This document shows positions 1 to 64,000 of a stretch of DNA of 64,000 bases, in pieces. The stretch's first letter is position 1. The number at the start of each line of letters is the position of its first letter. A program made the translations under genes and the position numbers. Location of the stretch: positions 124,001-188,000 of the IMG/VR virus record IMGVR_UViG_3300031997_000001; one strand, 5' to 3'. This stretch comes from a virus. The notes under the pieces are model-generated. The model ran no database searches, had not been told where the DNA came from, and worked only from the letters and a program-made list of their open reading frames with translations.

Positions 1-1
1 C

Positions 2-2548
2 AAGAGCGACATCATCACGATCAACGCCTACCTCGTGGCAGACGGCTCTCCTGCGGATGCGACGCTCTCCGCGGCGATTAACGGCCTGGAAGGGAGTCCT
101 GACGCGCTCAACGAGCCCGTTTGCATGCGCGTGGGCGGAAGCATCGTCCCGCACAGCCTGCAGGTCCAGCTGGCCGGGGAGACGCTTCTGGGACACGCGT
201 CGGTGACGATCGACGCAAAGACGGGCCAGCCCCTTTCCGAGAATAAGGACAAGGGACTTCCTACGATCGGCAAGCGGAGCATCGGATACGATCCGCGGAC
301 GAACGTCATGATCGTCGGCTTTGACGGGTCGGTCGACTTCTCCGGCGGCGAGAAGATGTACGTCTTCGCCTCGTACGAGAGAGTCGCCCTTACGTTCAAT
401 CCGCCGTCTCTTCAGTGGCGCCAGTCCAACAGGTTCGATGTGGACTTCACGTCCAAGGTCGACCAGAACGTCGATCCCAAGGTCCTGGACTATCTGATTA
501 ACTTCCTGTTCAAGCTCAAGGCCTTCCACTCGCTCCTTAGGAAGATCATTTTCCCTGTCAACCTGACGGAAGTCTACGACGTTACCGACTTCACGGCCGG
601 CGGGGCTAACAGGCAGAAACCGGGGACTGACGCCGGCGACCTCCAGGTCCCGCCACCCATCATCCCAACGGGGACGTATGGAAGCAACATCCCGTGCGCC
701 GACACCAACCTCAACTACAAGCAGAGCGACCTCGATCTCAGGAAGGCGATTCTCGACGGGCTCGAGGAAGAACATGCGGCGTGGAAGGCTTTCGATTCGC
801 GTTCGATTCCTCCCAGCCTGAAGCCGATCATCGACAGCCTGACCCGGGTGCCTTATTATGAGCCGACCCGGGCTGAATGCAAGTATAACCCCTACGGTCA
901 GGACAGGGTAGTCACTGATAAGACAGTGGACCTGGATCATCAGCCTGACAACCGGGCGAGCGTGTGCGACCTGGCCCAGAAACCGGTACCGGACTATTCT
1001 TACGTCGGTCGCGTCAAGGCGTTCGTCGACGCCGAAGACGTCCTGGACCTTACGGAGCTCGTGAGGTGCCGGCCCTGCAGGCTCATGGGCGGCAAGGGCA
1101 TCTACATCATCACGCCCAATCCCTGGCAGGTGGACTGGGGAAACACCCTCAGGCAGCGCGGCCAGCAAGGTAGCCGATACTTGGGCAATCTCTATAGGGC
1201 GTACAACGCGCCGAGTGAGCTAATCCACTACACTCACAGCCCGTTCAACCATCTGGACGACTTCAAGAAGCTGTCCTATCTCGCCATCCAGCGGCCGTCG
1301 CTGGACATCGACAAGGACAACTGGTTCATGCCGGGGCACAGGCACCCGTACGCCTACGCCCTCGAGCACGACTTCACGCACCCCGACTATACGGCCAGGC
1401 CGTGGGACGATGCTTATTCGCTGATCACCTGCCAGGAAAACAAGTTAGACCAGAATTTGCTCAATGCCAGGATCGAGATCATCCACGGCGAAGAATTCCT
1501 CGTCTTCGATTCCGTTCAACTGGGATACCAGGGGAACGGTTTGGTCCCGGACATTTCATCCTACGGTGACCAGGAGGCAAGACCCTTCAAGATCACGCAC
1601 TCAATCTATGTCGAACAGGAAACCAGGCCCTGGGTCTCGTTCACTGGGGTGACTGAGACGACCGTCGCCTGCATCAAGCCGACGGATTCCATGTGGGTGG
1701 CCGGCCTCTTCAAGTCGGCCACGGGCGTAGGCGACTACATCGGTGGCTATCCGGCGGACCAGTCCGTCATGAGCATCGAGACGTCAGCCGGATCAGGCCC
1801 GTTCACGATCCGGTTCACGTACGGATCGGGCATCCTGCTGGATCCGTCCGATCCGGAGTATCGATACCAGGAAGGATTCCGGTACGACTGCGACTGCAAT
1901 CAGTTTGACGAGTCTTGCGGGTCTGGATCCAGCGGATCTGGATCCGGCTCGGCCATAAACGCAAGGCTCGGCTGCCTGCTAGAGAAATACAGGCTGCCGA
2001 ACGGCGGATTCGACTTCAACTGCGACCAGATCACGGTAGACCAGACGCTAGTACTGAACGAGAAGGTCGGCACCTGCTCGACTCTCTACGATGGGACGAT
2101 CCAGACCAGCTTCTGCATGCTAGGCAATCCAGCCGTGCAAGATGGAAAGTATCCGCCTTTCGGGACCTACAGGTACAGGGACGACTATGGCGTCATCTAC
2201 GACGGGATGTTCGAATATTATGACGACGTCATTGACATAACGACAGCCATCTTCTCACCGCGCGTACCAGGGCAGGCGGATCAGGGCTACCTGACAAAGG
2301 ACGAGCAAGGCCGGATCCTCTATATGAAGCGCGGCGTGCTGGTGGTGACCCGGCAGGTCATCGCGCTGATCCCTGGCGGCTACCGGATCGTCGCAGAGGG
2401 CACCACTACGGAGATTAAGTTCGAACGGATCAATGACATCTGCGGTGAGACGCCCTGCGTCGACAACTTCTGTTACCACTTCGACTGCCAGGTCGTCGAC
2501 GACCTGGAGATCCTGGTGAACGGAAGCGGCGGGTCCACTTACAGCTAG
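2..2548 (+). CDS. Large protein, 5' end outside window; possible virion protein
   Basis: The reading frame is open from base 2, so the N-terminus lies left of the window (at least 848 residues here). A GTG at 35 is an internal codon, not an obvious start. I do not recognise a family. The C-terminal third has a Gly/Ser-rich linker (about 1915-1950) flanked by Cys-rich segments with DCDC-like spacing. Its size and position ahead of other + strand genes suggest a structural or tail-associated protein, but this is inference only. It ends with tandem TAG TAG; the following frame stays open into the next gene. Confidence 0.75.
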   Translation, partial: KSDIITINAYLVADGSPADATLSAAINGLEGSPDALNEPVCMRVGGSIVPHSLQVQLAGETLLGHASVTIDAKTGQPLSENKDKGLPTIGKRSIGYDPRTNVMIVGFDGSVDFSGGEKMYVFASYERVALTFNPPSLQWRQSNRFDVDFTSKVDQNVDPKVLDYLINFLFKLKAFHSLLRKIIFPVNLTEVYDVTDFTAGGANRQKPGTDAGDLQVPPPIIPTGTYGSNIPCADTNLNYKQSDLDLRKAILDGLEEEHAAWKAFDSRSIPPSLKPIIDSLTRVPYYEPTRAECKYNPYGQDRVVTDKTVDLDHQPDNRASVCDLAQKPVPDYSYVGRVKAFVDAEDVLDLTELVRCRPCRLMGGKGIYIITPNPWQVDWGNTLRQRGQQGSRYLGNLYRAYNAPSELIHYTHSPFNHLDDFKKLSYLAIQRPSLDIDKDNWFMPGHRHPYAYALEHDFTHPDYTARPWDDAYSLITCQENKLDQNLLNARIEIIHGEEFLVFDSVQLGYQGNGLVPDISSYGDQEARPFKITHSIYVEQETRPWVSFTGVTETTVACIKPTDSMWVAGLFKSATGVGDYIGGYPADQSVMSIETSAGSGPFTIRFTYGSGILLDPSDPEYRYQEGFRYDCDCNQFDESCGSGSSGSGSGSAINARLGCLLEKYRLPNGGFDFNCDQITVDQTLVLNEKVGTCSTLYDGTIQTSFCMLGNPAVQDGKYPPFGTYRYRDDYGVIYDGMFEYYDDVIDITTAIFSPRVPGQADQGYLTKDEQGRILYMKRGVLVVTRQVIALIPGGYRIVAEGTTTEIKFERINDICGETPCVDNFCYHFDCQVVDDLEILVNGSGGSTYS

Positions 2549-2563
2549 TAGAAGGGGAATCAT

Positions 2564-2872
2564 ATGTCGTTGGAAACTGAACTGGCAACGCTTACCGAAG
2601 CGTCCAGGAATCTTGCGTCGACAGTTAACTCCGTCGCAGCGTCGACGCGTGCCGATCACGATGAGCTTGTGACCTATAAAGAGAGGTTCAACACCCTTGA
2701 AAACAAAGTTAAAGAAATAGTCCGGCATCATGAAGACGAACAGACTGCTAAATCGCAACGTCGCCTTGATGCCGTAAGGGAAAAGCGCTCCGCATCGTTG
2801 CAAATAAACTTAGCCGCCGTTGGTATCATCGTTTCCATTGTATTAGCTCTTTTGGCCTTGTTTTGGAAGTGA
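2564..2872 (+). CDS. Small tail-anchored coiled-coil protein
   Basis: 102 residues. Residues 1-75 are hydrophilic and heptad-like. Residues about 80-100 form one hydrophobic helix (VGIIVSIVLALLALFW) ending in WK, so the protein is probably anchored in the membrane by its C-terminus. AAGGGG lies 7 bases before the ATG. It follows the large protein by 15 bases, in the same frame. Function unknown; holin-like or other membrane roles are possible but not supported by a known family. Confidence 0.75.
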   Translation: MSLETELATLTEASRNLASTVNSVAASTRADHDELVTYKERFNTLENKVKEIVRHHEDEQTAKSQRRLDAVREKRSASLQINLAAVGIIVSIVLALLALFWK

Positions 2873-2879
2873 GTTCACC

Positions 2880-3338
2880 ATGTGCCAGGTCCTCATTCTC
2901 TCGCAGGACATTGACTTCAGCTCTACAGCCTTCTCGAGGCTGAGAGGAGCTGGCCACACCGTGAAGATCGTAGGCGCCGACCTGGATGTCCTGTTCGAAC
3001 TAGGTGCCCTGGACTCGCCTTTCGAATGCGTCATCATCGACGAGAAGGCAGGCGGACTAAAGGTAGTGCAGAGCATCCGGAGCCACGATAGTACGACAGG
3101 GATCATAATTGCATCGGAAGACGACTCTGAAGCTGCTGCAAAGCCGTACGCCGGCCTGGACGTCTGGAGCGTCGTCCATCGTAAGGAGTACGGCCTTCTG
3201 GTCGAGAAGGTTCAAAAGGCCTGCTCCATGGCGTCCATGAGCGCCACGCACTTCTTTAAGGTCAAGACGGCGGTCTCTGAAGCGGCGAAGTCTATCATGG
3301 ATGCGCAGGCCAAATTCTGCCAACACCACGCCACATGA
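2880..3338 (+). CDS. Receiver-domain-like protein (CheY fold), likely degenerate
   Basis: 152 residues. The first about 120 alternate strands and helices as in response-regulator receiver domains: VLILSQD at the start, ECVIIDEKAG where the phospho-acceptor Asp would be (about residue 58), and GIIIASEDD as strand 4. The usual pair of acidic residues after strand 1 is replaced by SQD, so phosphorylation may be lost. No output domain is seen; the C-terminal 35 residues look helical. The stop overlaps the next start (ATGA). Fold assignment is by eye. Confidence 0.6.
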   Translation: MCQVLILSQDIDFSSTAFSRLRGAGHTVKIVGADLDVLFELGALDSPFECVIIDEKAGGLKVVQSIRSHDSTTGIIIASEDDSEAAAKPYAGLDVWSVVHRKEYGLLVEKVQKACSMASMSATHFFKVKTAVSEAAKSIMDAQAKFCQHHAT

Positions 3339-3577
3339 GCTATCCGATTTACGAACTGATGATCCGCCGCGGTCGGGAAGTGGGCGTATTCGGCGTCGGG
3401 CTGGTGCCGATGCAGAATGCGGACCCAGATCCCCAGACGTTTAGGCATCAATACTATTACAACACGCGCGAGAACATCCTCTACAAGAAGACGCAAGGTA
3501 ACGGAGGCGTTCCGTTCTGGAAGCGAACTTCGACTCCGGCATGCGCTCCGCCAGCCAGGTCCATTCCGCCGAGGTAA
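3335..3577 (+). CDS. Small protein of unknown function
   Basis: 80 residues, with an ATGA overlap with the gene before it. The middle (residues 38-63) carries YYYNTRENILYKK followed by PFWKR. This resembles short beta-segments in phage tail or fibre proteins that begin with a YYNT..N.LYKK pattern, but the match is only by eye. The last 15 residues are Pro/Ala-rich. It ends two bases before the next start. Confidence 0.6.
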   Translation: MSYPIYELMIRRGREVGVFGVGLVPMQNADPDPQTFRHQYYYNTRENILYKKTQGNGGVPFWKRTSTPACAPPARSIPPR

Positions 3578-3579
3578 CC

Positions 3580-3813
3580 GTGCCCAGCGTATTCGTGTAC
3601 TGCCGCGGAGACATAAAAGAGTTCCAGTGGCCAGCGAGCAAGACAATTGGCGAAGCAGCTGTGGAGGCATCGAAAGCGTTTGATTATGCGCGTCCGCCGG
3701 ACATTCCACATTTTCAAGATCTCGAAGATCTCGTCCTCCAGCAATCCGATACCTTTACAAAGCTAGGGACCAGGGATGGGGATAGCTTCTTGCTCATAGC
3801 ACTTTTCTCATAG
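3580..3813 (+). CDS. Ubiquitin-sized beta-grasp-like protein
   Basis: 77 residues from a GTG start at 3580, chosen because GAGG lies 5 bases upstream and the previous stop is at 3577. The order strand-strand (VFVYCRGD, KEFQWP), helix (TIGEAAVEASKAF), strands (DLVLQQ, SFLLIAL) and the conserved-looking DTFTKLGTRDGD turn match the ubiquitin-like beta-grasp layout and length. There is no C-terminal Gly-Gly, so classic conjugation is unlikely unless the tail is processed. No E1, E2 or JAB partner is visible in the window. ThiS/MoaD-like or purely structural roles are alternatives. Confidence 0.6.
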   Translation: MPSVFVYCRGDIKEFQWPASKTIGEAAVEASKAFDYARPPDIPHFQDLEDLVLQQSDTFTKLGTRDGDSFLLIALFS

Positions 3814-3837
3814 CAATTGGCGGCAGTATCTAAATAC

Positions 3838-3866
3838 TTGACAAACCGGATACCCTGTGGTATAAT
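3838..3866 (+). promoter_or_regulatory. Consensus sigma70 promoter
   Basis: TTGACA at 3838-3843 and TATAAT at 3861-3866 with a 17-bp spacer: perfect hexamers and ideal spacing. The start of transcription should be near 3873, directly ahead of a hairpin-rich stretch and the peptidyl-tRNA-hydrolase-like gene. It is the best promoter match in the window. Confidence 0.85.
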
Positions 3867-3872
3867 TGCGTG

Positions 3873-4140
3873 TGAAAGGAGGGAAAGAGGGAGTAGGGAA
3901 ATGCCGGTCCTGACGATTCCTCACAGACGTGTCCCGTATGTGAGGGGAGAAAAGCGAAGATTAAGTATCTGCACGTTCAGTGCAGTAGTTCCGGCGGGTG
4001 TCCGGCAAGTAGCCCGTGCAAGCGGGAACTCTCAGCGTGAGAGAACACCACTCCGTCGTCGTCTGTCATCGTCAGGATCGACATCTCCCTACACGCCGTC
4101 CAAAGCAGGCAAGCGTTCAACCACCAGAAGGGAGGGGCGT
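3873..4140 (+). ncRNA. Candidate structured leader or small RNA
   Basis: About 270 bases between the promoter at 3838 and the ATG at 4141, with no convincing protein. Perfect stems are visible: 3919-3925 with 3939-3945 (CCTCACA/TGTGAGG), 3969-3974 with 3980-3985 (CTGCAC/GTGCAG), 3987-3992 with 4025-4030 (AGTTCC/GGAACT), and 4029-4033 with 4039-4043 (CTCTC/GAGAG). The last two share bases and cannot form together, as in switching leaders. The frame starting at 3901 is open but would give an Arg/Ser-rich, unlikely protein. It could be a riboregulated leader or an independent RNA. Confidence 0.4.
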
Positions 4141-4539
4141 ATGACCTAGGTTGCCACCCATTTCTACGTCATCGTCCGGACCGACATCTCACTCCCTCAG
4201 CAGATCGTCCAGGCTGTCCACGCCGCCCATGACGCAGGCCGTGTAGTATCCTCTGATGGACGCTTTTCCACCGTCGTCTGCCAGGTCCCTTCCGAACAAC
4301 ACCTGCTCCACGAGTACGATCGTATCACCTCCAGGGGTATTCGGTGCTTCCTGTTCAGGGAGCCAGACATGGGCGGTCAGGCAACGGCCCTGGCTACCGA
4401 ACCCACCGCCAATAGGAAGTTCTTTTCCCGGTTTCACCTTTGGAAAGGAGACAACCATGTTGTAGGCAAGAGGACCGCCGTTGCTTGTCCCGACAACTTG
4501 TCCGTTTCCACGTCCTCAGTTATTGGAGACAAGCAATGA
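4141..4539 (+). CDS. Peptidyl-tRNA hydrolase 2-like protein with amber codon 3
   Basis: ATG at 4141 follows a strong GGGAGGGG site, then ACC, then TAG (4147-4149), then an uninterrupted frame to TGA at 4537-4539 (132 codons). The downstream protein matches the PTH2 family by eye: HFYVIVRTDIS (strand 1), QQIVQAVHAAHDAG (the helix with the conserved Q..QA.HA pattern), STVVCQVPSE, then FREPDMGGQATALATEP, the usual D.G.T motif. PTH2 releases peptides from peptidyl-tRNA. No ATG, GTG or TTG start lies between the TAG and strand 1. It therefore needs amber read-through, or it is a recent null allele. The stop overlaps the next start. A CUA tRNA lies 330 bases downstream. Confidence 0.7.
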
Positions 4540-4817
4540 TTCTCACCACCGAGCAGTGGGATGCCGTCCAGGCGATGAAGGCGGAGATCAAGGGCCTGGC
4601 CGAGACCCAGAAGAAGGAGAAGGCCATCCTGCGGACCCCGCATTTGAACATCCGCGTGCCTGATGGAAAGGGTGGCTTTTACGGTCCCTGGCACTTCCAG
4701 TGGGAGACCCACAAGAGGGCCAGGCTGATCACGGAGCACCTGATTGAGTACAATAAGGCACGCGGGAAGGACTTCTCCATGTACCTGGGGAAGCAGAAGG
4801 CGGAGGCAAATGGTTGA
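4536..4817 (+). CDS. Hypothetical protein
   Basis: 93 residues; the ATG overlaps the TGA of the PTH2-like gene, so the two are probably translationally coupled. Residues 1-32 are helical and Lys/Glu-rich. The middle has a GKGGFYGPWHFQWE segment rich in aromatics. No family recognised. Confidence 0.7.
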   Translation: MILTTEQWDAVQAMKAEIKGLAETQKKEKAILRTPHLNIRVPDGKGGFYGPWHFQWETHKRARLITEHLIEYNKARGKDFSMYLGKQKAEANG

Positions 4818-4843
4818 CCCCGATAGTACCTCCGTAGTATAAT
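4814..4843 (+). promoter_or_regulatory. Sigma70-like promoter ahead of the tRNA
   Basis: TTGACC at 4814-4819 and TATAAT at 4838-4843, with an 18-bp spacer. It overlaps the last codons of the preceding gene. The predicted start lies about 20 bases before the tRNA, so the tRNA and the operon behind it have their own promoter. Confidence 0.75.
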
Positions 4844-4870
4844 GTGGTTGCGGGACCGGCGTCCCGCTTT

Positions 4871-4944
4871 GCACCCATAGCACAATGGTAGTGCTGCGAA
4901 CTCTAAATTCGCGAATGAGGGTTCAATTCCCTCTGGGTGCACCA
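4871..4944 (+). tRNA. Amber-suppressor tRNA, anticodon CUA
   Basis: Complete cloverleaf with encoded CCA. The acceptor is GCACCCA (4871-4877) with TGGGTGC (4934-4940). The D stem is GCAC/GTGC around AATGGTA. The anticodon stem is GCGAA/TTCGC around the 7-base loop CTCTAAA (4901-4907), which places C4903-T4904-A4905 at positions 34-36. The T arm is GAGGG/CCCTC around TTCAATT. A CUA anticodon reads UAG. The discriminator is A73 and the first pair is G1-C72; the amino acid it carries cannot be told from this alone. A short variable arm excludes Ser, Leu and bacterial Tyr types. Confidence 0.9.
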
Positions 4945-4968
4945 CTTTGAGGATACCTTGGAGGCCCG

Positions 4969-6891
4969 ATGTCTGATCTGATCCCGAAGGACAAAAAGCA
5001 AGCGGAACAACTGCCCCCGGACGGGCCGCTGATCGAACTTGGCCAGTGGTATTGGATCGATGACAATGACGACAAGGGAATCCTGCGCAAGAAGAGCTTC
5101 TTCGCTTGCGTGACCAAGATCGGGTCCAACTTCATCGAATGTCATAATCCCTTTGGTTCGTATACCCGCATCCATCTGGACAAGCTTTTGGATGAGTGTA
5201 GGTTGGAGCCTGAGCCCGAGAAGATCATCCGCGAACAGATGATGAAGTACCGAAGGGAAGTCCAGGAGAAGCTCGGCGAGATCAAGAACATCATGGCCAG
5301 GCTCGGACTTACGGAACTCCCCAAGCTCGGACACAATGCCCAGCCCCAGGAAACGAGCAAGGCTCTCTCCGTCATCGCGGCCTCAGAGGACGTGAACCAG
5401 TACAAGAAGAAGCTTATCGAGGCCAAGGAGAAGGATCTCCCCGCGCTGTTCGAGGAAGTGAAGGAGGCCAACGAGAAACTGGCCACTTGGATGCAGGCCC
5501 AGGCGCTTCCCATGGAGGCGGCGTCCGAAGAGCTGGAAGAGCGCCTGGGCCAGATCGACGACCGCATCTTCAACGTCTCGCTCTATGCCGGACTGACCGA
5601 GGACGTCAAGCAGGTCTCGGACGGGAAGCCGGCAGACAGCACGGATAGGCTTCACATCCTCCAGCGCCTCCTCTACATGGACGAGGAGTGCCTGCTGGAT
5701 TACAAGCACGGCGGCATGGAATTCAGCAATATCAAGAAATTCGATGCCTGGCTGGCCAAGCCCGGCAACCGCGACCGTGTCCTACCGTTCCCCAGGTCCA
5801 TCGTCGCCTTCCGCGTGCGCCGCGACGAGAAGGAACGCGATTATGATGGAAGCCTTGCCCAGGCCATGATCATCTTCGATCTGAAGGAGCTTGACAAGCT
5901 GACGTTCCTTTACATCCGGAATGGCGAGCGGCTCTACCGGATGAACTGCGACCTGGAATTCGGCAATCTGATCTTCCCCGGCCAGCACGAGCTCAATCTT
6001 TCCGAGCCCATGATGGCGAAGATGTTTTGCAGCCGGGTCAATGAAATCATCCCCAAGAGGGAGTTCGAAGACCTCGTCGTGAGGGAAAAGGAAAGGGTCG
6101 TCAAGGAGAAGGAGTGGAGGAAAGTAAATCCTGGTAAGAGCTGGATAGAGAATCCGTTTCACGAGTGGAGCGATAAGACCAGAGACTTTGAGCCCTTTGA
6201 CAAGACGAGCGTCTATTTCGATGAGATGAGCGCGGAGGTAGCCAAACGGATCAAGCAGTACAACCGGATCGCCGTCATCGTCCAGGGCCTGTTCGACCGT
6301 TCTGAGGTCCTGCATCCGCACCCGCCCGTCCAGCTATGGTCGCCGGGTGGCTTCGCTGCTGCCGTCGAGCTCGTTTATGACGGATCCAACACCCTGCATT
6401 ATGGAGACGCTCCGGACTTCGAGGCCTATCGTCTCGAGTGCAATAAGACCTTAAAGGAAGGCTCGATCGTCGTCGGCCAGCATGGCTATTGGCTGAATAA
6501 GGAAGTGGAGAGGGAACAGAATAGGCAGGAGAATAACTGGCGGTATAAGAACCCGCACGTGTCCGCGGCGTGGTATAAGCCCCCGGGGAATCCGGGTCCT
6601 GGCTATGTGGCTAAGGTGGCTTACTGGTTCCCCAAGAAGCGTCTCGCCGTGTTCAGGTGGATGCGCGAGCGGCAGGCGTTTGGGCGATATAATGATGGCG
6701 AGCTGATCCCCACTTCTGTTGCGGTGCCGGACACTCACCTGTTCAATGTGAGCGCCTATAAGCCCGGAGACTATAAGCAGTTCTTCATCGATCCGAGGAC
6801 ACGCGCTCAATACCTGAAATGGGCACGCATGCTGCTGGCTGCTGAGGATTACTTCTCAGGGCACATTAAAGTCGGGGAAGCTCCAGAATGA
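4969..6891 (+). CDS. Large hypothetical protein with coiled coil
   Basis: 640 residues; TTGGAGG lies 6 bases before the ATG. Residues about 85-190 are charged and helical, likely coiled coil. The rest is a mixed alpha/beta protein with many aromatic residues, including NNWRYKNPHVSAAWY near the C-terminus. No signal peptide or membrane segment. I do not recognise a family. It is first in a tightly overlapping + strand run with the RNA ligase, and ends with an ATGA overlap. Confidence 0.85.
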   Translation: MSDLIPKDKKQAEQLPPDGPLIELGQWYWIDDNDDKGILRKKSFFACVTKIGSNFIECHNPFGSYTRIHLDKLLDECRLEPEPEKIIREQMMKYRREVQEKLGEIKNIMARLGLTELPKLGHNAQPQETSKALSVIAASEDVNQYKKKLIEAKEKDLPALFEEVKEANEKLATWMQAQALPMEAASEELEERLGQIDDRIFNVSLYAGLTEDVKQVSDGKPADSTDRLHILQRLLYMDEECLLDYKHGGMEFSNIKKFDAWLAKPGNRDRVLPFPRSIVAFRVRRDEKERDYDGSLAQAMIIFDLKELDKLTFLYIRNGERLYRMNCDLEFGNLIFPGQHELNLSEPMMAKMFCSRVNEIIPKREFEDLVVREKERVVKEKEWRKVNPGKSWIENPFHEWSDKTRDFEPFDKTSVYFDEMSAEVAKRIKQYNRIAVIVQGLFDRSEVLHPHPPVQLWSPGGFAAAVELVYDGSNTLHYGDAPDFEAYRLECNKTLKEGSIVVGQHGYWLNKEVEREQNRQENNWRYKNPHVSAAWYKPPGNPGPGYVAKVAYWFPKKRLAVFRWMRERQAFGRYNDGELIPTSVAVPDTHLFNVSAYKPGDYKQFFIDPRTRAQYLKWARMLLAAEDYFSGHIKVGEAPE

Positions 6892-7586
6892 ATACAAGAC
6901 TCCCGCCGAACGACAAGTTCCCGCGGATCCGCCACTTACCATGGAGCCCCGGCGTCTCGAAGGACGACCTGGTCGGGGATTCGTTCTTCTTCCTCGACTC
7001 CCCAATAGCCTGTACCATCAGTGAGAAGATGGACGGCAGTAACGTAGCGCTCACGCGTGATGCCGTCTTCGCACGGACACACGCCCATCCGCCGACTCAT
7101 TCGTCTTTCAATGCACTCAAGGCGCTCCATGTCTCCATCAGACACTGCATACCAGAGGGGTTCACCGTCTTTGCCGAATGGTGTTGGGCGGTGCATTCCC
7201 TGGTCTACAAGAAGCTGCCCAATCCGCCTCTCTTTCTGATAGGCGTACGATCAGAGGTGGCGTCCTGGTCGAGCCAGCTCGAGCCCGGCACCTGGTTGGA
7301 TGTGCCTCGCTGCAAAGAAGTTGCTGAGCAGATCGGCATTCCGATGGTGCCTATTATCTGGCAGGGCCAGCTTCTCGCGCCGCGCGACACGATGGACGGA
7401 CTTCAGAACACGCTCAATTATCCGCCAGCTTATGGGCCGGAGCGCGAGGGATTCGTCATTCGGTACAGCGGGACCATACGGGATGCCGACTGGGACAAGC
7501 TCGTCGCCAAGTGGGTCCGTGCAGGTCACGTCACCACGGACGAACATTGGACAGTCAATGCAGTCAAGAGGCAGAGGACAGCATGA
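6888..7586 (+). CDS. RNA ligase (Rnl2/DRB0094-like nucleotidyltransferase)
   Basis: 232 residues. Motif I is EKMDGSN with Lys47 as the predicted adenylated residue. FAEWCW is motif III, EREGFVIR is motif IV, and KLVAKWVR near 210 is motif V. Ligases of this type adenylate themselves with ATP and seal nicked or cleaved RNA; phages use them to repair tRNAs cut by host defence nucleases. No separate C-terminal domain is present, so it is a minimal ligase. The stop overlaps the next start. Confidence 0.9.
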   Translation: MNTRLPPNDKFPRIRHLPWSPGVSKDDLVGDSFFFLDSPIACTISEKMDGSNVALTRDAVFARTHAHPPTHSSFNALKALHVSIRHCIPEGFTVFAEWCWAVHSLVYKKLPNPPLFLIGVRSEVASWSSQLEPGTWLDVPRCKEVAEQIGIPMVPIIWQGQLLAPRDTMDGLQNTLNYPPAYGPEREGFVIRYSGTIRDADWDKLVAKWVRAGHVTTDEHWTVNAVKRQRTA

Positions 7587-7882
7587 AGCCCTGCTCCCTT
7601 TGCGGTCGCCCCGCACCCACCACGCGACACCACGTCGTACCGAAATGCCGCAGGCGGAACAAGATGCCTGCGGAAGCCAAGGAGAACATCGGCACCACGA
7701 AGAACTTCTGCCGCGACTGTCATAGGGCGGTCCATGTCATCTTCACGGAGAAGGAACTTGCCGCCCAGTATTTCACGGTAGATAGACTAATGGCTGATCC
7801 GCGGGTCCAGAAGTTCGTCGCCTGGATCAGGAAGAAGCCGCCGACGACGTTCTTCGGCTCCACTTATCAGAGGCCAAGATGA
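7583..7882 (+). CDS. HNH-like zinc protein
   Basis: 99 residues from the ATG overlapping the RNA ligase stop. It has CSLCG (residues 3-7), then RHHVVPK (the HH of a beta-beta-alpha-metal site), CRDCH and VHVIF with a later His, the arrangement of small HNH nucleases. Free-standing HNH proteins of this size occur in phages as nicking or homing enzymes. The second catalytic His is likely the one in AVH. Coupling to the RNA ligase suggests a shared role, but this is inference. Confidence 0.75.
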   Translation: MKPCSLCGRPAPTTRHHVVPKCRRRNKMPAEAKENIGTTKNFCRDCHRAVHVIFTEKELAAQYFTVDRLMADPRVQKFVAWIRKKPPTTFFGSTYQRPR

Positions 7883-8148
7883 GTTATACGAAACGCATGA
7901 AGATCGATTTTAGGCTGGAGGTCTTTCTTACGAGGGCGACCAAGATAGACCAACAAGACAAGGAGGAGCTCAAGGATCTTCCGCCTGAGATTTGGAAGGC
8001 CGAGTGCCCCAAATTGGACAAGACTGGTTACGGCAGAACTGAGAACCTCGCGATTGACAGCTTGAAGCTGGCTATCGCGGACGTGTTTCCTAATCCATCG
8101 TTGGAACGCGGCGGCGGCGGCAGAGGCGACAAACTCATAAAGGGATAA
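7879..8148 (+). CDS. Hypothetical protein
   Basis: 89 residues, ATGA overlap with the HNH-like gene. Charged, mostly helical, with a Gly-rich GGGGRG stretch near the C-terminus. Ends one base before the PLD-like gene. No family recognised. Confidence 0.7.
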   Translation: MSYTKRMKIDFRLEVFLTRATKIDQQDKEELKDLPPEIWKAECPKLDKTGYGRTENLAIDSLKLAIADVFPNPSLERGGGGRGDKLIKG

Positions 8149-8149
8149 C

Positions 8150-8665
8150 ATGAAGATTATTACGTCGCTCGAGGAATACTTCAAGATTATCAAGACCTTG
8201 GCCCGCCCGAAGGCCGAGATCCGCATCGCCACCTACAACCTCTGGGCGGGCGTACTTCAGGACGGGCGGTTCACGAATGACTGGGGCAAGAAGGACTGGC
8301 ACAGCAGCGTGGGTGAGCTTTTCGATTATCTCCACGGTCTCGATGTCAAGGTCGAGATCAAGATTGGCAAGCCTCTTTTTGGCAAATGCAAGCTCCAGGA
8401 TAACGTAGAATGTTGCATGCACAAGAAGGAGGAGAAGTGGGATGATCGGCTGGACCAGATGGACAAGCGCTGGCCCAAGTTCACGTTTCAGATCCTAGGC
8501 ATCTCGCACGCGAAGCTCATCTTGTTCAAGCTCGAGGACGGAAAGCACTTCAGCATCTACGGCGGGCGCAACCTGTCGGATGCGCCGCTGATGGACTTGA
8601 GCTTCGTGGATGCCGACCCAAAGATATATCAGAAGTTGCTCAAGGTCTACGAGACGCTTCAATAG
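8150..8665 (+). CDS. Phospholipase D-superfamily protein with one HKD site
   Basis: 171 residues. SHAKLILFKLEDGKHFSIYGGRNLSD (about residues 120-145) gives the H.K(x)n..GGRNL.D pattern of the PLD superfamily; the N-terminal half (EIRIATYNLWAG) fits the usual first strand. One HKD motif means it would act as a dimer, as in Nuc-type nucleases. Substrate unknown; DNA or RNA cleavage is likeliest in a phage. Its 3' end overlaps the convergent glycosyltransferase gene by 26 bases. Confidence 0.75.
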   Translation: MKIITSLEEYFKIIKTLARPKAEIRIATYNLWAGVLQDGRFTNDWGKKDWHSSVGELFDYLHGLDVKVEIKIGKPLFGKCKLQDNVECCMHKKEEKWDDRLDQMDKRWPKFTFQILGISHAKLILFKLEDGKHFSIYGGRNLSDAPLMDLSFVDADPKIYQKLLKVYETLQ

Positions 8666-9587
8666 TCTTTCCCCCAGTAGCTGGCGGCGCCGGGTCCCCC
8701 CACCCATCTGTGGCGCCGCCGGCGTATCCGCAACACTTCAGAATGAGCTCCGCCCTGTTCTCCCAGGCATGGTTCGTCAGGATGTGGTGTCTTACCTTGC
8801 TTGCAATGAACTCCCGCTCGACGAAATGACGCAGGTAGAATTCGATCTTGGCATCCAGGTCCGCATCGTTCTTCCAGAGCATCTCGTCCAGTTCTGGCAG
8901 GTTGATGAGCGCGCGCAGGTCGTCATTCCAGTTCGCCAGCATGAATGCCCCGCAGCCTAGGATCTCGAAGTATTTGGCATTGATGTCGTAGCTCTTGGTC
9001 TTGTTAAAGCAGATCTTGGCCGACTGCATGGCCCTCACGTAGTCGGGGCCATAAGCCACGACGTGCTTCATCCTATATCTGTTGACGTAAGGCACCCTGT
9101 CCGGCGTCAGGCTTCCAGCTAGGATGATAGGGTCGATCCTCTCGGTCTCCAGGTCTACGCCATGATGCTTGCGAGAAGCGGCATAGGGCAGCCAGAACGA
9201 GTTCTTGAACTTGCTGGTATCCTTGGGGTTGTTGCAAGCTACCCAGTCGAAATTGCCTCTCTGGGTGAGATCGACGTAGTTGTGGGCGATGCCGCAGTCC
9301 GTCAGGTGGGTGTCGATCGCCCAGAAGACCTTAGGCGTCTTAACGTACTTCCAGTCGTTCCACCAGTCGAAGCCGGCCCAGTCCTTATCCGGATAGTTCT
9401 CTGTCGCTATGATTAAGTCGAAGCCGGGGGCTAATAGAAGAATGTCCTTGGGTGGAAACGGGCAACCAGGGCCTGCTATGGCGGCAGTATGGCCTAGGTT
9501 TTCGAATGCATAGAGAAGCTCCCACCCTTCCTTCCAATTGGCGTGCGGCTGACCTGTAAGCGTGCGGTCAACGAGCAGGATGCGCAT
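8640..9587 (-). CDS. Glycosyltransferase, GT-B fold (CgeB-like)
   Basis: 315 residues from ATG at 9587 (MRILLVDRTL, a typical first strand); an upstream in-frame extension lies inside the neighbouring gene and is not used. The C-terminal half has CFNKTKSYDINAKYFEILGC, the GT-B nucleotide-sugar site with F.ILGCGAF, as in CgeB/DUF3880-type transferases. Acts in the cytoplasm on an unknown acceptor. First gene seen of the sugar-modification island. Confidence 0.8.
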   Translation of the reverse strand: MRILLVDRTLTGQPHANWKEGWELLYAFENLGHTAAIAGPGCPFPPKDILLLAPGFDLIIATENYPDKDWAGFDWWNDWKYVKTPKVFWAIDTHLTDCGIAHNYVDLTQRGNFDWVACNNPKDTSKFKNSFWLPYAASRKHHGVDLETERIDPIILAGSLTPDRVPYVNRYRMKHVVAYGPDYVRAMQSAKICFNKTKSYDINAKYFEILGCGAFMLANWNDDLRALINLPELDEMLWKNDADLDAKIEFYLRHFVEREFIASKVRHHILTNHAWENRAELILKCCGYAGGATDGWGDPAPPATGGKTIEASRRP

Positions 9588-9601
9588 GGACGTGAAATAC
9601 T

Positions 9602-10045
9602 CTATTCCATACTCTGGTCGACGAGCTTCTTCCACACGTTGCGGGCGATGTTCGGATCCATCAGGAAGTCCAGGATGTGCTTCTCATCCCTGTTGTCTAT
9701 GTCCTGGACCCTGAATGCCTTCTTGATGGCGAGCATGTCGAAGCGGTCTATCATCTCCTGCGTCTTTATCTTGCCGTTCGGGAGGACGATCTGGACGAAC
9801 TTCTTGATGCCGATCTTTCCTTCCTGCTCGTCCACTTTCATGCCGATCTTGAGCGTGCGCCTGCTTCCATCCAGACCCTGAAAGGCCAGCGTCGCGAACG
9901 GACTCCCGTCCTCGTCCTTCGAGTACTGCCAGTCAGGCCCGCGCCAGTCACCCTGTCCCTGGGTTTCTGGCTCAGTCTCTATCTGAGCTGCGATCTCTTC
10001 CGGGGTGGGCATTTTTTCTGCCATGGGTCCCTCGTGTTCTGTCAT
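9602..10045 (-). CDS. Hypothetical acidic-N-terminus protein
   Basis: 147 residues (a second ATG at 10024 is also possible). The N-terminal 35 residues are Glu/Pro/Gln-rich and probably disordered; the rest is a compact alpha/beta region rich in Lys. It ends with TAG just before the glycosyltransferase start. Divergent from the micro-gene at 10074. No family recognised. Confidence 0.7.
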   Translation of the reverse strand: MTEHEGPMAEKMPTPEEIAAQIETEPETQGQGDWRGPDWQYSKDEDGSPFATLAFQGLDGSRRTLKIGMKVDEQEGKIGIKKFVQIVLPNGKIKTQEMIDRFDMLAIKKAFRVQDIDNRDEKHILDFLMDPNIARNVWKKLVDQSME

Positions 10046-10073
10046 AGATTTGATCGTGCAAATCTACTATAAG

Positions 10074-10166
10074 ATGAGCATAGGCCAGCAAATAGGGGCG
10101 ATTGGGGCGCTAGTATTTATAGCGATAGCGCTGTTTTTGTGGCGGTGGTGGAGGGGTGGGGAATGA
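10074..10166 (+). CDS. Micro-membrane protein (30 residues)
   Basis: ATG at 10074 to TGA at 10164-10166. The sequence is one transmembrane helix (IGALVFIAIALFLW) followed by a basic, Trp-rich tail (RWWRGGE). The stop overlaps the ATG of the next gene, and the GGAGGGG that ends this gene is that gene's ribosome-binding site. Coupling to the downstream large protein is therefore strong. Confidence 0.65.
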   Translation: MSIGQQIGAIGALVFIAIALFLWRWWRGGE

Positions 10167-13100
10167 GCCAAGACATGTCCGATAACCTGTGGCCTTCCCC
10201 AGAAGCCATTGCTTCCATTCTAGAAGCAGACCAGCTTACGACGAGCATAAAAGACGTACCGACTCCGGAAGTCATAAAGCCGGAGAGTCAGAAAACTGGT
10301 CAAGGTGAACAGAACCTTGCGCAAGCATGGCTTCTCGCCTGGCGAGAGCTCCTCTGGCAGCAATTCCAGGAAAACGCCAGGATCGGCAAAATGCCCCTGG
10401 AGAAGGCGATAAAAGACTATTCGGATGCCGTCTCGACTGCCCAAAAGAAGGCTACCGTACATTTCTTCGCTGGCGTGACATATGATGCCATTTCGAATGA
10501 AATCACGAAAGCAAGAGTTAGCGGCGACACGGAGAGGGTCAAGAAGTTCGAAGGCGAGCTTCAGAAATATCAGGATACGGTCAAGAAGCTAGTGAAGGAA
10601 GAACTGCCAGACTGGGATGCCAAGGCGATCAGCATCATTGAGAAACTGCCAGACATAAGGACTCTGATTAGTCAGGTCGTAATCGACGACATCAACCGGC
10701 TCAGGGACGAGCTTGGCAAGCAGGAGGACGAAATCGGCGCGATCATCGTACAACTCATGTCCGGGGACACCTTAGAAAAGAAGTTCGGCGACTTCGTAAA
10801 GAGGCTGGAAGAGAAGCTCAAGGCTGACGACAGGATCAAGAACTACGTCCAAGCCATAAACTGGGAGGAGCTTCGGAAGAAGGCCATCAAGCACACTATG
10901 CCGCAGGTGACCCTGACGAAGACTGGAGAATATGCGCCAGGCTCCAAGGAAGCAGAGGATCTTGCAAAGGCTAATGCAGATTTTGACAAGCTGACGCAAA
11001 GCCTGGGCGGGAGAGGCTTAGGTTCCGATCCAGGCTTAGGTTCCGACCCAGTGAGAGTCTTCGCAATCGACGACCAAGGCAACCAGAATAATCGCAGTTA
11101 TGCTACGAGCCATCGCGATAAGATCCACACACAAGCCATAAGGGACATCGTCGCAGAGATCATCGACGGCGTGGGAACCGATAAGTCGCTCATACCTGGC
11201 GACGTCAGGGCGAAGACGGAAGCGGGGAAGCCGGTTAAGACTACGGAGCCGGGGTCCCGGTTTTCCATCGACGCAAAGCCGGAGGAGATCGCCAGCCGCG
11301 CCGTCCGGACTATTGACTACGGCAGGGAAGGGGCGGAGGCTCGCAGGCGCGAGGAGAGAGAGGGGAAGCCGCTTGAAGGCGACAAGTTCGCCAAGGATCT
11401 CACCGGCGCCGTCTATCGCGTCTCGATACCGTTCACGCAGGACGGCAGGGCCAGGACGCTCCGGGCTTATGTATGCCTCGCCCAGCCCAGGAAAGAACTG
11501 AGCCCGGAGGCGAAGGCGAAGATCGACCCTTACGCCATAATCCGGGACAGGCTTGCCCCAGGTGAAGCATCGGCCCTTCAGGTCTACGTCTATTACGACG
11601 GCAAGATGGTCAGCAACGACTCGACGACCGGCATGGATCTCGGAGAGCCTCTGAAGAAAGTAAGCGGGTCCCTAGCCTTTAAGGACCCCAAAGAAGTCAT
11701 GGCAGACGTTGCCATGAAGCTCCTCGTCGGAAAGCGACACGAGGTTACGCCGGACATCTCCAAGGAAGAGATCAAGAAGCAAGCACGGGAGATAAGCGCG
11801 AAGGACGAAAGCGGTGCCCCGGGTAAGGGTGGATATGGCATCTGGCGCGTGGACGTCCCTTATTCGTGGATCGACTTCGACGACCCCAACGTCCTGGCCA
11901 TGAAGAGGCCAGAATCCAGTGGCAGAAAGAGGACTGCCCCACAGGCCTTGCAGCCCAAAGGTCGCGCTGAGACAGTCGGAAGGCATGCCGTCTCCAAGAA
12001 GACGCCGACTGACGAGCTGCCGGGCGAAGACAGCGGGTTAGCCGCGGCCAGAAAGACGGAAACGGTCCAGCTCTACATCAACTTCGGCAAGCTTTCTGAT
12101 CAGGAAGCTCGGAAACTCATTGACCGCGACGCAGGCAAGAAGGACATCCCCGGCGTCTCTACGTCGACATACGTGCAAGCGCAGGGGATGACCAACGCCT
12201 GGTACTGGCAGCAGAAGGTGGGCGGCCACGTCCAGGAAGTCGTCTGGGATGCCGGCGAAGAGTCGGATCCCAAGCTATCGGGATCGAAATCAAGAAAGGC
12301 GGTCCAAGCGAATGCGGTGCCAATCCCGGAGAAGATCTTCACCACACATAAGGACAATCCGAAGAAGATCGTCCAGCTCGTTGCCTTGCAAGTCTCCCAT
12401 ACGCTTGGTATCGACGATGGCGAGATCATCCTAGATAAGGGACTGCCTGGAAAGGTCTGGCAGGGTCCAACAAAAACGCCACGAGAGCCAGAGCCCAACG
12501 TCATCCGGATCGGCATCCGGCACTCTGCTAGAAGCGGTAAGACTGAAACCAAGGCAGCCCAGGCGCCATACAGGCTGTCGGACGACGAACGGAAGATCCT
12601 TCAGGCTGGTGAGGAGGCCGCGGAAAGGCTGCGCGCGAGATGGGATGCTGGCAAGTCCAAAATGTCCGAGGAGGAGAGGAACGAAGCGCTCCACCTCCTC
12701 AGGCGCGCCCTCGAGGTTGGCAAGAAGACAAAGGGCGACATGGCGTCTGTTGAAGGCGGTCTTGACCTTCCGGAAGAGTTTGCCTGGACCATGGTCTACG
12801 TGGCTAAGGATCCTGGAGATCCCGCGAGCGTCCAAGCTGCCCGCGATCTGGCCAAGAAGGACTATGCCGCAGAACGAAAAGAATGGGAAGCGGGAGAAGA
12901 AGAAAGCAGGTGGAAGTCAAAATCCGCCGAAGAGAAACACGCCCAGAAACTCGCCAAGATGGGCGATGCGTTGAAGCGGGCGGAAGATGAGGAATTGAGG
13001 GGAGGAGATCCTGATGAACTTGACGCGTCTGATGATAGTGGGGTTGACGTACCGGATGCCGGTGGTGCCGAAGTCCCTGCCAAGGCGCTTCCTGGCTTCC

Positions 13101-13213
13101 TAAGCGCCCCATCCAAGGGCGTTGGTGAAAGCAAGGCGTTCCTTGAGGCTTCCCGCCTTATCTCTGAATCCAAGGAGCTGATCCGAAGGCTTAGAGGGCG
13201 TGTCCGGAGGTAG
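10163..13213 (+). CDS. Very large hypothetical protein, highly charged
   Basis: 1,016 residues from ATG at 10163 (GGAGGGG 9 bases upstream; an in-frame GTG at 10139 lies inside the micro-gene). Lys/Glu-rich helices dominate residues 50-270. A perfect 18-bp tandem repeat (11014-11049) encodes GLGSDP twice. The central part alternates beta-rich segments with basic, Pro-rich linkers. The C-terminal 250 residues are charged helix with an acidic patch. No domain recognised. It could be a virion or ejected protein, from size and charge only. Confidence 0.75.
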   Translation: MSQDMSDNLWPSPEAIASILEADQLTTSIKDVPTPEVIKPESQKTGQGEQNLAQAWLLAWRELLWQQFQENARIGKMPLEKAIKDYSDAVSTAQKKATVHFFAGVTYDAISNEITKARVSGDTERVKKFEGELQKYQDTVKKLVKEELPDWDAKAISIIEKLPDIRTLISQVVIDDINRLRDELGKQEDEIGAIIVQLMSGDTLEKKFGDFVKRLEEKLKADDRIKNYVQAINWEELRKKAIKHTMPQVTLTKTGEYAPGSKEAEDLAKANADFDKLTQSLGGRGLGSDPGLGSDPVRVFAIDDQGNQNNRSYATSHRDKIHTQAIRDIVAEIIDGVGTDKSLIPGDVRAKTEAGKPVKTTEPGSRFSIDAKPEEIASRAVRTIDYGREGAEARRREEREGKPLEGDKFAKDLTGAVYRVSIPFTQDGRARTLRAYVCLAQPRKELSPEAKAKIDPYAIIRDRLAPGEASALQVYVYYDGKMVSNDSTTGMDLGEPLKKVSGSLAFKDPKEVMADVAMKLLVGKRHEVTPDISKEEIKKQAREISAKDESGAPGKGGYGIWRVDVPYSWIDFDDPNVLAMKRPESSGRKRTAPQALQPKGRAETVGRHAVSKKTPTDELPGEDSGLAAARKTETVQLYINFGKLSDQEARKLIDRDAGKKDIPGVSTSTYVQAQGMTNAWYWQQKVGGHVQEVVWDAGEESDPKLSGSKSRKAVQANAVPIPEKIFTTHKDNPKKIVQLVALQVSHTLGIDDGEIILDKGLPGKVWQGPTKTPREPEPNVIRIGIRHSARSGKTETKAAQAPYRLSDDERKILQAGEEAAERLRARWDAGKSKMSEEERNEALHLLRRALEVGKKTKGDMASVEGGLDLPEEFAWTMVYVAKDPGDPASVQAARDLAKKDYAAERKEWEAGEEESRWKSKSAEEKHAQKLAKMGDALKRAEDEELRGGDPDELDASDDSGVDVPDAGGAEVPAKALPGFLSAPSKGVGESKAFLEASRLISESKELIRRLRGRVRR

Positions 13214-13290
13214 TTCGGAGGGTCCCGAGGCCTCGATTATCTGATAGTATCTGAAATGCGCGTGGAGGGCAACGAGGGTGTCAGGGCGTG

Positions 13291-13857
13291 TCAGGGAAGG
13301 CCGAAAGCGCCGTCCAACTTGTCTTCGAACGGGTCGATAGTCTTGCCGAAGAGTTTCTGCTTCCCCTTCTCCTCTTTACCTTGCTCCTTGCACAGGTCGC
13401 ACCCCGGATAGGTTCTCTTGTTCTGAATGTGGTACCAGTGGGCGGCTTTCATCTGCTCTTGCGCCATATCAGCGTCGTATGCCTGCCTGGCCTTGCTAGG
13501 TGCGTCTGGCTTCCTGATGGCGTTCTTGCCGAGCGGAACGAAGATTCTCCATTCCTTCAGGCCGAGCTTCACCGGCCAACTGATGCGTACCAACCAGATG
13601 CCATTGGCGTCTTCGGATAGCTCTACGTCGTCGGAAGCCTTAATTTCCCTGCGCGCGAATTCCATCATGATCAGATTAGCTACCTTCCGCACGAACTGTT
13701 CTACATTGCCGTCGTCGATGCCCTCTATGTCCTTTTCGCTCAGGTTCTTTATGCGGACGTCTCGGCCGATGGTCGTATTGCCAAAGGGAATCTCGGTCTT
13801 CTGGAGCTCGTAGGCGTAGACCTTGAACCAATCCGCGGGTGGCCTTGCTTCTGGCAT
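13291..13857 (-). CDS. Hypothetical protein
   Basis: 188 residues. The centre (residues 30-110) has the alternating pattern of an alpha/beta domain with WLVRISWPVKLG and WRIFVPLG strands. Near the C-terminus a CDLC pair follows a His (HWYHIQ), possibly half a zinc site. Convergent with the 1,016-residue gene (77-base gap with no clear terminator). Confidence 0.7.
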   Translation of the reverse strand: MPEARPPADWFKVYAYELQKTEIPFGNTTIGRDVRIKNLSEKDIEGIDDGNVEQFVRKVANLIMMEFARREIKASDDVELSEDANGIWLVRISWPVKLGLKEWRIFVPLGKNAIRKPDAPSKARQAYDADMAQEQMKAAHWYHIQNKRTYPGCDLCKEQGKEEKGKQKLFGKTIDPFEDKLDGAFGLP

Positions 13858-13877
13858 GCTGTATATTTTACTGCGGA

Positions 13878-14513
13878 CTAAATTAGGATGACTCCGGAGG
13901 GCGGCTTCTTGAAGTGTACGATGGTGTCCCTGACTTCCGGGACCAGGTCTACGAAGTCCATGAATCCGGCGTCAAGTATGGCTTGCTTGACCAGTTCGAG
14001 GTCCTGGTAGAACCAGGGACACTGATCCGGAGGAAAGACTGCCCCTTTATCCACTTGGATGAGATTAGGATGCTTCTGCCAGTTGCCGAACATGCATACC
14101 AGATTGGCGCCTCTCTTCGTAACCCTAAACAGACTCTTCAAATATTCACGCACCGCATCCATTGTCAAATGACAGAAGCACCCGAAGCTCCACACGAAAT
14201 CGACGCTGTTATCCGCCACACCTAGGCAGGAGAAATTCCTGTCCGGGAGCTCAATATACTCAACGTTCGGGAGTTGGGCAATCCAGTCAGATTTAGGTAT
14301 TACATCCAGACAGATGACCTTCTTGAAGTTCGGACTTAAGCAGTTCTGAGTCCAGACACCACGACCGCATCCGACTTCCAAGGCGACGTGTTGCTTGTTG
14401 CAGAACGGCGTAACGGTCGTCTTTATGAAGTCGCTTACGGGCATCGTATACGGCCACTGCTCGACGTAGCCGATGCCCCAGGCCTTTATGAAGCAATCTT
14501 TTGGCGTGTCCAT
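13878..14513 (-). CDS. Class I SAM-dependent methyltransferase
   Basis: 211 residues. Motif I is ALEVGCGRGVW (about residues 44-54). ICLDVIP gives the acidic end of strand 2, and SVDFVWSFGCFCHL the motif IV region. The substrate is unknown; it lies directly after two radical-SAM genes and among glycosyltransferases, so a sugar or virion glycan is a reasonable guess. The first base pair of its ATG overlaps the stop of the next gene. Confidence 0.85.
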   Translation of the reverse strand: MDTPKDCFIKAWGIGYVEQWPYTMPVSDFIKTTVTPFCNKQHVALEVGCGRGVWTQNCLSPNFKKVICLDVIPKSDWIAQLPNVEYIELPDRNFSCLGVADNSVDFVWSFGCFCHLTMDAVREYLKSLFRVTKRGANLVCMFGNWQKHPNLIQVDKGAVFPPDQCPWFYQDLELVKQAILDAGFMDFVDLVPEVRDTIVHFKKPPSGVILI

Positions 14514-15304
14514 TAGAATGGCGTCAAGACAGAGGGTGCCGCGTCATATTTCTTCTTAAGCTCTATCCAGGTCGGCGACAGGAGCCACTCCGTAGACTCC
14601 TTAAATGGCAGGCCTGTGTAGAACTTATACTCGCCGCAGTATTTGCAGAAATTTTGAAGTTGGATGTCCTTCCTGGCCTTGAAATCTTGAAGGTTCTTAA
14701 CGCCAAGGTCCAGGCCTAGCACCTTGTCGATCGTAGCCGCCGGCGGGCAGACGTAAAAGCCGTACTTGTTGACGCAAATCGGGCAGTCCCGAATGATGCC
14801 ACACCCTTCTGAGAAATCGCGACCTGCGAGTTCCGGCACGTCCACGGGCGCTATATACATCGTCTTATGTGCCGGGATCGCCTTATACTTCTCGGAATCT
14901 ATGACGTAATCGAATGCCGGGTCAGTCATGTCCAGTGGCCCGCAATTGCAGACTCTCCAGTTTCCAGTAGCGAAGATGGCTTGCTGGAGAGCCGGGTCGA
15001 CTCGGATGCCGTTGGATTGCATACAAATCTGAAAGCCTATCCTGCTTTTGTATCCCTGGACTAGTTTGATGGCTTCTACGAGGCGCGGGTGTAGGGTCGG
15101 TTCGCCGCCAGTCAAGAATATCCGCTTGAGCTCCCATTTCTCCGTAACGAACTGGTTGAGGATCCTATCAAGCTGTTCCAAGGTCATGTTGCAGTCGTCG
15201 TACGTGAACTTGCTGACGCCGGCAAGACAGTTCCCACAGGCAAGGTTGCACCTGTAGGTGAGCATGACGCTGAGTTCCCACCACTTAACCGTATAGGATA
15301 TCAT
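14513..15304 (-). CDS. Radical SAM protein (copy 1 of 2)
   Basis: 263 residues. The cluster-binding motif is YRCNLACGNC (C..xC..C, about residues 18-26), with GGEPTLHP as the SAM-binding GGE motif. The C-terminal part has CGIIRDCPICV, FYVCPPA and NFCKYCGEY, extra Cys clusters as in SPASM-type enzymes. It therefore likely holds one or two auxiliary Fe-S clusters. Paralogue of the next gene; both end in ELKKKYD.AP..LT.F. Confidence 0.88.
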   Translation of the reverse strand: MISYTVKWWELSVMLTYRCNLACGNCLAGVSKFTYDDCNMTLEQLDRILNQFVTEKWELKRIFLTGGEPTLHPRLVEAIKLVQGYKSRIGFQICMQSNGIRVDPALQQAIFATGNWRVCNCGPLDMTDPAFDYVIDSEKYKAIPAHKTMYIAPVDVPELAGRDFSEGCGIIRDCPICVNKYGFYVCPPAATIDKVLGLDLGVKNLQDFKARKDIQLQNFCKYCGEYKFYTGLPFKESTEWLLSPTWIELKKKYDAAPSVLTPF

Positions 15305-15308
15305 GGAT

Positions 15309-16103
15309 TTAGAATAATGTCAGGGCTGGAGGCGCAGTGTCGTACTTCTTCTTGAGCTCTACCCAAGTCGGCGACATAAGCCATTGTCTTGATTCGGAGA
15401 ATGGTAACTTGGTGTAAAACTTGTATTCCCCACAATATTTACAAAATTGTTGAAGTTGTGCTTTTGCTTTATCGCCTTGTATAAACTCTTTGAGATCCTT
15501 GATGCCAGCGTCTAATCCTAGAATTCTATCAACCGTTTGGAGGCCCACGCATATATAATAGCCGTATTTATTCAACACGACTGGGCATTCGGTTAGTATG
15601 GGGCATCCAGCCGAAAAATCTTTATTGGCGAGCTCAGGGACGTCCATGGGCGCAACGTACATCGTTTTTAGCGCAGGTACGCCAGCACTTTTGTTAGAAT
15701 TCACTATCAAATCAGTCTTGACCCTAAGGTGCGTCCCGTCCACGCCGCATGTACCCCAATTTCCAAGGTTCATGATGGCCTTCTGCATCGCCAGGTTGTT
15801 TACCCCGTTTGTTGCTATGAGGATTTGGTGCCCCAAAGCAGGCTGGTATTTTCTAAATAGGTTTAGGATCTCAAGAAACTGTGGGTGGAGAGTACACTCT
15901 CCGCCGCATAGCCATATCTTGTTCCATTTCCAACTATTGTCTTTTGTCTGCTGAAAAAGCTTCTCTATTTGTTCCAACGACATGTCGTCTGCGCCGCCAC
16001 GTGTGAATCTGCCGCAGCCGGCTATACAATTTCCACATGAGAGATTACATCGATACGTAAGCATTATCATTAGATCCCGCCAGTTTATGGGGTATGTATC
16101 CAT
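15309..16103 (-). CDS. Radical SAM protein (copy 2 of 2)
   Basis: 264 residues, tandem paralogue of the preceding-coordinate gene, separated by 4 bases. The motif YRCNLSCGNC binds the 4Fe-4S cluster; GGECTLHP is a GGE motif in which the usual Pro after GGE is Cys. Extra Cys sets are CPILTECPVV, YYICVG and CKYCGEY. Its DNA is more AT-rich than its neighbour's, suggesting separate acquisition of the two copies rather than a recent duplication. Confidence 0.88.
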   Translation of the reverse strand: MDTYPINWRDLMIMLTYRCNLSCGNCIAGCGRFTRGGADDMSLEQIEKLFQQTKDNSWKWNKIWLCGGECTLHPQFLEILNLFRKYQPALGHQILIATNGVNNLAMQKAIMNLGNWGTCGVDGTHLRVKTDLIVNSNKSAGVPALKTMYVAPMDVPELANKDFSAGCPILTECPVVLNKYGYYICVGLQTVDRILGLDAGIKDLKEFIQGDKAKAQLQQFCKYCGEYKFYTKLPFSESRQWLMSPTWVELKKKYDTAPPALTLF

Positions 16104-16236
16104 ATCTAATCGTCTCCTGTCAGATCAACAATAGTTAAGTAATCCGGTGTCCATAGGATTACTGATCCAGAGATTACTTCCATACTGTTCGGCTTTAGGG
16201 AAAGCAAAGCCATCAACCATAGAAATCCACGCCGGG

Positions 16237-16644
16237 TCATAAAACAGGCCTTGCTTTTATGAGTTTGATGATCTTGGCAGGATTCCCCACAACGACAACA
16301 AATGGCGGCACATCCTTTGTGATCACTGAGCCAGCACCTACAACGGAATGCTTTCCGATACGGCAAGGTCCAACGATGATGCATCCACTAGCAATCCAAA
16401 CGCCTTCCTCGATGATGATGTTTCTGTTCTTCTTTATGGCTAATTGTCTAGCCGCCCCAAACTGTTCGTAATCATGCGCGCCAGTCAACAACATGGTGTT
16501 ATGAGCAATAGAAGCATAGGCATCAATTTGAACGTAGCCAGAAGAAACGTTTATGAGAACATCGGCTAAAGCTGCTGTTGGGTGTATTTTGACGTCCGCA
16601 GCAGAACCCCCCATAATCTTCCATATTCTAGGGATGCAAACCAT
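16237..16644 (-). CDS. Hexapeptide-repeat acyltransferase, apparently frameshifted at 3' end
   Basis: 135 residues of left-handed beta-helix acyltransferase: repeats such as VKIHPTAALADVLI, NIIIEEGVWIASGCIIVG and RIGKHSVVGAGSVITKDVP, with the end GNPAKIIK. It transfers an acetyl or other acyl group from CoA or ACP to a sugar or similar substrate; TGAHDY contains the likely catalytic His. The stop at 16237 follows a TTTT run. In another frame the DNA continues with a protein-like stretch to 16125 (FYDPAWISMVDGFAFP and onward), so the native C-terminus may be about 38 residues longer. Confidence 0.8.
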   Translation of the reverse strand: MVCIPRIWKIMGGSAADVKIHPTAALADVLINVSSGYVQIDAYASIAHNTMLLTGAHDYEQFGAARQLAIKKNRNIIIEEGVWIASGCIIVGPCRIGKHSVVGAGSVITKDVPPFVVVVGNPAKIIKLIKARPVL

Positions 16645-16652
16645 AGGTACCC

Positions 16653-17273
16653 CTACAATTTCGTGAACTCGAACTTATGATCCTCTCCGCTCCCGGTGTG
16701 ACCCAGGCACTTGAAATCGAAGTCTGGACAGAATTGCTTCAGGTCATCGGGCTTGCGGGCCAGCCAGACGTGGCGTTCATTTGGCGGCGCCTGGGTGACT
16801 GGCGTGATGGCGAAGATCTTGCCGCCCTTCGGGATTAACCTCGCCGCGTGTTTGAAGATCGTCACGATGTCGTTGGGCATTAAATGCTCTATGACGTCGA
16901 AGGCGACAATATGATTGATCTCGGTATCTTTCAGAAGACGAAGAAACTGGCTTGCGTCAGTGATAATGACGTCGATCTTGTCCAGTACCGCCTTTGCGTC
17001 TCGCATAAGTGATAGAAGGAAGTGGCCGGCTGCCAGGCTGTAATCTATGGCGAGGACCTTCTTGACGTTCGGATGCCGAGATAGGACGATCGAAATCTCA
17101 CCGCGTCCGAATCCCAGATCTATGACGGTCTGGCCCGGAGCCTTATCAAGCTCCTTATCCACCCAGCCTTCATAGGACTTTAGGCGCTTGCTGAGCTGGC
17201 CAGGCGGAAGCTCCCAGCCCTCGCAGTTCGTCTTGTAGTACGCCTCGTCATAGAGGCTTCTGGGCACTGTCAT
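16653..17273 (-). CDS. Class I SAM-dependent methyltransferase
   Basis: 206 residues. Motif I is VIDLGFGRGE (about 50-59), LAIDYS ends strand 2, IDVIITDAS is motif II-like and IVAFDVIEHL is the motif around strand 4 typical of small-molecule methyltransferases. Overlaps the next gene by 4 bases (TGACAATGA-type junction). Substrate unknown, probably a sugar or lipid intermediate in this island. Confidence 0.85.
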   Translation of the reverse strand: MTVPRSLYDEAYYKTNCEGWELPPGQLSKRLKSYEGWVDKELDKAPGQTVIDLGFGRGEISIVLSRHPNVKKVLAIDYSLAAGHFLLSLMRDAKAVLDKIDVIITDASQFLRLLKDTEINHIVAFDVIEHLMPNDIVTIFKHAARLIPKGGKIFAITPVTQAPPNERHVWLARKPDDLKQFCPDFDFKCLGHTGSGEDHKFEFTKL

Positions 17274-17851
17274 AGGCGGACTGCCTTAACGAAGCCCACG
17301 CTCTCCGGAGGATTAATGACCTTGATGATCTTCCAGTCCTTGGAATTTTCTATGATGGGCCGGAGCAACCGCATCTTCTCCGTGTTCCAGTCATGGGCCA
17401 TGAAGATGGACCCAGGATGTAAGAAGGGCTCGAACATGGTGAGTTCCGCTACGGATTCTTCCGCGTTCTCCGCTCCGTCCAGGAACACGATATCCACAGA
17501 CTTGCCAGCTAGTACTGGAGGGAAGACCTGGAGGCTGTTACCCAGATAGAACTTGACAAGGGGGAGCAACTCCGGAAATTCCCGTTGATAATTCTTGACT
17601 GCCTGCCCGTGCATGGCCGCATCGGTTTCTGACGTATGGAGCTCGCCGGAACCGTTCTTCTGGAGACCCTTAGCCAGGAAGAAGGTGCTTCCGCCGCCCA
17701 GCCAAGTCCCGACTTCGAAGATGACCTTTGGTTTGGATTCCAGCACTGTCTCGTACAGGCAGGTCCGATCCGCGTTATAGAGCTGGCCGATCCAGCCCAC
17801 GGCACCTGGAGTCGTGCACATGACGCCATTTGGACAGATCTCGATGGTCAT
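17270..17851 (-). CDS. Methyltransferase (MT-A70-unlike, family 24 type)
   Basis: 193 residues. VIFEVGTWLGGGSTFFLAK is motif I of the methyltransferase-24/cephalosporin-hydroxylase group, with HTSETDAA for strand 2 and DIVFLDGAENAEESV for the metal-binding or catalytic Asp. HDW near 155 fits the family metal site. Likely O-methylation of a sugar hydroxyl, but the substrate is not visible. Confidence 0.8.
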   Translation of the reverse strand: MTIEICPNGVMCTTPGAVGWIGQLYNADRTCLYETVLESKPKVIFEVGTWLGGGSTFFLAKGLQKNGSGELHTSETDAAMHGQAVKNYQREFPELLPLVKFYLGNSLQVFPPVLAGKSVDIVFLDGAENAEESVAELTMFEPFLHPGSIFMAHDWNTEKMRLLRPIIENSKDWKIIKVINPPESVGFVKAVRL

Positions 17852-18501
17852 CTGTTCCTCGTCATGAAGTAGACGACGTAGTTCGTGAGCTTCCCGCCGA
17901 TTGACGTCGGCTCGAGCGTGAAGCCCTGTCGCCGGATGATCTCCGCAAGCTTAGCCGAGCTGAGGGTACTTGCGAAGGCCCCTGCGTGGGCAAGCCCGTC
18001 TGTCGGTATCCAGCGTAGATACTCGTCACCAGGAGTAAGGAACCAGGACACGACCGACAGGAGCTTCGTGCGCTTGAGTAAGTTCTCGAAGGCTTCATAA
18101 CACTTGTCGGCTGCCTGGTGCTCTAGGACTCCTCGCACGTAAGTTATCTCAAACTGTGGATGATCATTGGCGAAGAAATCCTCGGTCTTGAAGTCATATC
18201 CAGGGTAAGTCTTGATCGCGTAATCCACAAACTGTTTCGTAACGTCAAACCCGTGATACTCTATAATCCCATCGTCATGCTTCTCTTTGAAGAAGGCTTC
18301 GAAGTCCCGACACTGACCAAACCCGGCCTCCGCAAGGGACAAGGGGCTAAACCGCGGACTTTTATTGATCCACTGCTTTATCTTCTCGTAGGCGAGGGTC
18401 CTATCTGGCTCTTCGAACGAATAAGCCAGGAAACCTTTCCAATCCTGCTCGCTGATGGGCGCCTGCCAAGCTACCTTGAAGTCCTTGCTCATTTTATCCA
18501 C
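17848..18501 (-). CDS. SAM-dependent methyltransferase-like protein
   Basis: 217 residues, overlapping both neighbours by a few bases. LAEAGFGQCRDFEAF resembles motif I, EYHGFDVT the end of strand 2, and ITYVRGVLEHQ the motif before the catalytic region, in line with class I methyltransferases. Weaker than the three neighbours. Start could also be the ATG three codons in. Confidence 0.75.
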   Translation of the reverse strand: MDKMSKDFKVAWQAPISEQDWKGFLAYSFEEPDRTLAYEKIKQWINKSPRFSPLSLAEAGFGQCRDFEAFFKEKHDDGIIEYHGFDVTKQFVDYAIKTYPGYDFKTEDFFANDHPQFEITYVRGVLEHQAADKCYEAFENLLKRTKLLSVVSWFLTPGDEYLRWIPTDGLAHAGAFASTLSSAKLAEIIRRQGFTLEPTSIGGKLTNYVVYFMTRNR

Positions 18502-19561
18502 CTATGGTCTTTAAGGCCTCAGCCCAGGAACCTCTGATGGTAATCTTTCTGAGCGCATTAAATTCTGCCATCTGTCGGCTTATGGTCTGACGATCCACGG
18601 TCTCAAATTTGCTCTTCAGATCCGCAAACGATGAGAACTGCTGGACGTGAGGGAGCTGATAATAGTCATAATACTTCATCCAGGTCCTGATGCCCTTGAG
18701 ATTCGAGTAGTCGTTCGGGTCTGGCAAGTCCTGCCTGACGCCCTTGATGCGGGAGCCAGGTCCGAGCTTGAAGTATCCGTTCCACGTGAGCTCCGTCAGG
18801 ACGCCATGTCTCAGGGCTAGATCGAGCAGGAAATCTGGGGTCGGCACGTACAGCGGCACGTTCATCGAATAGTGCTCAAAGAACGACATGAGGGAACAGT
18901 TGTAAGGGATGTGTATCATGCCCGGATGCTTCACGAGATCCGACCACTGATACTTTCCGTAGGCTGACCGGACTGGCACAGCCCCCGTTGCCGCAGCGCA
19001 TTCTGCCACGGCCCCCGGGCCTCTGCAGTCCATAATGAGATTGCCTGCGCGTTCCGGCTTCCAGGTCACCCCGCAGTAATCGCACATGCTGGGGATGTAC
19101 AGCGGCCTGATCCCCGTAAAATAGTGGAAGTATTCCTGGTCATAAACGCTATTGGAGACGACCAGAAGCTTCCCGGCCGCATGCATCCTCTGGTAGAAGG
19201 CATTCAGGCGCTGCCAGCCAGCCGGATTATCATGGTAGGGATACTCGTACCGGATCGGCATGTATACGATGATGGGCTTGTTGAAGCGCTCGTAGATCTG
19301 GGCAAGAGATGGTGGGTAGGTAACGATGAAGCCATCAAAGCTGGCAAGCTGGTCCTTGCAGGCATTATAGAACTGATCCGCCGATACATCCCGCCAGGTC
19401 TGCGTGTTGACGGGGCCGAACCCAGCCGCCGGCGTCCTCCCCAGGACCCAGCTATGGCCGGACATATTGACAGAGACGACCTGATGCCCCAGGCTTTGGA
19501 GGGTCCTGGAAAGGTCCTCGATGACGGAGACGTGCATGTCGATGTTGAAGAACTTCATCAT
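18494..19561 (-). CDS. Glycosyltransferase-like protein, GT-B fold
   Basis: 355 residues. Starts with a Rossmann-like strand (MKFFNIDMHVSVIEDL, HQVVSVNMSGH). FDGFIVTYPPSLAQIYERFN and KPIIVYMPIRYEYPY resemble the first domain of GT-B enzymes. The middle has GKLLVVSNSVYDQEY. The C-terminal nucleotide-sugar motif is not obvious, so a divergent transferase or related sugar enzyme is possible. Confidence 0.65.
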   Translation of the reverse strand: MMKFFNIDMHVSVIEDLSRTLQSLGHQVVSVNMSGHSWVLGRTPAAGFGPVNTQTWRDVSADQFYNACKDQLASFDGFIVTYPPSLAQIYERFNKPIIVYMPIRYEYPYHDNPAGWQRLNAFYQRMHAAGKLLVVSNSVYDQEYFHYFTGIRPLYIPSMCDYCGVTWKPERAGNLIMDCRGPGAVAECAAATGAVPVRSAYGKYQWSDLVKHPGMIHIPYNCSLMSFFEHYSMNVPLYVPTPDFLLDLALRHGVLTELTWNGYFKLGPGSRIKGVRQDLPDPNDYSNLKGIRTWMKYYDYYQLPHVQQFSSFADLKSKFETVDRQTISRQMAEFNALRKITIRGSWAEALKTIGG

Positions 19562-20247
19562 TTGAGCTTTTCTGCAAGGGGAAGTCCGCGCCGCCTATAA
19601 TATGTACCTCTATCCACGTCCGCAAGGGCCTTTGTCCGTTCGTCAAAGCCGTCTGCCGGACGCTTATTGGCAGCCCAATGGACGTGCTCGAACGTCGGCT
19701 GGTCCAGCCTTCTCAGGTTCTTCAAGAGGCCGAGCTCTGCCAGGACGTCATAGAGCTCTGTGTCCGAGAACATGTGGTGGTAGGCAGGATGGTAAATGAT
19801 CCGGTTCAGCCTTAACAGGCAGTTATATGTCATGATGGGGAGGGTCACGCTCGGTTCCGTCTGGTAGCCGTCGTTGACCAGCAGGCAGCCGTCGAATCCA
19901 TCAAAGTGCTTAGCCATCCAGGTGTTCCACGACTTGATCGGCCTGAAGTCGTCAGAAGCGAGGATGACGATGTCCTCCGGCTTAGCCTGGAAGGATTTTG
20001 CTAGGATGGAAGTCGGATACGTCGCACCCGATCGCGTGTTCCCGACGACTAGGACCTCGACGTTCGGCACGCCGACCAGCATGGAGAGAACTTCTGCCTT
20101 CTGCACGTCGACGTTTACGGCTATCTTGACGACGACGTTTTGGGGCTGGTCTGCCAGGTTTAGCCAGGAGCCAGGCGCCCGTTTCAGTGCATTGGCGCAC
20201 CAGTTTGGTCGGATCGTGGGCCAGAGGATGTACGCGTCCCTTGCCAT
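19558..20247 (-). CDS. GT-A-like glycosyltransferase (paralogue of 20801-21481)
   Basis: 229 residues from ATG at 20247 (MARDAYILWPTIRPNW). Shares with the 20801 gene the start ILWPTIRP, a DDF (VILASDDFRPI) that fits the DXD-type metal site, the pattern LPIMTYNCLLRLNRIIYHPAYHH and SDTELYDVL. The upstream extension of the frame lies in the neighbouring gene and is ignored; the A of the ATG overlaps the neighbour's TAA or TAG. Confidence 0.75.
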   Translation of the reverse strand: MARDAYILWPTIRPNWCANALKRAPGSWLNLADQPQNVVVKIAVNVDVQKAEVLSMLVGVPNVEVLVVGNTRSGATYPTSILAKSFQAKPEDIVILASDDFRPIKSWNTWMAKHFDGFDGCLLVNDGYQTEPSVTLPIMTYNCLLRLNRIIYHPAYHHMFSDTELYDVLAELGLLKNLRRLDQPTFEHVHWAANKRPADGFDERTKALADVDRGTYYRRRGLPLAEKLK

Positions 20248-20822
20248 TAGAATGCAGCCCCCGCGCATCGCAGGCCGCCCTGGGGGTTGCTGCGTGCCGT
20301 TACCAGGACCGCATTGAGCGTAGTGATCTGGTTCCCTTCCCGCCACCTGTTCGCGACTGCGATCTTGTCGAAGTACATCTGGTCGTGGCAATTGCAAGGG
20401 AGCCAGGTGGGAGTCACGAATTGACTGCGGACCATGACCTCAGGCGTCGCGAATGAGAAGTTCGTCTCTGCACCCGTCTGCATCCCGCAGTGTGCCATCA
20501 TGATGCCTGGATTCTGAAAGATTGCGTTGAACATCTCGAGGTACTTGGGGTGCATCACGTCGTCATCGTCGAAGAAGCAGGTCAGCTCACCTTTTATGTG
20601 CTGGACGCCGAAGTTTCGGGCATGGCTAGCGCCGCGCTTCTCGTTGTAGACGAAGTACTTGATTCTGGGATAAGGCTTTACGGCCTCATGGTAGTCGCTA
20701 CCAAAGTTGTCGACCAGGATGAGTTCCCAGTCCGCAAACGTCTGATTATGGATGTGGCATATGGTGTCGCCTATGATATGCTTGCGCTGGAACGTGGGCA
20801 TTATGATGGAAAACCGGGGCAT
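20247..20822 (-). CDS. Family 2 glycosyltransferase
   Basis: 191 residues. FSIIMPTFQR (nucleotide-sugar strand), NQTFADWELILVDNFGSD, KRGASHARNFG and CFFDDDDVMHPKYLE (the DXD site) are the standard GT2 order. Short for a GT2 enzyme, with only the catalytic domain. It sits between the two paralogous GT-A-like genes, so the three probably build one glycan. Confidence 0.88.
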   Translation of the reverse strand: MPRFSIIMPTFQRKHIIGDTICHIHNQTFADWELILVDNFGSDYHEAVKPYPRIKYFVYNEKRGASHARNFGVQHIKGELTCFFDDDDVMHPKYLEMFNAIFQNPGIMMAHCGMQTGAETNFSFATPEVMVRSQFVTPTWLPCNCHDQMYFDKIAVANRWREGNQITTLNAVLVTARSNPQGGLRCAGAAF

Positions 20823-21481
20823 TTGAGTCTCTCGCTTATGGGGAGTTTCATTCTGGCCTGGAACGTCATGAGATCCCGGTCCATGAGAGCAATACCGACG
20901 GCGTCGTACTGATCCTGTGGCCGTAAACCGTGCGAAGGGTGCTTATGAATAAATTTGGGTCCAGCCGTGATCTTGAGGAGTTGTAGGGCTATGAGGTTCT
21001 GGTAGAGTTCCGCATCCGAGTACTGCCAATGGTAAGCAGGGTGGTAGATTGCTTTGTTGAGCTTCTTGAGGCAGTTGTAGGACATGACGGGGAGCGCGAT
21101 GATTCCGGGGTCTGATTCCAGGCGGAGAATGTCCGCAACCATGAGCCCGCCATCAAAAGACTGGAACATGCTGACCAGCCATTCGTCCCAACCCTCCGGT
21201 GGATAAAAGTCGTCGGAGATGAGCAAGACGATCGGGTTGTCTGGACACTCCAGGGCCTGTGTGATGCAGAAGGCGGCGTGTACGGGGCCAGGTTTGTTCG
21301 TTCCGACGATGATCACGTCCTGGAAGTCATTGAGCTCTGCCCTCTGGATAGGCGTGTTGACCGCGATATGCGTGGTAATGGGGTACTTCTTGCTGGAATT
21401 ATGTATCCAGCACCGATGCGTCTCCCGCATCATCTGGGGGCGGATCGTGGGCCAGACAAAGATGAATCGCGCGTCGGCCAT
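20801..21481 (-). CDS. GT-A-like glycosyltransferase (paralogue of 19558-20247)
   Basis: 226 residues. IFVWPTIRPQ at the start, IVLLISDDFYPPEGW for the DXD-type site, LPVMSYNCLKKLNKAIYHPAYHW and SDAELYQNL are shared with the 19558 gene. It overlaps the GT2 gene by 22 bases. First gene of the minus-strand glycan run; an A/T-rich stretch lies upstream. Confidence 0.75.
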   Translation of the reverse strand: MADARFIFVWPTIRPQMMRETHRCWIHNSSKKYPITTHIAVNTPIQRAELNDFQDVIIVGTNKPGPVHAAFCITQALECPDNPIVLLISDDFYPPEGWDEWLVSMFQSFDGGLMVADILRLESDPGIIALPVMSYNCLKKLNKAIYHPAYHWQYSDAELYQNLIALQLLKITAGPKFIHKHPSHGLRPQDQYDAVGIALMDRDLMTFQARMKLPISERLKCPGFPS

Positions 21482-21660
21482 TCTTTAGTTACTATAAGGG
21501 ATTCTCTATTTTATTTTCGCGTGTGCAATACGGAGCCTTATTTCGAGATACTTTTCCCTCCTGGCCGGAGGTGGTACGTCTCCATCCCACAAGACTGAAG
21601 TGGGAAAGGCTACATCAGGATAGACTAAGCCTGGATGCGTAGGCTACGGATACGATCCGG
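21482..21660. other. Intergenic region with small hairpins
   Basis: 179 bases without a gene. Read on the minus strand it holds short stems (CCCAC/GTGGG near 21,580, CCTCC/GGAGG near 21,560) and an A/T-rich stretch just before the 21,481 start. No clear promoter hexamers. It separates the early-type operons on the right from the glycan island on the left. Confidence 0.5.
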
Positions 21661-22101
21661 CTACTTCCTGGTAGGATCTGGCGTGGTGCTCTCGGCGCGG
21701 ATAGGAGCTTGCTCTTCGATGATAATTACGTCTTTAACAGCAGGCGGCGGATAGAGCTGGTTCCGGATCGGATAATTCTGGAGGCGCACGAGCTTGTAAG
21801 TCTCAGGGGCTTCACCGGGCCGCATGTCGCGCGTAAGATAGGACAGTCCAGGATCAGGAATTCCGTGGTTCGTAGACTTGTATGTGAGTTCGTACTGGAC
21901 TAGCTTCTGGCCCGGCGGCAGTCGGACGGTCGCTGACGGCCGGACGACCAGATTCTGATCTGTAACAACCTGCTGGACTCGAGCAGACTCGGGCCGCAGG
22001 GGCCGCAGATACTCTAAAATTCCACCAAGAATAAAGATCACGAAGATCGCGACCATGCCGATGATGACGGAGGCGGTATATGGTATCTTAACGCTTGGCA
22101 T
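21661..22101 (-). CDS. Single-pass membrane protein of unknown function
   Basis: 146 residues. Residues about 10-32 are one transmembrane helix (ASVIIGMVAIFVIFILGGIL). The rest is a Pro-rich soluble region with RLPPGQKLVQYELTYKS. The topology is probably N-in, with most of the protein outside. Overlaps the next gene by one base. Confidence 0.7.
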   Translation of the reverse strand: MPSVKIPYTASVIIGMVAIFVIFILGGILEYLRPLRPESARVQQVVTDQNLVVRPSATVRLPPGQKLVQYELTYKSTNHGIPDPGLSYLTRDMRPGEAPETYKLVRLQNYPIRNQLYPPPAVKDVIIIEEQAPIRAESTTPDPTRK

Positions 22102-22394
22102 TACGCGCCTCCTTCAAGCTTTACCTGATGCAGGACCTTCCCGTGATGCGTACAGCAGATCTCTCGGATCGTCAATCCCGTCATCTTGAACGATAGCGAG
22201 GCCTCGCACAGCGTGCAGATGCGAAGGGCCTCAAGGCCGAGAATTCGCGTATTCCACCAGCCTTCGGCACCGCAGCAGTGGCAGGGGTGCGTGGGTGCTA
22301 GCTTACGCGTCTTCTTCCTCCGCCAGACCATGATCACCATGACGATGAAGACGATTGCGAAGAGCCCGCCGATCCCCAGCAGGAACTTCATCAT
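22101..22394 (-). CDS. Membrane-anchored zinc-ribbon protein
   Basis: 97 residues from ATG at 22394 (a second ATG follows directly). Residues 2-23 are a transmembrane helix (LLGIGGLFAIVFIVMVIMVW) followed by RRKKTRK, so the rest faces the cytoplasm. HPCHCCG and ICTLCEA form a C..C/C..C ribbon; CCTHHG gives further ligands. Function unknown. Confidence 0.7.
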   Translation of the reverse strand: MMKFLLGIGGLFAIVFIVMVIMVWRRKKTRKLAPTHPCHCCGAEGWWNTRILGLEALRICTLCEASLSFKMTGLTIREICCTHHGKVLHQVKLEGGA

Positions 22395-22665
22395 GTCGCA
22401 ATTTCCTTTGCCCACTTGACGCAAGCGGGCTTGTCCCAGAAGGCAGCCTTCTGAGCTTTGAGGTCCATGCCTTCCAGCTTGAGAACTTCGCTGGTCCGGT
22501 CGCCGGGACGCATTTGGCAAAGCAGTCCTGTGCAGCTGTGCGCGTGATCTTGATGTATGCGAAACCTTCCAGGTCCAAATGGGCTGCAATGATCTGGAGC
22601 TGGTCCTCCAGCTTCATGCGGACCAGCTCAGGATCGATGTGTCCGTCCCGATCGGTTTTTGGCAT
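22391..22665 (-). pseudogene. Small gene with apparent frameshift
   Basis: The ATG at 22665 gives a convincing N-terminal half (MPKTDRDGHIDPELVRMK to GFAYIKITRTAAQ). Its frame then runs into the next gene in an improbable sequence. Another frame supplies a convincing end, QMRPGDRTSEVLKLEG to WDKPACVKWAKEIAT, with TGA overlapping the next ATG in the usual way. An indel near 22,510-22,540 would join them. It could instead be two small genes, with an ATG at about 22,514 for the second. Confidence 0.45.
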
Positions 22666-22666
22666 G

Positions 22667-22828
22667 TTATGGTTCCAGTTTGCGGACGGTGCCCCCGAGC
22701 GGTTGCTTTGGTTTCGGTTCCCGGCTGCCAATTGCTTCCTTGGTAAGCATAAAAATGCCCCAGCCATCCAGAAGACCAAAGACAATAATAATGGCTATTC
22801 CTATGATCTCGACGACTGCAGGGCTCAT
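22667..22828 (-). CDS. Small membrane protein (53 residues)
   Basis: ATG at 22828 to TAA at 22667. Residues 4-28 are hydrophobic (VVEIIGIAIIIVFGLLDGW), followed by a Lys/Pro-rich tail. The stop lies just before the ATG at 22665. Function unknown. Confidence 0.65.
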   Translation of the reverse strand: MSPAVVEIIGIAIIIVFGLLDGWGIFMLTKEAIGSREPKPKQPLGGTVRKLEP

Positions 22829-22838
22829 GTTTGCTTGT

Positions 22839-23006
22839 TTATGTGCAGCGCGTTTTCTTCAAGGCCCTTAGAGACACTCCGGGCCGGGTGTCTGCTACTG
22901 GCCGGTGCGGCGGGACCGGCGGTACCTGTTCCGGCGATTCTGGCGATTTGTCGACTCTAACCCTGCAACGCCTACCGCACCGTGGGCATATCACGGTCAC
23001 TTCCAT
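22839..23006 (-). CDS. Small CxxC protein (55 residues)
   Basis: ATG at 23006 to TAA at 22839. The start VICPRCGRRCRV gives a half zinc-ribbon with a third Cys; the middle is Pro-rich and one more Cys lies at the end. It lies between two other tiny genes on the same strand with short gaps. Confidence 0.55.
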   Translation of the reverse strand: MEVTVICPRCGRRCRVRVDKSPESPEQVPPVPPHRPVADTRPGVSLRALKKTRCT

Positions 23007-23016
23007 GGCCAATCCC

Positions 23017-23265
23017 TCACTTGAATCTCCTCACGGTCAGGGCTACGACCGTCTCGTGTCCTGTCTCCTTCAGGTGCTTCTCGGCGGCATCGAAGGCGCA
23101 GGCTGGGATGTCCATGTTCCTTTCCAGTGAGGCTTCACCTGCCTCGTCGATTGTTCTCTTGCACGTGACCTCTTCAGCGGGAAAGACATTGAGCGCTCTT
23201 CCGCTGATCACGTCGACGACCAGGATTAGCGGCATTTCCCTTTTCACGACTTGCGGGTCGGCCAT
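23017..23265 (-). CDS. Hypothetical protein
   Basis: 82 residues (an internal ATG at 23235 with AAGGGA upstream is also possible). ILVVDVISGRALNVF and VVALTVRRFK are strands around a charged helical middle; two Cys are present. No family recognised. Confidence 0.65.
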   Translation of the reverse strand: MADPQVVKREMPLILVVDVISGRALNVFPAEEVTCKRTIDEAGEASLERNMDIPACAFDAAEKHLKETGHETVVALTVRRFK

Positions 23266-23365
23266 TTTTCACCCCCATGCAGATCCGCACGAGCAGACCC
23301 GCATTGTCTCCCATCAGCTTGTCCTTGTCGATCTTCTTGGCACAGTAGAATATTTCCCGCCCCAT
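23174..23365 (-). CDS. Possible small protein
   Basis: 63 residues from ATG at 23365. The first 35 residues (MGREIFYCAKKIDKDKLMG onward) look like protein; the rest overlaps the neighbour's start in a low-quality sequence. Either a short gene with a long overlap, or the end of a frameshifted one. Confidence 0.35.
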   Translation of the reverse strand: MGREIFYCAKKIDKDKLMGDNAGLLVRICMGVKNGRPASREKGNAANPGRRRDQRKSAQCLSR

Positions 23366-23825
23366 GTTTTCTGTGTTGTCCTGGTTGCGGCCGGCGCAGA
23401 ACCCCTGGCGCGATCAGATCGTCCACGAGTACATCCGGCACCTCCCGGAGAAGAAGCGGCAGGACTGGATCTGGGACAAGATCATCTATGCCGTCGAGCC
23501 TCGCCTGAAAGCGAGACAGCGCGTCCTTCCGCTCCTGCGGATTCCTCCATCCCTTGAGCTTTCCTTCCGTACGCTCCCCCCTGAGTGCCCTGTCGATGAT
23601 CGGCCTGACGGCCATGAGGTTCTTGGCGGGCACGCGGTCCAAGATCCAGTCGGCGATTCCCAACACGGCCCAGTTCTTGTCATGGGAGCCGCATAGTTCC
23701 GCGTTGCGGAAGATGCGCGCGAGAGCGAGACCCGCCTTGAACGTCTTCAGCGACCTGTTCTCAAGCGGACTAATAAAGTCGAGTGCCGTGTCGTTCGCCT
23801 GCATTCCGCATCCCCAGGACCCCAT
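23244..23825 (-). CDS. Hypothetical helical protein
   Basis: 193 residues. The first 140 look genuine, with helices such as LKTFKAGLALARIFRN, VLGIADWILDRV and the basic KGWRNPQERKDALSRFQA. After about residue 145 the sequence becomes Gln/Arg/Gly-rich and overlaps the next candidate gene, so the true end may be earlier or frameshifted. Confidence 0.6.
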   Translation of the reverse strand: MGSWGCGMQANDTALDFISPLENRSLKTFKAGLALARIFRNAELCGSHDKNWAVLGIADWILDRVPAKNLMAVRPIIDRALRGERTEGKLKGWRNPQERKDALSRFQARLDGIDDLVPDPVLPLLLREVPDVLVDDLIAPGVLRRPQPGQHRKHGAGNILLCQEDRQGQADGRQCGSARADLHGGEKWPTRKS

Positions 23826-23827
23826 AT

Positions 23828-24022
23828 TCAGCCTCCTATCTTCTCAACGGGCTCGATCTCGTCGAAGCCCACTGGCATCCAGTGACGATATCCGTTGAGC
23901 AAGACCTCTACGGGATACCGGAGACTCACGTCGACCTTCATGACCTCACCAATGCGAGGTTCCTTGCTCGCGCCCACGATGACCTTGACGGCCATCCCGA
24001 CTTTGACGTCTTCGATTTTCAT
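23828..24022 (-). CDS. Small SH3-like beta protein
   Basis: 64 residues from ATG at 24022 (AAGGGT upstream). MKIEDVKVGMAVKVIVG, GEVMKVD and YRHWMPVGFDEIEPV give the run of short strands seen in KOW/SH3-like nucleic-acid-binding domains; the assignment is by pattern only. Confidence 0.65.
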   Translation of the reverse strand: MKIEDVKVGMAVKVIVGASKEPRIGEVMKVDVSLRYPVEVLLNGYRHWMPVGFDEIEPVEKIGG

Positions 24023-24030
24023 TTCTACCC

Positions 24031-24070
24031 TTACTACGGCTTGTGGAAGATTACTACGGCTTGTGGAAGA
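24031..24070. repeat. Perfect 20-bp tandem duplication
   Basis: 24031-24050 is repeated exactly at 24051-24070. It covers the last codons and stop of the zinc protein gene at 24054, giving two TAGTAA double stops on the minus strand. It sits just upstream of the small SH3-like gene's ribosome-binding site. Most likely a recent replication slip. Confidence 0.8.
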
Positions 24071-24449
24071 AGAAGTTGCCACACCGGCAACACATCTCGA
24101 AGTCGGCCCTCACGCCGACGACGAAGGGGATCCCTTCCACTTTGAGGACTTGTCCCTTCTCCACCCGGACAATGTCGCAGGGCAGAGGCTTCTTGCATTT
24201 CTTGCAGGGCTGGCCCGCGCCGGTCGCCAGCGTGCGCTTCTCGATCTGCGCCAGGGGCGTCAGCAGCGCGGTCTTGGCCTCGGCCTCGGTGGCTGACTTC
24301 CGCTTCGCGCTCTGATCCGCAACGGGGGGCGCCGCCCTCTCCGCGGGCGAGAGGACACCGAAACCATGAGCCTCGGCGGCCGATTTCCGCTCCGCGTTCT
24401 TGTTCGCATCGGACGACCACGCCTTCGTCTTCGCCTTCGGCTCGCTCAT
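24054..24449 (-). CDS. Zinc-ribbon protein with disordered N-terminus
   Basis: 131 residues. The first 80 are Ala/Lys/Glu-rich and contain a loose repeat (AERKSAAEA, AKRKSATEA). The C-terminus has CKKCKK, then CCRCGNFFFHKP, a four-Cys ribbon. First gene behind the promoter at 24486. Confidence 0.7.
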   Translation of the reverse strand: MSEPKAKTKAWSSDANKNAERKSAAEAHGFGVLSPAERAAPPVADQSAKRKSATEAEAKTALLTPLAQIEKRTLATGAGQPCKKCKKPLPCDIVRVEKGQVLKVEGIPFVVGVRADFEMCCRCGNFFFHKP

Positions 24450-24485
24450 CTCTCCTCCTGTTTGGGTATTCTGCCCACCTACAAG

Positions 24486-24515
24486 ATTGTACCAGATTGA
24501 AATACTTGGTGGGAA
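24486..24515 (-). promoter_or_regulatory. Promoter-like site, extended -10
   Basis: On the minus strand TGGTACAAT ends at 24486, an extended -10. The -35 region is weak (TTCCCA at 24515-24510). The sequence AATTCTTCCC just upstream is shared with the site near 32150. Drives the run 24449 to about 21661. Confidence 0.5.
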
Positions 24516-24519
24516 GAAT

Positions 24520-25017
24520 TTAGACCTGCTGCTTTACTTGTGGCGTCGGATGCGGAAGCTGAATGGGTGCCGGCTTCTCTTCCGGTTCAGGTTCTAGGTG
24601 CATCGGAACTGGGTGCTCCTTCGCGTACTGCTTGGCGAGCTCGATGTCGGCCGCTTCGTCGTCCGAAGGCTTTGGCGCGTCTGCGTAAACCTCTTTGGCC
24701 GCATGGCCAAGCCTTCTACTCATCCACATATCCCGGCCGCCGTAGTGATGTGGACCCAGCTTCTCGGCACCAGCGATCTTGACGAGCTTGTGTTTCCCTG
24801 CGGGGAGCGCTGCGGGCGAGCCTTCGGGCTGCCACTCTCCGGAGATGACATGCCGCTTCTCGCCGCCCAGACCTAAGGTTGCCGGCGCGACGTAGGAAAC
24901 CGTGGCGGAGCCGTCGTTATGCCTGACCACGCCGACGGGATGCTTGCCTGCGCCTTTGATGACGCGGAAGGTCTTGGTGTCGTGGACTTCCATTAGGTAG
25001 AGGGCCTTGAGCAGCAT
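24520..25017 (-). CDS. Hypothetical protein with Pro-rich tail
   Basis: 165 residues. Residues 1-100 look like a small beta-rich domain (TFRVIKGAGKHPVGVVRH, SATVSYVAPATLGLGG). The last 35 residues are Pro/Glu/Gln-rich and probably disordered. Last gene before the promoter at 24486. Confidence 0.7.
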   Translation of the reverse strand: MLLKALYLMEVHDTKTFRVIKGAGKHPVGVVRHNDGSATVSYVAPATLGLGGEKRHVISGEWQPEGSPAALPAGKHKLVKIAGAEKLGPHHYGGRDMWMSRRLGHAAKEVYADAPKPSDDEAADIELAKQYAKEHPVPMHLEPEPEEKPAPIQLPHPTPQVKQQV

Positions 25018-25034
25018 AAGATACCTTTGCGCGA

Positions 25035-25385
25035 CTAGCAGTTGAGCGCGTCCTCGACGGCCTCCTTCGCGCTATCCAGCTCCGGCAGCCGGTCAGACAG
25101 GAACTTGCGAGCCTGTTTGACGACCTTCTTGCCGACCTTGGGGTCGCGCAGGTCGTGCTCGTCGTGGCGCGGCGCGGCTTTGTGCCAGGCCCAGATCAGG
25201 CGGCCGATCGCAGCCCTCTGGGACATTTTGGGTGCGGGCTTAGCCAGGAAGCCGGCCACGTCAAGCTCCATCAGAGCGTCATCTACCTTGTCCAGGTCGT
25301 CGTCGATGCTCTGGCACGCGATGTCGCGCCTGCTCGCAAAGAGCGTCGTGCCGTTACGGCTGTCGAGCTCTACTCGGTTCCTCAT
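25035..25385 (-). CDS. Hypothetical helical protein
   Basis: 116 residues, charged and helical throughout, with a basic AIGRLIWAWHKAAPRHDEHD segment. ATGA overlap with the gene upstream. No family recognised. Confidence 0.7.
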   Translation of the reverse strand: MRNRVELDSRNGTTLFASRRDIACQSIDDDLDKVDDALMELDVAGFLAKPAPKMSQRAAIGRLIWAWHKAAPRHDEHDLRDPKVGKKVVKQARKFLSDRLPELDSAKEAVEDALNC

Positions 25386-25699
25386 GTCGGAATTCCTTTC
25401 ACAAACGGGAGTGGGCTCGCTGTCTGCATCGCCTGTTCAGCCACTTTGTTTGCCTGCTCTGCACTCTTGCATATGATGACGACGGTCGAATTCACGATAA
25501 CGTGGAATTTGGCATGTGAGAGGTTTTCAAAATTTGGCATCGAGACGATGGTGACATCCCGACGCGTCTCGAAGGCGGGCATATCCTTGTCCAGCGGGAC
25601 CAGGGTACCGGCAATCCTGATGGCAGGAGGTCCACCCGGCTCTAACTCGATGGGTCTGCCTTCTAGGTTCCTGCCTCCCAGATCGCCAAAAGTCGGCAT
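25382..25699 (-). CDS. Hypothetical protein carrying the FGxLGxR motif at its N-terminus
   Basis: 105 residues. Starts MPTFGDLGGRNLEGRP, an instance of the short motif found in several other proteins here. The rest is a compact alpha/beta fold with HVIVNSTVVIICKS and a helix rich in Ala/Gln. Function unknown. Confidence 0.7.
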   Translation of the reverse strand: MPTFGDLGGRNLEGRPIELEPGGPPAIRIAGTLVPLDKDMPAFETRRDVTIVSMPNFENLSHAKFHVIVNSTVVIICKSAEQANKVAEQAMQTASPLPFVKGIPT

Positions 25700-25708
25700 G
25701 CGGCCTCC

Positions 25709-26491
25709 CTAGAAAGCTGCCTTCAGCTTCTCGTAGTCCGCGTTCCGCGCCTTGTTGGCCATCATCTGGGCCAGCATCTTGCCCCAATCCTCTGCCTGCT
25801 TCAGGGCCTCCGCCATGTTGCATTTCCGTTCCTTCAGGACGAAGGGCGCAAAGCACTTGGCATCCCAAAGCCACGGCCACTGCTTGAAATACGAAATGAA
25901 GGCGAGCCACTTGTCGTCGCACCAGCTGGGCGTCCAGCAGGACGACCGGCAGATGAAGACGATGTCATAGGCGTCCTTGGGCGGGAGCTCCGTGGAAAGC
26001 TCGAATCTGCACGATTTCGGCACCTTCGGCCTGGGATCATCCTCCGGGTTCTCTTCCCGCCAGGGAGGATAGATCACGCGATATGACTGGATCAGGCCTT
26101 CATCCATCCCGAGCCTTGCCCAGTTCCCGCAGTCGAGCTGCTTGGACCGCCCATATCCGAAGTCGTGATGGGCATCGAAATTGACGACGTCGGCTTGGGT
26201 GGCCTTGTTCGCCTTGAGCCACTCATAGAGGCCCTTGTGGCTGTCAACGATGGCCAGGAACATCGGATGGCCATCCAGCGTCCGCTTCCAGAAGCCGTTC
26301 AACCGCTCCTCGGGGAGGACGTGGTCGATGGCCCGCTTCTTGTTGGTCATCCCTACGCTACCAGCACGGGTAGCCCAGAGCATGTCGTAGAAGAAGGCTT
26401 TGTCTTCCGAGTGCCCCCAGTCGTACTCGTCAGTCGACGGAAACGTCCAGTCCCAGTCGACAGAAAGGACGCGAAGGTGGGAAAGTTTCAT
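25709..26491 (-). CDS. UPF0489/arginase-fold-like protein
   Basis: 260 residues. FDAHHDFGYG (about residue 107) is the D.H.D metal-binding motif of the arginase/deacetylase fold; VLSVDWDWTF near the start and YDIVFICRSSCWTP later supply further acidic and polar positions. CGNWARLG after the motif is as in UPF0489 proteins. The family's reaction is not established; a metal-dependent hydrolase is the inference. Confidence 0.65.
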   Translation of the reverse strand: MKLSHLRVLSVDWDWTFPSTDEYDWGHSEDKAFFYDMLWATRAGSVGMTNKKRAIDHVLPEERLNGFWKRTLDGHPMFLAIVDSHKGLYEWLKANKATQADVVNFDAHHDFGYGRSKQLDCGNWARLGMDEGLIQSYRVIYPPWREENPEDDPRPKVPKSCRFELSTELPPKDAYDIVFICRSSCWTPSWCDDKWLAFISYFKQWPWLWDAKCFAPFVLKERKCNMAEALKQAEDWGKMLAQMMANKARNADYEKLKAAF

Positions 26492-26510
26492 GATTCACCA
26501 AAGATAGCTT

Positions 26511-26873
26511 ATGAGTGGAAACGCTCCATGGCCGCAGGCGAAGTCAGCGGCCTTCTTTGTCCAGGCGCAAGTCTGCCGGTCAGCACAGGATCCCCTGCCT
26601 CAAACGGCAGAAGATGACGTAGCTCGTATTGCGTCGGTGATGGACAAGGCGCCTGCACAGCAGAAGAAGACGGCAGACGTCCGCTTGAATCCCGTCGCCA
26701 AGGAGAGGTTGCGGATGGCGGCCTTGTGCCCGAACGGGAAAGCGGCGACCCTGCTGGACCCGAATGCGACGGACGCGGCCACGGTCATCCAGCAGATGCT
26801 GGACAAGGGTTACAAGGTCATTGACCGGACCGGCCGCCCGAACGTCGCACCCCCGCCACCCAGGCTGCTTTAG
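26511..26873 (+). CDS. Small + strand protein of unknown function
   Basis: 120 residues from ATG at 26511, or 77 from ATG at 26641; no strong ribosome-binding site for either. The part after 26641 looks genuine: TADVRLNPVAKERLRMAALC, ATDAATVIQQMLDKGYKVID. It is one of few + strand genes among minus-strand operons and has no clear promoter. Confidence 0.5.
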   Translation: MSGNAPWPQAKSAAFFVQAQVCRSAQDPLPQTAEDDVARIASVMDKAPAQQKKTADVRLNPVAKERLRMAALCPNGKAATLLDPNATDAATVIQQMLDKGYKVIDRTGRPNVAPPPPRLL

Positions 26874-26883
26874 CCGTCACGGA

Positions 26884-27177
26884 TTACGGCCAGCTCTCCC
26901 ATGTCTTCTTCCCCTTGGCGGTGAACTTGTAATCCCAGATCTTCCGCTCTATGATCTCCACCTGGATGCCGCGCCGGCCCAGTTCGTCCTCGATCAGCTG
27001 GGCTTGCAGGTAATCCTTCTGGCTGATGGCGTAATCCTTCTGGCTGATGGCCCTGCCCGTCTCTGCTGCGTCGATGGCGCGATGGTGCTCAACGAACTTG
27101 GCTTTGAGCCAATCGGTTGTCTGTTTGGTCAGCTTGACGGACCCATCCTTTTCCTGCTTCGGCAGCTTGATCTTCAT
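26884..27177 (-). CDS. Hypothetical protein with in-frame duplication
   Basis: 97 residues from ATG at 27177 (GGAGTG upstream). Basic N-terminus, then AISQKDYAISQKDY, encoded by an exact 21-bp tandem repeat. The C-terminal 40 residues have a DELGRRGIQVEII strand-turn region. No family recognised. Confidence 0.7.
   Translation of the reverse strand: MKIKLPKQEKDGSVKLTKQTTDWLKAKFVEHHRAIDAAETGRAISQKDYAISQKDYLQAQLIEDELGRRGIQVEIIERKIWDYKFTAKGKKTWESWP
27010..27051. repeat. Perfect 21-bp in-frame tandem repeat
   Basis: 27010-27030 is repeated exactly at 27031-27051, duplicating seven codons (AISQKDY) inside the gene at 26884-27177. Identical copies indicate a recent event. Confidence 0.85.
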
Positions 27178-27196
27178 CACTCCTCCAATCCCCAGC

Positions 27197-27508
27197 TTAT
27201 GCGGCTTCGATGACGAAGGCTTGGTAATCAGGGCTGGCAGGGCCCGGTTCTTTCTGTGTAGCGCTGGCTTCGACGTTGCCGGTCTTCTTGTCCTGGACCA
27301 GCGTCCAGTCGCCGTAGGACATGACCCACTTGAGCGACCAGTCCTCGGCTTGAGCCTCGATGCACTTGCCCCATTCAGCCTTGGGCGCATATTTCTCGAT
27401 GAGCTCAATCGCCCAGGCGAGGGCCTCCTGACACGGAAGCTTGAAGACGTCCCGCTTCTCGCAGAGGTTGCCTTGACTGAGCTTCGCGCGCAGGGTGAGC
27501 TGTTTCAT
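27197..27508 (-). CDS. Hypothetical protein
   Basis: 103 residues from ATG at 27508 (GGAGAGG 9 bases upstream). Helical middle (QEALAWAIELIEKYAP) followed by Trp-rich strands (DWSLKWVMSYGDWTLVQD). Its start lies about 100 bases inside the reading frame of the next gene. Confidence 0.65.
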   Translation of the reverse strand: MKQLTLRAKLSQGNLCEKRDVFKLPCQEALAWAIELIEKYAPKAEWGKCIEAQAEDWSLKWVMSYGDWTLVQDKKTGNVEASATQKEPGPASPDYQAFVIEAA

Positions 27509-27899
27509 TCGATGAGCACCTCTCCATACTGGGCTTTGGGATGTCATGATAGTGGTAGATGATCTTAACATTCATCTCGTCTAGAAATCTCAGCTTAATC
27601 GCCTTTAGGAACGGGACCGAGAAGTAGGGCGTGTCAGCCACGGACATAGCCAGCTTTCTGCCCCGGTAGCCAGACGTCGTCGTCTTGCCGACGAACTGCA
27701 TGTCGTCCTGTCCGCATCCGTGTTCTGCGGTACAGCTGACGCACGTGATCTCCGCGACCTTGCCGTCCTCCATCTCGTAGAGGGCGACCTCGCCGCAATC
27801 CGCCACGCACATCTTCTTGGAGAACCAGGCGTAGCGCATCTCCGCAGGATCTACGTCCTGAACTACGCGTCTGTTGCCTGGGTCTCCGAAGGTCGGCAT
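27405..27899 (-). CDS. Cys-rich protein with N-terminal FGxxGxR motif
   Basis: 164 residues. Starts MPTFGDPGNRRVVQD, like the protein at 25382. Cys pairs (MCVADC, ITCVSCTAEHGC) suggest a zinc site. The last 35 residues overlap the next gene and are of poor quality, so the true end may be near 27,520 after a frameshift. Confidence 0.6.
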   Translation of the reverse strand: MPTFGDPGNRRVVQDVDPAEMRYAWFSKKMCVADCGEVALYEMEDGKVAEITCVSCTAEHGCGQDDMQFVGKTTTSGYRGRKLAMSVADTPYFSVPFLKAIKLRFLDEMNVKIIYHYHDIPKPSMERCSSNETAHPAREAQSRQPLREAGRLQASVSGGPRLGD

Positions 27900-27908
27900 A
27901 GCAGCCTC

Positions 27909-28136
27909 CTATCCAAGTCGGATCTTTCCCTCATCGAAGTCCTGGTGGAGCTTGTTTAGCTCCGCCCAGGCCTCGTCCACCTCGCGGAAAATGTCGGGGA
28001 TGGGGACTTCACGGTTCTGGGCACCGACTACGTCATAGATCGTGAGCTTCGCGATGGCGGTCGCCAGATTTGCACGGACGGAAGCCAGGGCGTTCCTGAC
28101 TACGTGCCTTTGCTGTGTCATGGTCTTGGGTATCAC
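27909..28136 (-). CDS. Hypothetical helical protein
   Basis: 75 residues from a GTG at 28136 with GGAGGA upstream; an ATG five codons later is an alternative. Two amphipathic helices (ASVRANLATAIAKL, EAWAELNKLHQDFD). No family recognised. Confidence 0.65.
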   Translation of the reverse strand: MIPKTMTQQRHVVRNALASVRANLATAIAKLTIYDVVGAQNREVPIPDIFREVDEAWAELNKLHQDFDEGKIRLG

Positions 28137-28154
28137 GCTTTTCCTCCTCCCTCG

Positions 28155-28358
28155 TTAACCGGCCCGTCGCTCGTTGCACTCCAGCCACCCCAGCAGAAAG
28201 ATCATGCATTCGCGCTTCGATGCGACCGGACATATCCCGGCGTTCGGGAACACGTCGCGACCATCTTTCATGATGCGGTATCCACCGCACTCCGCCTGGA
28301 TTCTGAATCCCGCTCTGGTGGCCGTCGAGTCGAGTTCTTCCCTGCGGATTGTTTTCAG
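28155..28358 (-). CDS. Small protein with apparent CTG start
   Basis: 67 residues from CTG at 28358 to TAA at 28155. The CTG overlaps the TGA of the previous gene exactly as ATGA does elsewhere, with GAGG just upstream. No ATG, GTG or TTG precedes the well-formed part GFRIQAECGGYRIM. CMIFLLGWLEC follows. Cys residues may bind zinc. The frame quality is good; only the start codon is unusual. Confidence 0.55.
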   Translation of the reverse strand: MKTIRREELDSTATRAGFRIQAECGGYRIMKDGRDVFPNAGICPVASKRECMIFLLGWLECNERRAG

Positions 28359-28549
28359 AGGAGCCTCGTGAGCTGGTTCCCGCTCCGGCCGACGATCTTC
28401 CCGCCGCGGTCCCGGGTCAGGTCCGTCTTCGCGTCGTACGTGCCCCTGACCGTGCCGCCCCGGTCGATCAGCTGCTGGCGACCGTCGCTGCCCTGGTGGA
28501 TCCGACCGAGCCGGACGTTGCTGGAATCCTTGATGACCTGGTCTTCCAT
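28355..28549 (-). CDS. Small repeat-like beta protein
   Basis: 64 residues from ATG at 28549 (AAGGAGA upstream). Has repeated units of the form I.D..G...G (NVRLGRIHQGSDGRQQ, GTVRGTYDAKTDLTRD, GKIVGRSGNQL), like a small beta-solenoid or 4-fold repeat found in bacterial surface-type hypothetical proteins. First gene after the promoter at 28580. Confidence 0.65.
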   Translation of the reverse strand: MEDQVIKDSSNVRLGRIHQGSDGRQQLIDRGGTVRGTYDAKTDLTRDRGGKIVGRSGNQLTRLL

Positions 28550-28579
28550 GACTGTCTCCTTGAGAGGTGCCGAACCCCT

Positions 28580-28609
28580 AGTAAAACAGGAGGGAATAAT
28601 TCCTGTCAA
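28580..28609 (-). promoter_or_regulatory. Sigma70-like promoter with palindromic spacer
   Basis: On the minus strand TTGACA is at 28609-28604 and TTTACT at 28585-28580, 18-bp spacer. Just after TTGACA lies GGAATTATTCC, a perfect inverted repeat around one T. Expected to drive the run from 28549 to about 24520. Confidence 0.7.
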
Positions 28610-28912
28610 TCACTTCACGGAGAGCCCCAGGACCTTCTCGACGGCCGTCTCGCGGACGAACTTGCTCCAGGAGAGCTTGGACTTCTGGCCGGGGCCAGGG
28701 CACTGATCATAGGCGGCCACGACGAATGCCACGCCATTCAATGGCCTGCTCTGGCAGGAATAAAGGCCCGGAAGCCCTTCGATCCGCCAGAAGGTGGAAA
28801 GCACCCCGTAGGTAGCCCCACTCATCTTGGCGTCCTGGTTCAGGAACAGATTCTTGCCGTTTGTGATGCGGGCAGCAAGCGGTAGCGACTTGGGGTCGAT
28901 CTTCTCTTTCAT
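28610..28912 (-). CDS. Hypothetical protein
   Basis: 100 residues from ATG at 28912 (GGAGG 9 bases upstream), overlapping the zinc protein's stop. RPLNGVAFVVAAYDQCPG is a buried strand region; the end WSKFVRETAVEKVLGLSVK is helical. No family recognised. Confidence 0.7.
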   Translation of the reverse strand: MKEKIDPKSLPLAARITNGKNLFLNQDAKMSGATYGVLSTFWRIEGLPGLYSCQSRPLNGVAFVVAAYDQCPGPGQKSKLSWSKFVRETAVEKVLGLSVK

Positions 28913-29130
28913 GACTTGACCTCCGGATCGTCGAAGCTCTTCCAGATTCCGGAGTACCCGCAAGTACAGCAACCTGCCGTACTCGTCGGCCCGTAGTCTA
29001 GCTCACTGAACCCGCGGTCTCCGGAGTCGGACATCTTGACGACTGTTTTGACGCAGATGTTGAACGGTCCATAACTCCCACATTTGGGACACTTCTTGGC
29101 CTTGAGACAATTCGCATTGGGATTGCTCAA
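28909..29130 (-). CDS. Zinc-ribbon protein
   Basis: 73 residues. KKCPKCGSYG and GCCTCGYSG are the two knuckles of a zinc ribbon, about 35 residues apart. ATGA overlaps on both sides. Likely nucleic-acid or protein binding; partner unknown. Confidence 0.75.
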   Translation of the reverse strand: MSNPNANCLKAKKCPKCGSYGPFNICVKTVVKMSDSGDRGFSELDYGPTSTAGCCTCGYSGIWKSFDDPEVKS

Positions 29131-29495
29131 TGTTTCCCCCTGAAATGCATCATGACGCGATCCTCGACGAACCGGACGACCTTGTCCAGCTTGTTCACGT
29201 ACTGCCGAGCCACCTTGATCTGCTTCGCGACGGCCTTGTTCGGGTCCCTGTACGTGTAATCCTCCGTAAAGGCAGGGAGCCCTCCGCTGTCGCCGTGGGT
29301 ATCATTCATGAGACAGAAGTATTTGCCGTCGAAGTATTTGCCGGAGTCTGTGGGGTAGAGGTTCAACGAGCCCATACGAAGCGCGTAGCACCATCCGCCG
29401 TGATTATACCATACGCTGATTCTCCAGGGTCCGCCGCGCATTCGCTTCTGGAGAGCCCGCGCCTTGGCGAAAGCTTCTGCCTTGCCTGGCTTCAT
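29127..29495 (-). CDS. Hypothetical protein
   Basis: 122 residues. Basic helical start (AFAKARALQKRMRGG), then Tyr/Gly/Trp-rich strands (ISVWYNHGGWCYALRMG) and a helical basic end. ATGA overlaps with both neighbours. No family recognised. Confidence 0.7.
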   Translation of the reverse strand: MKPGKAEAFAKARALQKRMRGGPWRISVWYNHGGWCYALRMGSLNLYPTDSGKYFDGKYFCLMNDTHGDSGGLPAFTEDYTYRDPNKAVAKQIKVARQYVNKLDKVVRFVEDRVMMHFRGKH

Positions 29496-29794
29496 TCGGT
29501 CTCCTCGTCCTTGATGCCGTAATGCTCGTTGAAGGCTTTGCGCGCCTCGTTATTCAGGCTCTCAAGATCTTCGTCGCTCACGCCAGGGATGCCGGTAAGA
29601 TACGGCATGTCGTGCTCGCCCTCGCAGTGGATAACCGACCCGTCCTCGAGCACGATCTTGGAGAGTTGAAATGTGGGATCGCCAAATTCCGTGGTCAGGT
29701 GACCCACGACGTCCTTGACCTTCTTGCCGGTGAGCTTAACCAGGCTAATGCTGCTCCCCGGTTCATCGGATGCCTTGACGTCCTTGAAGTTCAT
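29492..29794 (-). CDS. Hypothetical acidic protein
   Basis: 100 residues. Strands ISLVKLTGKKVKDVVGHL and FQLSKIVLEDGSVIHCEGE, then an acidic helical end. Reads like a small beta-rich domain. No family recognised. Confidence 0.7.
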   Translation of the reverse strand: MNFKDVKASDEPGSSISLVKLTGKKVKDVVGHLTTEFGDPTFQLSKIVLEDGSVIHCEGEHDMPYLTGIPGVSDEDLESLNNEARKAFNEHYGIKDEETE

Positions 29795-29804
29795 TACTGA
29801 CCTC

Positions 29805-30128
29805 CTACTTCAGTTCGGGTCCGCCGATCGCCCGCCAGGCGGATTCGGGGGAACTCTGAAAGATCTCGTCGATGTCGTCCTGCTCCTGCTCTTCCCCCTC
29901 GTCCTCGGCCTCACCATCGACGTTCGCAGACGTCTCCCAGATCTTCTTGGCCTTCGACTTCGCCGGATTGGCCACATGACCCTCCAGGAGCCAGGCGTCG
30001 TACCCGTAGTCGCAACCGCCGATGTAGGTGCAGATGTACGCGGTCACCGGCTTGCCCTTGTGCGTGGCCCTGCAGATGGCCGTCCCGCCGTCGCCGGAAA
30101 GATCGCCCTCCCATTCGGGCTTGCTCAT
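29805..30128 (-). CDS. Hypothetical protein with acidic tail
   Basis: 107 residues. The first 55 have GGTAICRATHKGKPVTAYICT, a possible small Cys-containing beta domain; residues 65-95 are Glu/Asp-rich. The ATG overlaps the stop of the upstream zinc protein. Confidence 0.7.
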   Translation of the reverse strand: MSKPEWEGDLSGDGGTAICRATHKGKPVTAYICTYIGGCDYGYDAWLLEGHVANPAKSKAKKIWETSANVDGEAEDEGEEQEQDDIDEIFQSSPESAWRAIGGPELK

Positions 30129-30427
30129 CGCTTGTCCTTTCTACCAAGCCGCCTTTGGATGAATTGCTGCACCTTCTTCTGGAAGCGCTTCTCGTCCCAG
30201 GGATGGTCCAGCTCCCACTTGAGCTTCTTAGCCGCCTCGATCTCTTCCAGGTTCTTCCGCCCCTTTGAGCCCTTCTTCAGGAGCGCTGACAAAGGCCCGA
30301 AGCCGAAAGCTGCTCGAATGGTCTTGATCGTCCGCTGACTTCTGGCGTGGCACTTGTGGCACATTAGCCCGCCACCACGGTCCGGTGCAGGCTTCCGCCT
30401 CTTGCAGATCAGGCACCGCTTGGGCAT
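30125..30427 (-). CDS. Zinc-finger basic protein
   Basis: 100 residues. CLICKRRKPAPDRG with MCHKCHARS is a C..C/C..C site at residues 5-27; the rest is a basic helical region rich in Lys/Arg, suited to binding nucleic acid. Similar ribbons recur in this half of the window. Confidence 0.75.
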   Translation of the reverse strand: MPKRCLICKRRKPAPDRGGGLMCHKCHARSQRTIKTIRAAFGFGPLSALLKKGSKGRKNLEEIEAAKKLKWELDHPWDEKRFQKKVQQFIQRRLGRKDKR

Positions 30428-30441
30428 GTCTGGTTCCTTGA

Positions 30442-30612
30442 TTACGGCTTCTCCAGCCCGTTCTCGGTTGCGGTCATTTGCTTCCCGTTGTCGATGCGCT
30501 CGACCGTGAACATCGCCTGTCCGTAGTACTTGTCCTTGAGGCGCTCGATGATCCGCACCTTGCGCATGGACTTGGTGAACCAGACGACGTCGCCGGGCTT
30601 GAATTTCTTCAT
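30442..30612 (-). CDS. Small SH3-like protein (56 residues)
   Basis: ATG at 30612 to TAA at 30442. FKPGDVVWFTKSMRKVRIIE and AMFTVERIDNGKQM are the strands of a KOW/SH3-like barrel. Its ATG lies 2 bases after the RtcB stop. Confidence 0.7.
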   Translation of the reverse strand: MKKFKPGDVVWFTKSMRKVRIIERLKDKYYGQAMFTVERIDNGKQMTATENGLEKP

Positions 30613-30613
30613 G

Positions 30614-31783
30614 TCAGTCCTTGTAGGGGTCCTCTTCGTCCTCGCCTGCCATCGCTACGCCGATCGGCGAGAGCTTGTGCAGGATGCGGATCGAAGCCTC
30701 ATGGTGAGCGAGGACCTCGGACAGCCGCTTGTAGCAGTGGGGCGACTCGTCGGTCCCGGCCCCGCGGAGCTCCACGTTCTCCCTCTTCACCCACTCCGTC
30801 ATCATCTCCTTGGAGATCTTCCCGCCCACGCGGGGCTGTCCCCACTTCTTGCGCTTGCCCGCAGCCTCGTTGCGACCCATGACGCGGCCCGCGCCGTGGA
30901 CGGTGGAGTAGAGGGCGACCTTGCTCTCGTCGGAGTCTACGCCTTCCACGATGACGGAGCCGTCCCCCATGCTGCCACCGATGAAGCTCCTCTGGCCAGG
31001 GAACGCAGGCGTCGCGCCCTTGCGCACTACCCAAAGCGGTGCGCCGTCGTGCGTCTCCAGCCAGCTGAAGTTATGGTGGTTGTGGACCTCATCGATGATG
31101 TTGGCACCAAGGAGCGCAGCCACCTTGCCGCAGACCCAATCCCGGCCGGCGTAAGCGTAGCGGCCGGCGAGGCTCATGCAGACAAGATAGTCCTTGCCAA
31201 GCGCGGACTCGGCATCGAAGGTGACAGGCTCGACGTTGACGCCGTCCTTGCCGCCGCCTGCCTTGATGAAGTAGGTGGCGATCTTGTGGCCCAGGCCCCG
31301 TGAGCCGAAGTGGACGCCGATCCAGACGCGCCCCGCCTCGTCCTCGAAGAGGTCCACGAAGTGATTCCCCGAGCCGATCGTGCCGAGCTGTTCGCGGGCC
31401 AGGACCTTTAGGGTACTGACGGCTCCGACGTCCCAGGCTGGACTGTTAAAGAGCGGATGCTCGACCTCTTCCTTGTTCTTCCGGCCGATGCCGAAGGAAA
31501 GGCTGTGCCAGATGTCGTCCATAATCTTGGCGATGTTCTTCCGCACTTCCGCCACGGGGGCGTCGGTAAGAACAGCCTTGTTCCCGCAGGCGATGTCGTA
31601 CCCGACCCCGGACGGGCTGATGCGCCCGTGGTAGGCGACGACGCCGCCGATAGGCACGGCGTAGCCGAGATGATGGTCGGCCATAAGAGCCACGCGGGCA
31701 GCCGTGCGCTTGCACGTCCGCATCTGCTCCACCGCGTTGTCCTGCGGGACGCCCCAGACCGGAATGCCGTCGATCATCTGCAT
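30614..31783 (-). CDS. rtcB: RNA-splicing ligase RtcB
   Basis: 389 residues, full length for the short phage/bacterial form. GVGYDIACGNKA holds the metal-binding Cys; GSGNHFVDL, HFGSRGLGHK and VHNHHNFS carry the Mn-binding His residues; VHGAGRVMGR contains the His that takes the GMP. RtcB joins 2',3'-cyclic phosphate and 5'-OH RNA ends using GTP. With the ATP-dependent RNA ligase at 6888 this gives the phage two independent RNA sealing chemistries. It follows the XRE regulator in the operon; no archease is seen. Confidence 0.95.
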   Translation of the reverse strand: MQMIDGIPVWGVPQDNAVEQMRTCKRTAARVALMADHHLGYAVPIGGVVAYHGRISPSGVGYDIACGNKAVLTDAPVAEVRKNIAKIMDDIWHSLSFGIGRKNKEEVEHPLFNSPAWDVGAVSTLKVLAREQLGTIGSGNHFVDLFEDEAGRVWIGVHFGSRGLGHKIATYFIKAGGGKDGVNVEPVTFDAESALGKDYLVCMSLAGRYAYAGRDWVCGKVAALLGANIIDEVHNHHNFSWLETHDGAPLWVVRKGATPAFPGQRSFIGGSMGDGSVIVEGVDSDESKVALYSTVHGAGRVMGRNEAAGKRKKWGQPRVGGKISKEMMTEWVKRENVELRGAGTDESPHCYKRLSEVLAHHEASIRILHKLSPIGVAMAGEDEEDPYKD

Positions 31784-31793
31784 CTGGCTTCTC

Positions 31794-32126
31794 CTAGAGC
31801 TCTCTGCTCAGCGCATCCTTGAGGTGGAATTCGGTCTCCAGCAGGGCGCGCTCATTGAAGCCTGTATATGCCGAGACACGCTGGACCTCGATCGGAGCCT
31901 TGGCGACCTCAGACAGAAGAAGGAGTCCGTCCGGGCTCATCTCCAGCACCTTGCAGAGGAGGATCGTCATCTTGGCGAACGGGGGATTGCATTTCCCGTT
32001 CTCGATGCCAGACAGGTATCCCTTGCACGTTCCAGATCGCTCAGCAAGTCGCTCGAGCGTCATGCCCCTATGCTTCCTGATCTCATGGAGCACCTGGCCG
32101 AACCGCTTTCTGGCGCTGTTTTTCAT
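31794..32126 (-). CDS. XRE-family helix-turn-helix regulator
   Basis: 110 residues from ATG at 32126 (AAGGAGG 9 bases upstream). FGQVLHEIRKHRGMTLERLA, SGTCKGYLSGIENGK and the following helices form the Cro/CI-type HTH (residues 10-65). A short C-terminal region of unknown role follows. It sits directly behind the promoter at 32152 and could repress the promoters with G/C palindromes. Confidence 0.88.
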   Translation of the reverse strand: MKNSARKRFGQVLHEIRKHRGMTLERLAERSGTCKGYLSGIENGKCNPPFAKMTILLCKVLEMSPDGLLLLSEVAKAPIEVQRVSAYTGFNERALLETEFHLKDALSREL

Positions 32127-32142
32127 CACATTGCCTCCTTGC

Positions 32143-32316
32143 TCATGTCGTATTGTACCAGAAAGGGGGAATTAGGAGGGAAGAATTAAAGAGTCCTCGG
32201 CGACGGACGACGGCTCGCTTGAACGGTTCCTTGTAGCCTAGCCGCTTTTGGCTTGTCCACGGTGCAGGCGGTGTGATCATTCCCAGCGGCGTGCGGGTCG
32301 AGTAAAGCTCCGCCAT
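32143..32316 (-). CDS. Doubtful small ORF
   Basis: 57 codons from ATG at 32316. Composition is plausible (MAELYSTRTPLGMITPPAPW) and the stop lies in the usual place before the XRE gene, but its 3' third is the promoter region and there is no clear ribosome-binding site. Listed because it might be real. Confidence 0.25.
   Translation of the reverse strand: MAELYSTRTPLGMITPPAPWTSQKRLGYKEPFKRAVVRRRGLFNSSLLIPPFWYNTT
32152..32187 (-). promoter_or_regulatory. Promoter-like site, extended -10, ahead of XRE gene
   Basis: On the minus strand TGGTACAAT is at 32160-32152. About 20 bases upstream lies AATTCTTCCCTCC (32187-32175), the same box as at 24520-24508. No good -35 hexamer, so an activator or a variant sigma contact is possible. 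Also carries GGGGGAATTAG, which may be an operator half. Confidence 0.5.
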
Positions 32317-32673
32317 GCGCGGATCTCGACACGCCCCTGCTAGGCCCAATCACATACCAGGATTTGCACCCGGCTGAACTCTCACTCTCTTTGAGGAGAG
32401 ACCATCTACTGTTTTCACCTGCTTGTGTCCGATCCCATTACTCTGGCTGGGACTTGCCGCCCAGCGTGGTACGGGGGAAGTGTCCAGAGCTGGAGGCCAC
32501 CGGGCGTCCTCCTAAGGGCAGACCCGCGCTGGATAACTCGTCATGCGATCCGCTGTTGATCAGACAACGAAACGCATCTGGTATGGACCGAGTTTCTCCA
32601 CCACGCAACGGCAACGATGGGCCGTGCCAAGAGGAACCAATGCGCGTCCGCCACCGAGGCTATGTCCTCCTGA
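32317..32673. other. 357-bp gene-free region with hairpins
   Basis: No credible protein on either strand. Visible stems: GCTGGG/CCCAGC (32446-32451 with 32460-32465), CTCTC/GAGAG (32385-32389 with 32396-32400), and a T-arm-like 5-bp stem around a 7-base loop (32353-32369, minus strand). No complete tRNA. Could hold a small structured RNA or a leader for the XRE-RtcB operon. Confidence 0.5.
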
Positions 32674-32928
32674 TTATGTCTCCTCGAAACAGAAGTAATA
32701 GCGGGGCCTGTGCTGGAAGCTCACGAGTCCACTCTTCCCGTCGGCCTTGCGGACGACGCGAGCGAACGGGGCCAGGAATCCGAGCACGTTGAAGTCGCGG
32801 GTCAGCTCCTCCGTGTTCCACACCTGTCCGTACTGCGCTTCCAGCGTCTCCCTCTCGGTGGGATGGGAATTGATCTCGCCGACCAGATGACGGCGCAGAG
32901 CTTCCGTCTCGTCCACTTTCTCGGTCAT
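32674..32928 (-). CDS. Hypothetical protein
   Basis: 84 residues. Charged helical N-terminus (ALRRHLVGEINSHPTERETL), then strands FNVLGFLAPFARVVRKADG and a final RPRYYFCFEET. Last gene of the run behind the promoter at 39224. Confidence 0.7.
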   Translation of the reverse strand: MTEKVDETEALRRHLVGEINSHPTERETLEAQYGQVWNTEELTRDFNVLGFLAPFARVVRKADGKSGLVSFQHRPRYYFCFEET

Positions 32929-32936
32929 GAAGCCTC

Positions 32937-33128
32937 CTACTTGGCTACGGAGTCGTATGGGACCCAGACCCAGGCCAGCACATAAGCGCCCTCACTGCTG
33001 CGAGAGACCCGGGCGGTCGGCAGGGGCGCGGATGCCTCATCGACCTCCAGTGCGCCCTCATCCTCGTGAAGCCGCTTGGCGGCTTTGACGATCGCTTCGT
33101 CCGTGATGTTCTTGCTATTCTCGGTCAT
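32937..33128 (-). CDS. Hypothetical protein
   Basis: 63 residues. Helix DEAIVKAAKRLHEDEG, then strands TARVSRSS and AYVLAWVWVPYD. The preceding gene's TAA is followed at once by this ATG. No family recognised. Confidence 0.7.
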   Translation of the reverse strand: MTENSKNITDEAIVKAAKRLHEDEGALEVDEASAPLPTARVSRSSEGAYVLAWVWVPYDSVAK

Positions 33129-33272
33129 TTAGCCCTCCTTATTCGTCGTGGGAGGCTTGCCCGCAGTCAGCCGCAGGACCAGGAGTTGGAAGCAGAGGTC
33201 CATGATCTTCAGGCAGATGATCGTGCCAGAAGCGATCAAGGCGATGTAGATGATCGTCGTGTTGACGTCCAT
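33129..33272 (-). CDS. Small membrane protein (47 residues)
   Basis: ATG at 33272 to TAA at 33129, with GGGGAA upstream. Residues 6-34 are hydrophobic (TIIYIALIASGTIICLKIMD) and end in a basic, Pro-rich tail. Stop and next ATG are adjacent. Function unknown. Confidence 0.65.
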   Translation of the reverse strand: MDVNTTIIYIALIASGTIICLKIMDLCFQLLVLRLTAGKPPTTNKEG

Positions 33273-33300
33273 CTTATTCCCCTAAGAATTAGCCACCCTC

Positions 33301-34431
33301 TTACCTGTCTTTCGGTTCCAACCATGAGATACCCAGCGCGTCCAGAATCTGCTTTTCGCTGTCCCTGGCAATTATGTTGCCCGCGACATCCGTGAGGCCG
33401 TAGCGCGTGAGATGAAGCCCCATCGTCTTGGCCTTGACCCGGCACTTGATGTTGAACTCGGCGCTTCCCGTAAAGAAGAGCAGCCCCGCTCCGTAGGCCA
33501 CCTTCGGGACGATCCGCAGGTCGACCTGGATGCCCTCCTTCACGATCGACGTAGCCTTCTCCCCGAGGTCCAGGTTCTTACCGAGCGTCCGACAGAACCG
33601 GGAATAAGCCACCTCGCCGTCGTCCCCGGCGATCAGGATGTCGATGTCCTTCGGATCCCTGCCGCGTCGAAGCGACCCGGCCACATCGATCCGTGCGTCG
33701 GGGAACTGCTTGCGCAGGGCCTCCACGATGGCGGTCGCCACGGACATTGCCTCGGCGTGCGGGAACCTCTTCTTGAGCTGGGTCTTCCCGCGCAGCTCCT
33801 CGAGCAGCGTCGTGGTCCCGGTCGCCCGCAGCTCGCCGATCGCCTTGGCGATCCCTTCCCCGATGCCGGAGACCTGAAGCAGCATGTTGCCGTCGTACTG
33901 CTCGAAACTGTCGAGCTCCTCGATCGCCTTGGCCGCGTTCTTGTAGGCCACGGCCTTGTACTGGTTCTCCCCTGCGATCTTCAGCCGCTCCGCCGTCTCC
34001 ACCAGCGCGGCTATGATCCCGGACCGCGGGAGCACGCTCTCGACGGTCGCCCCGGACGGAGGAACGTAAGGCTGGATGACCCAGCGGCTGCCGGATGCGA
34101 TGCTGGCCCGCTTGAGCGTCCACTGACCAGCAACCTTCCCCGAATCGACGCGGAAGCGGACCAGATCCGGCGTCCGCTCCTCGATCTCTAGCTCGCCCTT
34201 CTCCCAGATCTCTACGGTCCCCGCCCCGTAGCCCGCTGCGATCTCTCCCTCGAATCCCATCCAGGAGACGGGATGGTCTTCGGTCTGGATGGCCAGGCGG
34301 GATTTCTTGCTCTTGGCAGAGAAGCCCTTGGGGATCGCCCAAGACGGAGCCACCTCGCCCTCGACGAAGCGGAAGTCGTAATGCAGCCCGGCCTTCTTGG
34401 CCAGGTGCTTCTGAATCACAAATGGGGTCAT
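33301..34431 (-). CDS. Fusion of LigD-type 3'-phosphoesterase and PolX DNA polymerase
   Basis: 376 residues. Residues 1-115 are a LigD PE domain: His9, then HYDFR (His17, Asp19, Arg21) and EDHPVSW (His53), all five metal and catalytic positions present. Residues about 140-376 are a PolX core: a helix-hairpin-helix (LLQVSGIGEGIAKAIGEL), AGSLRRGRDPKDIDILI with two catalytic Asp, IQVDLRIV with the third, and LLFFTGSAEFNI. No PHP domain. The PE domain trims 3'-phosphates or ribonucleotides and PolX fills short gaps, so one protein could clean and extend 3' ends before ligation, as in end joining. No Ku or LigD ligase gene is present in the window. Confidence 0.88.
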   Translation of the reverse strand: MTPFVIQKHLAKKAGLHYDFRFVEGEVAPSWAIPKGFSAKSKKSRLAIQTEDHPVSWMGFEGEIAAGYGAGTVEIWEKGELEIEERTPDLVRFRVDSGKVAGQWTLKRASIASGSRWVIQPYVPPSGATVESVLPRSGIIAALVETAERLKIAGENQYKAVAYKNAAKAIEELDSFEQYDGNMLLQVSGIGEGIAKAIGELRATGTTTLLEELRGKTQLKKRFPHAEAMSVATAIVEALRKQFPDARIDVAGSLRRGRDPKDIDILIAGDDGEVAYSRFCRTLGKNLDLGEKATSIVKEGIQVDLRIVPKVAYGAGLLFFTGSAEFNIKCRVKAKTMGLHLTRYGLTDVAGNIIARDSEKQILDALGISWLEPKDR

Positions 34432-34934
34432 GCCTCCTCCCCGTCGACCCTGATCTTGAGCGAGACCGGAGCGTCTTCAGATGCCAGGAAGGCCTGATAG
34501 TTCTGAAGCGTGGCCGTCGGCTCGAGCTCCTCCCGCAGCGAATCCCGGATCTCCTCGTACTTCTGCTTCTTGGCGATGGCATCCTGAATCCGGGGCAGGA
34601 ACGTCTCCTCGTAGAACTTCTGTCCCAGCCGCCTGATGATCTCCCGGTCGTACATCGCGTCCGTTTGCGGGATGCCGGAGAGCTCCTTCCATGCGAAGAG
34701 GCCCGGGATCATCTCACCCTTTGGCGCGGCCTTCTTGCACGCGCAGTGCTTGGCCGCCTCGACGGCAGGGGAGGGCTTGTTCTCCAGGGCTCCCCCTCCC
34801 ACCTTCAAACGCCTACCGCCGGCGACGTGCTTGGCCAGCCAGAGGGCGTCGCCCTTGGCGCGCGAGACGGGCATCCCCTTGCTGACGTTCTTGACGAAGT
34901 TGTACACCGCGAAGACGTCAAATCGGCGAAGCAT
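34428..34934 (-). CDS. Hypothetical protein
   Basis: 168 residues, ATGA overlap with the PE-PolX gene. N-terminal helix (FDVFAVYNFVKNVSKG), a CAC in the middle (HCACKKA), and a long charged helical part (residues 95-150). Coupling to PE-PolX suggests a related role. No family recognised. Confidence 0.7.
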   Translation of the reverse strand: MLRRFDVFAVYNFVKNVSKGMPVSRAKGDALWLAKHVAGGRRLKVGGGALENKPSPAVEAAKHCACKKAAPKGEMIPGLFAWKELSGIPQTDAMYDREIIRRLGQKFYEETFLPRIQDAIAKKQKYEEIRDSLREELEPTATLQNYQAFLASEDAPVSLKIRVDGEEA

Positions 34935-34943
34935 GGGAACCTC

Positions 34944-35450
34944 CTAGATTTCGGCGTCCCGCTCGTCCTTCTTGGTGAAGAGCTTCCGCTTCTTGCGGGG
35001 AAGCTCCGCAGCGGGAAGGTTTTCCTCCTGCGGGAAATCCTTGGTATTGATCGCACCGGACGCATCCAGGGGATGCAAGCTCGAAGTGGCCTCGTGGGAG
35101 CACGAAGCCTCCGGCTTCTTGTCCAGATCGCCGGGCGTCTTGGCTCCGGGCCGGTCGACCAGCTTCTTGTGCTGGGCGTTCCACAGCATGCTGCCTGCAG
35201 CAGGGTGGGCCTTCATGGTCTTGATCTGCTCTTCCGCCCACTCGGTGGCGGAGACCGCACAGTTGTCTCTGTCCAGCAACGGGTAGAAGGTCCCGGCGTA
35301 AAGGTTGCCTTCCCAGTAGAGGGCCCATTTCTGTCCCTCGTACTGGACCAGCAGGCTGCCATCCTTGGAATGGCAGGCCGTCAGCTGAGGTTGCGTCCAG
35401 CTGGGCCAGTTGGCGTGCTCGACCGCGGGCCACGCAGTGATTTCAGGCAT
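34944..35450 (-). CDS. Hypothetical protein
   Basis: 168 residues. Residues 20-70 are Trp/Tyr-rich strands (SLLVQYEGQKWALYWEGNLY). The C-terminal 70 are charged and probably disordered, ending RKKRKLFTKKDERD. GGAGG lies 5 bases before the ATG, inside the upstream gene. Confidence 0.7.
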   Translation of the reverse strand: MPEITAWPAVEHANWPSWTQPQLTACHSKDGSLLVQYEGQKWALYWEGNLYAGTFYPLLDRDNCAVSATEWAEEQIKTMKAHPAAGSMLWNAQHKKLVDRPGAKTPGDLDKKPEASCSHEATSSLHPLDASGAINTKDFPQEENLPAAELPRKKRKLFTKKDERDAEI

Positions 35451-35578
35451 ATGACCTCCTTGGGTGCTTTGTCGGCCTCACGCCAAAATCCGCACCGCTT
35501 GCAGGCATAGTATCCATCGGCGTTGATCTTGAGCTTCCGGCCGCAGTTGAAACAGCTTGCCTGCTTCTGCTCGGTCAT
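35381..35578 (-). CDS. Zinc-ribbon protein
   Basis: 65 residues. CFNCGRKLKINADGYYACKRCG is a complete C..C/C..C ribbon (the two knuckles at residues 9-12 and 27-30). The last 25 residues overlap the next gene by 70 bases and may be dispensable. ATGA overlap upstream. Confidence 0.7.
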   Translation of the reverse strand: MTEQKQASCFNCGRKLKINADGYYACKRCGFWREADKAPKEVICLKSLRGPRSSTPTGPAGRNLS

Positions 35579-36018
35579 AGGCTCATCTTCTTGACCCAGG
35601 CCTCAGCAGCCCGCCGGTTGGGGAACGACGCGTGCAATTCCCCGTCGGCCATGACGACAGCGGGCATCTCCGAACGGCCGCTGACTCGGATGGTGAACTT
35701 CGGGTGCCGGTACTTCGGGTGCGAGTACAGGACCTTGTGCGTCTTGGTATCGATGATCCTGACGATGCACTCGTCCATGATGGCTTGACCGCCTGTCGAC
35801 TTGGAATTGTGGATCATCAGCGGAACCTTGACCGGCCCCATGCTCCGTCCGACGGTCCCTTCGACATCATGCTCCTCCAGCCAGTCAAGCCCGGCCTTCT
35901 TGGTGTGGCCGTACCGGACACGGATGCGACGAGCGTGCGGCCAGACTCTGCAGTTTTCAAGGATCCTCACGACTTCGGGCGGCGTCCGGGGATCGTAGCT
36001 GGTTTCGATGGGTTTCAT
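35575..36018 (-). CDS. Hypothetical protein
   Basis: 147 residues from ATG at 36018 (GGAACC upstream). Beta-rich with RRIRVRYGHTKKAGLDWL, VKVPLMIHNSKSTGGQ, CIVRIIDTKTHKVLYSHP and KFTIRVSGR; ends in an amphipathic helix (RRAAEAWVKKM). No family recognised. Confidence 0.7.
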   Translation of the reverse strand: MKPIETSYDPRTPPEVVRILENCRVWPHARRIRVRYGHTKKAGLDWLEEHDVEGTVGRSMGPVKVPLMIHNSKSTGGQAIMDECIVRIIDTKTHKVLYSHPKYRHPKFTIRVSGRSEMPAVVMADGELHASFPNRRAAEAWVKKMSL

Positions 36019-36332
36019 TTCAGGTTCCTGACTTTCCTCTTGGAAATGGCCATCTGGGCCACTAGCCTGCGACGTGCCTTGATATACCACCGATCAAGCG
36101 CCTTGAGCTTTTTCGCGTAGGTTGCCTGGAGCTCGCACTCAGCCCTGTTGAAGTGGCGCTCGATCGACCGCAACATCTCGGCCTTCGTGTTGTCCTTGGT
36201 CTTATCGAGCCTGTGCAGTTCCCAGCCGACCTTGTGGCACGGACACATGCAAGCCCACTCTTCGTGAGACGCCCAGAGCTTGAAGATCTGGTGTCCGCAC
36301 TCTAGGCATCTCTTTTGCCAGGCCTTCTTCAT
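36015..36332 (-). CDS. Zinc-binding basic protein
   Basis: 105 residues from ATG at 36332 (GGAGG upstream). CLECGHQ and CMCPCHK give a C..C/C.C.C.H cluster at residues 9-33; residues 55-105 are a long basic helix. Nucleic-acid binding is likely but unproven. Confidence 0.7.
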   Translation of the reverse strand: MKKAWQKRCLECGHQIFKLWASHEEWACMCPCHKVGWELHRLDKTKDNTKAEMLRSIERHFNRAECELQATYAKKLKALDRWYIKARRRLVAQMAISKRKVRNLK

Positions 36333-36634
36333 TTGGCCTCCTGAACCGCGACGCAGGCGACATAGACGACGTCGCGGTCCCGTTTCTTGAGACTGGTGAT
36401 GACCTCTTTGCAGGCCTGCGGGAACGCGCCGTCGCGATCTGCCTCCACGACCACCGCGCCCTTCTCGAGGACCGAGTCGTCGTCCTCGAGGCGGACCTCG
36501 TAGAGCACCTTGAACTTGCCCATGGTCTTCCTCCCCAGCTTGCACATGCGCTTGTACCAGTGCCACTCTTTCTCCAGCTGGATCAGTACGACGCCTAGCA
36601 CGACGCCCAGAAGGATGTCGAGTAAGTGTTCCAT
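36329..36634 (-). CDS. Membrane-anchored small protein
   Basis: 101 residues. Residues 4-20 are hydrophobic (LLDILLGVVLGVVLIQL), followed by a basic stretch and a compact soluble domain with KVLYEVRLED and GAVVVEADRDGAF strands. ATGA overlap downstream. Confidence 0.7.
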   Translation of the reverse strand: MEHLLDILLGVVLGVVLIQLEKEWHWYKRMCKLGRKTMGKFKVLYEVRLEDDDSVLEKGAVVVEADRDGAFPQACKEVITSLKKRDRDVVYVACVAVQEAK

Positions 36635-36648
36635 GGTGTCGGTGTCTC

Positions 36649-36999
36649 CTAGAAGTAATCGTCGAGTGTTGGAACGACCGAGAATCCCTTCTTCCGCAGC
36701 GTTGAGCAGACCCTCCCATACATGACGCAGGTCGCCTCGTCGTCGGTGTTGAGGCCTCCCCGCGAGTCCTGTCCGTCCTTGACTTCGACGTTCTCGACAT
36801 CCGTGTCGGCCGGGTCCTTGACCGGATCACGATCGGCAGTCCGGAACCCGCAGACCCACAGATGGTTGTCCCGCTTGGCCCCCTTCGCGGTCAATATCAG
36901 GTTCTCCGTGTCGACGTCCCCTCCCGGTTCCGAGACTTCGACCTTGGCGGCTAGAGGCTTTAGCAATTCGACGACGTCTTTCGTCTTCCAGTGCGTCAC
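36649..36999 (-). CDS. Hypothetical protein, GTG start
   Basis: 116 residues from GTG at 36999, with AGGAGA 6 bases upstream overlapping the previous stop. Alpha/beta: VVELLKPLAAKVEVSEP, NLILTAKGAKRDNHLWVCG, TCVMYGRVCSTLRKKG. No family recognised. Confidence 0.65.
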   Translation of the reverse strand: MTHWKTKDVVELLKPLAAKVEVSEPGGDVDTENLILTAKGAKRDNHLWVCGFRTADRDPVKDPADTDVENVEVKDGQDSRGGLNTDDEATCVMYGRVCSTLRKKGFSVVPTLDDYF

Positions 37000-37009
37000 G
37001 TTCGCTCTC

Positions 37010-37477
37010 CTAGAAGTCCTCGATGCTGAGAATCCTGCTGCCCATGCTGCCAATGGCGTTGGGCGACTTGGCCAGCTTGTCTTCCGCGATCTTCCTGATG
37101 ATGGTCTGGCGCATCTCAGAGGAGAGCTTCACCAGTTTCACGGCAGCGGCGATTCCCACGTCGACGACGGTGAATTCCTCCACCCATGCGTCGCGAAGCG
37201 TCTCCCACTTCTTGTAGGCTTCCTTGTACTTGGCGCGACGCACCACCTTCGTGCCCTGGCTGACTCCCTGGAGGCTGATTATGTCCAGCGCAAAGTCCAT
37301 CTCCCTGGGTCGGTCGCCAGCGAAGGTGCACGCCAGTTGGACGACAGCGCTTTGCGCGGAAATCCTGCTGTCGTAGGGCCGCGCCTGCTCTATGTCGACG
37401 GGCCAGTTCAGCGGCGGCTTTCCTCTGATCTGGCCATAGAATGTGTTGGTGGATGCGTGTCGGATGAAAAAGGCCAT
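37010..37477 (-). CDS. Hypothetical protein with C-terminal GSMGSRIL motif
   Basis: 155 residues from ATG at 37477 (AGGAGGTGCCT upstream). Beta-rich first half, then helices (YKEAYKKWETLRDAWVEE). Ends AIGSMGSRILSIEDF, an instance of the recurring short motif. A perfect hairpin lies between its ribosome-binding site and the upstream stop. Confidence 0.7.
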   Translation of the reverse strand: MAFFIRHASTNTFYGQIRGKPPLNWPVDIEQARPYDSRISAQSAVVQLACTFAGDRPREMDFALDIISLQGVSQGTKVVRRAKYKEAYKKWETLRDAWVEEFTVVDVGIAAAVKLVKLSSEMRQTIIRKIAEDKLAKSPNAIGSMGSRILSIEDF

Positions 37478-37496
37478 AGGCACCTCCTGACTGATC

Positions 37497-37524
37497 AGCT
37501 TCCGGGCTGATCAGCCCGGAAGCT
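37497..37524. repeat. Perfect 12-bp inverted repeat, 4-base loop
   Basis: AGCTTCCGGGCT (37497-37508), GATC, AGCCCGGAAGCT (37513-37524). In the minus-strand transcript this hairpin covers the stop of the 37523 gene and ends about 10 bases before the next ribosome-binding site. There is no U-run after it, so a simple terminator is unlikely. Possible roles are RNA processing or control of the next gene's translation. Confidence 0.85.
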
Positions 37525-37771
37525 AGTTCCATCCCAGGACGCGCTGGAAGACGACCTTGACGTGGTCGTGCTTGAGCTCGTCACCGAACGCCTGGAGCTC
37601 CGCCATGGTGACGCTCTTCTGTCCGGGCTCGTGGTTCAGGGGAGGCAGCCAGCCGTCCTCGACGGGAAGCGAACGCTGGCTGTCGGCGATGAGGGCGTCG
37701 AACTTCCCCGGTTCCACTTCCTTGTGAAAGATGATGACCTGCGTCGGCGCAGCGGACGGCGTGTTCGACAT
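37523..37771 (-). CDS. Hypothetical protein
   Basis: 82 residues. Strand TQVIIFHKEVEPGKFDALIA, then a polar middle and a helix HVKVVFQRVL. Its TAG lies inside the perfect hairpin. No family recognised. Confidence 0.7.
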   Translation of the reverse strand: MSNTPSAAPTQVIIFHKEVEPGKFDALIADSQRSLPVEDGWLPPLNHEPGQKSVTMAELQAFGDELKHDHVKVVFQRVLGWN

Positions 37772-37831
37772 GGGTTTCCCTCCGACACCCTGCCGCCTGC
37801 TTTATGGGCAGGCGGCAGGGAAGGATCGGGC

Positions 37832-39094
37832 CTAGTTGTTGAGGACGGAGCTCCCGTCACCCGACAGGACGTCCTTGTTCTTGAGCTTCGTCTTGGCCTT
37901 CTCGACGACCTGGCCAGTCCGGGCGATGAAGAAGTCCTTGAACTCCTTGCACTGCTCCTGGCTGCCCTCGAGATCGAACTCCCGGCAGAGCATCGAGCCC
38001 ACCCACGTCTGGAGGTCGGTCCGCGCCTTGGGGTCCTTGATCTGGTGCGTCGCGATCTCGGTCGCGAAGTTGATCAGGTCATTGACCGTGGTCTGGACCG
38101 GGAGGGTGGACGCCCTGCGGTCGCTGAGCCCTTCCACCTGGGAAAGGCCGTACACCTTCACGAGGTCGCCGACGATCCCGCCGAACCGTGCGTGGATGCG
38201 CATGTTCGAGTCGCGCTGGTCCTTCGACTCCGGCACCTTCGCTTCCGGATTCGTCGAGGAGGTCGCGAACGGACAGGACCGGTTGAGCACCTGATAGAGA
38301 GAGCGAGCCTCACGGATGGAGGCCCACGACTTGGCCGCGTTGTTGATCCGCTCGGCCACGGCGGCGAAGCCCTCGTCGTTGGAGTAGGTCTGGATCATGC
38401 GGACCAGCGCGTCCGACACGTCCCCCTTGTTGTCCTTCCCCAGAGGGATCTCCGTGCGGAAGGCGGACGAGAGGACGGTCGCACCGTTGGAGCACACCAG
38501 GCGCATCAGCTCCAGGTAGATCGAGGGATTGCCGTAGCCGTCGATCGGCGTCTTGAGGCAGAACCGGGGCTCGTACTTCTCGCCGGCGATCTCCAGGTCT
38601 CCCGCGCTGGAGAGCTTGTGCTTGCTGGTGACCTCGCCGTCGGAGTACTCCGCCTCGATCGCCTCGTGCTCGCCCAGGATGTTCATCAGCCCGTAGTAGT
38701 CCACGTAGGGCTTGTTCGGGCCGGTGAGACCCAGGAAGCGGACGTCAGGACCCTTGACCTCGGTGAGGATGCGGACGCCATCCCCGCCCGAAGCGATCAG
38801 GCCGCTGCGCTTCTCGCTGATCCGGTCGAAGACCTCCTTGTGGTCGAACAGGTTGAAGATGTTCGGGCTGATCCCGAACCGGGCGCACAGCGACGACCAG
38901 AACCGCTGGCTGGTCCCGTACGACTTGCCGTCCACCGTGATGGTCGAACCCTCCAGGATGCGGCGGCTCCCGAGCTGGAGCTGGGAGAGCGAGGCCACGC
39001 GGGGAGGAGCGACCACCGTCATGTCACCGACGTTGGTTGCGACGGTCTCGAACTTCACACCGGGAGCGGCGTTGAGAGGTGCCTTCACGCTCAT
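37832..39094 (-). CDS. DUF932-like phage protein
   Basis: 420 residues from ATG at 39094 (GGAGACACAAG upstream). ELMRLVCSNGATV (about residue 195) and the surrounding layout resemble DUF932, a phage and plasmid family of unknown function often expressed early. The C-terminal 90 residues are charged helices. First gene behind the promoter at 39224. The assignment is by eye. Confidence 0.7.
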   Translation of the reverse strand: MSVKAPLNAAPGVKFETVATNVGDMTVVAPPRVASLSQLQLGSRRILEGSTITVDGKSYGTSQRFWSSLCARFGISPNIFNLFDHKEVFDRISEKRSGLIASGGDGVRILTEVKGPDVRFLGLTGPNKPYVDYYGLMNILGEHEAIEAEYSDGEVTSKHKLSSAGDLEIAGEKYEPRFCLKTPIDGYGNPSIYLELMRLVCSNGATVLSSAFRTEIPLGKDNKGDVSDALVRMIQTYSNDEGFAAVAERINNAAKSWASIREARSLYQVLNRSCPFATSSTNPEAKVPESKDQRDSNMRIHARFGGIVGDLVKVYGLSQVEGLSDRRASTLPVQTTVNDLINFATEIATHQIKDPKARTDLQTWVGSMLCREFDLEGSQEQCKEFKDFFIARTGQVVEKAKTKLKNKDVLSGDGSSVLNN

Positions 39095-39223
39095 CTTGTG
39101 TCTCCTGACCTGCGTGGACGGTGCTGGCAGGTTGCCCTGCTTTTGCGCCCCACGTGGTCGGGCCACGAAAAACGACACGCGCACAGATCTCTCTGATCGG
39201 CCCTCCTAACTGGAGCCACCGGT

Positions 39224-39253
39224 ATTAAATACGGAAGGGGAATCCCCTGTCAA
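39224..39253 (-). promoter_or_regulatory. Sigma70-like promoter with palindromic spacer
   Basis: On the minus strand TTGACA is at 39253-39248 and TTTAAT at 39229-39224, with an 18-bp spacer. GGGGATTCCCC follows TTGACA directly, an inverted repeat. The leader to the 39094 start is about 120 bases. Confidence 0.7.
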
Positions 39254-39256
39254 GGA

Positions 39257-39586
39257 TTAGGATGTGCTCCAAACGACCCAGGCACCGATCGGGGGCATGA
39301 TCCGCTTGATCTCCTTCGGAAGCGCCGCGATCTTGGCTATGGCCTTCGCCTTTTCTGCCTTTGTCGGCGTCTTGGTGATCTTGGACAAGAGGAAGTTGGA
39401 GCTCTCGTCGAAGGAGGCCAGCTCGACGCCACAGAAGCCGGGCGTCGTGTCCCCGCTCCCCGAATAGAACGTCTTGAAGAAGCCTCCGTCGTGCTCACCG
39501 GCTTCCACGTTGAGCACCTTGTTGCAGACCTTCTCGATCTCCTTGGTGAGCGGAATCCCGTAGATGACGTGCCCGATGGCGTACAT
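39257..39586 (-). CDS. Hypothetical protein
   Basis: 109 residues. Starts with YAIGHVIYGIPLTKEIEKV, a strand-turn-helix, then a Gly/Ser-rich part and a basic helix (KAEKAKAIAKIAAL). Last gene of the long run behind the promoter at 58440. Confidence 0.7.
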   Translation of the reverse strand: MYAIGHVIYGIPLTKEIEKVCNKVLNVEAGEHDGGFFKTFYSGSGDTTPGFCGVELASFDESSNFLLSKITKTPTKAEKAKAIAKIAALPKEIKRIMPPIGAWVVWSTS

Positions 39587-39595
39587 GTCTTCTCC

Positions 39596-40702
39596 TTATT
39601 GTGAGCTGAGCCACCCACCCAGGGACTCTCCCCGGTTGCGGCGACGGCGAGAACTCAGGGACTTCTGGATCATCTGAGGCAGCTTCACGGACGCGGAATT
39701 GGCGATGATCCGAAGCGACGTCGCCTGGGCCAGCGCCACGTTCTCGTTGCCCACGACGCTACGCCACTGTCCTTCCTCTGATCCTTGCACCCAGACCCAC
39801 TCAGCCAGCGCCTTCACCTTGTGGGGGAAGGCGAAGCGCGTCTGCTTGCACTGGACGATCTGGGCGTACTCCTTTGACGGGTGCTTGCGGAAGACGCGGC
39901 CTCCCATCTGAATGGAAGGACCGCGGCCAGACGGACGAACGAACACGGTCTTGAGCGACGGGCAGTCGAAGCCTTCCGTCAGGATGAACACGTTGATGAG
40001 CACCGGGATCTCGCCCTTCTCGAACATCTCGAGCTGCGCATCCCGGTCCGTGTTGGCAGTGACCACTTCGGAGGCGACGCCCTTCTCCCACAGGAGGTTC
40101 TTCATCTGGTAGCACTCGTCCACCGAGAGGAAGAACACGAGCGTCTTGCCCCACTTCTCCTTCTCGCGCAGGTAGAAGTTGGAGACCGTCACCGGGTTGT
40201 ACTCGGGCATGACGAAGTGCTGGTAAGGCGCGAGGTAGCCCTGCTGGATCAGCACGTGAATGCCCGCGTCCTTGATGACCTTCTGGAAAGACAACTGCAT
40301 CCGGTCGGTCCGGAAGGGCGTGGCTGACAGGCCCAGGAACTTCTTGGGCTTCATCCGGTTCAGCAGGCTCACGCACGTTCCGCAGGCACTATGTTGGCAT
40401 TCGTCAAGAACGAGGAAGTCGCACGACGGGACTTCGTTCTGGAACAGCGAGATGTACTCGATGTCCTTGAGGCCGAAGAACTCCTCGTTCATGCCAGCGA
40501 CCTGCTTGAGCAGATTGCGACGCAGGGAAACCCAGCCGACCTTGAATCCCTGCTTCTGCATCTGGCGGGCAACTTCTAACCCGATGACACTTTTGCCGCT
40601 CCCCGTGGCCGACTCGACGAGCACCGATATGAGACCGCGGTCGTAAGCCTGGAGCGTCTTGCCGACGATCCGGCTCTGGTACGGCCTCTGTTCAAGGGGC
40701 AT
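39596..40702 (-). CDS. Superfamily 2 helicase
   Basis: 368 residues from ATG at 40702 (MPLEQRPYQSRIV). Q-motif-like start, Walker A ATGSGKS, Walker B DECQH, motif III SATPFRT, then the second RecA domain with motif VI QMGGRVFR. Short, with both RecA domains and no extra domain. Related to phage UvsW-type and type III restriction-like helicases. Probably ATP-driven branch migration or unwinding in recombination or replication. Confidence 0.9.
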   Translation of the reverse strand: MPLEQRPYQSRIVGKTLQAYDRGLISVLVESATGSGKSVIGLEVARQMQKQGFKVGWVSLRRNLLKQVAGMNEEFFGLKDIEYISLFQNEVPSCDFLVLDECQHSACGTCVSLLNRMKPKKFLGLSATPFRTDRMQLSFQKVIKDAGIHVLIQQGYLAPYQHFVMPEYNPVTVSNFYLREKEKWGKTLVFFLSVDECYQMKNLLWEKGVASEVVTANTDRDAQLEMFEKGEIPVLINVFILTEGFDCPSLKTVFVRPSGRGPSIQMGGRVFRKHPSKEYAQIVQCKQTRFAFPHKVKALAEWVWVQGSEEGQWRSVVGNENVALAQATSLRIIANSASVKLPQMIQKSLSSRRRRNRGESLGGWLSSQ

Positions 40703-40763
40703 AGATTTCCTCCGCCTCCTCATCGGGGGATGGTAGCATGTGGAGGGATTGAACGTCAAGCAT

Positions 40764-41105
40764 TCACATGATCCCGCAGTCCAGGTACGCGAGGATCTTG
40801 TTGGCGATGACGTTGGCCTGCCTGTACGCTTCCTTGCCCTTGTCCTCGCTCTCCAGGACGAAAAGGACCGGACTCATGGCGCAGTCGGTCCTCACCCTGC
40901 AGATCCACCGGAAACTCACATGGCAGGGAACCAAGTAGTAGAGCAGGATCGGCAGCTTCTTCAAGCTCTTGACTTCGAACCAGATCCTGAACTCGTCCTT
41001 CCCGTGGCCGCAGCAGGACTCTGTCGTCTGGAGGCCGGGAATCTTGTTGATGGCGTTGCAGAGCTTGACGCACTCCGGGTCCATCTTGTTGGGGTTGCGC
41101 TTCAC
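40764..41105 (-). CDS. Hypothetical conserved-looking protein
   Basis: 113 residues. CVKLCNAINKIPGLQTTESCCG begins with a helix and a Cys cluster, followed by FRIWFEVKSLKKLPILLYYL. Several Cys (positions about 12, 16, 31, 32) could bind metal. ATGA overlap upstream. Function unknown. Confidence 0.7.
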   Translation of the reverse strand: MKRNPNKMDPECVKLCNAINKIPGLQTTESCCGHGKDEFRIWFEVKSLKKLPILLYYLVPCHVSFRWICRVRTDCAMSPVLFVLESEDKGKEAYRQANVIANKILAYLDCGIM

Positions 41106-41362
41106 TTCTTCCCCTCCTTCTTCGCGTTCTCCCGGAGGCGCTTGGGAACGTCACCGTACATCCAGCCGCCATTGTTGTCCTTGTGGTTGAAGACCTCGAG
41201 AGCCTTTGACCAGGACTTGCAGACGCCGAAGATCGCGTCGAGGACCTGCTCCTCGTAGGCCTTGGGGGCCAGATCCTCGAGCCGCATCTCCTCTCCCATC
41301 CCCTCGTAGTAGTCGTTCCACTCGGCGACCAGCTGCTCGATCGTTTTGCTGGAATCCATCAC
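41102..41362 (-). CDS. Hypothetical acidic helical protein
   Basis: 86 residues. Glu-rich helical first half (EQLVAEWNDYYEGMGEEM), a Trp/Gly region (NGGWMYGDV), and a basic end. ATGA overlaps with both neighbours. Confidence 0.7.
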   Translation of the reverse strand: MMDSSKTIEQLVAEWNDYYEGMGEEMRLEDLAPKAYEEQVLDAIFGVCKSWSKALEVFNHKDNNGGWMYGDVPKRLRENAKKEGKK

Positions 41363-41559
41363 TTGACCTCCTTGATGGTGATCTCAAAGTCGCTGGCCTG
41401 GGTGACCACGAGACCGCGGCTGCTGGTGGGGCACGAGCGGGTCTCCACCTTCCGCACGACGAGAGTGGTGGAAAGGGCAGAGACCTCGTGATAATCCACG
41501 TGGAAGCCGCGCCTCGAAAGAAGCGTGGCAACTTCCTTGGTCAGGTCGTCCTTGGTCAT
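41359..41559 (-). CDS. Hypothetical protein
   Basis: 66 residues from ATG at 41559 (AGGGAAG upstream). Helix EVATLLSRRGFHV, then strands STTLVVRKVETR and FEITIKEV: a small alpha/beta protein. ATGA overlap downstream. Confidence 0.7.
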   Translation of the reverse strand: MTKDDLTKEVATLLSRRGFHVDYHEVSALSTTLVVRKVETRSCPTSSRGLVVTQASDFEITIKEVK

Positions 41560-41567
41560 CTTCCCTC

Positions 41568-41948
41568 CTAGGCATCCAGCAACTCGCCGCACTCCTCACA
41601 CTCGTAGCCGTCCAGATCGATCTCCCCGCCGTTCGTCCATGGGCCCAGCTTCCCTTTCTCGGTGATCTCCCGGTGGCGGCACATAGAGAAGGATGCCAGT
41701 AGCTTACCGCCGCATTTGCAGTGGGTCGGATGGCGGAATTCCGGAAGCTTGGTCCTCTTGGCGCTGGTGAAGATCGTCCCGCTCTCGCAGAACTCGTAGA
41801 TCTTGCCGTAGATCCGCGCCAGATAGACCTTCTTGTTCCATCGCCTGCCGTACGTGATGAAGGCGGACCCGCAGTTCTCGCCGCCGTACAAGGTCACGGC
41901 CTCGTCCCGGCGTAGCATCGCCGCCTTCTGTGCTTCTGTCATCTTCAT
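41568..41948 (-). CDS. Zinc-binding protein
   Basis: 126 residues from ATG at 41948 (or two codons on). CKCGGK and MCRHRE in the middle, YECEECGE at the end, so probably two metal sites. Basic N-terminal half (FITYGRRWNKKVYLARIYG). Function unknown. Confidence 0.7.
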   Translation of the reverse strand: MKMTEAQKAAMLRRDEAVTLYGGENCGSAFITYGRRWNKKVYLARIYGKIYEFCESGTIFTSAKRTKLPEFRHPTHCKCGGKLLASFSMCRHREITEKGKLGPWTNGGEIDLDGYECEECGELLDA

Positions 41949-42121
41949 CGCCCGCCTCCTATCTTGTGTCCCATGGCTCGGGCCAGGATGAGCATCCGCT
42001 TGGACGGCCTGTTGCAGTCTTCGCAGAGCTTGATGGCCGGACATTCCCGCGCCTTGCAGATCTTGTCCTCGGGGACGGATCGGCCACAAGCCATACAGCG
42101 GCGCATGAGTGGGGTGTCCAT
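41945..42121 (-). CDS. Small zinc-finger protein (58 residues)
   Basis: ATG at 42121. CMACGRSVP, CKARECPA and LCEDCNRP give six Cys, enough for a compact finger; the end is basic. Overlaps both neighbours by 1-4 bases. Confidence 0.7.
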   Translation of the reverse strand: MDTPLMRRCMACGRSVPEDKICKARECPAIKLCEDCNRPSKRMLILARAMGHKIGGGR

Positions 42122-42402
42122 TACCAGGAAACTCGGATCAGGTAATTGCCGGGCTGGAGGATGCCCTTCTCGACCAGCAGATTGAATAGCGGCCAGGACC
42201 GGTACTGGAGGTTTCCGTTCGCCAGCTCCTTCCGATCGTACGGGTCCAGCTTCCCGTCCACGCCCACGTAAGCCTTGTCGATGTCGTTGCCGCATTCCTC
42301 ACATGCGGCGTACTCATACTTCCCCTTCGCCTCTGGCACGTTCTTGTTGACCAGCTCCTCAAACTCGTGGTAGCCCATGACGGTAAAGGTCAGCGTCTTC
42401 AT
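42121..42402 (-). CDS. Hypothetical protein with Cys pair
   Basis: 93 residues from ATG at 42402 (GGAGGTGAA upstream). ACEECGND in the middle, then helices and a final strand (GNYLIRVSW). No family recognised. Confidence 0.7.
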   Translation of the reverse strand: MKTLTFTVMGYHEFEELVNKNVPEAKGKYEYAACEECGNDIDKAYVGVDGKLDPYDRKELANGNLQYRSWPLFNLLVEKGILQPGNYLIRVSW

Positions 42403-42410
42403 TTCACCTC

Positions 42411-42722
42411 CTATTTCAGCTGGACCACGGCTTCGGTGCTGACGTCGAGCGTGAACAGGCCCGTGTCGTCCGAGGCGTTCTTCTCCCAAGACGGTCGCGT
42501 TGCCGTGTGCAGCCTTGTGGCTGATGCATCCACGATCCAGTGCCGCCGCGTTTTCCGCGTCCGGAGCATCGAGCGCAGCTGCGCATCCGTAGACCGGGAT
42601 GTGGAATCAAAGGGGAACAAGACCTCCGACACGCGGATCAGCACCTCGTCGTGCGTCATCTTTCCCGTCTTGTCCACGAAGATGCGGTAACTCTCGCCAT
42701 CCTCGATGATCCAGGCGTTCAT
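42411..42722 (-). CDS. Hypothetical protein
   Basis: 103 residues. Strands AWIIEDGESYRIFVDKTG, HWIVDASATRLH and LFTLDVSTEAVVQL around a basic helical middle. TAG/SD overlap with the next gene. Confidence 0.7.
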   Translation of the reverse strand: MNAWIIEDGESYRIFVDKTGKMTHDEVLIRVSEVLFPFDSTSRSTDAQLRSMLRTRKTRRHWIVDASATRLHTATRPSWEKNASDDTGLFTLDVSTEAVVQLK

Positions 42723-42730
42723 GTGGCCTC

Positions 42731-42988
42731 CTAGTTTGGTCGGACCGTAAGCTCCAGCAGGCCCGGACCAGCCTCGGTCTTCCAGCAGACCGCGTTGGCG
42801 ATCCGGTCCGGATCGATCTTCTTGTCCTGCGCCATGTAGAGGATGCCGAAGATTCGGTCGAACCGCTCATAGAACGCGTGGTCCGGCTGACGGATGGCAG
42901 GGATTTCTGACGGAGGGACCGAGGCGAGCCACTTAAGCTCTGATTGGATCTTCCCGGCAGACATCTGCCACTTCATCTGGCGGCTCAT
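42731..42988 (-). CDS. Hypothetical protein
   Basis: 85 residues from ATG at 42988 (ATCAGGAGGACGA upstream). Helical, Trp and Lys-containing start, then FDRIFGILYMAQDKKI and an end strand LLELTVRPN. No family recognised. Confidence 0.7.
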   Translation of the reverse strand: MSRQMKWQMSAGKIQSELKWLASVPPSEIPAIRQPDHAFYERFDRIFGILYMAQDKKIDPDRIANAVCWKTEAGPGLLELTVRPN

Positions 42989-43350
42989 TCGTCCTCCTGA
43001 TCTCCGTCCTCGATCCCCCACTCCCGAGTGAGCTTGGACTTGGGCAGCTTCTTGAAGGCCTTCCTGACGGCCTCGTATCCCTTGGGGAACGCCAGGAACA
43101 GGGAATTGCCGGAACCCAGATCGATCTCGATGTCTCCCCAGGAAGAACGCGGGTCGATGGAGATCTCCCCACTCTCTTCGCCTCCGTCCTTCAGGTCGTG
43201 CTCCTCCTGGTCCAGGATCGCCTTGGCGAGATTCTCGGCGATCTGCTTGACCGGGAGAGAGCGGTTCCAGACATCAGCCTCGTAGAAGAAGGGAGTCTGC
43301 GGCTCGTGGATTTCCGGGTCGTACTCGACCGCCGCGAACGCGATCTTCAT
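42985..43350 (-). CDS. Hypothetical acidic protein
   Basis: 121 residues from ATG at 43350 (AGGAGG upstream). Strands KIAFAAVEYDP and GDIEIDLGSGNSLFLAF; acidic loop in the middle and at the C-terminus (EDGDQEDE). No family recognised. Confidence 0.7.
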   Translation of the reverse strand: MKIAFAAVEYDPEIHEPQTPFFYEADVWNRSLPVKQIAENLAKAILDQEEHDLKDGGEESGEISIDPRSSWGDIEIDLGSGNSLFLAFPKGYEAVRKAFKKLPKSKLTREWGIEDGDQEDE

Positions 43351-43358
43351 GTGGCCTC

Positions 43359-43556
43359 CTATGTCTCCAGTTTCTTGATGATTGGGGCAGCTGCCCACAG
43401 AGCCGATGAGAGCCTGGCGTAATAACGGACGTCGGGCGGTCCAGCCTCCGGATCGTTAACGGTGAGCCTGTATCCTTCCTGCTTGACCCAGTCGATCTCG
43501 ACCTCGACCTGATCGCCCGGTCGTTTGACTTTGACCTGGAGGATCTTGTAGGTCAT
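43359..43556 (-). CDS. Hypothetical protein
   Basis: 65 residues. Beta-rich: YKILQVKVKRPGDQVEVEID, GYRLTVNDP, then a helix (SALWAAAPIIKKL). ATGTGGCCTCC-type junctions on both sides match its neighbours. Confidence 0.7.
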   Translation of the reverse strand: MTYKILQVKVKRPGDQVEVEIDWVKQEGYRLTVNDPEAGPPDVRYYARLSSALWAAAPIIKKLET

Positions 43557-43564
43557 GTGGCCTC

Positions 43565-43957
43565 CTAGTCGGTGAAGGTGGTCTCGCCGAGGCGGATCAG
43601 CTTGGGCTGGTGGCGGACGAACTTGAGGGCGACGACGGTGCCCACCGGCTGTTCCCGAGCCAGATCAATCAACTTGATTGCTGACTTCGTGGACCAGTCA
43701 GAGTCGGAGACGCCTGGATAAGCGGCGTTATTGCTTCGGATACAGGCGTCGATCAGCTCCTGGAGAGCGACCGGGACTTCCACGACGACCGCTCGAGTCG
43801 TCGCCTTGCGAGACGAGATGCCAGAAAAGGCGCGGTCGCACCCGCAGTTTTTGTTGTCGCACTGGAACGCGGACAGGATGACCGGTTCCAGGAAGTTGGT
43901 CCAGTTGAAGTGCGCGCCGCACCTCCCGTGATCTCCGTAAGAAACCAGGATCTTCAT
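43565..43957 (-). CDS. Hypothetical Cys-containing protein
   Basis: 130 residues from ATG at 43957 (AGGAGG upstream). CDNKNCGCD near residue 33 may bind metal. The second half is alpha/beta (AVVVEVPVALQELIDACI, GTVVALKFVRHQPKL). No family recognised. Confidence 0.7.
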   Translation of the reverse strand: MKILVSYGDHGRCGAHFNWTNFLEPVILSAFQCDNKNCGCDRAFSGISSRKATTRAVVVEVPVALQELIDACIRSNNAAYPGVSDSDWSTKSAIKLIDLAREQPVGTVVALKFVRHQPKLIRLGETTFTD

Positions 43958-44259
43958 GTGGCCTCCTTGTCTTCTGCGTCCACGTCCAGCTTCCGGACCT
44001 CCGCAGCTCCGAACTCCGGCTTCTGGATGTCGGACTGCTCGACCTTCTTCATGATCTCGCAGTCTTCTATGTGGCAGAAGTCGTCGGTGCGGCAGTCGAA
44101 GCAGCAGGTCAGATTGGGACACGCCTCCTGCACGATCTTGTAGAACTCGTCGCCGAACTTGTTGAAGGCCTTGTTGAGGATGAACGTGAGCAACCGGTTG
44201 TTGGGGTCGCCGATGATCGGACAGCGATTGCAGTCCTCGTTGCACAGACCCTTGCGGTC
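43954..44259 (-). CDS. Cys-rich protein
   Basis: 101 residues from ATG at 44259 (AGGAG upstream). CNEDCNRCPI, then CPNLTCCFDCRTDDFC and EDC: nine Cys, consistent with one or two metal centres (zinc or Fe-S). Charged C-terminal end. Function unknown. Confidence 0.7.
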   Translation of the reverse strand, partial: DRKGLCNEDCNRCPIIGDPNNRLLTFILNKAFNKFGDEFYKIVQEACPNLTCCFDCRTDDFCHIEDCEIMKKVEQSDIQKPEFGAAEVRKLDVDAEDKEAT

Positions 44260-44270
44260 CATAGGATCTC

Positions 44271-44408
44271 CTAGACGGCCTGACACAGGAACCAGCGATG
44301 AGTCCCGTTCACGCGAGACAGCTTGTCCGGCTTGCTGACCGGCTCGAAACAGGCCTCGTCCTTGAACTCTTCGACTTCATCTGACGTAAGTTTATACTTC
44401 TTGATGAT
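44271..44408 (-). CDS. Small protein with no standard start codon (ATC?)
   Basis: 45 codons to TAG at 44271. AGGAG is followed by ACATCATCAAGAAG; no ATG, GTG or TTG occurs in frame before the well-formed sequence KKYKLTSDEVEEFKDEACF. The start is therefore probably one of the two ATC codons (44408 or 44405). Could instead be a mutated start. Confidence 0.45.
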   Translation of the reverse strand: MIKKYKLTSDEVEEFKDEACFEPVSKPDKLSRVNGTHRWFLCQAV

Positions 44409-44413
44409 GTCTC

Positions 44414-44527
44414 CTACTTGAACTCGATCCGGGCATCAGGCGGGCGGTTATACCGCTCGCATTCGGGATCCTTGACCGTGGTCCACCACGGACGCTTGGT
44501 CTTCTGTCGCCGCTGTGGCTTCTTCAC
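44414..44527 (-). CDS. Micro-protein, basic (37 residues)
   Basis: GTG at 44527 with AGGAGGGG 3 bases upstream. Sequence VKKPQRRQKTKRPWWTTVKD then PECERYNRPPDAR: basic first half with two Trp. The TAG at its end forms part of the next ribosome-binding site. Confidence 0.55.
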   Translation of the reverse strand: MKKPQRRQKTKRPWWTTVKDPECERYNRPPDARIEFK

Positions 44528-44535
44528 ATCCCCTC

Positions 44536-45300
44536 CTAGATGTCCAGAACCCTGGACCCGAGGTTGCCGAACTTCTGCAGGACCTGCTTGGACGCGCCGG
44601 TCTCGGCTTCCAGCGAACCCCAGTCGAAGTTGCTGGACGTCGTCGACGGACCGTCGTCGTCTCCCAGCCTGCGCCCACCCAGGTCGCCGAACTTCTTGAG
44701 GGCGGCGATGACGGAAGCGGCGATCCGCTTGAGCACCATCCGCACGCCGGCGACCAGCTTGTTCTCCACGTCCCATCGGCGGTCGAAGGCCATCGTTCCG
44801 CCGGCCTTGCTCTCGGCGATGGACTTGAGCTGCCAGGCCTGGTCCTTGTTGATGACCAGGTGGGTGACGTCCTTGGACCAGGAGTTCATGACCTCGGCGT
44901 AGACGAACTTGTTGGCGTCGTAGTTCTGCAGGATCTTGAGGGTGCCCGCGTCCACCTGGGGACCGAAGGGCTTCTTCTTCGACAGCTGCAGGTCGACGAA
45001 CTCGAAGCGGGCGATCTTGTACTGGTGGCCCAGCGTCTTAGCCACCTCTTCCTCCTGACGGAGCTCGCCGATCTGGGTCTCGACGTACTGACCCTCCTTA
45101 CGCGGCCGGAGCTTGTCCTTGAGCTTCTTGGCCAGGAACTCATCCAGCTCGGACTCCGTGGCGAAGTCCAGGACCTGTTCCGCGGACGATCCGCCGACGC
45201 GTCCCCATGAGAGGGTCAGCTTGAGCCCGTCCCTCTCGGTTTTGTAAAACTTGTTGTGTTGTGCGCTTTTGCACAGGTAGTACTTCACTTCTTTCGCCAT
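44536..45300 (-). CDS. WGR-domain protein with two C-terminal FGxLGxR motifs
   Basis: 254 residues from ATG at 45300. Residues 5-75 are a WGR domain (YYLCKSAQHNKFYKTERDG, LTLSWGRVGG, then the fold's last helix), the domain that senses DNA breaks in PARP proteins and occurs in MolR-type regulators. The middle is a charged alpha/beta region. Near the end KKFGDLGGRRLG and, at the very C-terminus, QKFGNLGSRVLDI are two copies of the recurring motif. No ADP-ribosyltransferase domain. Confidence 0.8.
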   Translation of the reverse strand: MAKEVKYYLCKSAQHNKFYKTERDGLKLTLSWGRVGGSSAEQVLDFATESELDEFLAKKLKDKLRPRKEGQYVETQIGELRQEEEVAKTLGHQYKIARFEFVDLQLSKKKPFGPQVDAGTLKILQNYDANKFVYAEVMNSWSKDVTHLVINKDQAWQLKSIAESKAGGTMAFDRRWDVENKLVAGVRMVLKRIAASVIAALKKFGDLGGRRLGDDDGPSTTSSNFDWGSLEAETGASKQVLQKFGNLGSRVLDI

Positions 45301-45376
45301 GGGTTGCACTCCAGAGGAGGCTGAAGAAGTAGACAGTCATAGCTGCGGTCAGGGCCAGAGCGAACTCGGGAGCCAT
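45140..45376 (-). CDS. Possible small membrane protein overlapping the WGR gene
   Basis: From ATG at 45376 (TGATG overlap with the gene before). Residues 4-24 are hydrophobic (FALALTAAMTVYFFSLLW). The rest overlaps the WGR gene by 160 bases in another frame and is low quality, so if real it may end early by frameshift, or be a chance frame. Confidence 0.35.
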   Translation of the reverse strand: MAPEFALALTAAMTVYFFSLLWSATHGERSEVLPVQKRTTQQVLQNREGRAQADPLMGTRRRIVRGTGPGLRHGVRAG

Positions 45377-45594
45377 CAGTGGATGGCGACCTCGACTGCG
45401 CGATTGCCGATGAGCTGCTTGTCGACTAGCATGGCGAAGACCTTCCCGGCTGCCTTCCCTTCCGTCTTGCCGTAGTGACGCTGCATCCCCTCGACCCCGA
45501 CCGTGGGATGGATGTGCAACCAGGCTACCCATTTGCCCGGCTTGTCCATGGACTCCTGCACCCGGATGAGGATTCTGTCTTTCTCTTTCTTCAT
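45376..45594 (-). CDS. Hypothetical protein
   Basis: 72 residues from ATG at 45594. Basic strands (RILIRVQESMDKPGKWVAWL) and an end helix-strand (AVEVAIH). ATGA overlap with the gene upstream. Confidence 0.65.
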   Translation of the reverse strand: MKKEKDRILIRVQESMDKPGKWVAWLHIHPTVGVEGMQRHYGKTEGKAAGKVFAMLVDKQLIGNRAVEVAIH

Positions 45595-45875
45595 CCCTCG
45601 TTCTCCTTGTTGAACTTCTCGATCGCCTTGGCCAGCTGCTCGGCGGCGGGGCCGAAGACGTACTCGTGGGACGCGTTCTCCTCGTCGACGAAATAGCCAG
45701 CGATGTAGGGTGCGATGGACAGGAGACCGAAGCTCATCGGAGCGATCCAGATTTCCCCATGGGCGTCGTAGCCCTTGGGCTTGCGGAACTTCTCGCCCTC
45801 GCCGGAGTAGAGCGTGCTGCCGTCCAGCTGCTTCCAGCCGTGCTTGATCAGCCATTCGCTGAGCGTCTCGCCCAT
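45591..45875 (-). CDS. Hypothetical protein
   Basis: 94 residues. Starts ETLSEWLIKHGWKQLDGSTL, a helix-turn, then GEIWIAPMSFGLLSIAPYIAG and a charged end helix. ATGA overlap downstream. No family recognised. Confidence 0.7.
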   Translation of the reverse strand: MGETLSEWLIKHGWKQLDGSTLYSGEGEKFRKPKGYDAHGEIWIAPMSFGLLSIAPYIAGYFVDEENASHEYVFGPAAEQLAKAIEKFNKENEG

Positions 45876-45885
45876 ATCAAGCCTC

Positions 45886-46371
45886 CTAGGTAAGGAACTT
45901 CTTGAGATCCGGCCGGAGCGTCTTAGCCTCCCTGATCTGGTTCCAGATGAACAGCCTCCGGAGCGGGACCGTGAATCCTCCCTTGCGGATCCTGTAGCGC
46001 TTGTCCAGCCAGGCCTTGAGCGTGGGATACTTCCCCTTTTCCCCGCGCCATGAGACGCCGCAGATCCCGTCGTCCGTGATGATCCCGTTGAACTTGAACG
46101 CCAGGTCGTTGATGAAGCAACCCTCGACCCAGGAGTCCAGATCTCCCATAGAGCCGTGCCGGATCTCGATCTTGTGCGAGCTCCCGAGCCAGATGGGGTG
46201 GGCGTGATCCTTCCACATGATGATCCCGCACCCGCCAGGACCCCAGCCGTCCCATCCCTTCTCGACCTTGACCTGGCCGCCGAATCGAGCCTTGCTGATC
46301 TCCGTCAGGGCGTCAAACAACTTGTCGCCTGTCAGCTTGTGGTGGGTCGTGATGTAGCCGTGGTTGGCCAT
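45886..46371 (-). CDS. Hypothetical protein
   Basis: 161 residues from ATG at 46371 (AGGAGG upstream). Trp/Gly-rich (VEKGWDGWGPGGCGIIMWKD) and His-containing N-terminal half, then a basic C-terminal half (KAWLDKRYRIRKGGFTV). Possibly a small enzyme or binding protein; no family recognised. Confidence 0.7.
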   Translation of the reverse strand: MANHGYITTHHKLTGDKLFDALTEISKARFGGQVKVEKGWDGWGPGGCGIIMWKDHAHPIWLGSSHKIEIRHGSMGDLDSWVEGCFINDLAFKFNGIITDDGICGVSWRGEKGKYPTLKAWLDKRYRIRKGGFTVPLRRLFIWNQIREAKTLRPDLKKFLT

Positions 46372-46379
46372 CAAGCCTC

Positions 46380-46568
46380 CTAGTTGCAGACCGTGAAGTC
46401 CTTGACCTTCTTGTTCTTGCGCAGGGCCTCGCGGACGGCATCGATCACAAGGGGTCGAAGCTCGTCCTTCGGGAGGCCCTCGACGTCGATGATGAAGTCG
46501 TCCTTCGGGCCTTCGCCCAGCGAAATAGAGACGGAATTCATGAAGCCGCGATGGGGTTTCTTGCTCAT
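46380..46568 (-). CDS. Hypothetical protein
   Basis: 62 residues from ATG at 46568, overlapping the LigA C-terminal gene's stop. Strands NSVSISLGEGPKDDFIIDVE then a helix (VIDAVREALRKN) and a last Cys. No family recognised. Confidence 0.7.
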   Translation of the reverse strand: MSKKPHRGFMNSVSISLGEGPKDDFIIDVEGLPKDELRPLVIDAVREALRKNKKVKDFTVCN

Positions 46569-47413
46569 TTCAGCCACTCCTTGAACTGGTCGTAGGTGAC
46601 CACGTCCAGCCCGAGTTCCATGGCAGCCATTGCCTTGTTACTGCCGGTGCCGAGCGCCTTGACGATCAGGTGCGTGCAGTTCTTGGACACGCTGCTCCTG
46701 ACGACGCCGCCCAGGGACTCGAACTTCTCCTGCTCGGCTCCCGTGGGCCGGACCCCCGTAAAGACGATGGCCCGACCGGCCAGCTTGCCGCCCGTTGCCA
46801 CGGGCTTCGCCTTCTCGGCCTTCGCAATCTTGACGACCTTGAGCAGCTTCTTGATGAGCGGCAGGTTGGCCTCCACGCCGGCGGCCACGCCCTCCCGGAT
46901 GGCAGGTCCGAGAGTTTGGCACTTGCGGATGAATGCCGGATCCGAGAACTTCTCGGTCGTGTCCAGCCCGTTGTCCTCCACCATGTGCTTCGCGGCCCGG
47001 GTGCCCAGAAAGCGAACACCCAAAGATCCAAAAAATTCGTGAAGCTGGAGTTCCTGGGTCTTTCCGATCTCGTCCAGGATCTGCTTGGCGCGATCCTCGC
47101 CGAGTCGACCATTGCCCACTTTGAGATCTGCCAACTGCTTTTGGGTGAGCGCGTAAAGATCAGCGGGATCGCGGACCAATTCGCTATCCCACAGGGCGAG
47201 CTCAACCTCATCTCCCAAGAATTTGATATTCAGCGATTTTCTCCAGCGACGGACCTTCCTGATCAGACGCCCTTCGCATTCCTCATTCTGACAGAAGAGG
47301 GCTGGCCCGACACGCACAAGCTTGGACTTGCAAGCGGGGCATGAAGTAGGGATGGCGATGGGCTTGTCAAGCCGCTCGAGCTCGACCATCTTACCCTTGC
47401 ATTTGATTTGCAT
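46565..47413 (-). CDS. ligA: NAD-dependent DNA ligase, C-terminal piece (zinc finger, HhH, BRCT)
   Basis: 282 residues from ATG at 47413 (GGAG 9 bases upstream, inside the inserted DNA). CPACKSKLV with LFCQNEECEG is the LigA zinc finger. Residues about 80-150 are the helix-hairpin-helix region (HEFFGSLGVRFLGTRAA is a standard LigA segment). Residues about 205-282 are BRCT (AGRAIVFTGVRP, THLIVK). The N-terminal adenylation and OB parts are in a separate gene across the endonuclease gene. The usual LigA is one chain of about 650-700 residues, so this phage ligase should assemble from two chains. Confidence 0.9.
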   Translation of the reverse strand: MQIKCKGKMVELERLDKPIAIPTSCPACKSKLVRVGPALFCQNEECEGRLIRKVRRWRKSLNIKFLGDEVELALWDSELVRDPADLYALTQKQLADLKVGNGRLGEDRAKQILDEIGKTQELQLHEFFGSLGVRFLGTRAAKHMVEDNGLDTTEKFSDPAFIRKCQTLGPAIREGVAAGVEANLPLIKKLLKVVKIAKAEKAKPVATGGKLAGRAIVFTGVRPTGAEQEKFESLGGVVRSSVSKNCTHLIVKALGTGSNKAMAAMELGLDVVTYDQFKEWLK

Positions 47414-48311
47414 GAGGAATTGCTCCAGTATGTTAAAGGCAAACATAAAACATGAACATAATAACAGAATACAAGCAGGGATTGTCCAGTCTTATGCTTG
47501 CGCGCAAATATGGCATTCCAAAGTGCGCAGTTCTGCGGATTCTTGCAAAAGCTGGCGTTGAACGGCGCTCGCTTTCTGTCGCACTTAGAAAGTATGCCAT
47601 AGATGAGACTTTCTTCGATCGGATCGACAACGAACGGAAAGCGTATTGGCTCGGGTTCTTATTAGCTGATGGACACATACGCCATTCGGGTCGTTTCAAC
47701 AGGAGCGGGTCTGTAAGGGTGGCACTACAAGGGCGAGATGTGGCGCACCTTGAAATGCTCAAATCACACATAGGCAGCCAAAAGCCGATCAAGCTCACCA
47801 CCACAAATGCGGGGCACCCGTGTTGCATGCTTGATCTTCACTCTACGAGACTCGCGAACGTCCTGCTGTCTGCTGGCTGGACTGAGTTTAAAGAGAAAGG
47901 CGACTGCCGCATTTTAAGCACAGTACCGTTACGGTTGCGGCGACATCTCGTACGCGGCCTTGTAGACGGCGATGGTCACTTTCGGAGTTCTCCGGCTTAC
48001 AGGTGGAGAAACGGCAGGGTGTCGTACCAGCTCCATTTTGAGTTTGTCGACCTCCACCTTCCTATCGTTCAATGGGTCCAGCAGTACCTCGTGCGGCATT
48101 GTGCCATGCACCGCACAAAGGTATATCATCCATCAAAAGCTTACACGATCCGTTACGGTGGTAAGCAGGTCACGCGTATTTTGCGCCACCTCTACGCTAG
48201 CGCACACGTCGCACTTGAGCGGAAGGTAATTAAAGCACATGCTTTGCTTTCTGCTGCGTCTCCGTCCCCACAAATCCGCAGCCGGAGCACCGATAAGTCG
48301 GCTCCGCTTTG
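47400..48311. mobile_element. Homing-endonuclease insertion splitting ligA
   Basis: LigA similarity stops after VVPKCIK on the right side and resumes at KGKMVELERLDK on the left, so about 912 bases are foreign. The endonuclease takes 861 of them. Removing bases 47400-48311 would give an in-frame join. The insertion is in the conserved end of the OB domain, a typical homing target. There is too little non-coding sequence for a standard group I intron core, so a free-standing insertion is favoured. Boundaries are good to a few bases. Confidence 0.75.
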
Positions 48312-48312
48312 A
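47452..48312 (+). CDS. LAGLIDADG homing endonuclease inserted in ligA
   Basis: 286 residues, opposite strand to ligA. AYWLGFLLADGHI (about 65-77) and LVRGLVDGDGHF (about 163-174) are the two LAGLIDADG helices, so it is a two-motif monomeric enzyme. Residues 11-35 form a HTH (MLARKYGIPKCAVLRILAKAG). The gene is more AT-rich than its neighbours, as expected for a mobile gene. It nearly fills the 0.9-kb insert; its stop lies exactly at the point where the LigA reading frame loses similarity. Confidence 0.92.
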   Translation: MNIITEYKQGLSSLMLARKYGIPKCAVLRILAKAGVERRSLSVALRKYAIDETFFDRIDNERKAYWLGFLLADGHIRHSGRFNRSGSVRVALQGRDVAHLEMLKSHIGSQKPIKLTTTNAGHPCCMLDLHSTRLANVLLSAGWTEFKEKGDCRILSTVPLRLRRHLVRGLVDGDGHFRSSPAYRWRNGRVSYQLHFEFVDLHLPIVQWVQQYLVRHCAMHRTKVYHPSKAYTIRYGGKQVTRILRHLYASAHVALERKVIKAHALLSAASPSPQIRSRSTDKSAPL

Positions 48313-49381
48313 TGCACTTCGGCACAACATCCCCAGCCCTGATGATGGCCACAGTCGATCCGAGCCTGGCCCCGAGGCGTTCGATCTCCTCCACGTTGTT
48401 GAGGAGTACGTTCGAGATGATCACGCCTCCGATTCCGACGGGCTTGACCTTTCCGGTCGGAATTATGGCCCCTGTATGTCCAATGGTGAAGATCACGTCC
48501 TCGAGAACGGTCTCCGCCCCGAGCGCCTCCCACTTGTACGCCCGCTGTCCCTTCGGCCGGTCGTCCGAGACGCCCATCGCCTCGGAAGCCGCGCAGTCGT
48601 TGAGCTTGACGACGATCCCGTCGACCTCGAAGGGCAGCTTCTCCCGCGCCTGGCCCATCGCCTCGTGCGCCTTCTCGACGTTCTCCAGCTTGGTCAGCTT
48701 CTGCATCAGGTGGACCTGGAACCCGCAGCTCTCCAGGAACTGGAGCTTCTGGAGCTCGGTGCCCACGATCAGCAGGTCAGACTCCGTGCCGACGACGTCG
48801 TACGGCAGGACGCGCAGATGCTCGCATCCGGCCCCGTCCTTGGACCGCATGACCCCGTTGCCCTGGTTGCGCGGGTTGGAGCCATCCGGCCAGTACTTCT
48901 TGAAGTCCTCCTTGTACAGCAGACACTCCCCGCGGATGAACCCGGTGAACGGGGTAGGGAGCTGCTTGATGATATGCGTGGACCTGAGGATGTTGACCGT
49001 CACGTCCTCCCCGACCTTCCCGTCGCCTCGGGAGACCGCCCGGACCAGCTTCCCCTTCTTGTACTCCAGGGAGAGCGAGCAGCCATCATACTTCCACTGG
49101 ACCACGACTTCCTTGACGGGGAGCTTGTCCCACCACTTCCCCAGCTCCTCGAGCGTCTTGACCTTCTCCTGGGAGCCCATCGCTATGGCGTGCTTGACCG
49201 GCTTGAAGAGGGAGCCAGCCGGCGGGGCGCCGACCGTCTTGAGGAAGTCGTTCTTGGGGTCCAGCTCCCGAAGCTGGTCGACCAGCGCGTCGAACTCGGC
49301 GTCCGTCAAGAGAGAGACGCCGGTGTTGTAATAGGCCTCGGAGGCGGCCTTCAGCTGGGCGACGATCGCGGTGATGCTCAT
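48230..49381 (-). CDS. ligA: NAD-dependent DNA ligase, N-terminal piece (Ia, adenylation, OB)
   Basis: 383 residues. EAYYNTG (15-21) is in the NMN-binding Ia domain. QWKYDGC holds the adenylated Lys97. EVDGIVVKLN and AYKWEA are motifs IV and V. HTGAIIPTGKVKPVGIGG and AIIRAGDVVPK are the OB fold. After that, 20-25 residues encoded by the inserted DNA (with a CSGC pair) run to TAA at 48230. The first four LigA steps (NAD binding, adenylation) are covered here; DNA binding by HhH and BRCT lies in the other chain. Confidence 0.92.
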   Translation of the reverse strand: MSITAIVAQLKAASEAYYNTGVSLLTDAEFDALVDQLRELDPKNDFLKTVGAPPAGSLFKPVKHAIAMGSQEKVKTLEELGKWWDKLPVKEVVVQWKYDGCSLSLEYKKGKLVRAVSRGDGKVGEDVTVNILRSTHIIKQLPTPFTGFIRGECLLYKEDFKKYWPDGSNPRNQGNGVMRSKDGAGCEHLRVLPYDVVGTESDLLIVGTELQKLQFLESCGFQVHLMQKLTKLENVEKAHEAMGQAREKLPFEVDGIVVKLNDCAASEAMGVSDDRPKGQRAYKWEALGAETVLEDVIFTIGHTGAIIPTGKVKPVGIGGVIISNVLLNNVEEIERLGARLGSTVAIIRAGDVVPKCIKAEPTYRCSGCGFVGTETQQKAKHVL

Positions 49382-49569
49382 GCCAGTGTCTCCAATTCCC
49401 GACGCAGTTCCGTCTCCCCCATGTACTGAATGTTGGAGAGGTAGGAGTACAGCTCATCGTCGCTCAGCCCATCCCTGTTCGGCTTATAGTGCTCGGTCAG
49501 GAGCTTCCGGACCTCGGTGATGTCCAGTTCCTTCTGGGCCAGAAGCTGCTTCGCCTGATCGCTGGTCAT
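49378..49569 (-). CDS. Hypothetical helical protein
   Basis: 63 residues from ATG at 49569, which overlaps the ligase stop. Helical and charged: DQAKQLLAQKELDITEVRKL, LSDDELYSYLSN. It lies between an ATP-type ligase and LigA and overlaps both by 1-4 bases, so it is probably co-translated with them. No family recognised. Confidence 0.7.
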   Translation of the reverse strand: MTSDQAKQLLAQKELDITEVRKLLTEHYKPNRDGLSDDELYSYLSNIQYMGETELRRELETLA

Positions 49570-50147
49570 CAGTCCTCCTTCGTCTTGAGATCCTCGTCCG
49601 GGACGATGGTCCGGGTCATTCCAGATAATCCATCTCTCCACTTGAGCTTGAACATGGCCGGGTTGTCGACCGACTTATGGAAATCGCCGACCAGCTTCGA
49701 GCCGAGGCGCTTGAGCACGATCCCCTCGGTCTTCATGTCGCCGATGAGGGACTTGTAGAGCGCGGCGTAGCCCGTGGTCTGACCAGGAATGAGATGGATC
49801 GGCCATCTGGCACCGTCCACTCTGATTCCGTTGTAGATCCCGAACACCTTCGCGTACCGCTCCTCGACGGGGAGATGACCGACCCACTCGCCCCTCTCGT
49901 ACATCATGTCGAAGAGCCACATTCCCTCTTCCTTCCACGCCTCACGCCGGCAGGTCCACTCGGCGTTCAGGACCGTGCCATCCTCGAGCGGCAGGAGTTT
50001 GAGGGCATCTCTCATGTCGTCCGAGATGGCGAGCGGCTTCATCACGCGGGAGAGGACGACCAGTTCGCCCTTCTCTCGGAAGATCAGGGAGTTGTGTCCA
50101 TCGAGCTTCGGCTGGGCGACGTATTCGCCCTCCTTGATCATCTTCAA
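49569..50147 (-). CDS. ATP-type DNA/RNA ligase, nucleotidyltransferase domain only
   Basis: 192 residues. Motif I PKLDGHN with Lys14 as the adenylated residue, motif III NAEWTC, motif IV EGIVLKR, motif V FKLKWRD. No OB domain follows, so it is a minimal ligase; the OB may be supplied by another protein or missing. DNA versus RNA preference cannot be told. It lies immediately upstream of the split LigA in the same operon. Confidence 0.82.
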   Translation of the reverse strand: MKMIKEGEYVAQPKLDGHNSLIFREKGELVVLSRVMKPLAISDDMRDALKLLPLEDGTVLNAEWTCRREAWKEEGMWLFDMMYERGEWVGHLPVEERYAKVFGIYNGIRVDGARWPIHLIPGQTTGYAALYKSLIGDMKTEGIVLKRLGSKLVGDFHKSVDNPAMFKLKWRDGLSGMTRTIVPDEDLKTKED

Positions 50148-50169
50148 GGAATAGATGTGAGACGGTTTG

Positions 50170-50478
50170 TCAGGAAATCTGGGCTTGATTGGGTGTCTCC
50201 TTGAGCTTGAGCCCGGCCTGGAACGCCTTGTCGAAGGCCTTCTCGACCTTCGCGTAGGCCTCCATTTCCTGCTTCGCCATCCGGTTCAGGATGGCGTCAC
50301 CGCAACCGGGACAACCGTCCTTGCTGACCAGCGCCTTGTTGAGGATCTCGATGACGGCAGCCGCCTTGCCCAGCCTGCGCCACAGGGAACCGATGACCTG
50401 ATGGTTGCAGGCGAAGCAATGGCCGTACTCCTCGATCCACTTCCTGATGCTGCCGCACTTCGGACACTTGGGGCTCAT
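50170..50478 (-). CDS. Zinc-ribbon protein
   Basis: 102 residues from ATG at 50478 (AGGCGAA upstream). CPKCGSIRKWIEEYGHCFAC is the first C..C/C..C ribbon (residues 5-24); CPGCGD gives a further pair. The C-terminal half is helical. ATGA overlap upstream. Confidence 0.72.
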   Translation of the reverse strand: MSPKCPKCGSIRKWIEEYGHCFACNHQVIGSLWRRLGKAAAVIEILNKALVSKDGCPGCGDAILNRMAKQEMEAYAKVEKAFDKAFQAGLKLKETPNQAQIS

Positions 50479-50759
50479 TTCGCCTCCAGGAATTCCATGC
50501 CGTAGCTCGTCGGACCCCCGTTCTCGACGGTGCTCCAGAGACGATAGACCAGGAACTTCTTCTTGAAGATCCGCCCCTTCGACGTCCGGACCGATGCGGC
50601 CCAGACCTTCCCTTCCGGGTCCTTGAACTCGACCGGAAGCCCTTCCTTCCTCGCCAGGGCGCAGAGCGCCCTGACCGTCGTCGGCGTCGTCCGCGGCTTG
50701 GTACCGCTGCGGCACCAGTGTCCGGTCATCGGAAAGCGTCTGATTGCAGCGTTGGTCAT
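50475..50759 (-). CDS. Hypothetical protein
   Basis: 94 residues. Basic, with TTVRALCALARKEG helix then strands KVWAASVRTSKGRIFKKKFL. Reads like a small beta-rich DNA- or RNA-binding protein by charge, not by family. Confidence 0.68.
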   Translation of the reverse strand: MTNAAIRRFPMTGHWCRSGTKPRTTPTTVRALCALARKEGLPVEFKDPEGKVWAASVRTSKGRIFKKKFLVYRLWSTVENGGPTSYGMEFLEAK

Positions 50760-50772
50760 AATCTTCCCTCCC

Positions 50773-51717
50773 CTAGATTTCCAGCTTCCTGACGTTCAGG
50801 ATCCGCTGGGCCAGCTCCTCGGCCGACTCGTTGAGCTCCTTGACCTTCACGTCGGGGACGATCTCCCCGTACATCTCGATCCGGTCCTTGAGCCTCTTGA
50901 CCTTCCTGAGCCGGGCTTCCATCCAGGTGATCTTGCCCTTGTCGGTGAGGTCCGGGGACAGCTGATCGACTTCCTCGGCCAGCCCCTTCACGACGGATTC
51001 CAGCTCCTCCAGCACGGACCGGCCGAGGGTCACCTTGGAGACTTCGGCATCCGGCACGGGGAGATACTCGAAGCGCGCGTCGTTGGTATTCGGAGAGAGC
51101 TTCGACACCAGAGTCGAAACCTTCTCCACGACGCCGTTGAACTGCGCCGGGACGAAGTAGACGTTGCCCTGGTCCCGCAGGGTGATCAGGTCCGCCTCCT
51201 CCTCGATGATGCGCTGGAGGTAGCGGGTTATGTCGCTCGAGTTGTACCGGACCTTCTCCTTCTCGAACAGCTCGAGGACCAGCTTGTTGATCGCGGCGTT
51301 GGCGGTGTAGCCGGGCATCTCGGAGATGAGGGCCTCGGCGAAGTTCTTCGTCTCGTAGTACTTGCTCTTGGACACGATGACCCGAGTCTCGGTCGTGTAC
51401 TTGAGCTCGCCGGACCCGACGGAGGTGCCGGTCAGCTGTTCAGCCGTGAACTGGAAGACGATGAAGTCGTCGTCCTCGCTGACCCGCCGGATGATCCGAC
51501 CTTCCTCCAGGTTGCGCAGGGCGCGGATGAAGGCACTGCGGTAATTATGTTCGCGAGCGTATTTGGTCGGGAGTCCGCTTTCCTCCAGCAGCTTGGTGAA
51601 CTCGTCCTTGGTGATCGAGACGTTCCTCACGTTCCAGAACACAACCGACCCCAAGATCGGGCAGTCCAGACCTTTCATCTTGAGGAAGAATTGTGCGCGT
51701 TTCTCCTGAGCAGTCAT
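50773..51717 (-). CDS. Hypothetical phage protein
   Basis: 314 residues from ATG at 51717; an ATG 4 codons earlier is also possible. FAEALISEMPGY and KYYETKN near the middle and a DITRYLQRIIEEEA helix are clear. The C-terminal 90 residues are coiled-coil-like, ending LAQRILNVRKLEI, a looser relative of the recurring motif. No family recognised with confidence. Confidence 0.72.
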   Translation of the reverse strand: MTAQEKRAQFFLKMKGLDCPILGSVVFWNVRNVSITKDEFTKLLEESGLPTKYAREHNYRSAFIRALRNLEEGRIIRRVSEDDDFIVFQFTAEQLTGTSVGSGELKYTTETRVIVSKSKYYETKNFAEALISEMPGYTANAAINKLVLELFEKEKVRYNSSDITRYLQRIIEEEADLITLRDQGNVYFVPAQFNGVVEKVSTLVSKLSPNTNDARFEYLPVPDAEVSKVTLGRSVLEELESVVKGLAEEVDQLSPDLTDKGKITWMEARLRKVKRLKDRIEMYGEIVPDVKVKELNESAEELAQRILNVRKLEI

Positions 51718-51773
51718 GTGCTCCTCCACTTGGGATAGTCAAATATAGAACATAAGCAACATGGGGTAATGCT

Positions 51774-52439
51774 ATGAAGAAATGCGCCTGGTGCAAGACG
51801 CCAAAGCCGAATTCGAAATTTCCCCTGCATTATCCAGTTTGTTTTAAGTGCTTGGCCTATCGTGCGCGCAAAAGCAAGCCATGCAAGATTTGCGGAGTAA
51901 CCAAACCAAAGAAAAAATTCCCCCCAGCCAGTCTTAGGTGTTATGCTTGTGCTTGGGTTTGTAAGCGTAAAGACCCCAAATACCGGGAAAAATGCAACGC
52001 GTACAACAGGCGCCGGTACAAGGAAGACGCAGCTTACAGACAACACTATCTCGCCAAATGCCGGGTACGCAACAAAGAACGCTGGCGGCTGGGCTTGATA
52101 CAAGCCTACGACGAAAGCTCCCCACGCAGGTGGCTTTTTGCAAAGACGCGCAGAGGGAGAACACACGGGCGACGCAGTAACTTCAAGTGGGGCGTTAGTC
52201 TGGATTTCCTGTGTGGTCTTTGGGAAGACCAAAAAGGCAAATGTGCTCTTTCTGGTCTTCCCATGACAATGCAACGATACAGGCTTGATGGCGCATCCAT
52301 AGACCGGATCGACTCCACCAAAGGCTACGTGCCTGGGAACATCCAGCTTGTGTGCAAGGCCATCAACCTCGCGAAGAATAAGAACACGAACGAGGAGATG
52401 ATGGCATTCATTAAGGCGCTCCGGGCTATTCCTAGATAA
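51774..52439 (+). CDS. Free-standing HNH homing endonuclease
   Basis: 221 residues, opposite strand to its neighbours and more AT-rich. Three N-terminal zinc-ribbon-like pairs (KKCAWCKTPK, PVCFKC, CKICGVTKPKKKF, CYAC). The C-terminus has KCALSGLPM, ASIDRIDSTKGYVPGNIQLVC, the usual D.ID...GY..GNI.(LV)C HNH pattern. It lies between two intact genes and seems not to interrupt either. A mobile, self-spreading gene. Confidence 0.88.
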   Translation: MKKCAWCKTPKPNSKFPLHYPVCFKCLAYRARKSKPCKICGVTKPKKKFPPASLRCYACAWVCKRKDPKYREKCNAYNRRRYKEDAAYRQHYLAKCRVRNKERWRLGLIQAYDESSPRRWLFAKTRRGRTHGRRSNFKWGVSLDFLCGLWEDQKGKCALSGLPMTMQRYRLDGASIDRIDSTKGYVPGNIQLVCKAINLAKNKNTNEEMMAFIKALRAIPR

Positions 52440-52455
52440 CTCCTTTGGTACGCAG

Positions 52456-52674
52456 TCACTGCTTGACCTGCTGGCTGGCCTGTGTCATTTCTCTGATCCA
52501 GTCGACTGTCAGGTCTCCATGCTGCGCCCGCTGGGTCGGCTCGTCGCAGCCCTGCTCGACGGCAAGGCCGAGGGCGCGAATGACCTCGAATGGGACGAAG
52601 GCGCAGACGCCGCCGACCTTGTCGAAGCCGTTGACTCGGACGAACTTTCCCCCGTTCAGGTTGTTGACCATCAT
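52456..52674 (-). CDS. Hypothetical protein
   Basis: 72 residues from ATG at 52674 (GGGGAACGG upstream; a second ATG follows). VCAFVPFEVIRALGLAVE resembles a helix-strand. Ends Gln-rich. It overlaps the DUF2997-like gene's stop. Confidence 0.62.
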   Translation of the reverse strand: MMVNNLNGGKFVRVNGFDKVGGVCAFVPFEVIRALGLAVEQGCDEPTQRAQHGDLTVDWIREMTQASQQVKQ

Positions 52675-52859
52675 CCGTTCCCCTGCTTGACCTGGTTCTT
52701 GTCGGCCTGGACCACGTGGTCCATCCCCTTGTGCCGCTCCTCGATCTTGCCCAGGCTCTTGGCCAGATCCTCGGTGAAGGAGGCCGTACCCTGACCGTTG
52801 GCCCCCTCTGCATGGATCTTGACTTCCCCGTCGTTGATCTTGAGCACTATTTCTTTCAT
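52671..52859 (-). CDS. DUF2997-like protein (copy A)
   Basis: 62 residues from ATG at 52859 (GGAGG upstream). KEIVLKINDGEVKIHAEGANGQ followed by FTEDLAKSLGKIEE matches the DUF2997 layout (one strand pair, then a helix after a short gap), though the usual Cys is missing. DUF2997 commonly occurs beside DUF1257 and AAA+ genes. It lies close to a DUF1257-like gene and the AAA+ gene here. Confidence 0.65.
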   Translation of the reverse strand: MKEIVLKINDGEVKIHAEGANGQGTASFTEDLAKSLGKIEERHKGMDHVVQADKNQVKQGNG

Positions 52860-52896
52860 CTTTCCTCCCCATTCATTATGCCTGAGACACTCCTCA

Positions 52897-52968
52897 CTAT
52901 TCGAGCTCCAACTTTCTTTCCCCGAGCTCCGCCTTGGTCGGAATGGTGACTGTCGTAAAGGAGAACAT
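52897..52968 (-). CDS. Possible micro-protein (23 residues)
   Basis: ATG at 52968 (AAAGGA upstream) to TAG at 52897: MFSFTTVTIPTKAELGERK and four more residues. Protein-like, short gap to the gene on either side. Could be noise. Confidence 0.35.
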   Translation of the reverse strand: MFSFTTVTIPTKAELGERKLELE

Positions 52969-52993
52969 AGTGTTGTCCTTTCAGCCATAGGAT

Positions 52994-53275
52994 CTAGTAC
53001 TGCCTCAGGGTGAGTTGGATCTCGTTCCCGTTGTTCATCCGGACGACGGTGTACCCCGCCTGCTTCGCCTTCGCGGTGGCGAGGGATGCGGCGTACTCGT
53101 TCTTGAACAGCTTCTCGAACCCGGGGTATTGCTCCTTGGGCTCGACCTTGTACATCCCGTTCGGGAGCTTGGTGATCTTGGACTCCCAGCCGTGGTCCTT
53201 CTTCAGCTTCTCCGCGGCTGCCTTCGCGGCTGCCTGGTCCTTGACCTCGATGCTGACCCTCGTGAAACAGGGCAC
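52994..53275 (-). CDS. DUF1257/Ycf35-like protein (copy A)
   Basis: 93 residues from GTG at 53275 with GAGGAA 6 bases upstream. Begins PCFTRVSIEVKDQAAAKAA, like the usual MSHFT.IK.QI.D...LK start of DUF1257, and ends with GYTVVRMNNGNEIQLTL, the family's closing strands. In cyanobacteria and phages this family travels with a Ycf46-like AAA+ ATPase; here it lies directly downstream of one. Confidence 0.65.
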   Translation of the reverse strand: MPCFTRVSIEVKDQAAAKAAAEKLKKDHGWESKITKLPNGMYKVEPKEQYPGFEKLFKNEYAASLATAKAKQAGYTVVRMNNGNEIQLTLRQY

Positions 53276-53331
53276 ATCTTCCTCCCTTGATGAGCGGTGG
53301 GGGTCCCGATTTGGGACCCCCACCTTCTTGA

Positions 53332-54879
53332 CTACGCGTCCACCTTGCGGGACTTCTGCTCCTCTTCCTTGCGGTGGTTCGCGTTCTGGGCGAAGTCGCT
53401 GGCCCACTTCTTCATCGACTCCAGGTCGCCCCTCCGGGACCGGGAGAGGGGCACGGTCCGCAGGATGGCGGACAGGATGTGCATGTCGTTGAGCTCCTCC
53501 TTGCGGTAGAAGCCGGTGTAGAGGCCCGAGATCACGGCCTCCTCCAGCTCCGCCCCCGAGTACCCCTCGCTGTTGGAGGCGCACTCCTTGAGGCCCTGGG
53601 CGTCGAACTTCTTGGGATCGCGGCCCCGCTTGGTGATGTGGATCTTGAGAATCTCCTCCCGCTCCTTCTCGTCCGGGAGGTCGACGTAGAAGATCTCATC
53701 GAAGCGGCCCTTCCTGAGCAGCTCAGGCGGGAGTCCGTCGATCTTGTTGCACGTCGCCACGATGAAGACCGGCGCGGTCTTCTCCTGCATCCAGGTGATG
53801 AACGACCCGAAGACGCGGGCGCTCACTCCGGAGTCCGTCTGGCCCGAGCTGGACATCCCAGCGAAGGCCTTCTCGATCTCGTCCACCCACAACACGCAGC
53901 GGCCCACGGCCTCTGCCGTCTGGATGGCGACCCGCATGTTCGCCTCGCTCTGGCCGACCAGCCCGCCGAAGACGCGTCCCACGTCGAACTTGATGAGCGG
54001 GACCCCGAAGTTGGCGGCGCACGCCTTCGCCGCCAGGGACTTGCCCGTTCCCGGGATGCCCGTGAGCATCACGCCACGCGGGGCGGGGAGGCCGTACTTG
54101 CGGGCGTCCTCGGTGAACGCCAGCTTCCTGATGCTCAGCCACTCCTTGAGCACCACCAGCCCGCCGATGTCGTCCATCCCCTGCTTGGCAGGGTACCACT
54201 CCAGCACGCCCGACTTCTTGATGGCGTTGGCCTTCTCGGACATGACCAGCGTGGAAATCTGGACCTTGGACTTCGGGTCGTCCTTGGTGGACTTCTTCCA
54301 GTCCACCACGCCCTTGGCCATGGCGTTCTCCGCCTCGACCGTGGTCAGGCCCATGCAGGCCTCCACGATGGCGAAGACCTCGTCCTTCGCGACGTCCCCC
54401 ACGACGGTCTTGTTCTCCGTCACGAACCGGTCGATCATCGTGCCGATGATCGCCCTCTCGGGGAGGCCGAACTCCAGGAGCGTCACGTCGCGCTGCAGCC
54501 CGACGGGCAGCTCGTTGAGCGGGCTGATCATGATGAGCGTCTTCTTGGCCGTCTTGAACTCGCGGGCGATGTCCCGGATGAGCCGCGCGATCTTGGGCAC
54601 CTGGAAGAACGGGTGCAGGTCGCGGAACAGGAACACCACCTTCTCGCCGAACGTGGTCGTGCTCTCGGCGCCGCGGATCTTCGCGAGGGCGGCGACCGGG
54701 TCGTCAACCTCGTCGATGGTCTTGCCGTTGGCGTCGATGAAGCCGTCCGTGTGGCTCCACACGACCACCTTCCACTTGAGCTCCTTGAGGGTGTTGGCGA
54801 GCTCCAGCTCGACGCGCGCCTCCTCGGGGCTCACGACCATGAGTACCGGATAGCGGGCCTTGATGTAGCTGTCAAACAT
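53332..54879 (-). CDS. Ycf46-like AAA+ ATPase
   Basis: 515 residues. N-terminal about 230 are the Ycf46-type region starting YIKARYPVLMVVSPEEARVE. A classic AAA domain follows: Walker A GIPGTGKS (about 274-281), Walker B CVLWVDEIEKAFAG, sensor 1 IVATCNKIDGLP, arginine finger RKGRFDEIF. The C-terminal lid contains YSGAELEEAV. As in Ycf46, it lies with a DUF1257-like and a DUF2997-like gene. The system's biochemical role is unknown; a chaperone-like remodelling of a partner is an inference. Confidence 0.9.
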   Translation of the reverse strand: MFDSYIKARYPVLMVVSPEEARVELELANTLKELKWKVVVWSHTDGFIDANGKTIDEVDDPVAALAKIRGAESTTTFGEKVVFLFRDLHPFFQVPKIARLIRDIAREFKTAKKTLIMISPLNELPVGLQRDVTLLEFGLPERAIIGTMIDRFVTENKTVVGDVAKDEVFAIVEACMGLTTVEAENAMAKGVVDWKKSTKDDPKSKVQISTLVMSEKANAIKKSGVLEWYPAKQGMDDIGGLVVLKEWLSIRKLAFTEDARKYGLPAPRGVMLTGIPGTGKSLAAKACAANFGVPLIKFDVGRVFGGLVGQSEANMRVAIQTAEAVGRCVLWVDEIEKAFAGMSSSGQTDSGVSARVFGSFITWMQEKTAPVFIVATCNKIDGLPPELLRKGRFDEIFYVDLPDEKEREEILKIHITKRGRDPKKFDAQGLKECASNSEGYSGAELEEAVISGLYTGFYRKEELNDMHILSAILRTVPLSRSRRGDLESMKKWASDFAQNANHRKEEEQKSRKVDA

Positions 54880-54900
54880 GCGAACCTCCTGTAAAGGGAA

Positions 54901-55191
54901 CTAACGCAATTCGCTCTTGTCCTTGGCTTCGAAGATCTCGAACTTGCGGCGGCTGTCCTTGTCCTCGTCTTCCGACCTGTCGCCGATGCACCACATGTTG
55001 GCATCGCCTGGGCGATCGTCTGAGGTCAGAACGTATGAGCAATCGCTCCACTTCGCGCCGAGGTTCTTGAGCGCGGACTCGGCTTCCTGTTTGGTGCCAT
55101 AGCCGACGAAGAAGGTCGGCGGCTTGTCCAGGTCGCTGAGGATGGCTGAACCGCTCCTGTTGATCTGGTACTCCACGATCACGAAGCTCAT
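54901..55191 (-). CDS. Hypothetical protein
   Basis: 96 residues from ATG at 55191 (AGGAGACC upstream). Alpha/beta: SFVIVEYQINRSGSAILSD, FFVGYGTKQEAESALKNL; the end is charged. It precedes the AAA+ gene by 22 bases. Possibly a partner of it; no family recognised. Confidence 0.68.
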   Translation of the reverse strand: MSFVIVEYQINRSGSAILSDLDKPPTFFVGYGTKQEAESALKNLGAKWSDCSYVLTSDDRPGDANMWCIGDRSEDEDKDSRRKFEIFEAKDKSELR

Positions 55192-55201
55192 GGTCTCCTT
55201 C

Positions 55202-55432
55202 CTAATGGACGTGGGGAACGGAGCCTGCGTGCGCCAGGGCATGCTCTATCTGGTCGACGTGCCGGTCGTACTCGTCCTCGGTGATGTCGAAGGTCCTGTT
55301 GCACAGGCCGCAGAGGGCCGTGTGCTGGATGCCGGAGCCCGTCACGTCCTCGGCTTCGATGTGGACGGTGATGTAGGCGCCGCTGGCATGGCAGTCTTCG
55401 AACGGGCAGATGATGTGCTTTTCGTCGCTCAT
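55202..55432 (-). CDS. Zinc-binding protein
   Basis: 76 residues from ATG at 55432. CPFEDCHASGAY and CGLCNRTF, about 32 residues apart, form a four-Cys ribbon. The end is His-rich (HALAHAGSVPHVH). TGATG-type overlap with the gene upstream. Confidence 0.72.
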   Translation of the reverse strand: MSDEKHIICPFEDCHASGAYITVHIEAEDVTGSGIQHTALCGLCNRTFDITEDEYDRHVDQIEHALAHAGSVPHVH

Positions 55433-55773
55433 TAGGCCTCCAATACGCGGCCACCCACCTGACCGAACGGGGCTGACCGCGACGGCATCGAAGTAAGGGT
55501 GAAATTCACATCCACCTTCACGACCTCGCACAGGTCCACGTAGGCCTGGCGCTTGGCCTTCTTTTGCTCCCAAGTGAGACGGTAAGCCTGAATCCCGTAT
55601 GGAGTGGCGCCTGCGGCAAAGATGGCTGCACGAGCCGACTCCTCACCCTTGTATTGTCTGGCGTCCCAGAGGTCGGACACCCACCCAGATGCGTCCTGGC
55701 ACCCGACGTCGGCCGTCTTGGGAAGCCAGCGCTTGGATGGCTTGTGCCGGACCATGAATACCGTGGTCTTCAC
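55432..55773 (-). CDS. Hypothetical protein ending in FGQVGGRVLEA
   Basis: 113 residues from GTG at 55773 (GAGGGACG just upstream). Alpha/beta first part (TTVFMVRHKPSKRW, YKGEESARAAIFAAG). Its C-terminus SAPFGQVGGRVLEA is one of the clearest copies of the recurring motif. Function unknown. Confidence 0.68.
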   Translation of the reverse strand: MKTTVFMVRHKPSKRWLPKTADVGCQDASGWVSDLWDARQYKGEESARAAIFAAGATPYGIQAYRLTWEQKKAKRQAYVDLCEVVKVDVNFTLTSMPSRSAPFGQVGGRVLEA

Positions 55774-56342
55774 CGTCCCTCCTCCACGGACACGATCTCG
55801 ATGTCGACGCCTTGGAAGCCCAGTGCCTCGATCTGCTCGCCTGCCTGTTTCATGGCCTTCGTCTCGGCGTCCGCGCAGGACTGGGCCTTGAGGCATACGG
55901 CCTTCGTGCCGCCGGTCAGCACTAGCTCGACGTGGAATTTCTTCTCCACTTGTGGAACGCACGGCGTCTCGGGTGTGAAGTGCCGGGTCAGGATCTCCCT
56001 GATGTCGGCAACGTCCCATTCGCCGTCTCGGTGGACGGGAGCGACAAGCGCCTTGATCTCGCGGGCGGCGGCTTCATGCGGTGTCAGGCAATTGGAGCCG
56101 ATCTGTTGGTCCGCGTACAGCCATGGCCTTGATGCGCACGTCTCGATGTCGAGAGTTTCGATGATCTGCAGGGCCTCCGCCACCGCAGGGTTGAATTCCA
56201 GCTCTGGCAAGCCTCCGCCATCGGGAACCTGTACCGGCCCATCCGCCCATTCCTCTCCGGGTTTTCCTGCGACGAGCCAGACGAGGCGGAGGAGCCGTTC
56301 GTCCAGGACCTTCCGCTTGGGATTCAGGATCTTGTTTGTCAT
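55770..56342 (-). CDS. Hypothetical protein
   Basis: 190 residues from ATG at 56342, overlapping the DUF2997 stop (TGATG). Alpha/beta with RLLRLVWLVAGKPGEEWADG, EALQIIETLDIETC and HVELVLTGGTKAVCLKAQS. Some Cys residues. Adjacent to DUF2997 and DUF1257, so possibly part of that module; no family recognised. Confidence 0.7.
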   Translation of the reverse strand: MTNKILNPKRKVLDERLLRLVWLVAGKPGEEWADGPVQVPDGGGLPELEFNPAVAEALQIIETLDIETCASRPWLYADQQIGSNCLTPHEAAAREIKALVAPVHRDGEWDVADIREILTRHFTPETPCVPQVEKKFHVELVLTGGTKAVCLKAQSCADAETKAMKQAGEQIEALGFQGVDIEIVSVEEGR

Positions 56343-56533
56343 CAGTGTCCCAGTTTCTGCTGGTTGTTGGCCTGCGGCTGCTGGTAGAACTCGCTGGTCT
56401 TCTGGTCGTCCTTGACCGTGCCCAGCGCGTTCTCCAGCGTCTTGGTCGCGTCCTTGCAGGCGGTGCCCTTGAGCCCGTCGACCGAGATCTTGAGGCCGCC
56501 CTTGTTGTCGATGATCAGCGTGATCGTGTGCAT
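56342..56533 (-). CDS. DUF2997 protein (copy B)
   Basis: 63 residues. TITLIIDNKGGLKISVDGLKG then CKDATKTLENALGTVK matches DUF2997 closely, including the Cys after the Gly-Lys and the helix. It is 30 bases from a DUF1257-like gene, the usual neighbour of the family. Cellular role unknown. Confidence 0.85.
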   Translation of the reverse strand: MHTITLIIDNKGGLKISVDGLKGTACKDATKTLENALGTVKDDQKTSEFYQQPQANNQQKLGH

Positions 56534-56563
56534 CGGTCAGGCTCCTGTGCTGGGGGAAGTCGC

Positions 56564-57019
56564 CTAGTACTTGACGAACTGGAGCTTGACCTCGCCCGTC
56601 GGGAGCTTGGTCTGCGTGCAGGTGTAGCCCTGGGCCGTCATTTTCTTCTTGGCCACCTCGGCGACGTACCCCTTCACGATGTTGCTGCAATTGTCCCCGG
56701 CCAGCGCCTGCAGTCCGTGTCCGCCGGCGTAGAAGTCCCAGACCAGCACGTGGCCTTTCCCGTTGGGGTTCTTGCAGACGCCGATCTCGTACGCCTGCGA
56801 GTTGCCGGGGACGCCGATGGCGTGCTCGCACTTGCCGTAGTCCTCGGGCTTGATCCCGTGGTGGTAGGCGGCGTTCGCCCCGTGGTAGTCGTTGACCCAC
56901 GAACCGTACCACTTGTGATGCTTCTGGCCTTCCTTCCACTGGAGGCCCGACGCCTTGACCGCCTTCTTGAGGGCTTCCAGATCGAGCACGTCCAACTCGA
57001 GTCGAGCGACATGAGACAT
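56564..57019 (-). CDS. DUF1257/Ycf35-like protein (copy B)
   Basis: 151 residues. Starts SHVARLELDVLDLEALKKAV as in the DUF1257 family, with YHGANAAYHHGIKPEDYGKC and a final strand pair KLPTGEVKLQFVKY. It is 30 bases from DUF2997 and 1.7 kb from the AAA+ gene. Together these copies form a second set of the same module. Confidence 0.82.
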   Translation of the reverse strand: MSHVARLELDVLDLEALKKAVKASGLQWKEGQKHHKWYGSWVNDYHGANAAYHHGIKPEDYGKCEHAIGVPGNSQAYEIGVCKNPNGKGHVLVWDFYAGGHGLQALAGDNCSNIVKGYVAEVAKKKMTAQGYTCTQTKLPTGEVKLQFVKY

Positions 57020-57280
57020 TTAGGCCTCCTTGGGGAACGGGATGTTGTGCTTGACGAGCCAGGCGTGCTCGATTGCGAGCGCCTTCGCCCGGGTCCTGAA
57101 CGGTCCGATTCGGGGGCCGCCGACCGGCTTGAGATTGACGACCCACCGGACTCCTGCCGGCTCGACGTGGCTGGCCCGCCGGATTTCGGCCTTCCCCAAG
57201 GAGAGAAGCGGGGTCAGCTCGTCGGCATAGACCATCCGCAGCGAGCCGTCGTTGCCGATGACCATCTCATGCTTGGACAC
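57020..57280 (-). CDS. Hypothetical protein
   Basis: 86 residues. Beta-rich start (MVIGNDGSLRMVYADELTP, GVRWVVNLKPVGG), then a helix (RAKALAIEHAWLVKHN). The stop lies directly at the next start. No family recognised. Confidence 0.7.
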   Translation of the reverse strand: MSKHEMVIGNDGSLRMVYADELTPLLSLGKAEIRRASHVEPAGVRWVVNLKPVGGPRIGPFRTRAKALAIEHAWLVKHNIPFPKEA

Positions 57281-57392
57281 TATCCCTCCTTAGTTGCTGC
57301 TTCCAAGCTTCTAGGCGCAGCTTGCCCTGCACACAGACGAATTTGTCGCCAACGCGCTTGACTTGAATTGGGGGCATCCCGTGGTACTTCAC
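57267..57392 (-). CDS. Micro-protein, basic (41 residues)
   Basis: GTG at 57392 with GGAGGGGG 4 bases upstream, or ATG five codons later. KYHGMPPIQVKRVGDKFVCV then KLRLEAWKQQLRRD: a basic strand-helix. Overlaps both neighbours by 4-14 bases. Confidence 0.55.
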   Translation of the reverse strand: MKYHGMPPIQVKRVGDKFVCVQGKLRLEAWKQQLRRDSVQA

Positions 57393-57754
57393 TTGTCCCC
57401 CTCCATGGTCAGGTCGTCGGCGGAGGCCTTCGCGTCCGCCAGCGCGCTGCGGATGGGACCGTTCGGGTCGCTCGGCTCCACTGCGTCCTCTCCCAAGAGG
57501 ATCCGCTGGCCCAGGTTCCCGAGGGTCTGGAACAGCGGCAGGCCGAGGCACTTCTCGATGACCGCCTTGCCGACGTCCTTGCGCAGCTTCTCGGGAAGCG
57601 TGTCCTGTCGGATGTAGATGATCTTCTTCTTTTCCTCACCGGGGGAGGTGCTGACCTCCATGGTGATGAATTCCGGCGCTCCCGGTTCCAGGACCGAGGC
57701 GGTCTCGTTCAGGGTCGGGAGACGACGGAACTTCGGCGGAACGCGTTTGGGCAT
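57389..57754 (-). CDS. Hypothetical protein with internal LGNLGQRIL motif
   Basis: 121 residues. ITMEVSTSPGEEKKKIIYIR then helix PEKLRKDVGKAVIEKCL. FQTLGNLGQRILLGED (about residues 82-97) is a copy of the recurring motif in mid-protein. Acidic end. Function unknown. Confidence 0.7.
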   Translation of the reverse strand: MPKRVPPKFRRLPTLNETASVLEPGAPEFITMEVSTSPGEEKKKIIYIRQDTLPEKLRKDVGKAVIEKCLGLPLFQTLGNLGQRILLGEDAVEPSDPNGPIRSALADAKASADDLTMEGDK

Positions 57755-57762
57755 CTGGCCTC

Positions 57763-58005
57763 CTAGGTGGCATGAATCACGACGGACCAGGCCTTCCTTA
57801 CCTCAAGACTGGAGAAGTAGAAGCAGTCGCTTCCACCCACGCGCTCGAGGGACTTCACGACGAGCGATTTGTACAACTCCATTGAGCGGAGTGCGGCTAA
57901 CGCGTCCTCCGGGCTGGATGTCTTGGACTTGACCTGGATGGCGATATGGACCGTAGATCCAGACGCCAGTGTGATGCGCCAGATGTCGCAGTGCTTGTCT
58001 TCCAT
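57763..58005 (-). CDS. Hypothetical protein
   Basis: 80 residues from ATG at 58005 (AGGACAGCC upstream). Beta-alpha-beta: WRITLASGSTVHIAIQVKS, DALAALRSMELYKSLVVKSL, AWSVVIHAT. Reads like a compact alpha/beta protein. ATGA-type junction upstream. Confidence 0.7.
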   Translation of the reverse strand: MEDKHCDIWRITLASGSTVHIAIQVKSKTSSPEDALAALRSMELYKSLVVKSLERVGGSDCFYFSSLEVRKAWSVVIHAT

Positions 58006-58013
58006 GGCTGTCC

Positions 58014-58421
58014 TCAATTCACGAGGGACTGGGCGCGCTTCAGGAGTTCCTCATCCTGGGCGACCTGTCCAAGCGACTGCATGATCTCCTGCGTCGGCGG
58101 GCTGCCTTCGTCCTTGGCCTTGGCGATGAGAGCCTTCGCCTCGGCGACGTGCTGGTCGAACCTCACCTTGAGCTTGGCCACGTCCTCCGGGCTGGGCGGA
58201 CACACGAGACTCGCGTACCGGGAGGGAACGAGAGAGGGGACGACGGTAGCGAAGATGTTGCCGCCGCCCAGGATCTTCCCCAGCTCCCCCAGCATGCCTT
58301 TGATCTCCAAAGGCGATGGCATTCCCTCGGGCTCCTCGCCGCCCCCGAAGGCGCCCCCGTATTCGCCGTTGGGGTCAGGCCCCTCGAACTCTTCTGGCTC
58401 GTCCGGATCTTCCATGTTCAT
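58014..58421 (-). CDS. Hypothetical protein with acidic Gly-rich start
   Basis: 135 residues. The first 35 are Glu/Asp/Pro/Gly-rich and disordered (EDPDEPEEFEGPDPNGEYGG). The rest is helical (LEIKGMLGELGKILGG, AEAKALIAKAKDEG). It is first behind the promoter at 58440, with AGGAGA before the ATG. Confidence 0.72.
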   Translation of the reverse strand: MNMEDPDEPEEFEGPDPNGEYGGAFGGGEEPEGMPSPLEIKGMLGELGKILGGGNIFATVVPSLVPSRYASLVCPPSPEDVAKLKVRFDQHVAEAKALIAKAKDEGSPPTQEIMQSLGQVAQDEELLKRAQSLVN

Positions 58422-58439
58422 ATACGTTCTCCTAGGAAC

Positions 58440-58469
58440 AGTATATCAGGGAGGGAAATCCCCTGTCAA
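58440..58469 (-). promoter_or_regulatory. Sigma70-like promoter with palindromic spacer
   Basis: On the minus strand TTGACA is at 58469-58464 and TATACT at 58445-58440, with an 18-bp spacer. GGGGATTTCCC follows TTGACA. The best of the minus-strand set. It probably drives the long run from 58421 to about 39257. Confidence 0.8.
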
Positions 58470-58476
58470 CTATTCC

Positions 58477-58875
58477 TCAGTACGAGCAGTATAGGACAAG
58501 CCATACCCCGAACGTCCCCTTGAGTTCCCATTCCTCGGACCTTTTCAGCATGAAGGCCCGCACGGAGTCGAGGGTGGATGGGTTGTACAGGAACGGTCCA
58601 TCACTCCTGACCTCTGCCACCTGCTTGCCGACGATCACTTCGTCGCCTTCGGAATCTCCGACCGGGTAGACGCGGTATCCCAAGTATTCGCCGTCGTCTT
58701 CATTGTAGCCCTTGACGGGGCGGGGTTCTGTTGTCCACGATTGCTTCCCGCATTCCGGACAGAACTTCGCCCCCTTCTTCGGATGGGCGCATCCGGACAC
58801 CTTCCGCTCCGGCATCAAATCGGAACGCTTGACCTTGATGCCGCAGATTAGCCAAGTCGTATAGTCCACGCTCAT
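58477..58875 (-). CDS. Zinc-containing hypothetical protein
   Basis: 132 residues. GCAHPKKGAKFCPECGKQSW is a C.H/C..C cluster at residues 28-45, as in small zinc ribbons. Beta strands and helices follow. Last gene of the run from the promoter at 61375. Function unknown. Confidence 0.72.
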   Translation of the reverse strand: MSVDYTTWLICGIKVKRSDLMPERKVSGCAHPKKGAKFCPECGKQSWTTEPRPVKGYNEDDGEYLGYRVYPVGDSEGDEVIVGKQVAEVRSDGPFLYNPSTLDSVRAFMLKRSEEWELKGTFGVWLVLYCSY

Positions 58876-58888
58876 GGACTCTCCTTGG

Positions 58889-59410
58889 TCATGCTTTCAT
58901 TCCCATTTGGAATCCCATGGGCGGACGCTTGATGCTGCCTTCCTCGTCCCCCTCCCCTTCCTTGTAGAAGATCGACCGGGTGCCGAGCTTCGTGGCGATG
59001 GGCAGTTTGATGCCGTCCCCGCCGTAGGAACTGCCGAACATGAACAGCCCCTCGCCGGGCTCCGTGGCTCCCAGCTCCCGATAACACTTCCCGTCCCAGA
59101 CCAGCTCGATAGCCTCTCCCCACTCGATGCCCTTGAGCTTCTGGTCCCGGTCATAGCAATAGTCGCGGAGCCAGACATTGGCGACGTCGATGTCAAGGTC
59201 CTTGTGGCGGGCGACGACCTCAAGGCTCTGGGATTCGGTCACGACGAGTTCCGTGTTGGGGAACAGGAACGTCGGCTTCCCGCCCACGAGGCGGGCGTTC
59301 AGGAACACGATCCTCGGGTTGCGGTCGGGCTCGACGGTTTGCCCATGCCACTCCCCCGATCCATGGTCGATATTCTTCACGCGGGCCACGACTATGGTGA
59401 AAATGTCCAT
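58889..59410 (-). CDS. Hypothetical protein
   Basis: 173 residues from ATG at 59410. Beta-rich: IFTIVVARVKNIDHGS, RIVFLNARLVGGKPTFLF, TELVVTESQSLEVVA, then GLFMFGSSYGGDGIKLP. Looks like one globular beta domain. TGATG-type overlap upstream. Confidence 0.7.
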   Translation of the reverse strand: MDIFTIVVARVKNIDHGSGEWHGQTVEPDRNPRIVFLNARLVGGKPTFLFPNTELVVTESQSLEVVARHKDLDIDVANVWLRDYCYDRDQKLKGIEWGEAIELVWDGKCYRELGATEPGEGLFMFGSSYGGDGIKLPIATKLGTRSIFYKEGEGDEEGSIKRPPMGFQMGMKA

Positions 59411-59598
59411 CAAACCCGGTCTCCTTCCACCACCTGCAGGAACTGGGCCTGCAGGTCTTTCTCGACCTGGGTCCAGTCCTTGGCGATCTCCTCGTCCGTC
59501 ATTCCCTCTCTCTTGCAGACCTCGTAGTGCGTCTCCTTCAGATCAGGACTGCGCGGGAGGGGCGGGCGGAGCGACGGGCTGAGCGGGTACGTTCGCAT
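59410..59598 (-). CDS. Hypothetical protein
   Basis: 62 residues. Pro/Leu/Arg-rich first 15 (SLRPPLPRSP) overlap the upstream gene; then helical (EEIAKDWTQVEKDLQAQFLQ). The genuine start may be later. Function unknown. Confidence 0.55.
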   Translation of the reverse strand: MRTYPLSPSLRPPLPRSPDLKETHYEVCKREGMTDEEIAKDWTQVEKDLQAQFLQVVEGDRV

Positions 59599-60199
59599 TC
59601 GGAGCCTCCTTCACGGGAGCGGGGGCGAGGGCCTGTGTGGGCTTCGCCTTGGGGATGACGGTGACCGGACCCTTGGCGGGCTTCACAGTGACCGGGCGGT
59701 AATTGTGGTGCTCGACCTGCTCGGGCTTGGCCTTCTTGATGGGCTTGGGACTGGCCGTCGGGCCGCCGCCGACCCGCTTGTAGCCGCGGTCCATGAGCCG
59801 GGCGACCAGCTGGGCGTAGTCCTTAAACGCGAACACGCTGCCGGTCTTCCCCTGCTTGCCCAGGGAGGCGTTGTACGTGTTGAAGGCGCGGTACTTCTTG
59901 GTGATCCGGTTGACGATCACGTGGGCCTCTGCCTTCACGCCCTTGTGGTCGAACGCCATCGGCTTCGACCAGCGCTCGCCGGCGATCGACTTGAAGTCGA
60001 ACTTCGGGGTGCCGCTCACCTTCTGCGTCGCCATCTGTTCCTCCTTCTTGGATGAGATGATCCGCGTGCAGTGGACGACCGCACGGGCGCCGCTCTTTAT
60101 GTCTTCGACCTCGACCTGACTCCGGTCCCGCCGGACCTCGCGGAACAGCTCCGGCATCGCCTTCCCGTCAGGACCGACGACGCGAAACCCTTCGCGCAT
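59543..60199 (-). CDS. Hypothetical basic protein with Pro-rich tail
   Basis: 218 residues from ATG at 60199. A second ATG at 60034 has AAGGAGGAACAG upstream and begins a plausible 163-residue protein in the same frame, so two products are possible. The middle has AEAHVIVNRITKKYRAFNTY. The last 65 are Pro/Ala/Lys-rich and probably disordered. Confidence 0.65.
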   Translation of the reverse strand: MREGFRVVGPDGKAMPELFREVRRDRSQVEVEDIKSGARAVVHCTRIISSKKEEQMATQKVSGTPKFDFKSIAGERWSKPMAFDHKGVKAEAHVIVNRITKKYRAFNTYNASLGKQGKTGSVFAFKDYAQLVARLMDRGYKRVGGGPTASPKPIKKAKPEQVEHHNYRPVTVKPAKGPVTVIPKAKPTQALAPAPVKEAPNANVPAQPVAPPAPPAQS

Positions 60200-60452
60200 G
60201 CTCCTCCCTCCTTGGCACGATGCCGATCTGGATGTCCCTTCCCACGGTGCGGACCATGTGGAGCGCGTCCTCCAGCCTCTTGACTCCGTCGAGGGTGAGG
60301 ACCGCGTGGATCGTCTCCGAGTGAGCCCTCCCGATCAGGCCGATGGTGACCATGTCGCCGACCTTCCTCGCCACGAGGTAGCGGGGCGACAGGAAGCCGT
60401 TGCGCTTGGCTTGCCTGACCTGGAGGACGACGAGCGTGTTGATCTTCAGCAT
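60168..60452 (-). CDS. Hypothetical small SH3-like protein
   Basis: 94 residues. Strands KINTLVVLQVRQAKRNG, YLVARKVGDMVTIGLI and IHAVLTLDGVKRL, helix LEDALHMV, strand RDIQIGIV. Ends Arg-rich, overlapping the next gene. Possibly a nucleic-acid-binding barrel; assignment by pattern only. Confidence 0.65.
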   Translation of the reverse strand: MLKINTLVVLQVRQAKRNGFLSPRYLVARKVGDMVTIGLIGRAHSETIHAVLTLDGVKRLEDALHMVRTVGRDIQIGIVPRREEHARRVSRRRS

Positions 60453-60643
60453 GCCGTCTTCTCCTTCTCCTCCTCACTCATCTTCACCCAGGCCGAACCA
60501 TCCCAACGGTAGACCAGCCCATCTACCGTCGCATTCAAGGCATCGTCCAACGTCGGGAAAGCAAAAGCCACCACCCCCCGGCTCCTGTCCTCGATGCCGA
60601 AATCGAAACCACCCACATGCTTCTGATTGACCAAATCCATCAT
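60446..60643 (-). CDS. Hypothetical protein
   Basis: 65 residues. FDFGIEDRSRGVVAFAFPTL, then helix DALNATVDGLVYRW. Small alpha/beta. Overlaps the SH3-like gene by 7 bases. No family recognised. Confidence 0.68.
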   Translation of the reverse strand: MMDLVNQKHVGGFDFGIEDRSRGVVAFAFPTLDDALNATVDGLVYRWDGSAWVKMSEEEKEKTAC

Positions 60644-60708
60644 TATCTCCTTGAGTTGGCTGATCCCCTAAAGGCCCGCCGCCCGATGCGGACGGCGGGC
60701 CGTGTGGT

Positions 60709-61329
60709 TTACTTCGCCCGGAGCGAGGGCTTGGTGGGCTTGAGGATCCCCTGCTCGAGCAGGCCCTTGGCCTTCGCCTCGATCTTCTCGTCCATCACGA
60801 TCCCGTGGTGGAGAGCCTCGGTCGGCACGTAATACTGCTCGACCACGAGGTAGTCCTTGAACTTGTCGATGCCGATGGCCTCGATGATCCGCTTCAGGCC
60901 GTCCGGGTCGTTGACCGCCTTCTCGCTGAGGCTGATCTCGGTGACCTTCTTGACCAGCTTGTCCATCTCGTCGCCGAAGGCCTTCTCCAGCGCGTCCTTG
61001 GCGTCGGTGGGGACCTTGCTGTACTTGTTCTGGGTGACCAGCAGCAGGGCCTCGTTGAGCACCACGGCGCTCTCGAACCGGCCGAGGGCGCGGAGTTCCT
61101 TGATGCGGGCGGCCAGGGCCTTGGGCATGATTTCCTCTTCCGCGGTCGCCTGCGCTGCCGCGGCGTTCTTGCTGTCCTGCTTGGCCTTCAGGAAGGCGGC
61201 CACGTCCTTGTCGATGCCGGGGACGGTGATCGTCGGGGTCTTGCTCTTCGACTTCGTCGCGGGCTTGTTGGCCGCGAGCCCGGCGAGCAGGTCGTTCACG
61301 TCGATGGTCTTGTCGGAGGTCTTCGCCAT
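60709..61329 (-). CDS. Hypothetical protein, likely highly expressed
   Basis: 206 residues. First gene after the promoter at 61375, with AGGAGTTG before the ATG. The N-terminal 60 are Ala/Lys/Thr-rich and flexible; the rest is helical (RIKELRALGRFESAVVLNEA, DGLKRIIEAIGIDKF). No family recognised. Confidence 0.72.
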   Translation of the reverse strand: MAKTSDKTIDVNDLLAGLAANKPATKSKSKTPTITVPGIDKDVAAFLKAKQDSKNAAAAQATAEEEIMPKALAARIKELRALGRFESAVVLNEALLLVTQNKYSKVPTDAKDALEKAFGDEMDKLVKKVTEISLSEKAVNDPDGLKRIIEAIGIDKFKDYLVVEQYYVPTEALHHGIVMDEKIEAKAKGLLEQGILKPTKPSLRAK

Positions 61330-61374
61330 GGTCGCAACTCCTAGAAAGGGGTGGATGCTTCCGTCAACAGGCGT

Positions 61375-61404
61375 ATTCTATCAGGGAGCGTATCTTATTG
61401 TCAA
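61375..61404 (-). promoter_or_regulatory. Sigma70-like promoter
   Basis: On the minus strand TTGACA is at 61404-61399 and TAGAAT at 61380-61375, with an 18-bp spacer. The spacer ends CTCCCTGA like the one at 58440, but has no palindrome. Confidence 0.75.
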
Positions 61405-61459
61405 TTATTTGAAATACAGTCTAGAATTCTCCTCAATTGGGGAATCTTGAGAATGGAGA

Positions 61460-61699
61460 CTACGCAGGGACGGCCTCGATGCAGTTGCGGGTCTTCTCGT
61501 CCATCCCGTACAGCTGGTCCCGCAAGGCCTTGATCATCTTCTCGACGTCCTCTTCCGAGAGCTCGTCAGGTTCGCCCATCATATGATCCCATATGTAGTC
61601 GGCCAGTGCGGGGATGAACTTCTTGTCCAGCTGCCTGACGCTCTGGACTTTGCCGGCCATCATCTTGACGTCGCTGACGAACTGGTCAACCTTGGTCAT
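61460..61699 (-). CDS. Hypothetical protein
   Basis: 79 residues from ATG at 61699 (AGGAGG upstream). Helical: QFVSDVKMMAGKVQSVRQL, ALADYIWDHMMGEPDELSEE, DVEKMIKALRDQLYG. Reads like a small four-helix or regulatory protein; no family recognised. Confidence 0.7.
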   Translation of the reverse strand: MTKVDQFVSDVKMMAGKVQSVRQLDKKFIPALADYIWDHMMGEPDELSEEDVEKMIKALRDQLYGMDEKTRNCIEAVPA

Positions 61700-61709
61700 C
61701 AGGCTCCTC

Positions 61710-62132
61710 CTAGTCAGGACCCGTGGTGCTCGAGAGGAATGAGTCGCCGCCCTTCTTGTAGCTGTGCGTATGTCCCTTCCTGGAAGCCCCTCGTGCCAGA
61801 GGCTCGACCGCATCCAGCCGCTTCTGGAGTTCCTTGAGCCAGATCGCCAGCGGCAGGATCTCGCCAGGAATCCGCTCGTTCGAGGAGGCGAGAGCGTGCT
61901 TGGTCGCGGCCAGCTCGTCCCGGAGCTTGGCACACTCGGCCTTGGTGACGGTCAGCTCCTTGAGCACTTCGGGTTGCTCGGACGGCAGCGTCTTCTCCAT
62001 CTCCCGCTGCTCGCGCAGGACAGCTTGGAGCTGCGTATTGAGCTTGCTGATCTCCCGGTCCTTGCTCCCGTCATCGCAACCGAGGATCGTGAGCGGGATC
62101 AGCAGAATGACTAGAGAGAAGAGTCGGTTCAT
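61710..62132 (-). CDS. Lipoprotein with coiled coil
   Basis: 140 residues. Signal peptide MNRLFSLVILLIPLTILGC with a lipobox (TILG-C), then polar Asp-Asp-Gly-Ser. Residues 28-100 are charged and heptad-like. A lipid-anchored, coiled-coil protein in a phage can be an outer spanin, an exclusion protein or a lysis modulator. No overlapping inner-spanin gene is seen. Confidence 0.8.
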   Translation of the reverse strand: MNRLFSLVILLIPLTILGCDDGSKDREISKLNTQLQAVLREQREMEKTLPSEQPEVLKELTVTKAECAKLRDELAATKHALASSNERIPGEILPLAIWLKELQKRLDAVEPLARGASRKGHTHSYKKGGDSFLSSTTGPD

Positions 62133-62145
62133 GATGCCTCCTGTG

Positions 62146-62424
62146 TTAGAGTTCCTGAAGGCCCAGATCCGGACCGCGACGGCTGGTCTCCTCCACGAGG
62201 ACGGGCTTGGGCCGCGCCTTCTCCTCTTCCTGCTTGATCAGCTGCTTGAGCCCGTAGTTCACCTGCCGGAGCTCGTACTCGCTCTTGAGCTCGCCGTCCT
62301 TCACGGTGAGCCGGCGGGTCTCTGCGGCGATCGCCTTCCCCTTCCCGAGCCTGGCCAGGTTATCCATGACCTGGGTGATCAGCTCAAGTTGCTGATCCGT
62401 CGGGGCCTTGGTTGTCGCGTTCAT
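62146..62424 (-). CDS. Hypothetical helical protein
   Basis: 92 residues from ATG at 62424 (GGGAGATG upstream). Helices ELITQVMDNLARLG and YELRQVNYGLKQLIKQEEEK. Basic C-terminal end. ATGA overlap with the zinc gene upstream. Function unknown. Confidence 0.7.
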   Translation of the reverse strand: MNATTKAPTDQQLELITQVMDNLARLGKGKAIAAETRRLTVKDGELKSEYELRQVNYGLKQLIKQEEEKARPKPVLVEETSRRGPDLGLQEL

Positions 62425-62639
62425 GATTTCATCTCCCTGTGTTGCTTGCAGTGCTCGGCGCAGCAATACCCGCCATTGTGCGTGGTGAGCTTGTCGCATC
62501 CGGGCAGCGCACATTTCCTCGCTTCCCGCTCCTTCTTACGCAGGAAGGATGGGAGGCCGAAGATACCGGTGAGCCCGGCAAAGACCATCTTCGATTCGTG
62601 GCTCAAGAACCGCCATGTGCCACGGCACAGGCGCTCCAC
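62421..62639 (-). CDS. Zinc-binding protein
   Basis: 72 residues from GTG at 62639 (AGGAAG upstream). Hydrophobic MVFAGLTGIFGLPSFL, then CALPGCD and CCAEHCKQH, a C..C/C..H..C site. Short distance to the next gene. Function unknown. Confidence 0.65.
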   Translation of the reverse strand: MERLCRGTWRFLSHESKMVFAGLTGIFGLPSFLRKKEREARKCALPGCDKLTTHNGGYCCAEHCKQHREMKS

Positions 62640-62649
62640 CAGATCTTCC

Positions 62650-63210
62650 TCATCCGAGGATCTCCTTGGCGAGGGCCTCGATGTTCTTGGTCTTCTGCTC
62701 CGTGGATACCGTCTGCTTGGTCGACTTCGCGCCTCTGCAGGCTACGCACAGCTTGACCTGGAAGAGGTCTGAGGTATGTACCAATCGCGCCGCCTTGCAC
62801 TTGGCGCAGGTGATCTCGATGGTCCACTTCTTGGCGGCGGGCTGGTAGTAGAGCGTGCCCGCTTTCGCGTGCGGGTACTTCTTGAGCAGGGCTGCCTCGT
62901 CCGGCCCCTTGGTCTTGAGCGTCGGGATTCTGGGCTTCTTCGTCCCGTCCGGATTCCTGCTCTTCATCGCCCTCGCCGAGGCCGCATTGGTCTCCGACTT
63001 GGGCTTGAGCTTCTTGTTCTTGTCGACGATCGCCTTGACGATGGCGAGTCCCGGAGTCTTGACCGGCTTGGCTTGAGTCTGGCCCTCGGCGACGACCAGC
63101 ACCGGCACGTCGGCCTTCGGCGGCTTCGGCTTGACCGGCTTGTCGATCAGCCTCTGGCCGAGGCCCAGGTTCTTCTCGAGCTGGCTCTGCAACGCTTCCA
63201 TCTCGTCCAT
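62650..63210 (-). CDS. Zinc-ribbon basic protein with N-terminal LGLGQRL motif
   Basis: 186 residues. EKNLGLGQRLIDKP near residue 20 is a variant of the recurring motif. The middle is Lys/Pro-rich, and CAKCKAARLV and CVACRGAK form a C..C/C..C ribbon near residue 145. Basic overall, so nucleic-acid binding is likely. Confidence 0.72.
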   Translation of the reverse strand: MDEMEALQSQLEKNLGLGQRLIDKPVKPKPPKADVPVLVVAEGQTQAKPVKTPGLAIVKAIVDKNKKLKPKSETNAASARAMKSRNPDGTKKPRIPTLKTKGPDEAALLKKYPHAKAGTLYYQPAAKKWTIEITCAKCKAARLVHTSDLFQVKLCVACRGAKSTKQTVSTEQKTKNIEALAKEILG

Positions 63211-63229
63211 ATTTGGCTCCTTGCCAGAT

Positions 63230-63685
63230 TTATGCCGCCTGAATGTTGGCCTTCCAGCCGAAGCGGGACAGCTCCGCCCACGCGTCGAGCACGTCCTCGA
63301 TGCCGGCGGTCATCACCAGGTCCGCGGCCAGCAGGTTCTCACGGTGCTCACCCCCGCGGGAGGCGAACAGGTTCGAGCCCTTGCCCGAGACGGGGGAGAT
63401 GGACGCGTAGTCCGCCTTCTTGGGAAGGGATCCCTCTTCCATCTGGCCGTCCGAGAGGCCGAGGTGCTTCCAGAGCTCCCACATCGCGTGGAAGCTGCCG
63501 GTGGCCACGAAGGGCCGCGTGCTCCCGTTCCGCACCGTGAGCTTGTAGAAGCGGGGGACGGACAGGTCGATGGCGACGATCGCGTCCGGCTTGAAGATCG
63601 TGTTGCTCCCGCGGACGCCGCGCCGGGTCGTGTAGTGGTCGGTCCAGCCGATCGGGCCGTCCACGCCGAGAAGGGTCTGCGACAT
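63230..63685 (-). CDS. Hypothetical protein
   Basis: 151 residues from ATG at 63685 (AGGAGACC upstream). Beta-rich with AIVAIDLSVPRFYKLTVRNG, then a helical end (LLAADLVMTAGIEDVLDAW). No family recognised. Confidence 0.7.
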   Translation of the reverse strand: MSQTLLGVDGPIGWTDHYTTRRGVRGSNTIFKPDAIVAIDLSVPRFYKLTVRNGSTRPFVATGSFHAMWELWKHLGLSDGQMEEGSLPKKADYASISPVSGKGSNLFASRGGEHRENLLAADLVMTAGIEDVLDAWAELSRFGWKANIQAA

Positions 63686-63695
63686 GGTAGGTCTC

Positions 63696-64000
63696 CTAGA
63701 GGGGGACGACGGTGGCCGTGCCCACTTCCGTGTCGAACTCGACGGTGATCTGCTCACCCCACCTCACGAACTTCGACAGGGCCTCCTCGATCTGCTCGCG
63801 CATCTCCGTCAGTTCGTCCGTGCCTGAGCCGATCGCCTCCTGTATGGCCATGTCCACGACGTCCGGGGTCTTGAACATGACCCTGATCTTGTTATCCTTC
63901 GGGTCGGGGTCTTGGGCTTCGGATGCCTTCATCGCCAGGGCCGCTTTCGGTCCGATCTCGGTGGGCTTGAGCCTCTTGAAGAAGGCGTCGCACTTGTCCA
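63696..64000 (-). CDS. Hypothetical protein, 5' end outside window
   Basis: The frame is open to the right edge; at least 101 residues. An internal ATG at 63932 could serve as a start for a 78-residue version. Residues KIRVMFKTPDVVDMAIQEA and QITVEFDTEVGTATVV look like a compact alpha/beta domain. Acidic. No family recognised. Confidence 0.65.
   Translation of the reverse strand, partial: DKCDAFFKRLKPTEIGPKAALAMKASEAQDPDPKDNKIRVMFKTPDVVDMAIQEAIGSGTDELTEMREQIEEALSKFVRWGEQITVEFDTEVGTATVVPL

What the first reader, a model, noticed from the sequence alone, without database searches (positions are those of the whole stretch)
4141..4944. Amber-suppressor tRNA beside a peptidyl-tRNA-hydrolase gene with an in-frame amber codon
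Seen: a complete tRNA (4871-4944) with anticodon CUA, its own promoter, and 330 bases upstream a gene that reads ATG ACC TAG and then a clean PTH2-like protein. Known: some phages carry suppressor tRNAs and read UAG as an amino acid, mainly in late genes. Inference: the tRNA may be needed to make the PTH2-like protein, so the hydrolase, which handles stalled peptidyl-tRNA, would be expressed only when the tRNA is active. That would be a self-linked switch.
Basis: partly seen in the sequence, partly recalled or inferred. Interest (0 to 1): 0.88.

Follow-up and report, generated by a model that had tools for sequence, protein, structure and literature searches.

The report
Phage hydrolase gated by suppressor tRNA
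Many giant phages have a stop codon in the first few codons of a small hydrolase-like gene and carry, usually next door, the one tRNA that can read through it, so the protein can probably be made only when the phage's own tRNA works; the arrangement was not found in the literature searched and gives many unexplained phage suppressor tRNAs a likely target.

Summary
The window lies in a 235-kb jumbo phage. Its CUA-anticodon tRNA (4871-4944) and the ATG ACC TAG start of the PTH2-like gene (4141) recur in relatives. I collected 76 non-redundant PTH2-like phage genes by protein similarity alone. In 63 a start codon is followed by an in-frame stop, mostly at codon 3 or 4. Where a suppressor tRNA lay in the held DNA it matched the stop every time: 48/48 UAG genes had a CUA tRNA, and 2/2 UGA genes had UCA tRNAs. 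The two UGA cases arose separately in the tree, and in one (L181) a partner gene also uses UGA. That partner, an HD-like gene, has an early stop in 17 further UAG loci. Complete genomes without the early stop (RaK2, Hallingskeid) lack a suppressor tRNA. TAG is an ordinary terminal stop elsewhere in the window's phage, so this is not genome-wide recoding. Best explanation: a dedicated suppressor tRNA gates translation of a PTH2-like/HD-like module. Readthrough is inferred from comparison, not shown; what the switch senses and what the protein does are unknown. Exceptions: L167, L236, L243, and ambiguous mycobacteriophages. The papers on XacN1 and RsoM2USA name no target gene for their CUA tRNAs.

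The parts
3838..3866 (+). sigma-70-like promoter upstream of the PTH2-like gene (TTGACA-17-TATAAT, 12/12)
   Evidence: consensus scan; not tested for function
4130..4135 (+). Shine-Dalgarno-like GGGAGG, 5 nt before the ATG
   Evidence: read from the sequence; in the family 36 of 40 genes with a recognisable SD have it 5-9 nt before the pre-stop start codon
4141..4539 (+). PTH2-like gene: ATG ACC TAG, then 129 codons, then TGA
   Evidence: PF01981, E=4e-4, below the curated cut-off; predicted fold: top 15 PDB matches all PTH2
4147..4149 (+). in-frame UAG at codon 3; +4 base is G
   Evidence: conserved across the family
4536..4817 (+). small downstream gene (93 codons) overlapping the PTH2-like stop as ATGA; conserved with its neighbours in L003
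   Evidence: no Pfam or PHROG match
4814..4843 (+). sigma-70-like promoter of the tRNA (TTGACC-18-TATAAT, 11/12)
4871..4944 (+). suppressor tRNA, anticodon CUA, CCA encoded, discriminator base A

Best explanation
This is a suppressor-tRNA-gated gene module. The PTH2-like mRNA is translated from the ATG at 4141. At codon 3 the ribosome meets UAG; release factor 1 normally ends translation there and frees a dipeptide. Full-length protein is made only when the phage's own CUA tRNA, transcribed from its own gene beside it, has been processed and charged and outcompetes RF1. [quoted passage not shown] In many relatives an HD-like protein gene is gated the same way. Inferred: that readthrough actually occurs, that RF1 competition sets the level, and that the purpose is to tie this tRNA-handling module to the state of the phage's own tRNA supply. 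Which amino acid is inserted is unknown and probably unimportant, since the suppressor tRNAs differ widely.
For: Relatives were collected by protein similarity, blind to stops and tRNAs. Of 76 non-redundant members, 63 have a start codon and then an in-frame stop (codon 3 in 30, codon 4 in 22); 48/48 UAG genes with a suppressor tRNA in the held DNA have CUA, 2/2 UGA genes have UCA (Fisher p = 8e-4), at 40-4820 nt, 35 of 50 within 1.2 kb. The UGA swap needs two separate changes in the tree, and in L181 the HD-like gene also has an early UGA. +4 base: 61/63 purine against 61% background (p = 3e-11) and against terminal TAGs of the phages tested (p = 2e-11). 53/63 have no ATG, and 39/63 no ATG/GTG/TTG, in the next 20 codons; BF has none in the whole frame. 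The dN/dS values over the first 60 codons are 0.04-0.24 for pairs with finite dS. Complete genomes: CUA tRNA in G000, ME3, BF, CM1 and LR756511, which have the stop; none in RaK2 or Hallingskeid, which lack it. A blind scan of nine records for SD-start-TAG-long frame gave 136 candidates; homology between genomes linked only the PTH2-like locus. In G000, 41 of 125 long ORFs end in TAG with ordinary extensions.
Against: No expression or proteomic data. Three lineages (L167, L236, L243/L244) have a CUA tRNA nearby but no early stop in the PTH2-like gene and no gated partner found. Thirteen UAG genes had no suppressor tRNA in the held stretch; four of these are resolved (CM1, LR756511, L161; XacN1 by its paper), but records L219, L231, LR745206 and LR756504 gave no ordinary CUA tRNA with a strict pattern. 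In mycobacteriophages LinStu and Myrna the SD is better placed for a GTG just after the UAG. About 23 AT-rich members have no recognisable SD. G002 has a CUA tRNA but no PTH2-like gene was found.
Confidence: 0.87

Rival explanations
1. The short ORF before the stop is a leader or start-stop element that controls initiation, and the protein starts downstream of the UAG at a conventional or unusual start codon; the tRNA is unrelated.
For: Mycobacteriophages LinStu and Myrna have ATG/GTG TAG GTG with the SD about 7 nt before the second GTG; L196 has ATG directly after the stop; ATT often follows the stop (17/63).
Against: No conventional start within 20 codons in 39/63 and none at all in BF; SD spacing fits the pre-stop codon in 36 of 40; does not explain UAG-CUA and UGA-UCA matching or absence of the tRNA where the stop is absent.
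Confidence: 0.07
2. The phages reassign UAG genome-wide (as code 15 phages do) and the PTH2-like gene is one of many users.
For: A CUA tRNA is present; recoded phages with suppressor tRNAs are well known.
Against: TAG is the normal terminal stop of 33% of long ORFs in G000, with the same post-stop extension as TGA (25 against 24 codons); the between-genome scan linked only the PTH2-like locus; UGA swaps make no sense under code 15.
Confidence: 0.02
3. A bar-like minigene: the two-codon ORF promotes peptidyl-tRNA drop-off at the early stop, so the gene senses its own peptidyl-tRNA hydrolase activity, with the suppressor tRNA as the escape route. This is a refinement of the gate rather than an exclusive alternative.
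For: Early elongation is where peptidyl-tRNA drops off and is recycled by Pth, and lambda bar minigenes are toxic when Pth is deficient (PMC8012679; PMC10192219 abstract). The gated gene has the PTH2 fold.
Against: The HD-like partner is gated too, in BF-like phages at codon 47, far from the drop-off zone; the codon before the stop is not conserved.
Confidence: 0.15
4. Sequencing error or decayed gene.
For: None beyond the lone TAG in one genome.
Against: The same stop in cultured and uncultured phages, and low dN/dS.
Confidence: 0.01

Closest known systems
Phages with reassigned stop codons and suppressor tRNAs (code 15 and similar)
   Same: A phage-encoded suppressor tRNA, mostly CUA, lets a standard-code host read a stop codon (PMC10879173, PMC13037316)
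   Different: Here UAG stays a normal stop; the early, conserved stop was found in a PTH2-like gene and an HD-like partner, close to the start codon
prfB (release factor 2) autoregulation
   Same: An in-frame stop near the start of a translation-factor gene throttles its own expression (PMC12421855 abstract)
   Different: Passed by a suppressor tRNA instead of a frameshift, and the product is not a release factor
lambda bar minigenes
   Same: Two-codon ORF then a stop; a link to peptidyl-tRNA and Pth (PMC8012679)
   Different: Here the frame continues into a conserved protein
Jumbo-phage PTH2
   Same: PTH2 is reported across jumbo phages as a ribosome-rescue enzyme (PMC7824862)
   Different: This is a divergent second family beside canonical PTH2 in several of the phages; that paper mentions neither suppressors nor stop codons
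XacN1 and RsoM2USA suppressor tRNAs
   Same: CUA tRNAs in jumbo phages (PMC5852040, PMC8504454)
   Different: XacN1's authors found no target; RsoM2USA's assumed several potential genes without naming one. XacN1 has ATG AAG TAG upstream of its annotated ORF364

Membership tests
PTH2 family (PF01981) | PTH2 fold | tested here: met
   AF2 model pLDDT 83; Foldseek top 15 PDB matches all PTH2-type structures, E 8e-6 to 4e-3
PTH2 family (PF01981) | Pfam gathering score | tested here: inconclusive
   Window protein 21 against 23 bits; relatives L164, L175, L235 and XacN1 pass
PTH2 family (PF01981) | Conserved Gly-Lys with the catalytic lysine before the Q..HA motif (role recalled from the literature) | tested here: not met
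   Profile alignment to 2zv3, 24bt and 1rzw: two residues missing and Lys replaced by Gln in the consensus. Enzymatic activity therefore unproven
Genome-wide recoded phage (code 15) | TAG used as a sense codon in many genes | tested here: not met
Genome-wide recoded phage (code 15) | Cognate suppressor tRNA encoded | tested here: met
Programmed stop-codon readthrough by a suppressor tRNA | Conserved in-frame stop matched to the anticodon of a phage tRNA | tested here: met
   48/48 and 2/2 cognate
Programmed stop-codon readthrough by a suppressor tRNA | Readthrough product detected | not testable with these tools
   needs a reporter or mass spectrometry
prfB-type autoregulation | Frameshift at an early stop; product is RF2 | tested here: not met
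   The stop is in frame with the downstream domain in 63 members; only L194 shows an offset frame

The most novel reading that the evidence does not exclude
A closed-loop genetic switch built from a stop codon and its dedicated tRNA: the suppressor tRNA turns on a PTH2-like (and HD-like) tRNA-acting module, which in turn acts on peptidyl- or aminoacyl-tRNA, possibly on the suppressor tRNA itself, so that the phage senses and tunes charged-tRNA or release-factor status during infection. This would be a distinct class of translational regulation widespread in jumbo phages.
Probability: 0.35. Interest if true: 0.96.

Novelty: new variant of a known kind. Interest (0 to 1): 0.92.

Why it matters
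It proposes a target for phage suppressor tRNAs whose role has been unexplained in standard-code phages (XacN1's authors looked for one and found none), shows that gene callers truncate or miss a widespread gene pair, and offers a natural example of one gene or module controlled by its own suppressor tRNA. It is directly testable with a reporter in a laboratory strain, and it makes phage tRNAs candidate regulators, not only codon-supply devices.

Tried and rejected
A profile scan with the nine-sequence alignment had no stretch conserved enough, so subgroups were used. A genome-contig scan with subgroup A5 found no relative. The test for TAG-spanning homology inside long genes was swamped by antisense and shadow frames, but it revealed the interrupted HD-like gene of BF. 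The HD-PTH2 fusion model was poor (pLDDT 46) and is ignored. Rfam found only the tRNA, apart from a below-threshold antisense hit. Lak phages (code 15) showed no early TAG; they have an ochre (UUA) tRNA 0.6-0.8 kb upstream, which could not be interpreted. Assigning an amino acid to the tRNA failed: discriminator A in 37, G in 10, T in 6; pair 1-72 G-C in 39, C-G in 7 of 54. Considered and rejected: sequencing error, global recoding, pseudogene.

Full report
What is there. The window is bases 124001-188000 of a 235,458-base virus record, a jumbo phage with 41 tRNAs: 40 in an array at 8-29 kb on the minus strand and one alone at window 4871-4944 with anticodon CUA. Some 331 bases upstream ends a gene that begins ATG ACC TAG and continues for 129 codons. 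A further small gene (4536-4817) lies between them. A perfect sigma-70-type promoter lies 275 nt before the ATG and an 11/12 match just before the tRNA.

The protein. Pfam PTH2 matches weakly (21 bits, cut-off 23), several relatives pass the cut-off, and the AlphaFold model (pLDDT 83) matches 15 PTH2-type structures at the top of a PDB fold search. The family is divergent: several of these phages carry a separate, canonical PTH2 as well, and the lysine of the Gly-Lys motif of classical PTH2 is not conserved (its catalytic role is from general knowledge). Activity should not be assumed.

The stop is conserved. Another contig (L002) has the same gene start, and its tRNA differs at seven positions in the variable loop and T arm with the T stem still paired, while the 730 nt from the gene start to the tRNA are identical. 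A more distant phage (L003, 83% identical protein, unrelated upstream DNA) again has ATG ACC TAG and a diverged CUA tRNA. Cultured phages show the same thing, usually unannotated or annotated from a downstream start: Acinetobacter ME3 ATG ACT TAG; Serratia BF and Erwinia SNUABM_19 ATG ACG CAC TAG; Pectobacterium CBB and Cronobacter GAP32 ATG GCA CAA TAG; Xanthomonas XbC2 and Erwinia Kaldavass ATG GCT CAC TAG; Xanthomonas XacN1 and Stenotrophomonas CM1 ATG AAG TAG (RAS14 the same by translation); Salmonella Arash ATG CTG TAG; Tenacibaculum pT24 ATG AAA TAG; and the 595-735 kb metagenomic phages LR756511 and LR756501.

Family-wide count. Relatives were fetched by protein similarity, so neither the stop nor the tRNA was a selection criterion. 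After removing members more than 90% alike, 76 remain. In 63 there is a start codon and then an in-frame stop directly before the open frame: codon 3 in 30, codon 4 in 22, codon 2 in five, codon 5 in three, and later in three. The classification was semi-automatic; the late ones (L227, L240, L269) and those with a start right after the stop (L196 and the mycobacteriophages) are the least certain. Sixty-one stops are UAG and two are UGA. In 50 genes a cognate suppressor tRNA is in the held DNA: all 48 UAG genes with a suppressor have CUA (one also has a UUA tRNA), and both UGA genes have UCA and no CUA (Fisher p = 8e-4). Distances are 40-4820 nt and 35 of 50 are within 1.2 kb; the search was limited to 10 kb on each side.

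Stop and anticodon change together. The two UGA genes (L181 and L227) sit beside different UAG genes in the tree and need two changes. In L181 the HD-like partner gene also begins ATG ACA TGG TCG TGA, and ARAGORN finds two UCA tRNAs. I regard this as the strongest evidence that the stop is decoded by the phage tRNA.

The frame after the stop is translated from before the stop. In 53 of 63 there is no ATG within 20 codons after it, in 39 no ATG, GTG or TTG, and in BF none at all. Of the 40 members with a recognisable Shine-Dalgarno sequence, 36 have it 5-9 nt before the start codon that precedes the stop. Among the eleven pairs tested, the dN/dS values over the first 60 codons range from 0.04 to 0.24 where dS is finite; pairs with saturated dS are not informative as ratios. 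The base after the stop is A or G in 61 of 63, against 61% purine at comparable codons and against terminal TAGs of the genomes tested (p = 3e-11 and 2e-11); from general knowledge, a 3' purine favours amber suppression.

Partner gene. An HD-like gene (weak Pfam HD match, E = 0.016; HDxGKP motif read by eye) lies beside or is fused to the PTH2-like gene in many of these phages. It has its own early stop in 17 UAG loci and a UGA in L181. In the BF/CBB/GAP32 group a conserved TAG at codon 47 cuts it into an annotated 46-residue 'hypothetical protein'; reading through restores a 188-codon HD-like protein in all ten records examined. In XacN1, CM1, L161 and L162 the two are fused HD-PTH2 with one TAG at the start; in pT24 the order is PTH2-HD, again with one TAG at the start. 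In L233 the PTH2-like gene lacks the stop but the HD-like gene has it. Some HD-like genes have no stop (ME3, Arash, L198, L208, L194).

Controls. RaK2 and Hallingskeid have the PTH2-like gene without the stop and no suppressor tRNA in the whole genome. A blind scan of nine phage records (some are fragments) for SD-start-TAG-long frame gave 136 candidates, and the only homology between genomes was at the PTH2-like locus (the main gene, plus a nested frame inside it). TAG is an ordinary terminal stop in G000 (41 of 125 long ORFs, post-stop extension 25 codons against 24 for TGA), so this is not genome-wide recoding.

Exceptions and limits. L167, L236 and L243/L244 carry a CUA tRNA near a PTH2-like gene without an early stop. 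G002 has a CUA tRNA and a five-codon ORF ending ACC TAG, but no PTH2-like gene was found. LR745206, LR756504 and the records of L219 and L231 have the UAG but no ordinary CUA tRNA by a strict pattern. In LinStu and Myrna initiation after the UAG is plausible. Nothing here measures expression, charging or readthrough.

How it probably works. Ribosomes start at the ATG and stop at UAG unless the phage's CUA tRNA, once transcribed and charged, wins against RF1. Shown by comparison: conservation, cognacy, linkage, context, coding selection. Inferred: actual readthrough, RF1 competition, and timing. The inserted amino acid is unlikely to matter, since discriminator bases and the first acceptor pair of the tRNAs vary widely. 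As for purpose, I favour a sensor of functional phage tRNA supply controlling a tRNA-acting module; a variant in which drop-off of very short peptidyl-tRNA feeds back on a hydrolase is attractive (PMC8012679; PMC10192219 abstract) but does not fit the codon-47 site of the HD-like gene.

Known or new. Nine full-text searches of an open-access library found no report of this; bioRxiv and most subscription journals are not in it. The XacN1 authors could not identify a target of their CUA tRNAs; the RsoM2USA authors assumed several potential genes without naming one (RsoM2USA itself was not examined here). The mechanism class, readthrough by a phage suppressor tRNA, is known; a gene-specific gate with its own dedicated tRNA was not found.

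Noticed in passing
window 3901-4140: The leader before the PTH2-like gene holds a stretch (around 4065-4095) resembling the gene's own 5' part (GTCATCGTC.GGA.CGACATCTC), as if from a partial duplication; it is absent from L003.
   Followed up: no
window 4536-4817; L006 207-614; L243 N-terminal part: The small gene after the PTH2-like gene resembles by eye a gene downstream of the five-codon ORF in L006 and a region fused to the PTH2-like protein in L243; possibly a third member of the module.
   Followed up: no
L174 9237, L262 1930, L263 1709: Upstream genes that begin like the gated PTH2-like gene (ATG TAG or ATG ACT TAG, then KLIIITRRDL..GYQAV) and continue into an unrelated domain with SENRIK, possibly an HNH endonuclease; the gated start may have been copied onto another gene.
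   Followed up: partly
L194 9960-10000: A PTH2-like gene whose upstream ATG...CAG TAG is in a frame offset by one base, with no suppressor tRNA in 20 kb: possible frameshift variant or assembly error.
   Followed up: partly
L295, L299 (Prevotella Lak phages): In TAG-recoded Lak phages an ochre (UUA) tRNA lies 0.6-0.8 kb upstream of the PTH2-like gene, which shows no early TAG.
   Followed up: partly
L203 3463-3534; L205 7310-7384: CUA tRNAs annotated as tRNA-Ser (Myrna) and tRNA-Phe (Arash) in the public records.
   Followed up: yes
L275 (LR756504), 1489-1564: A tRNA-like gene with a four-base anticodon TCTA by ARAGORN in a phage with an early UAG but no ordinary CUA tRNA found.
   Followed up: no
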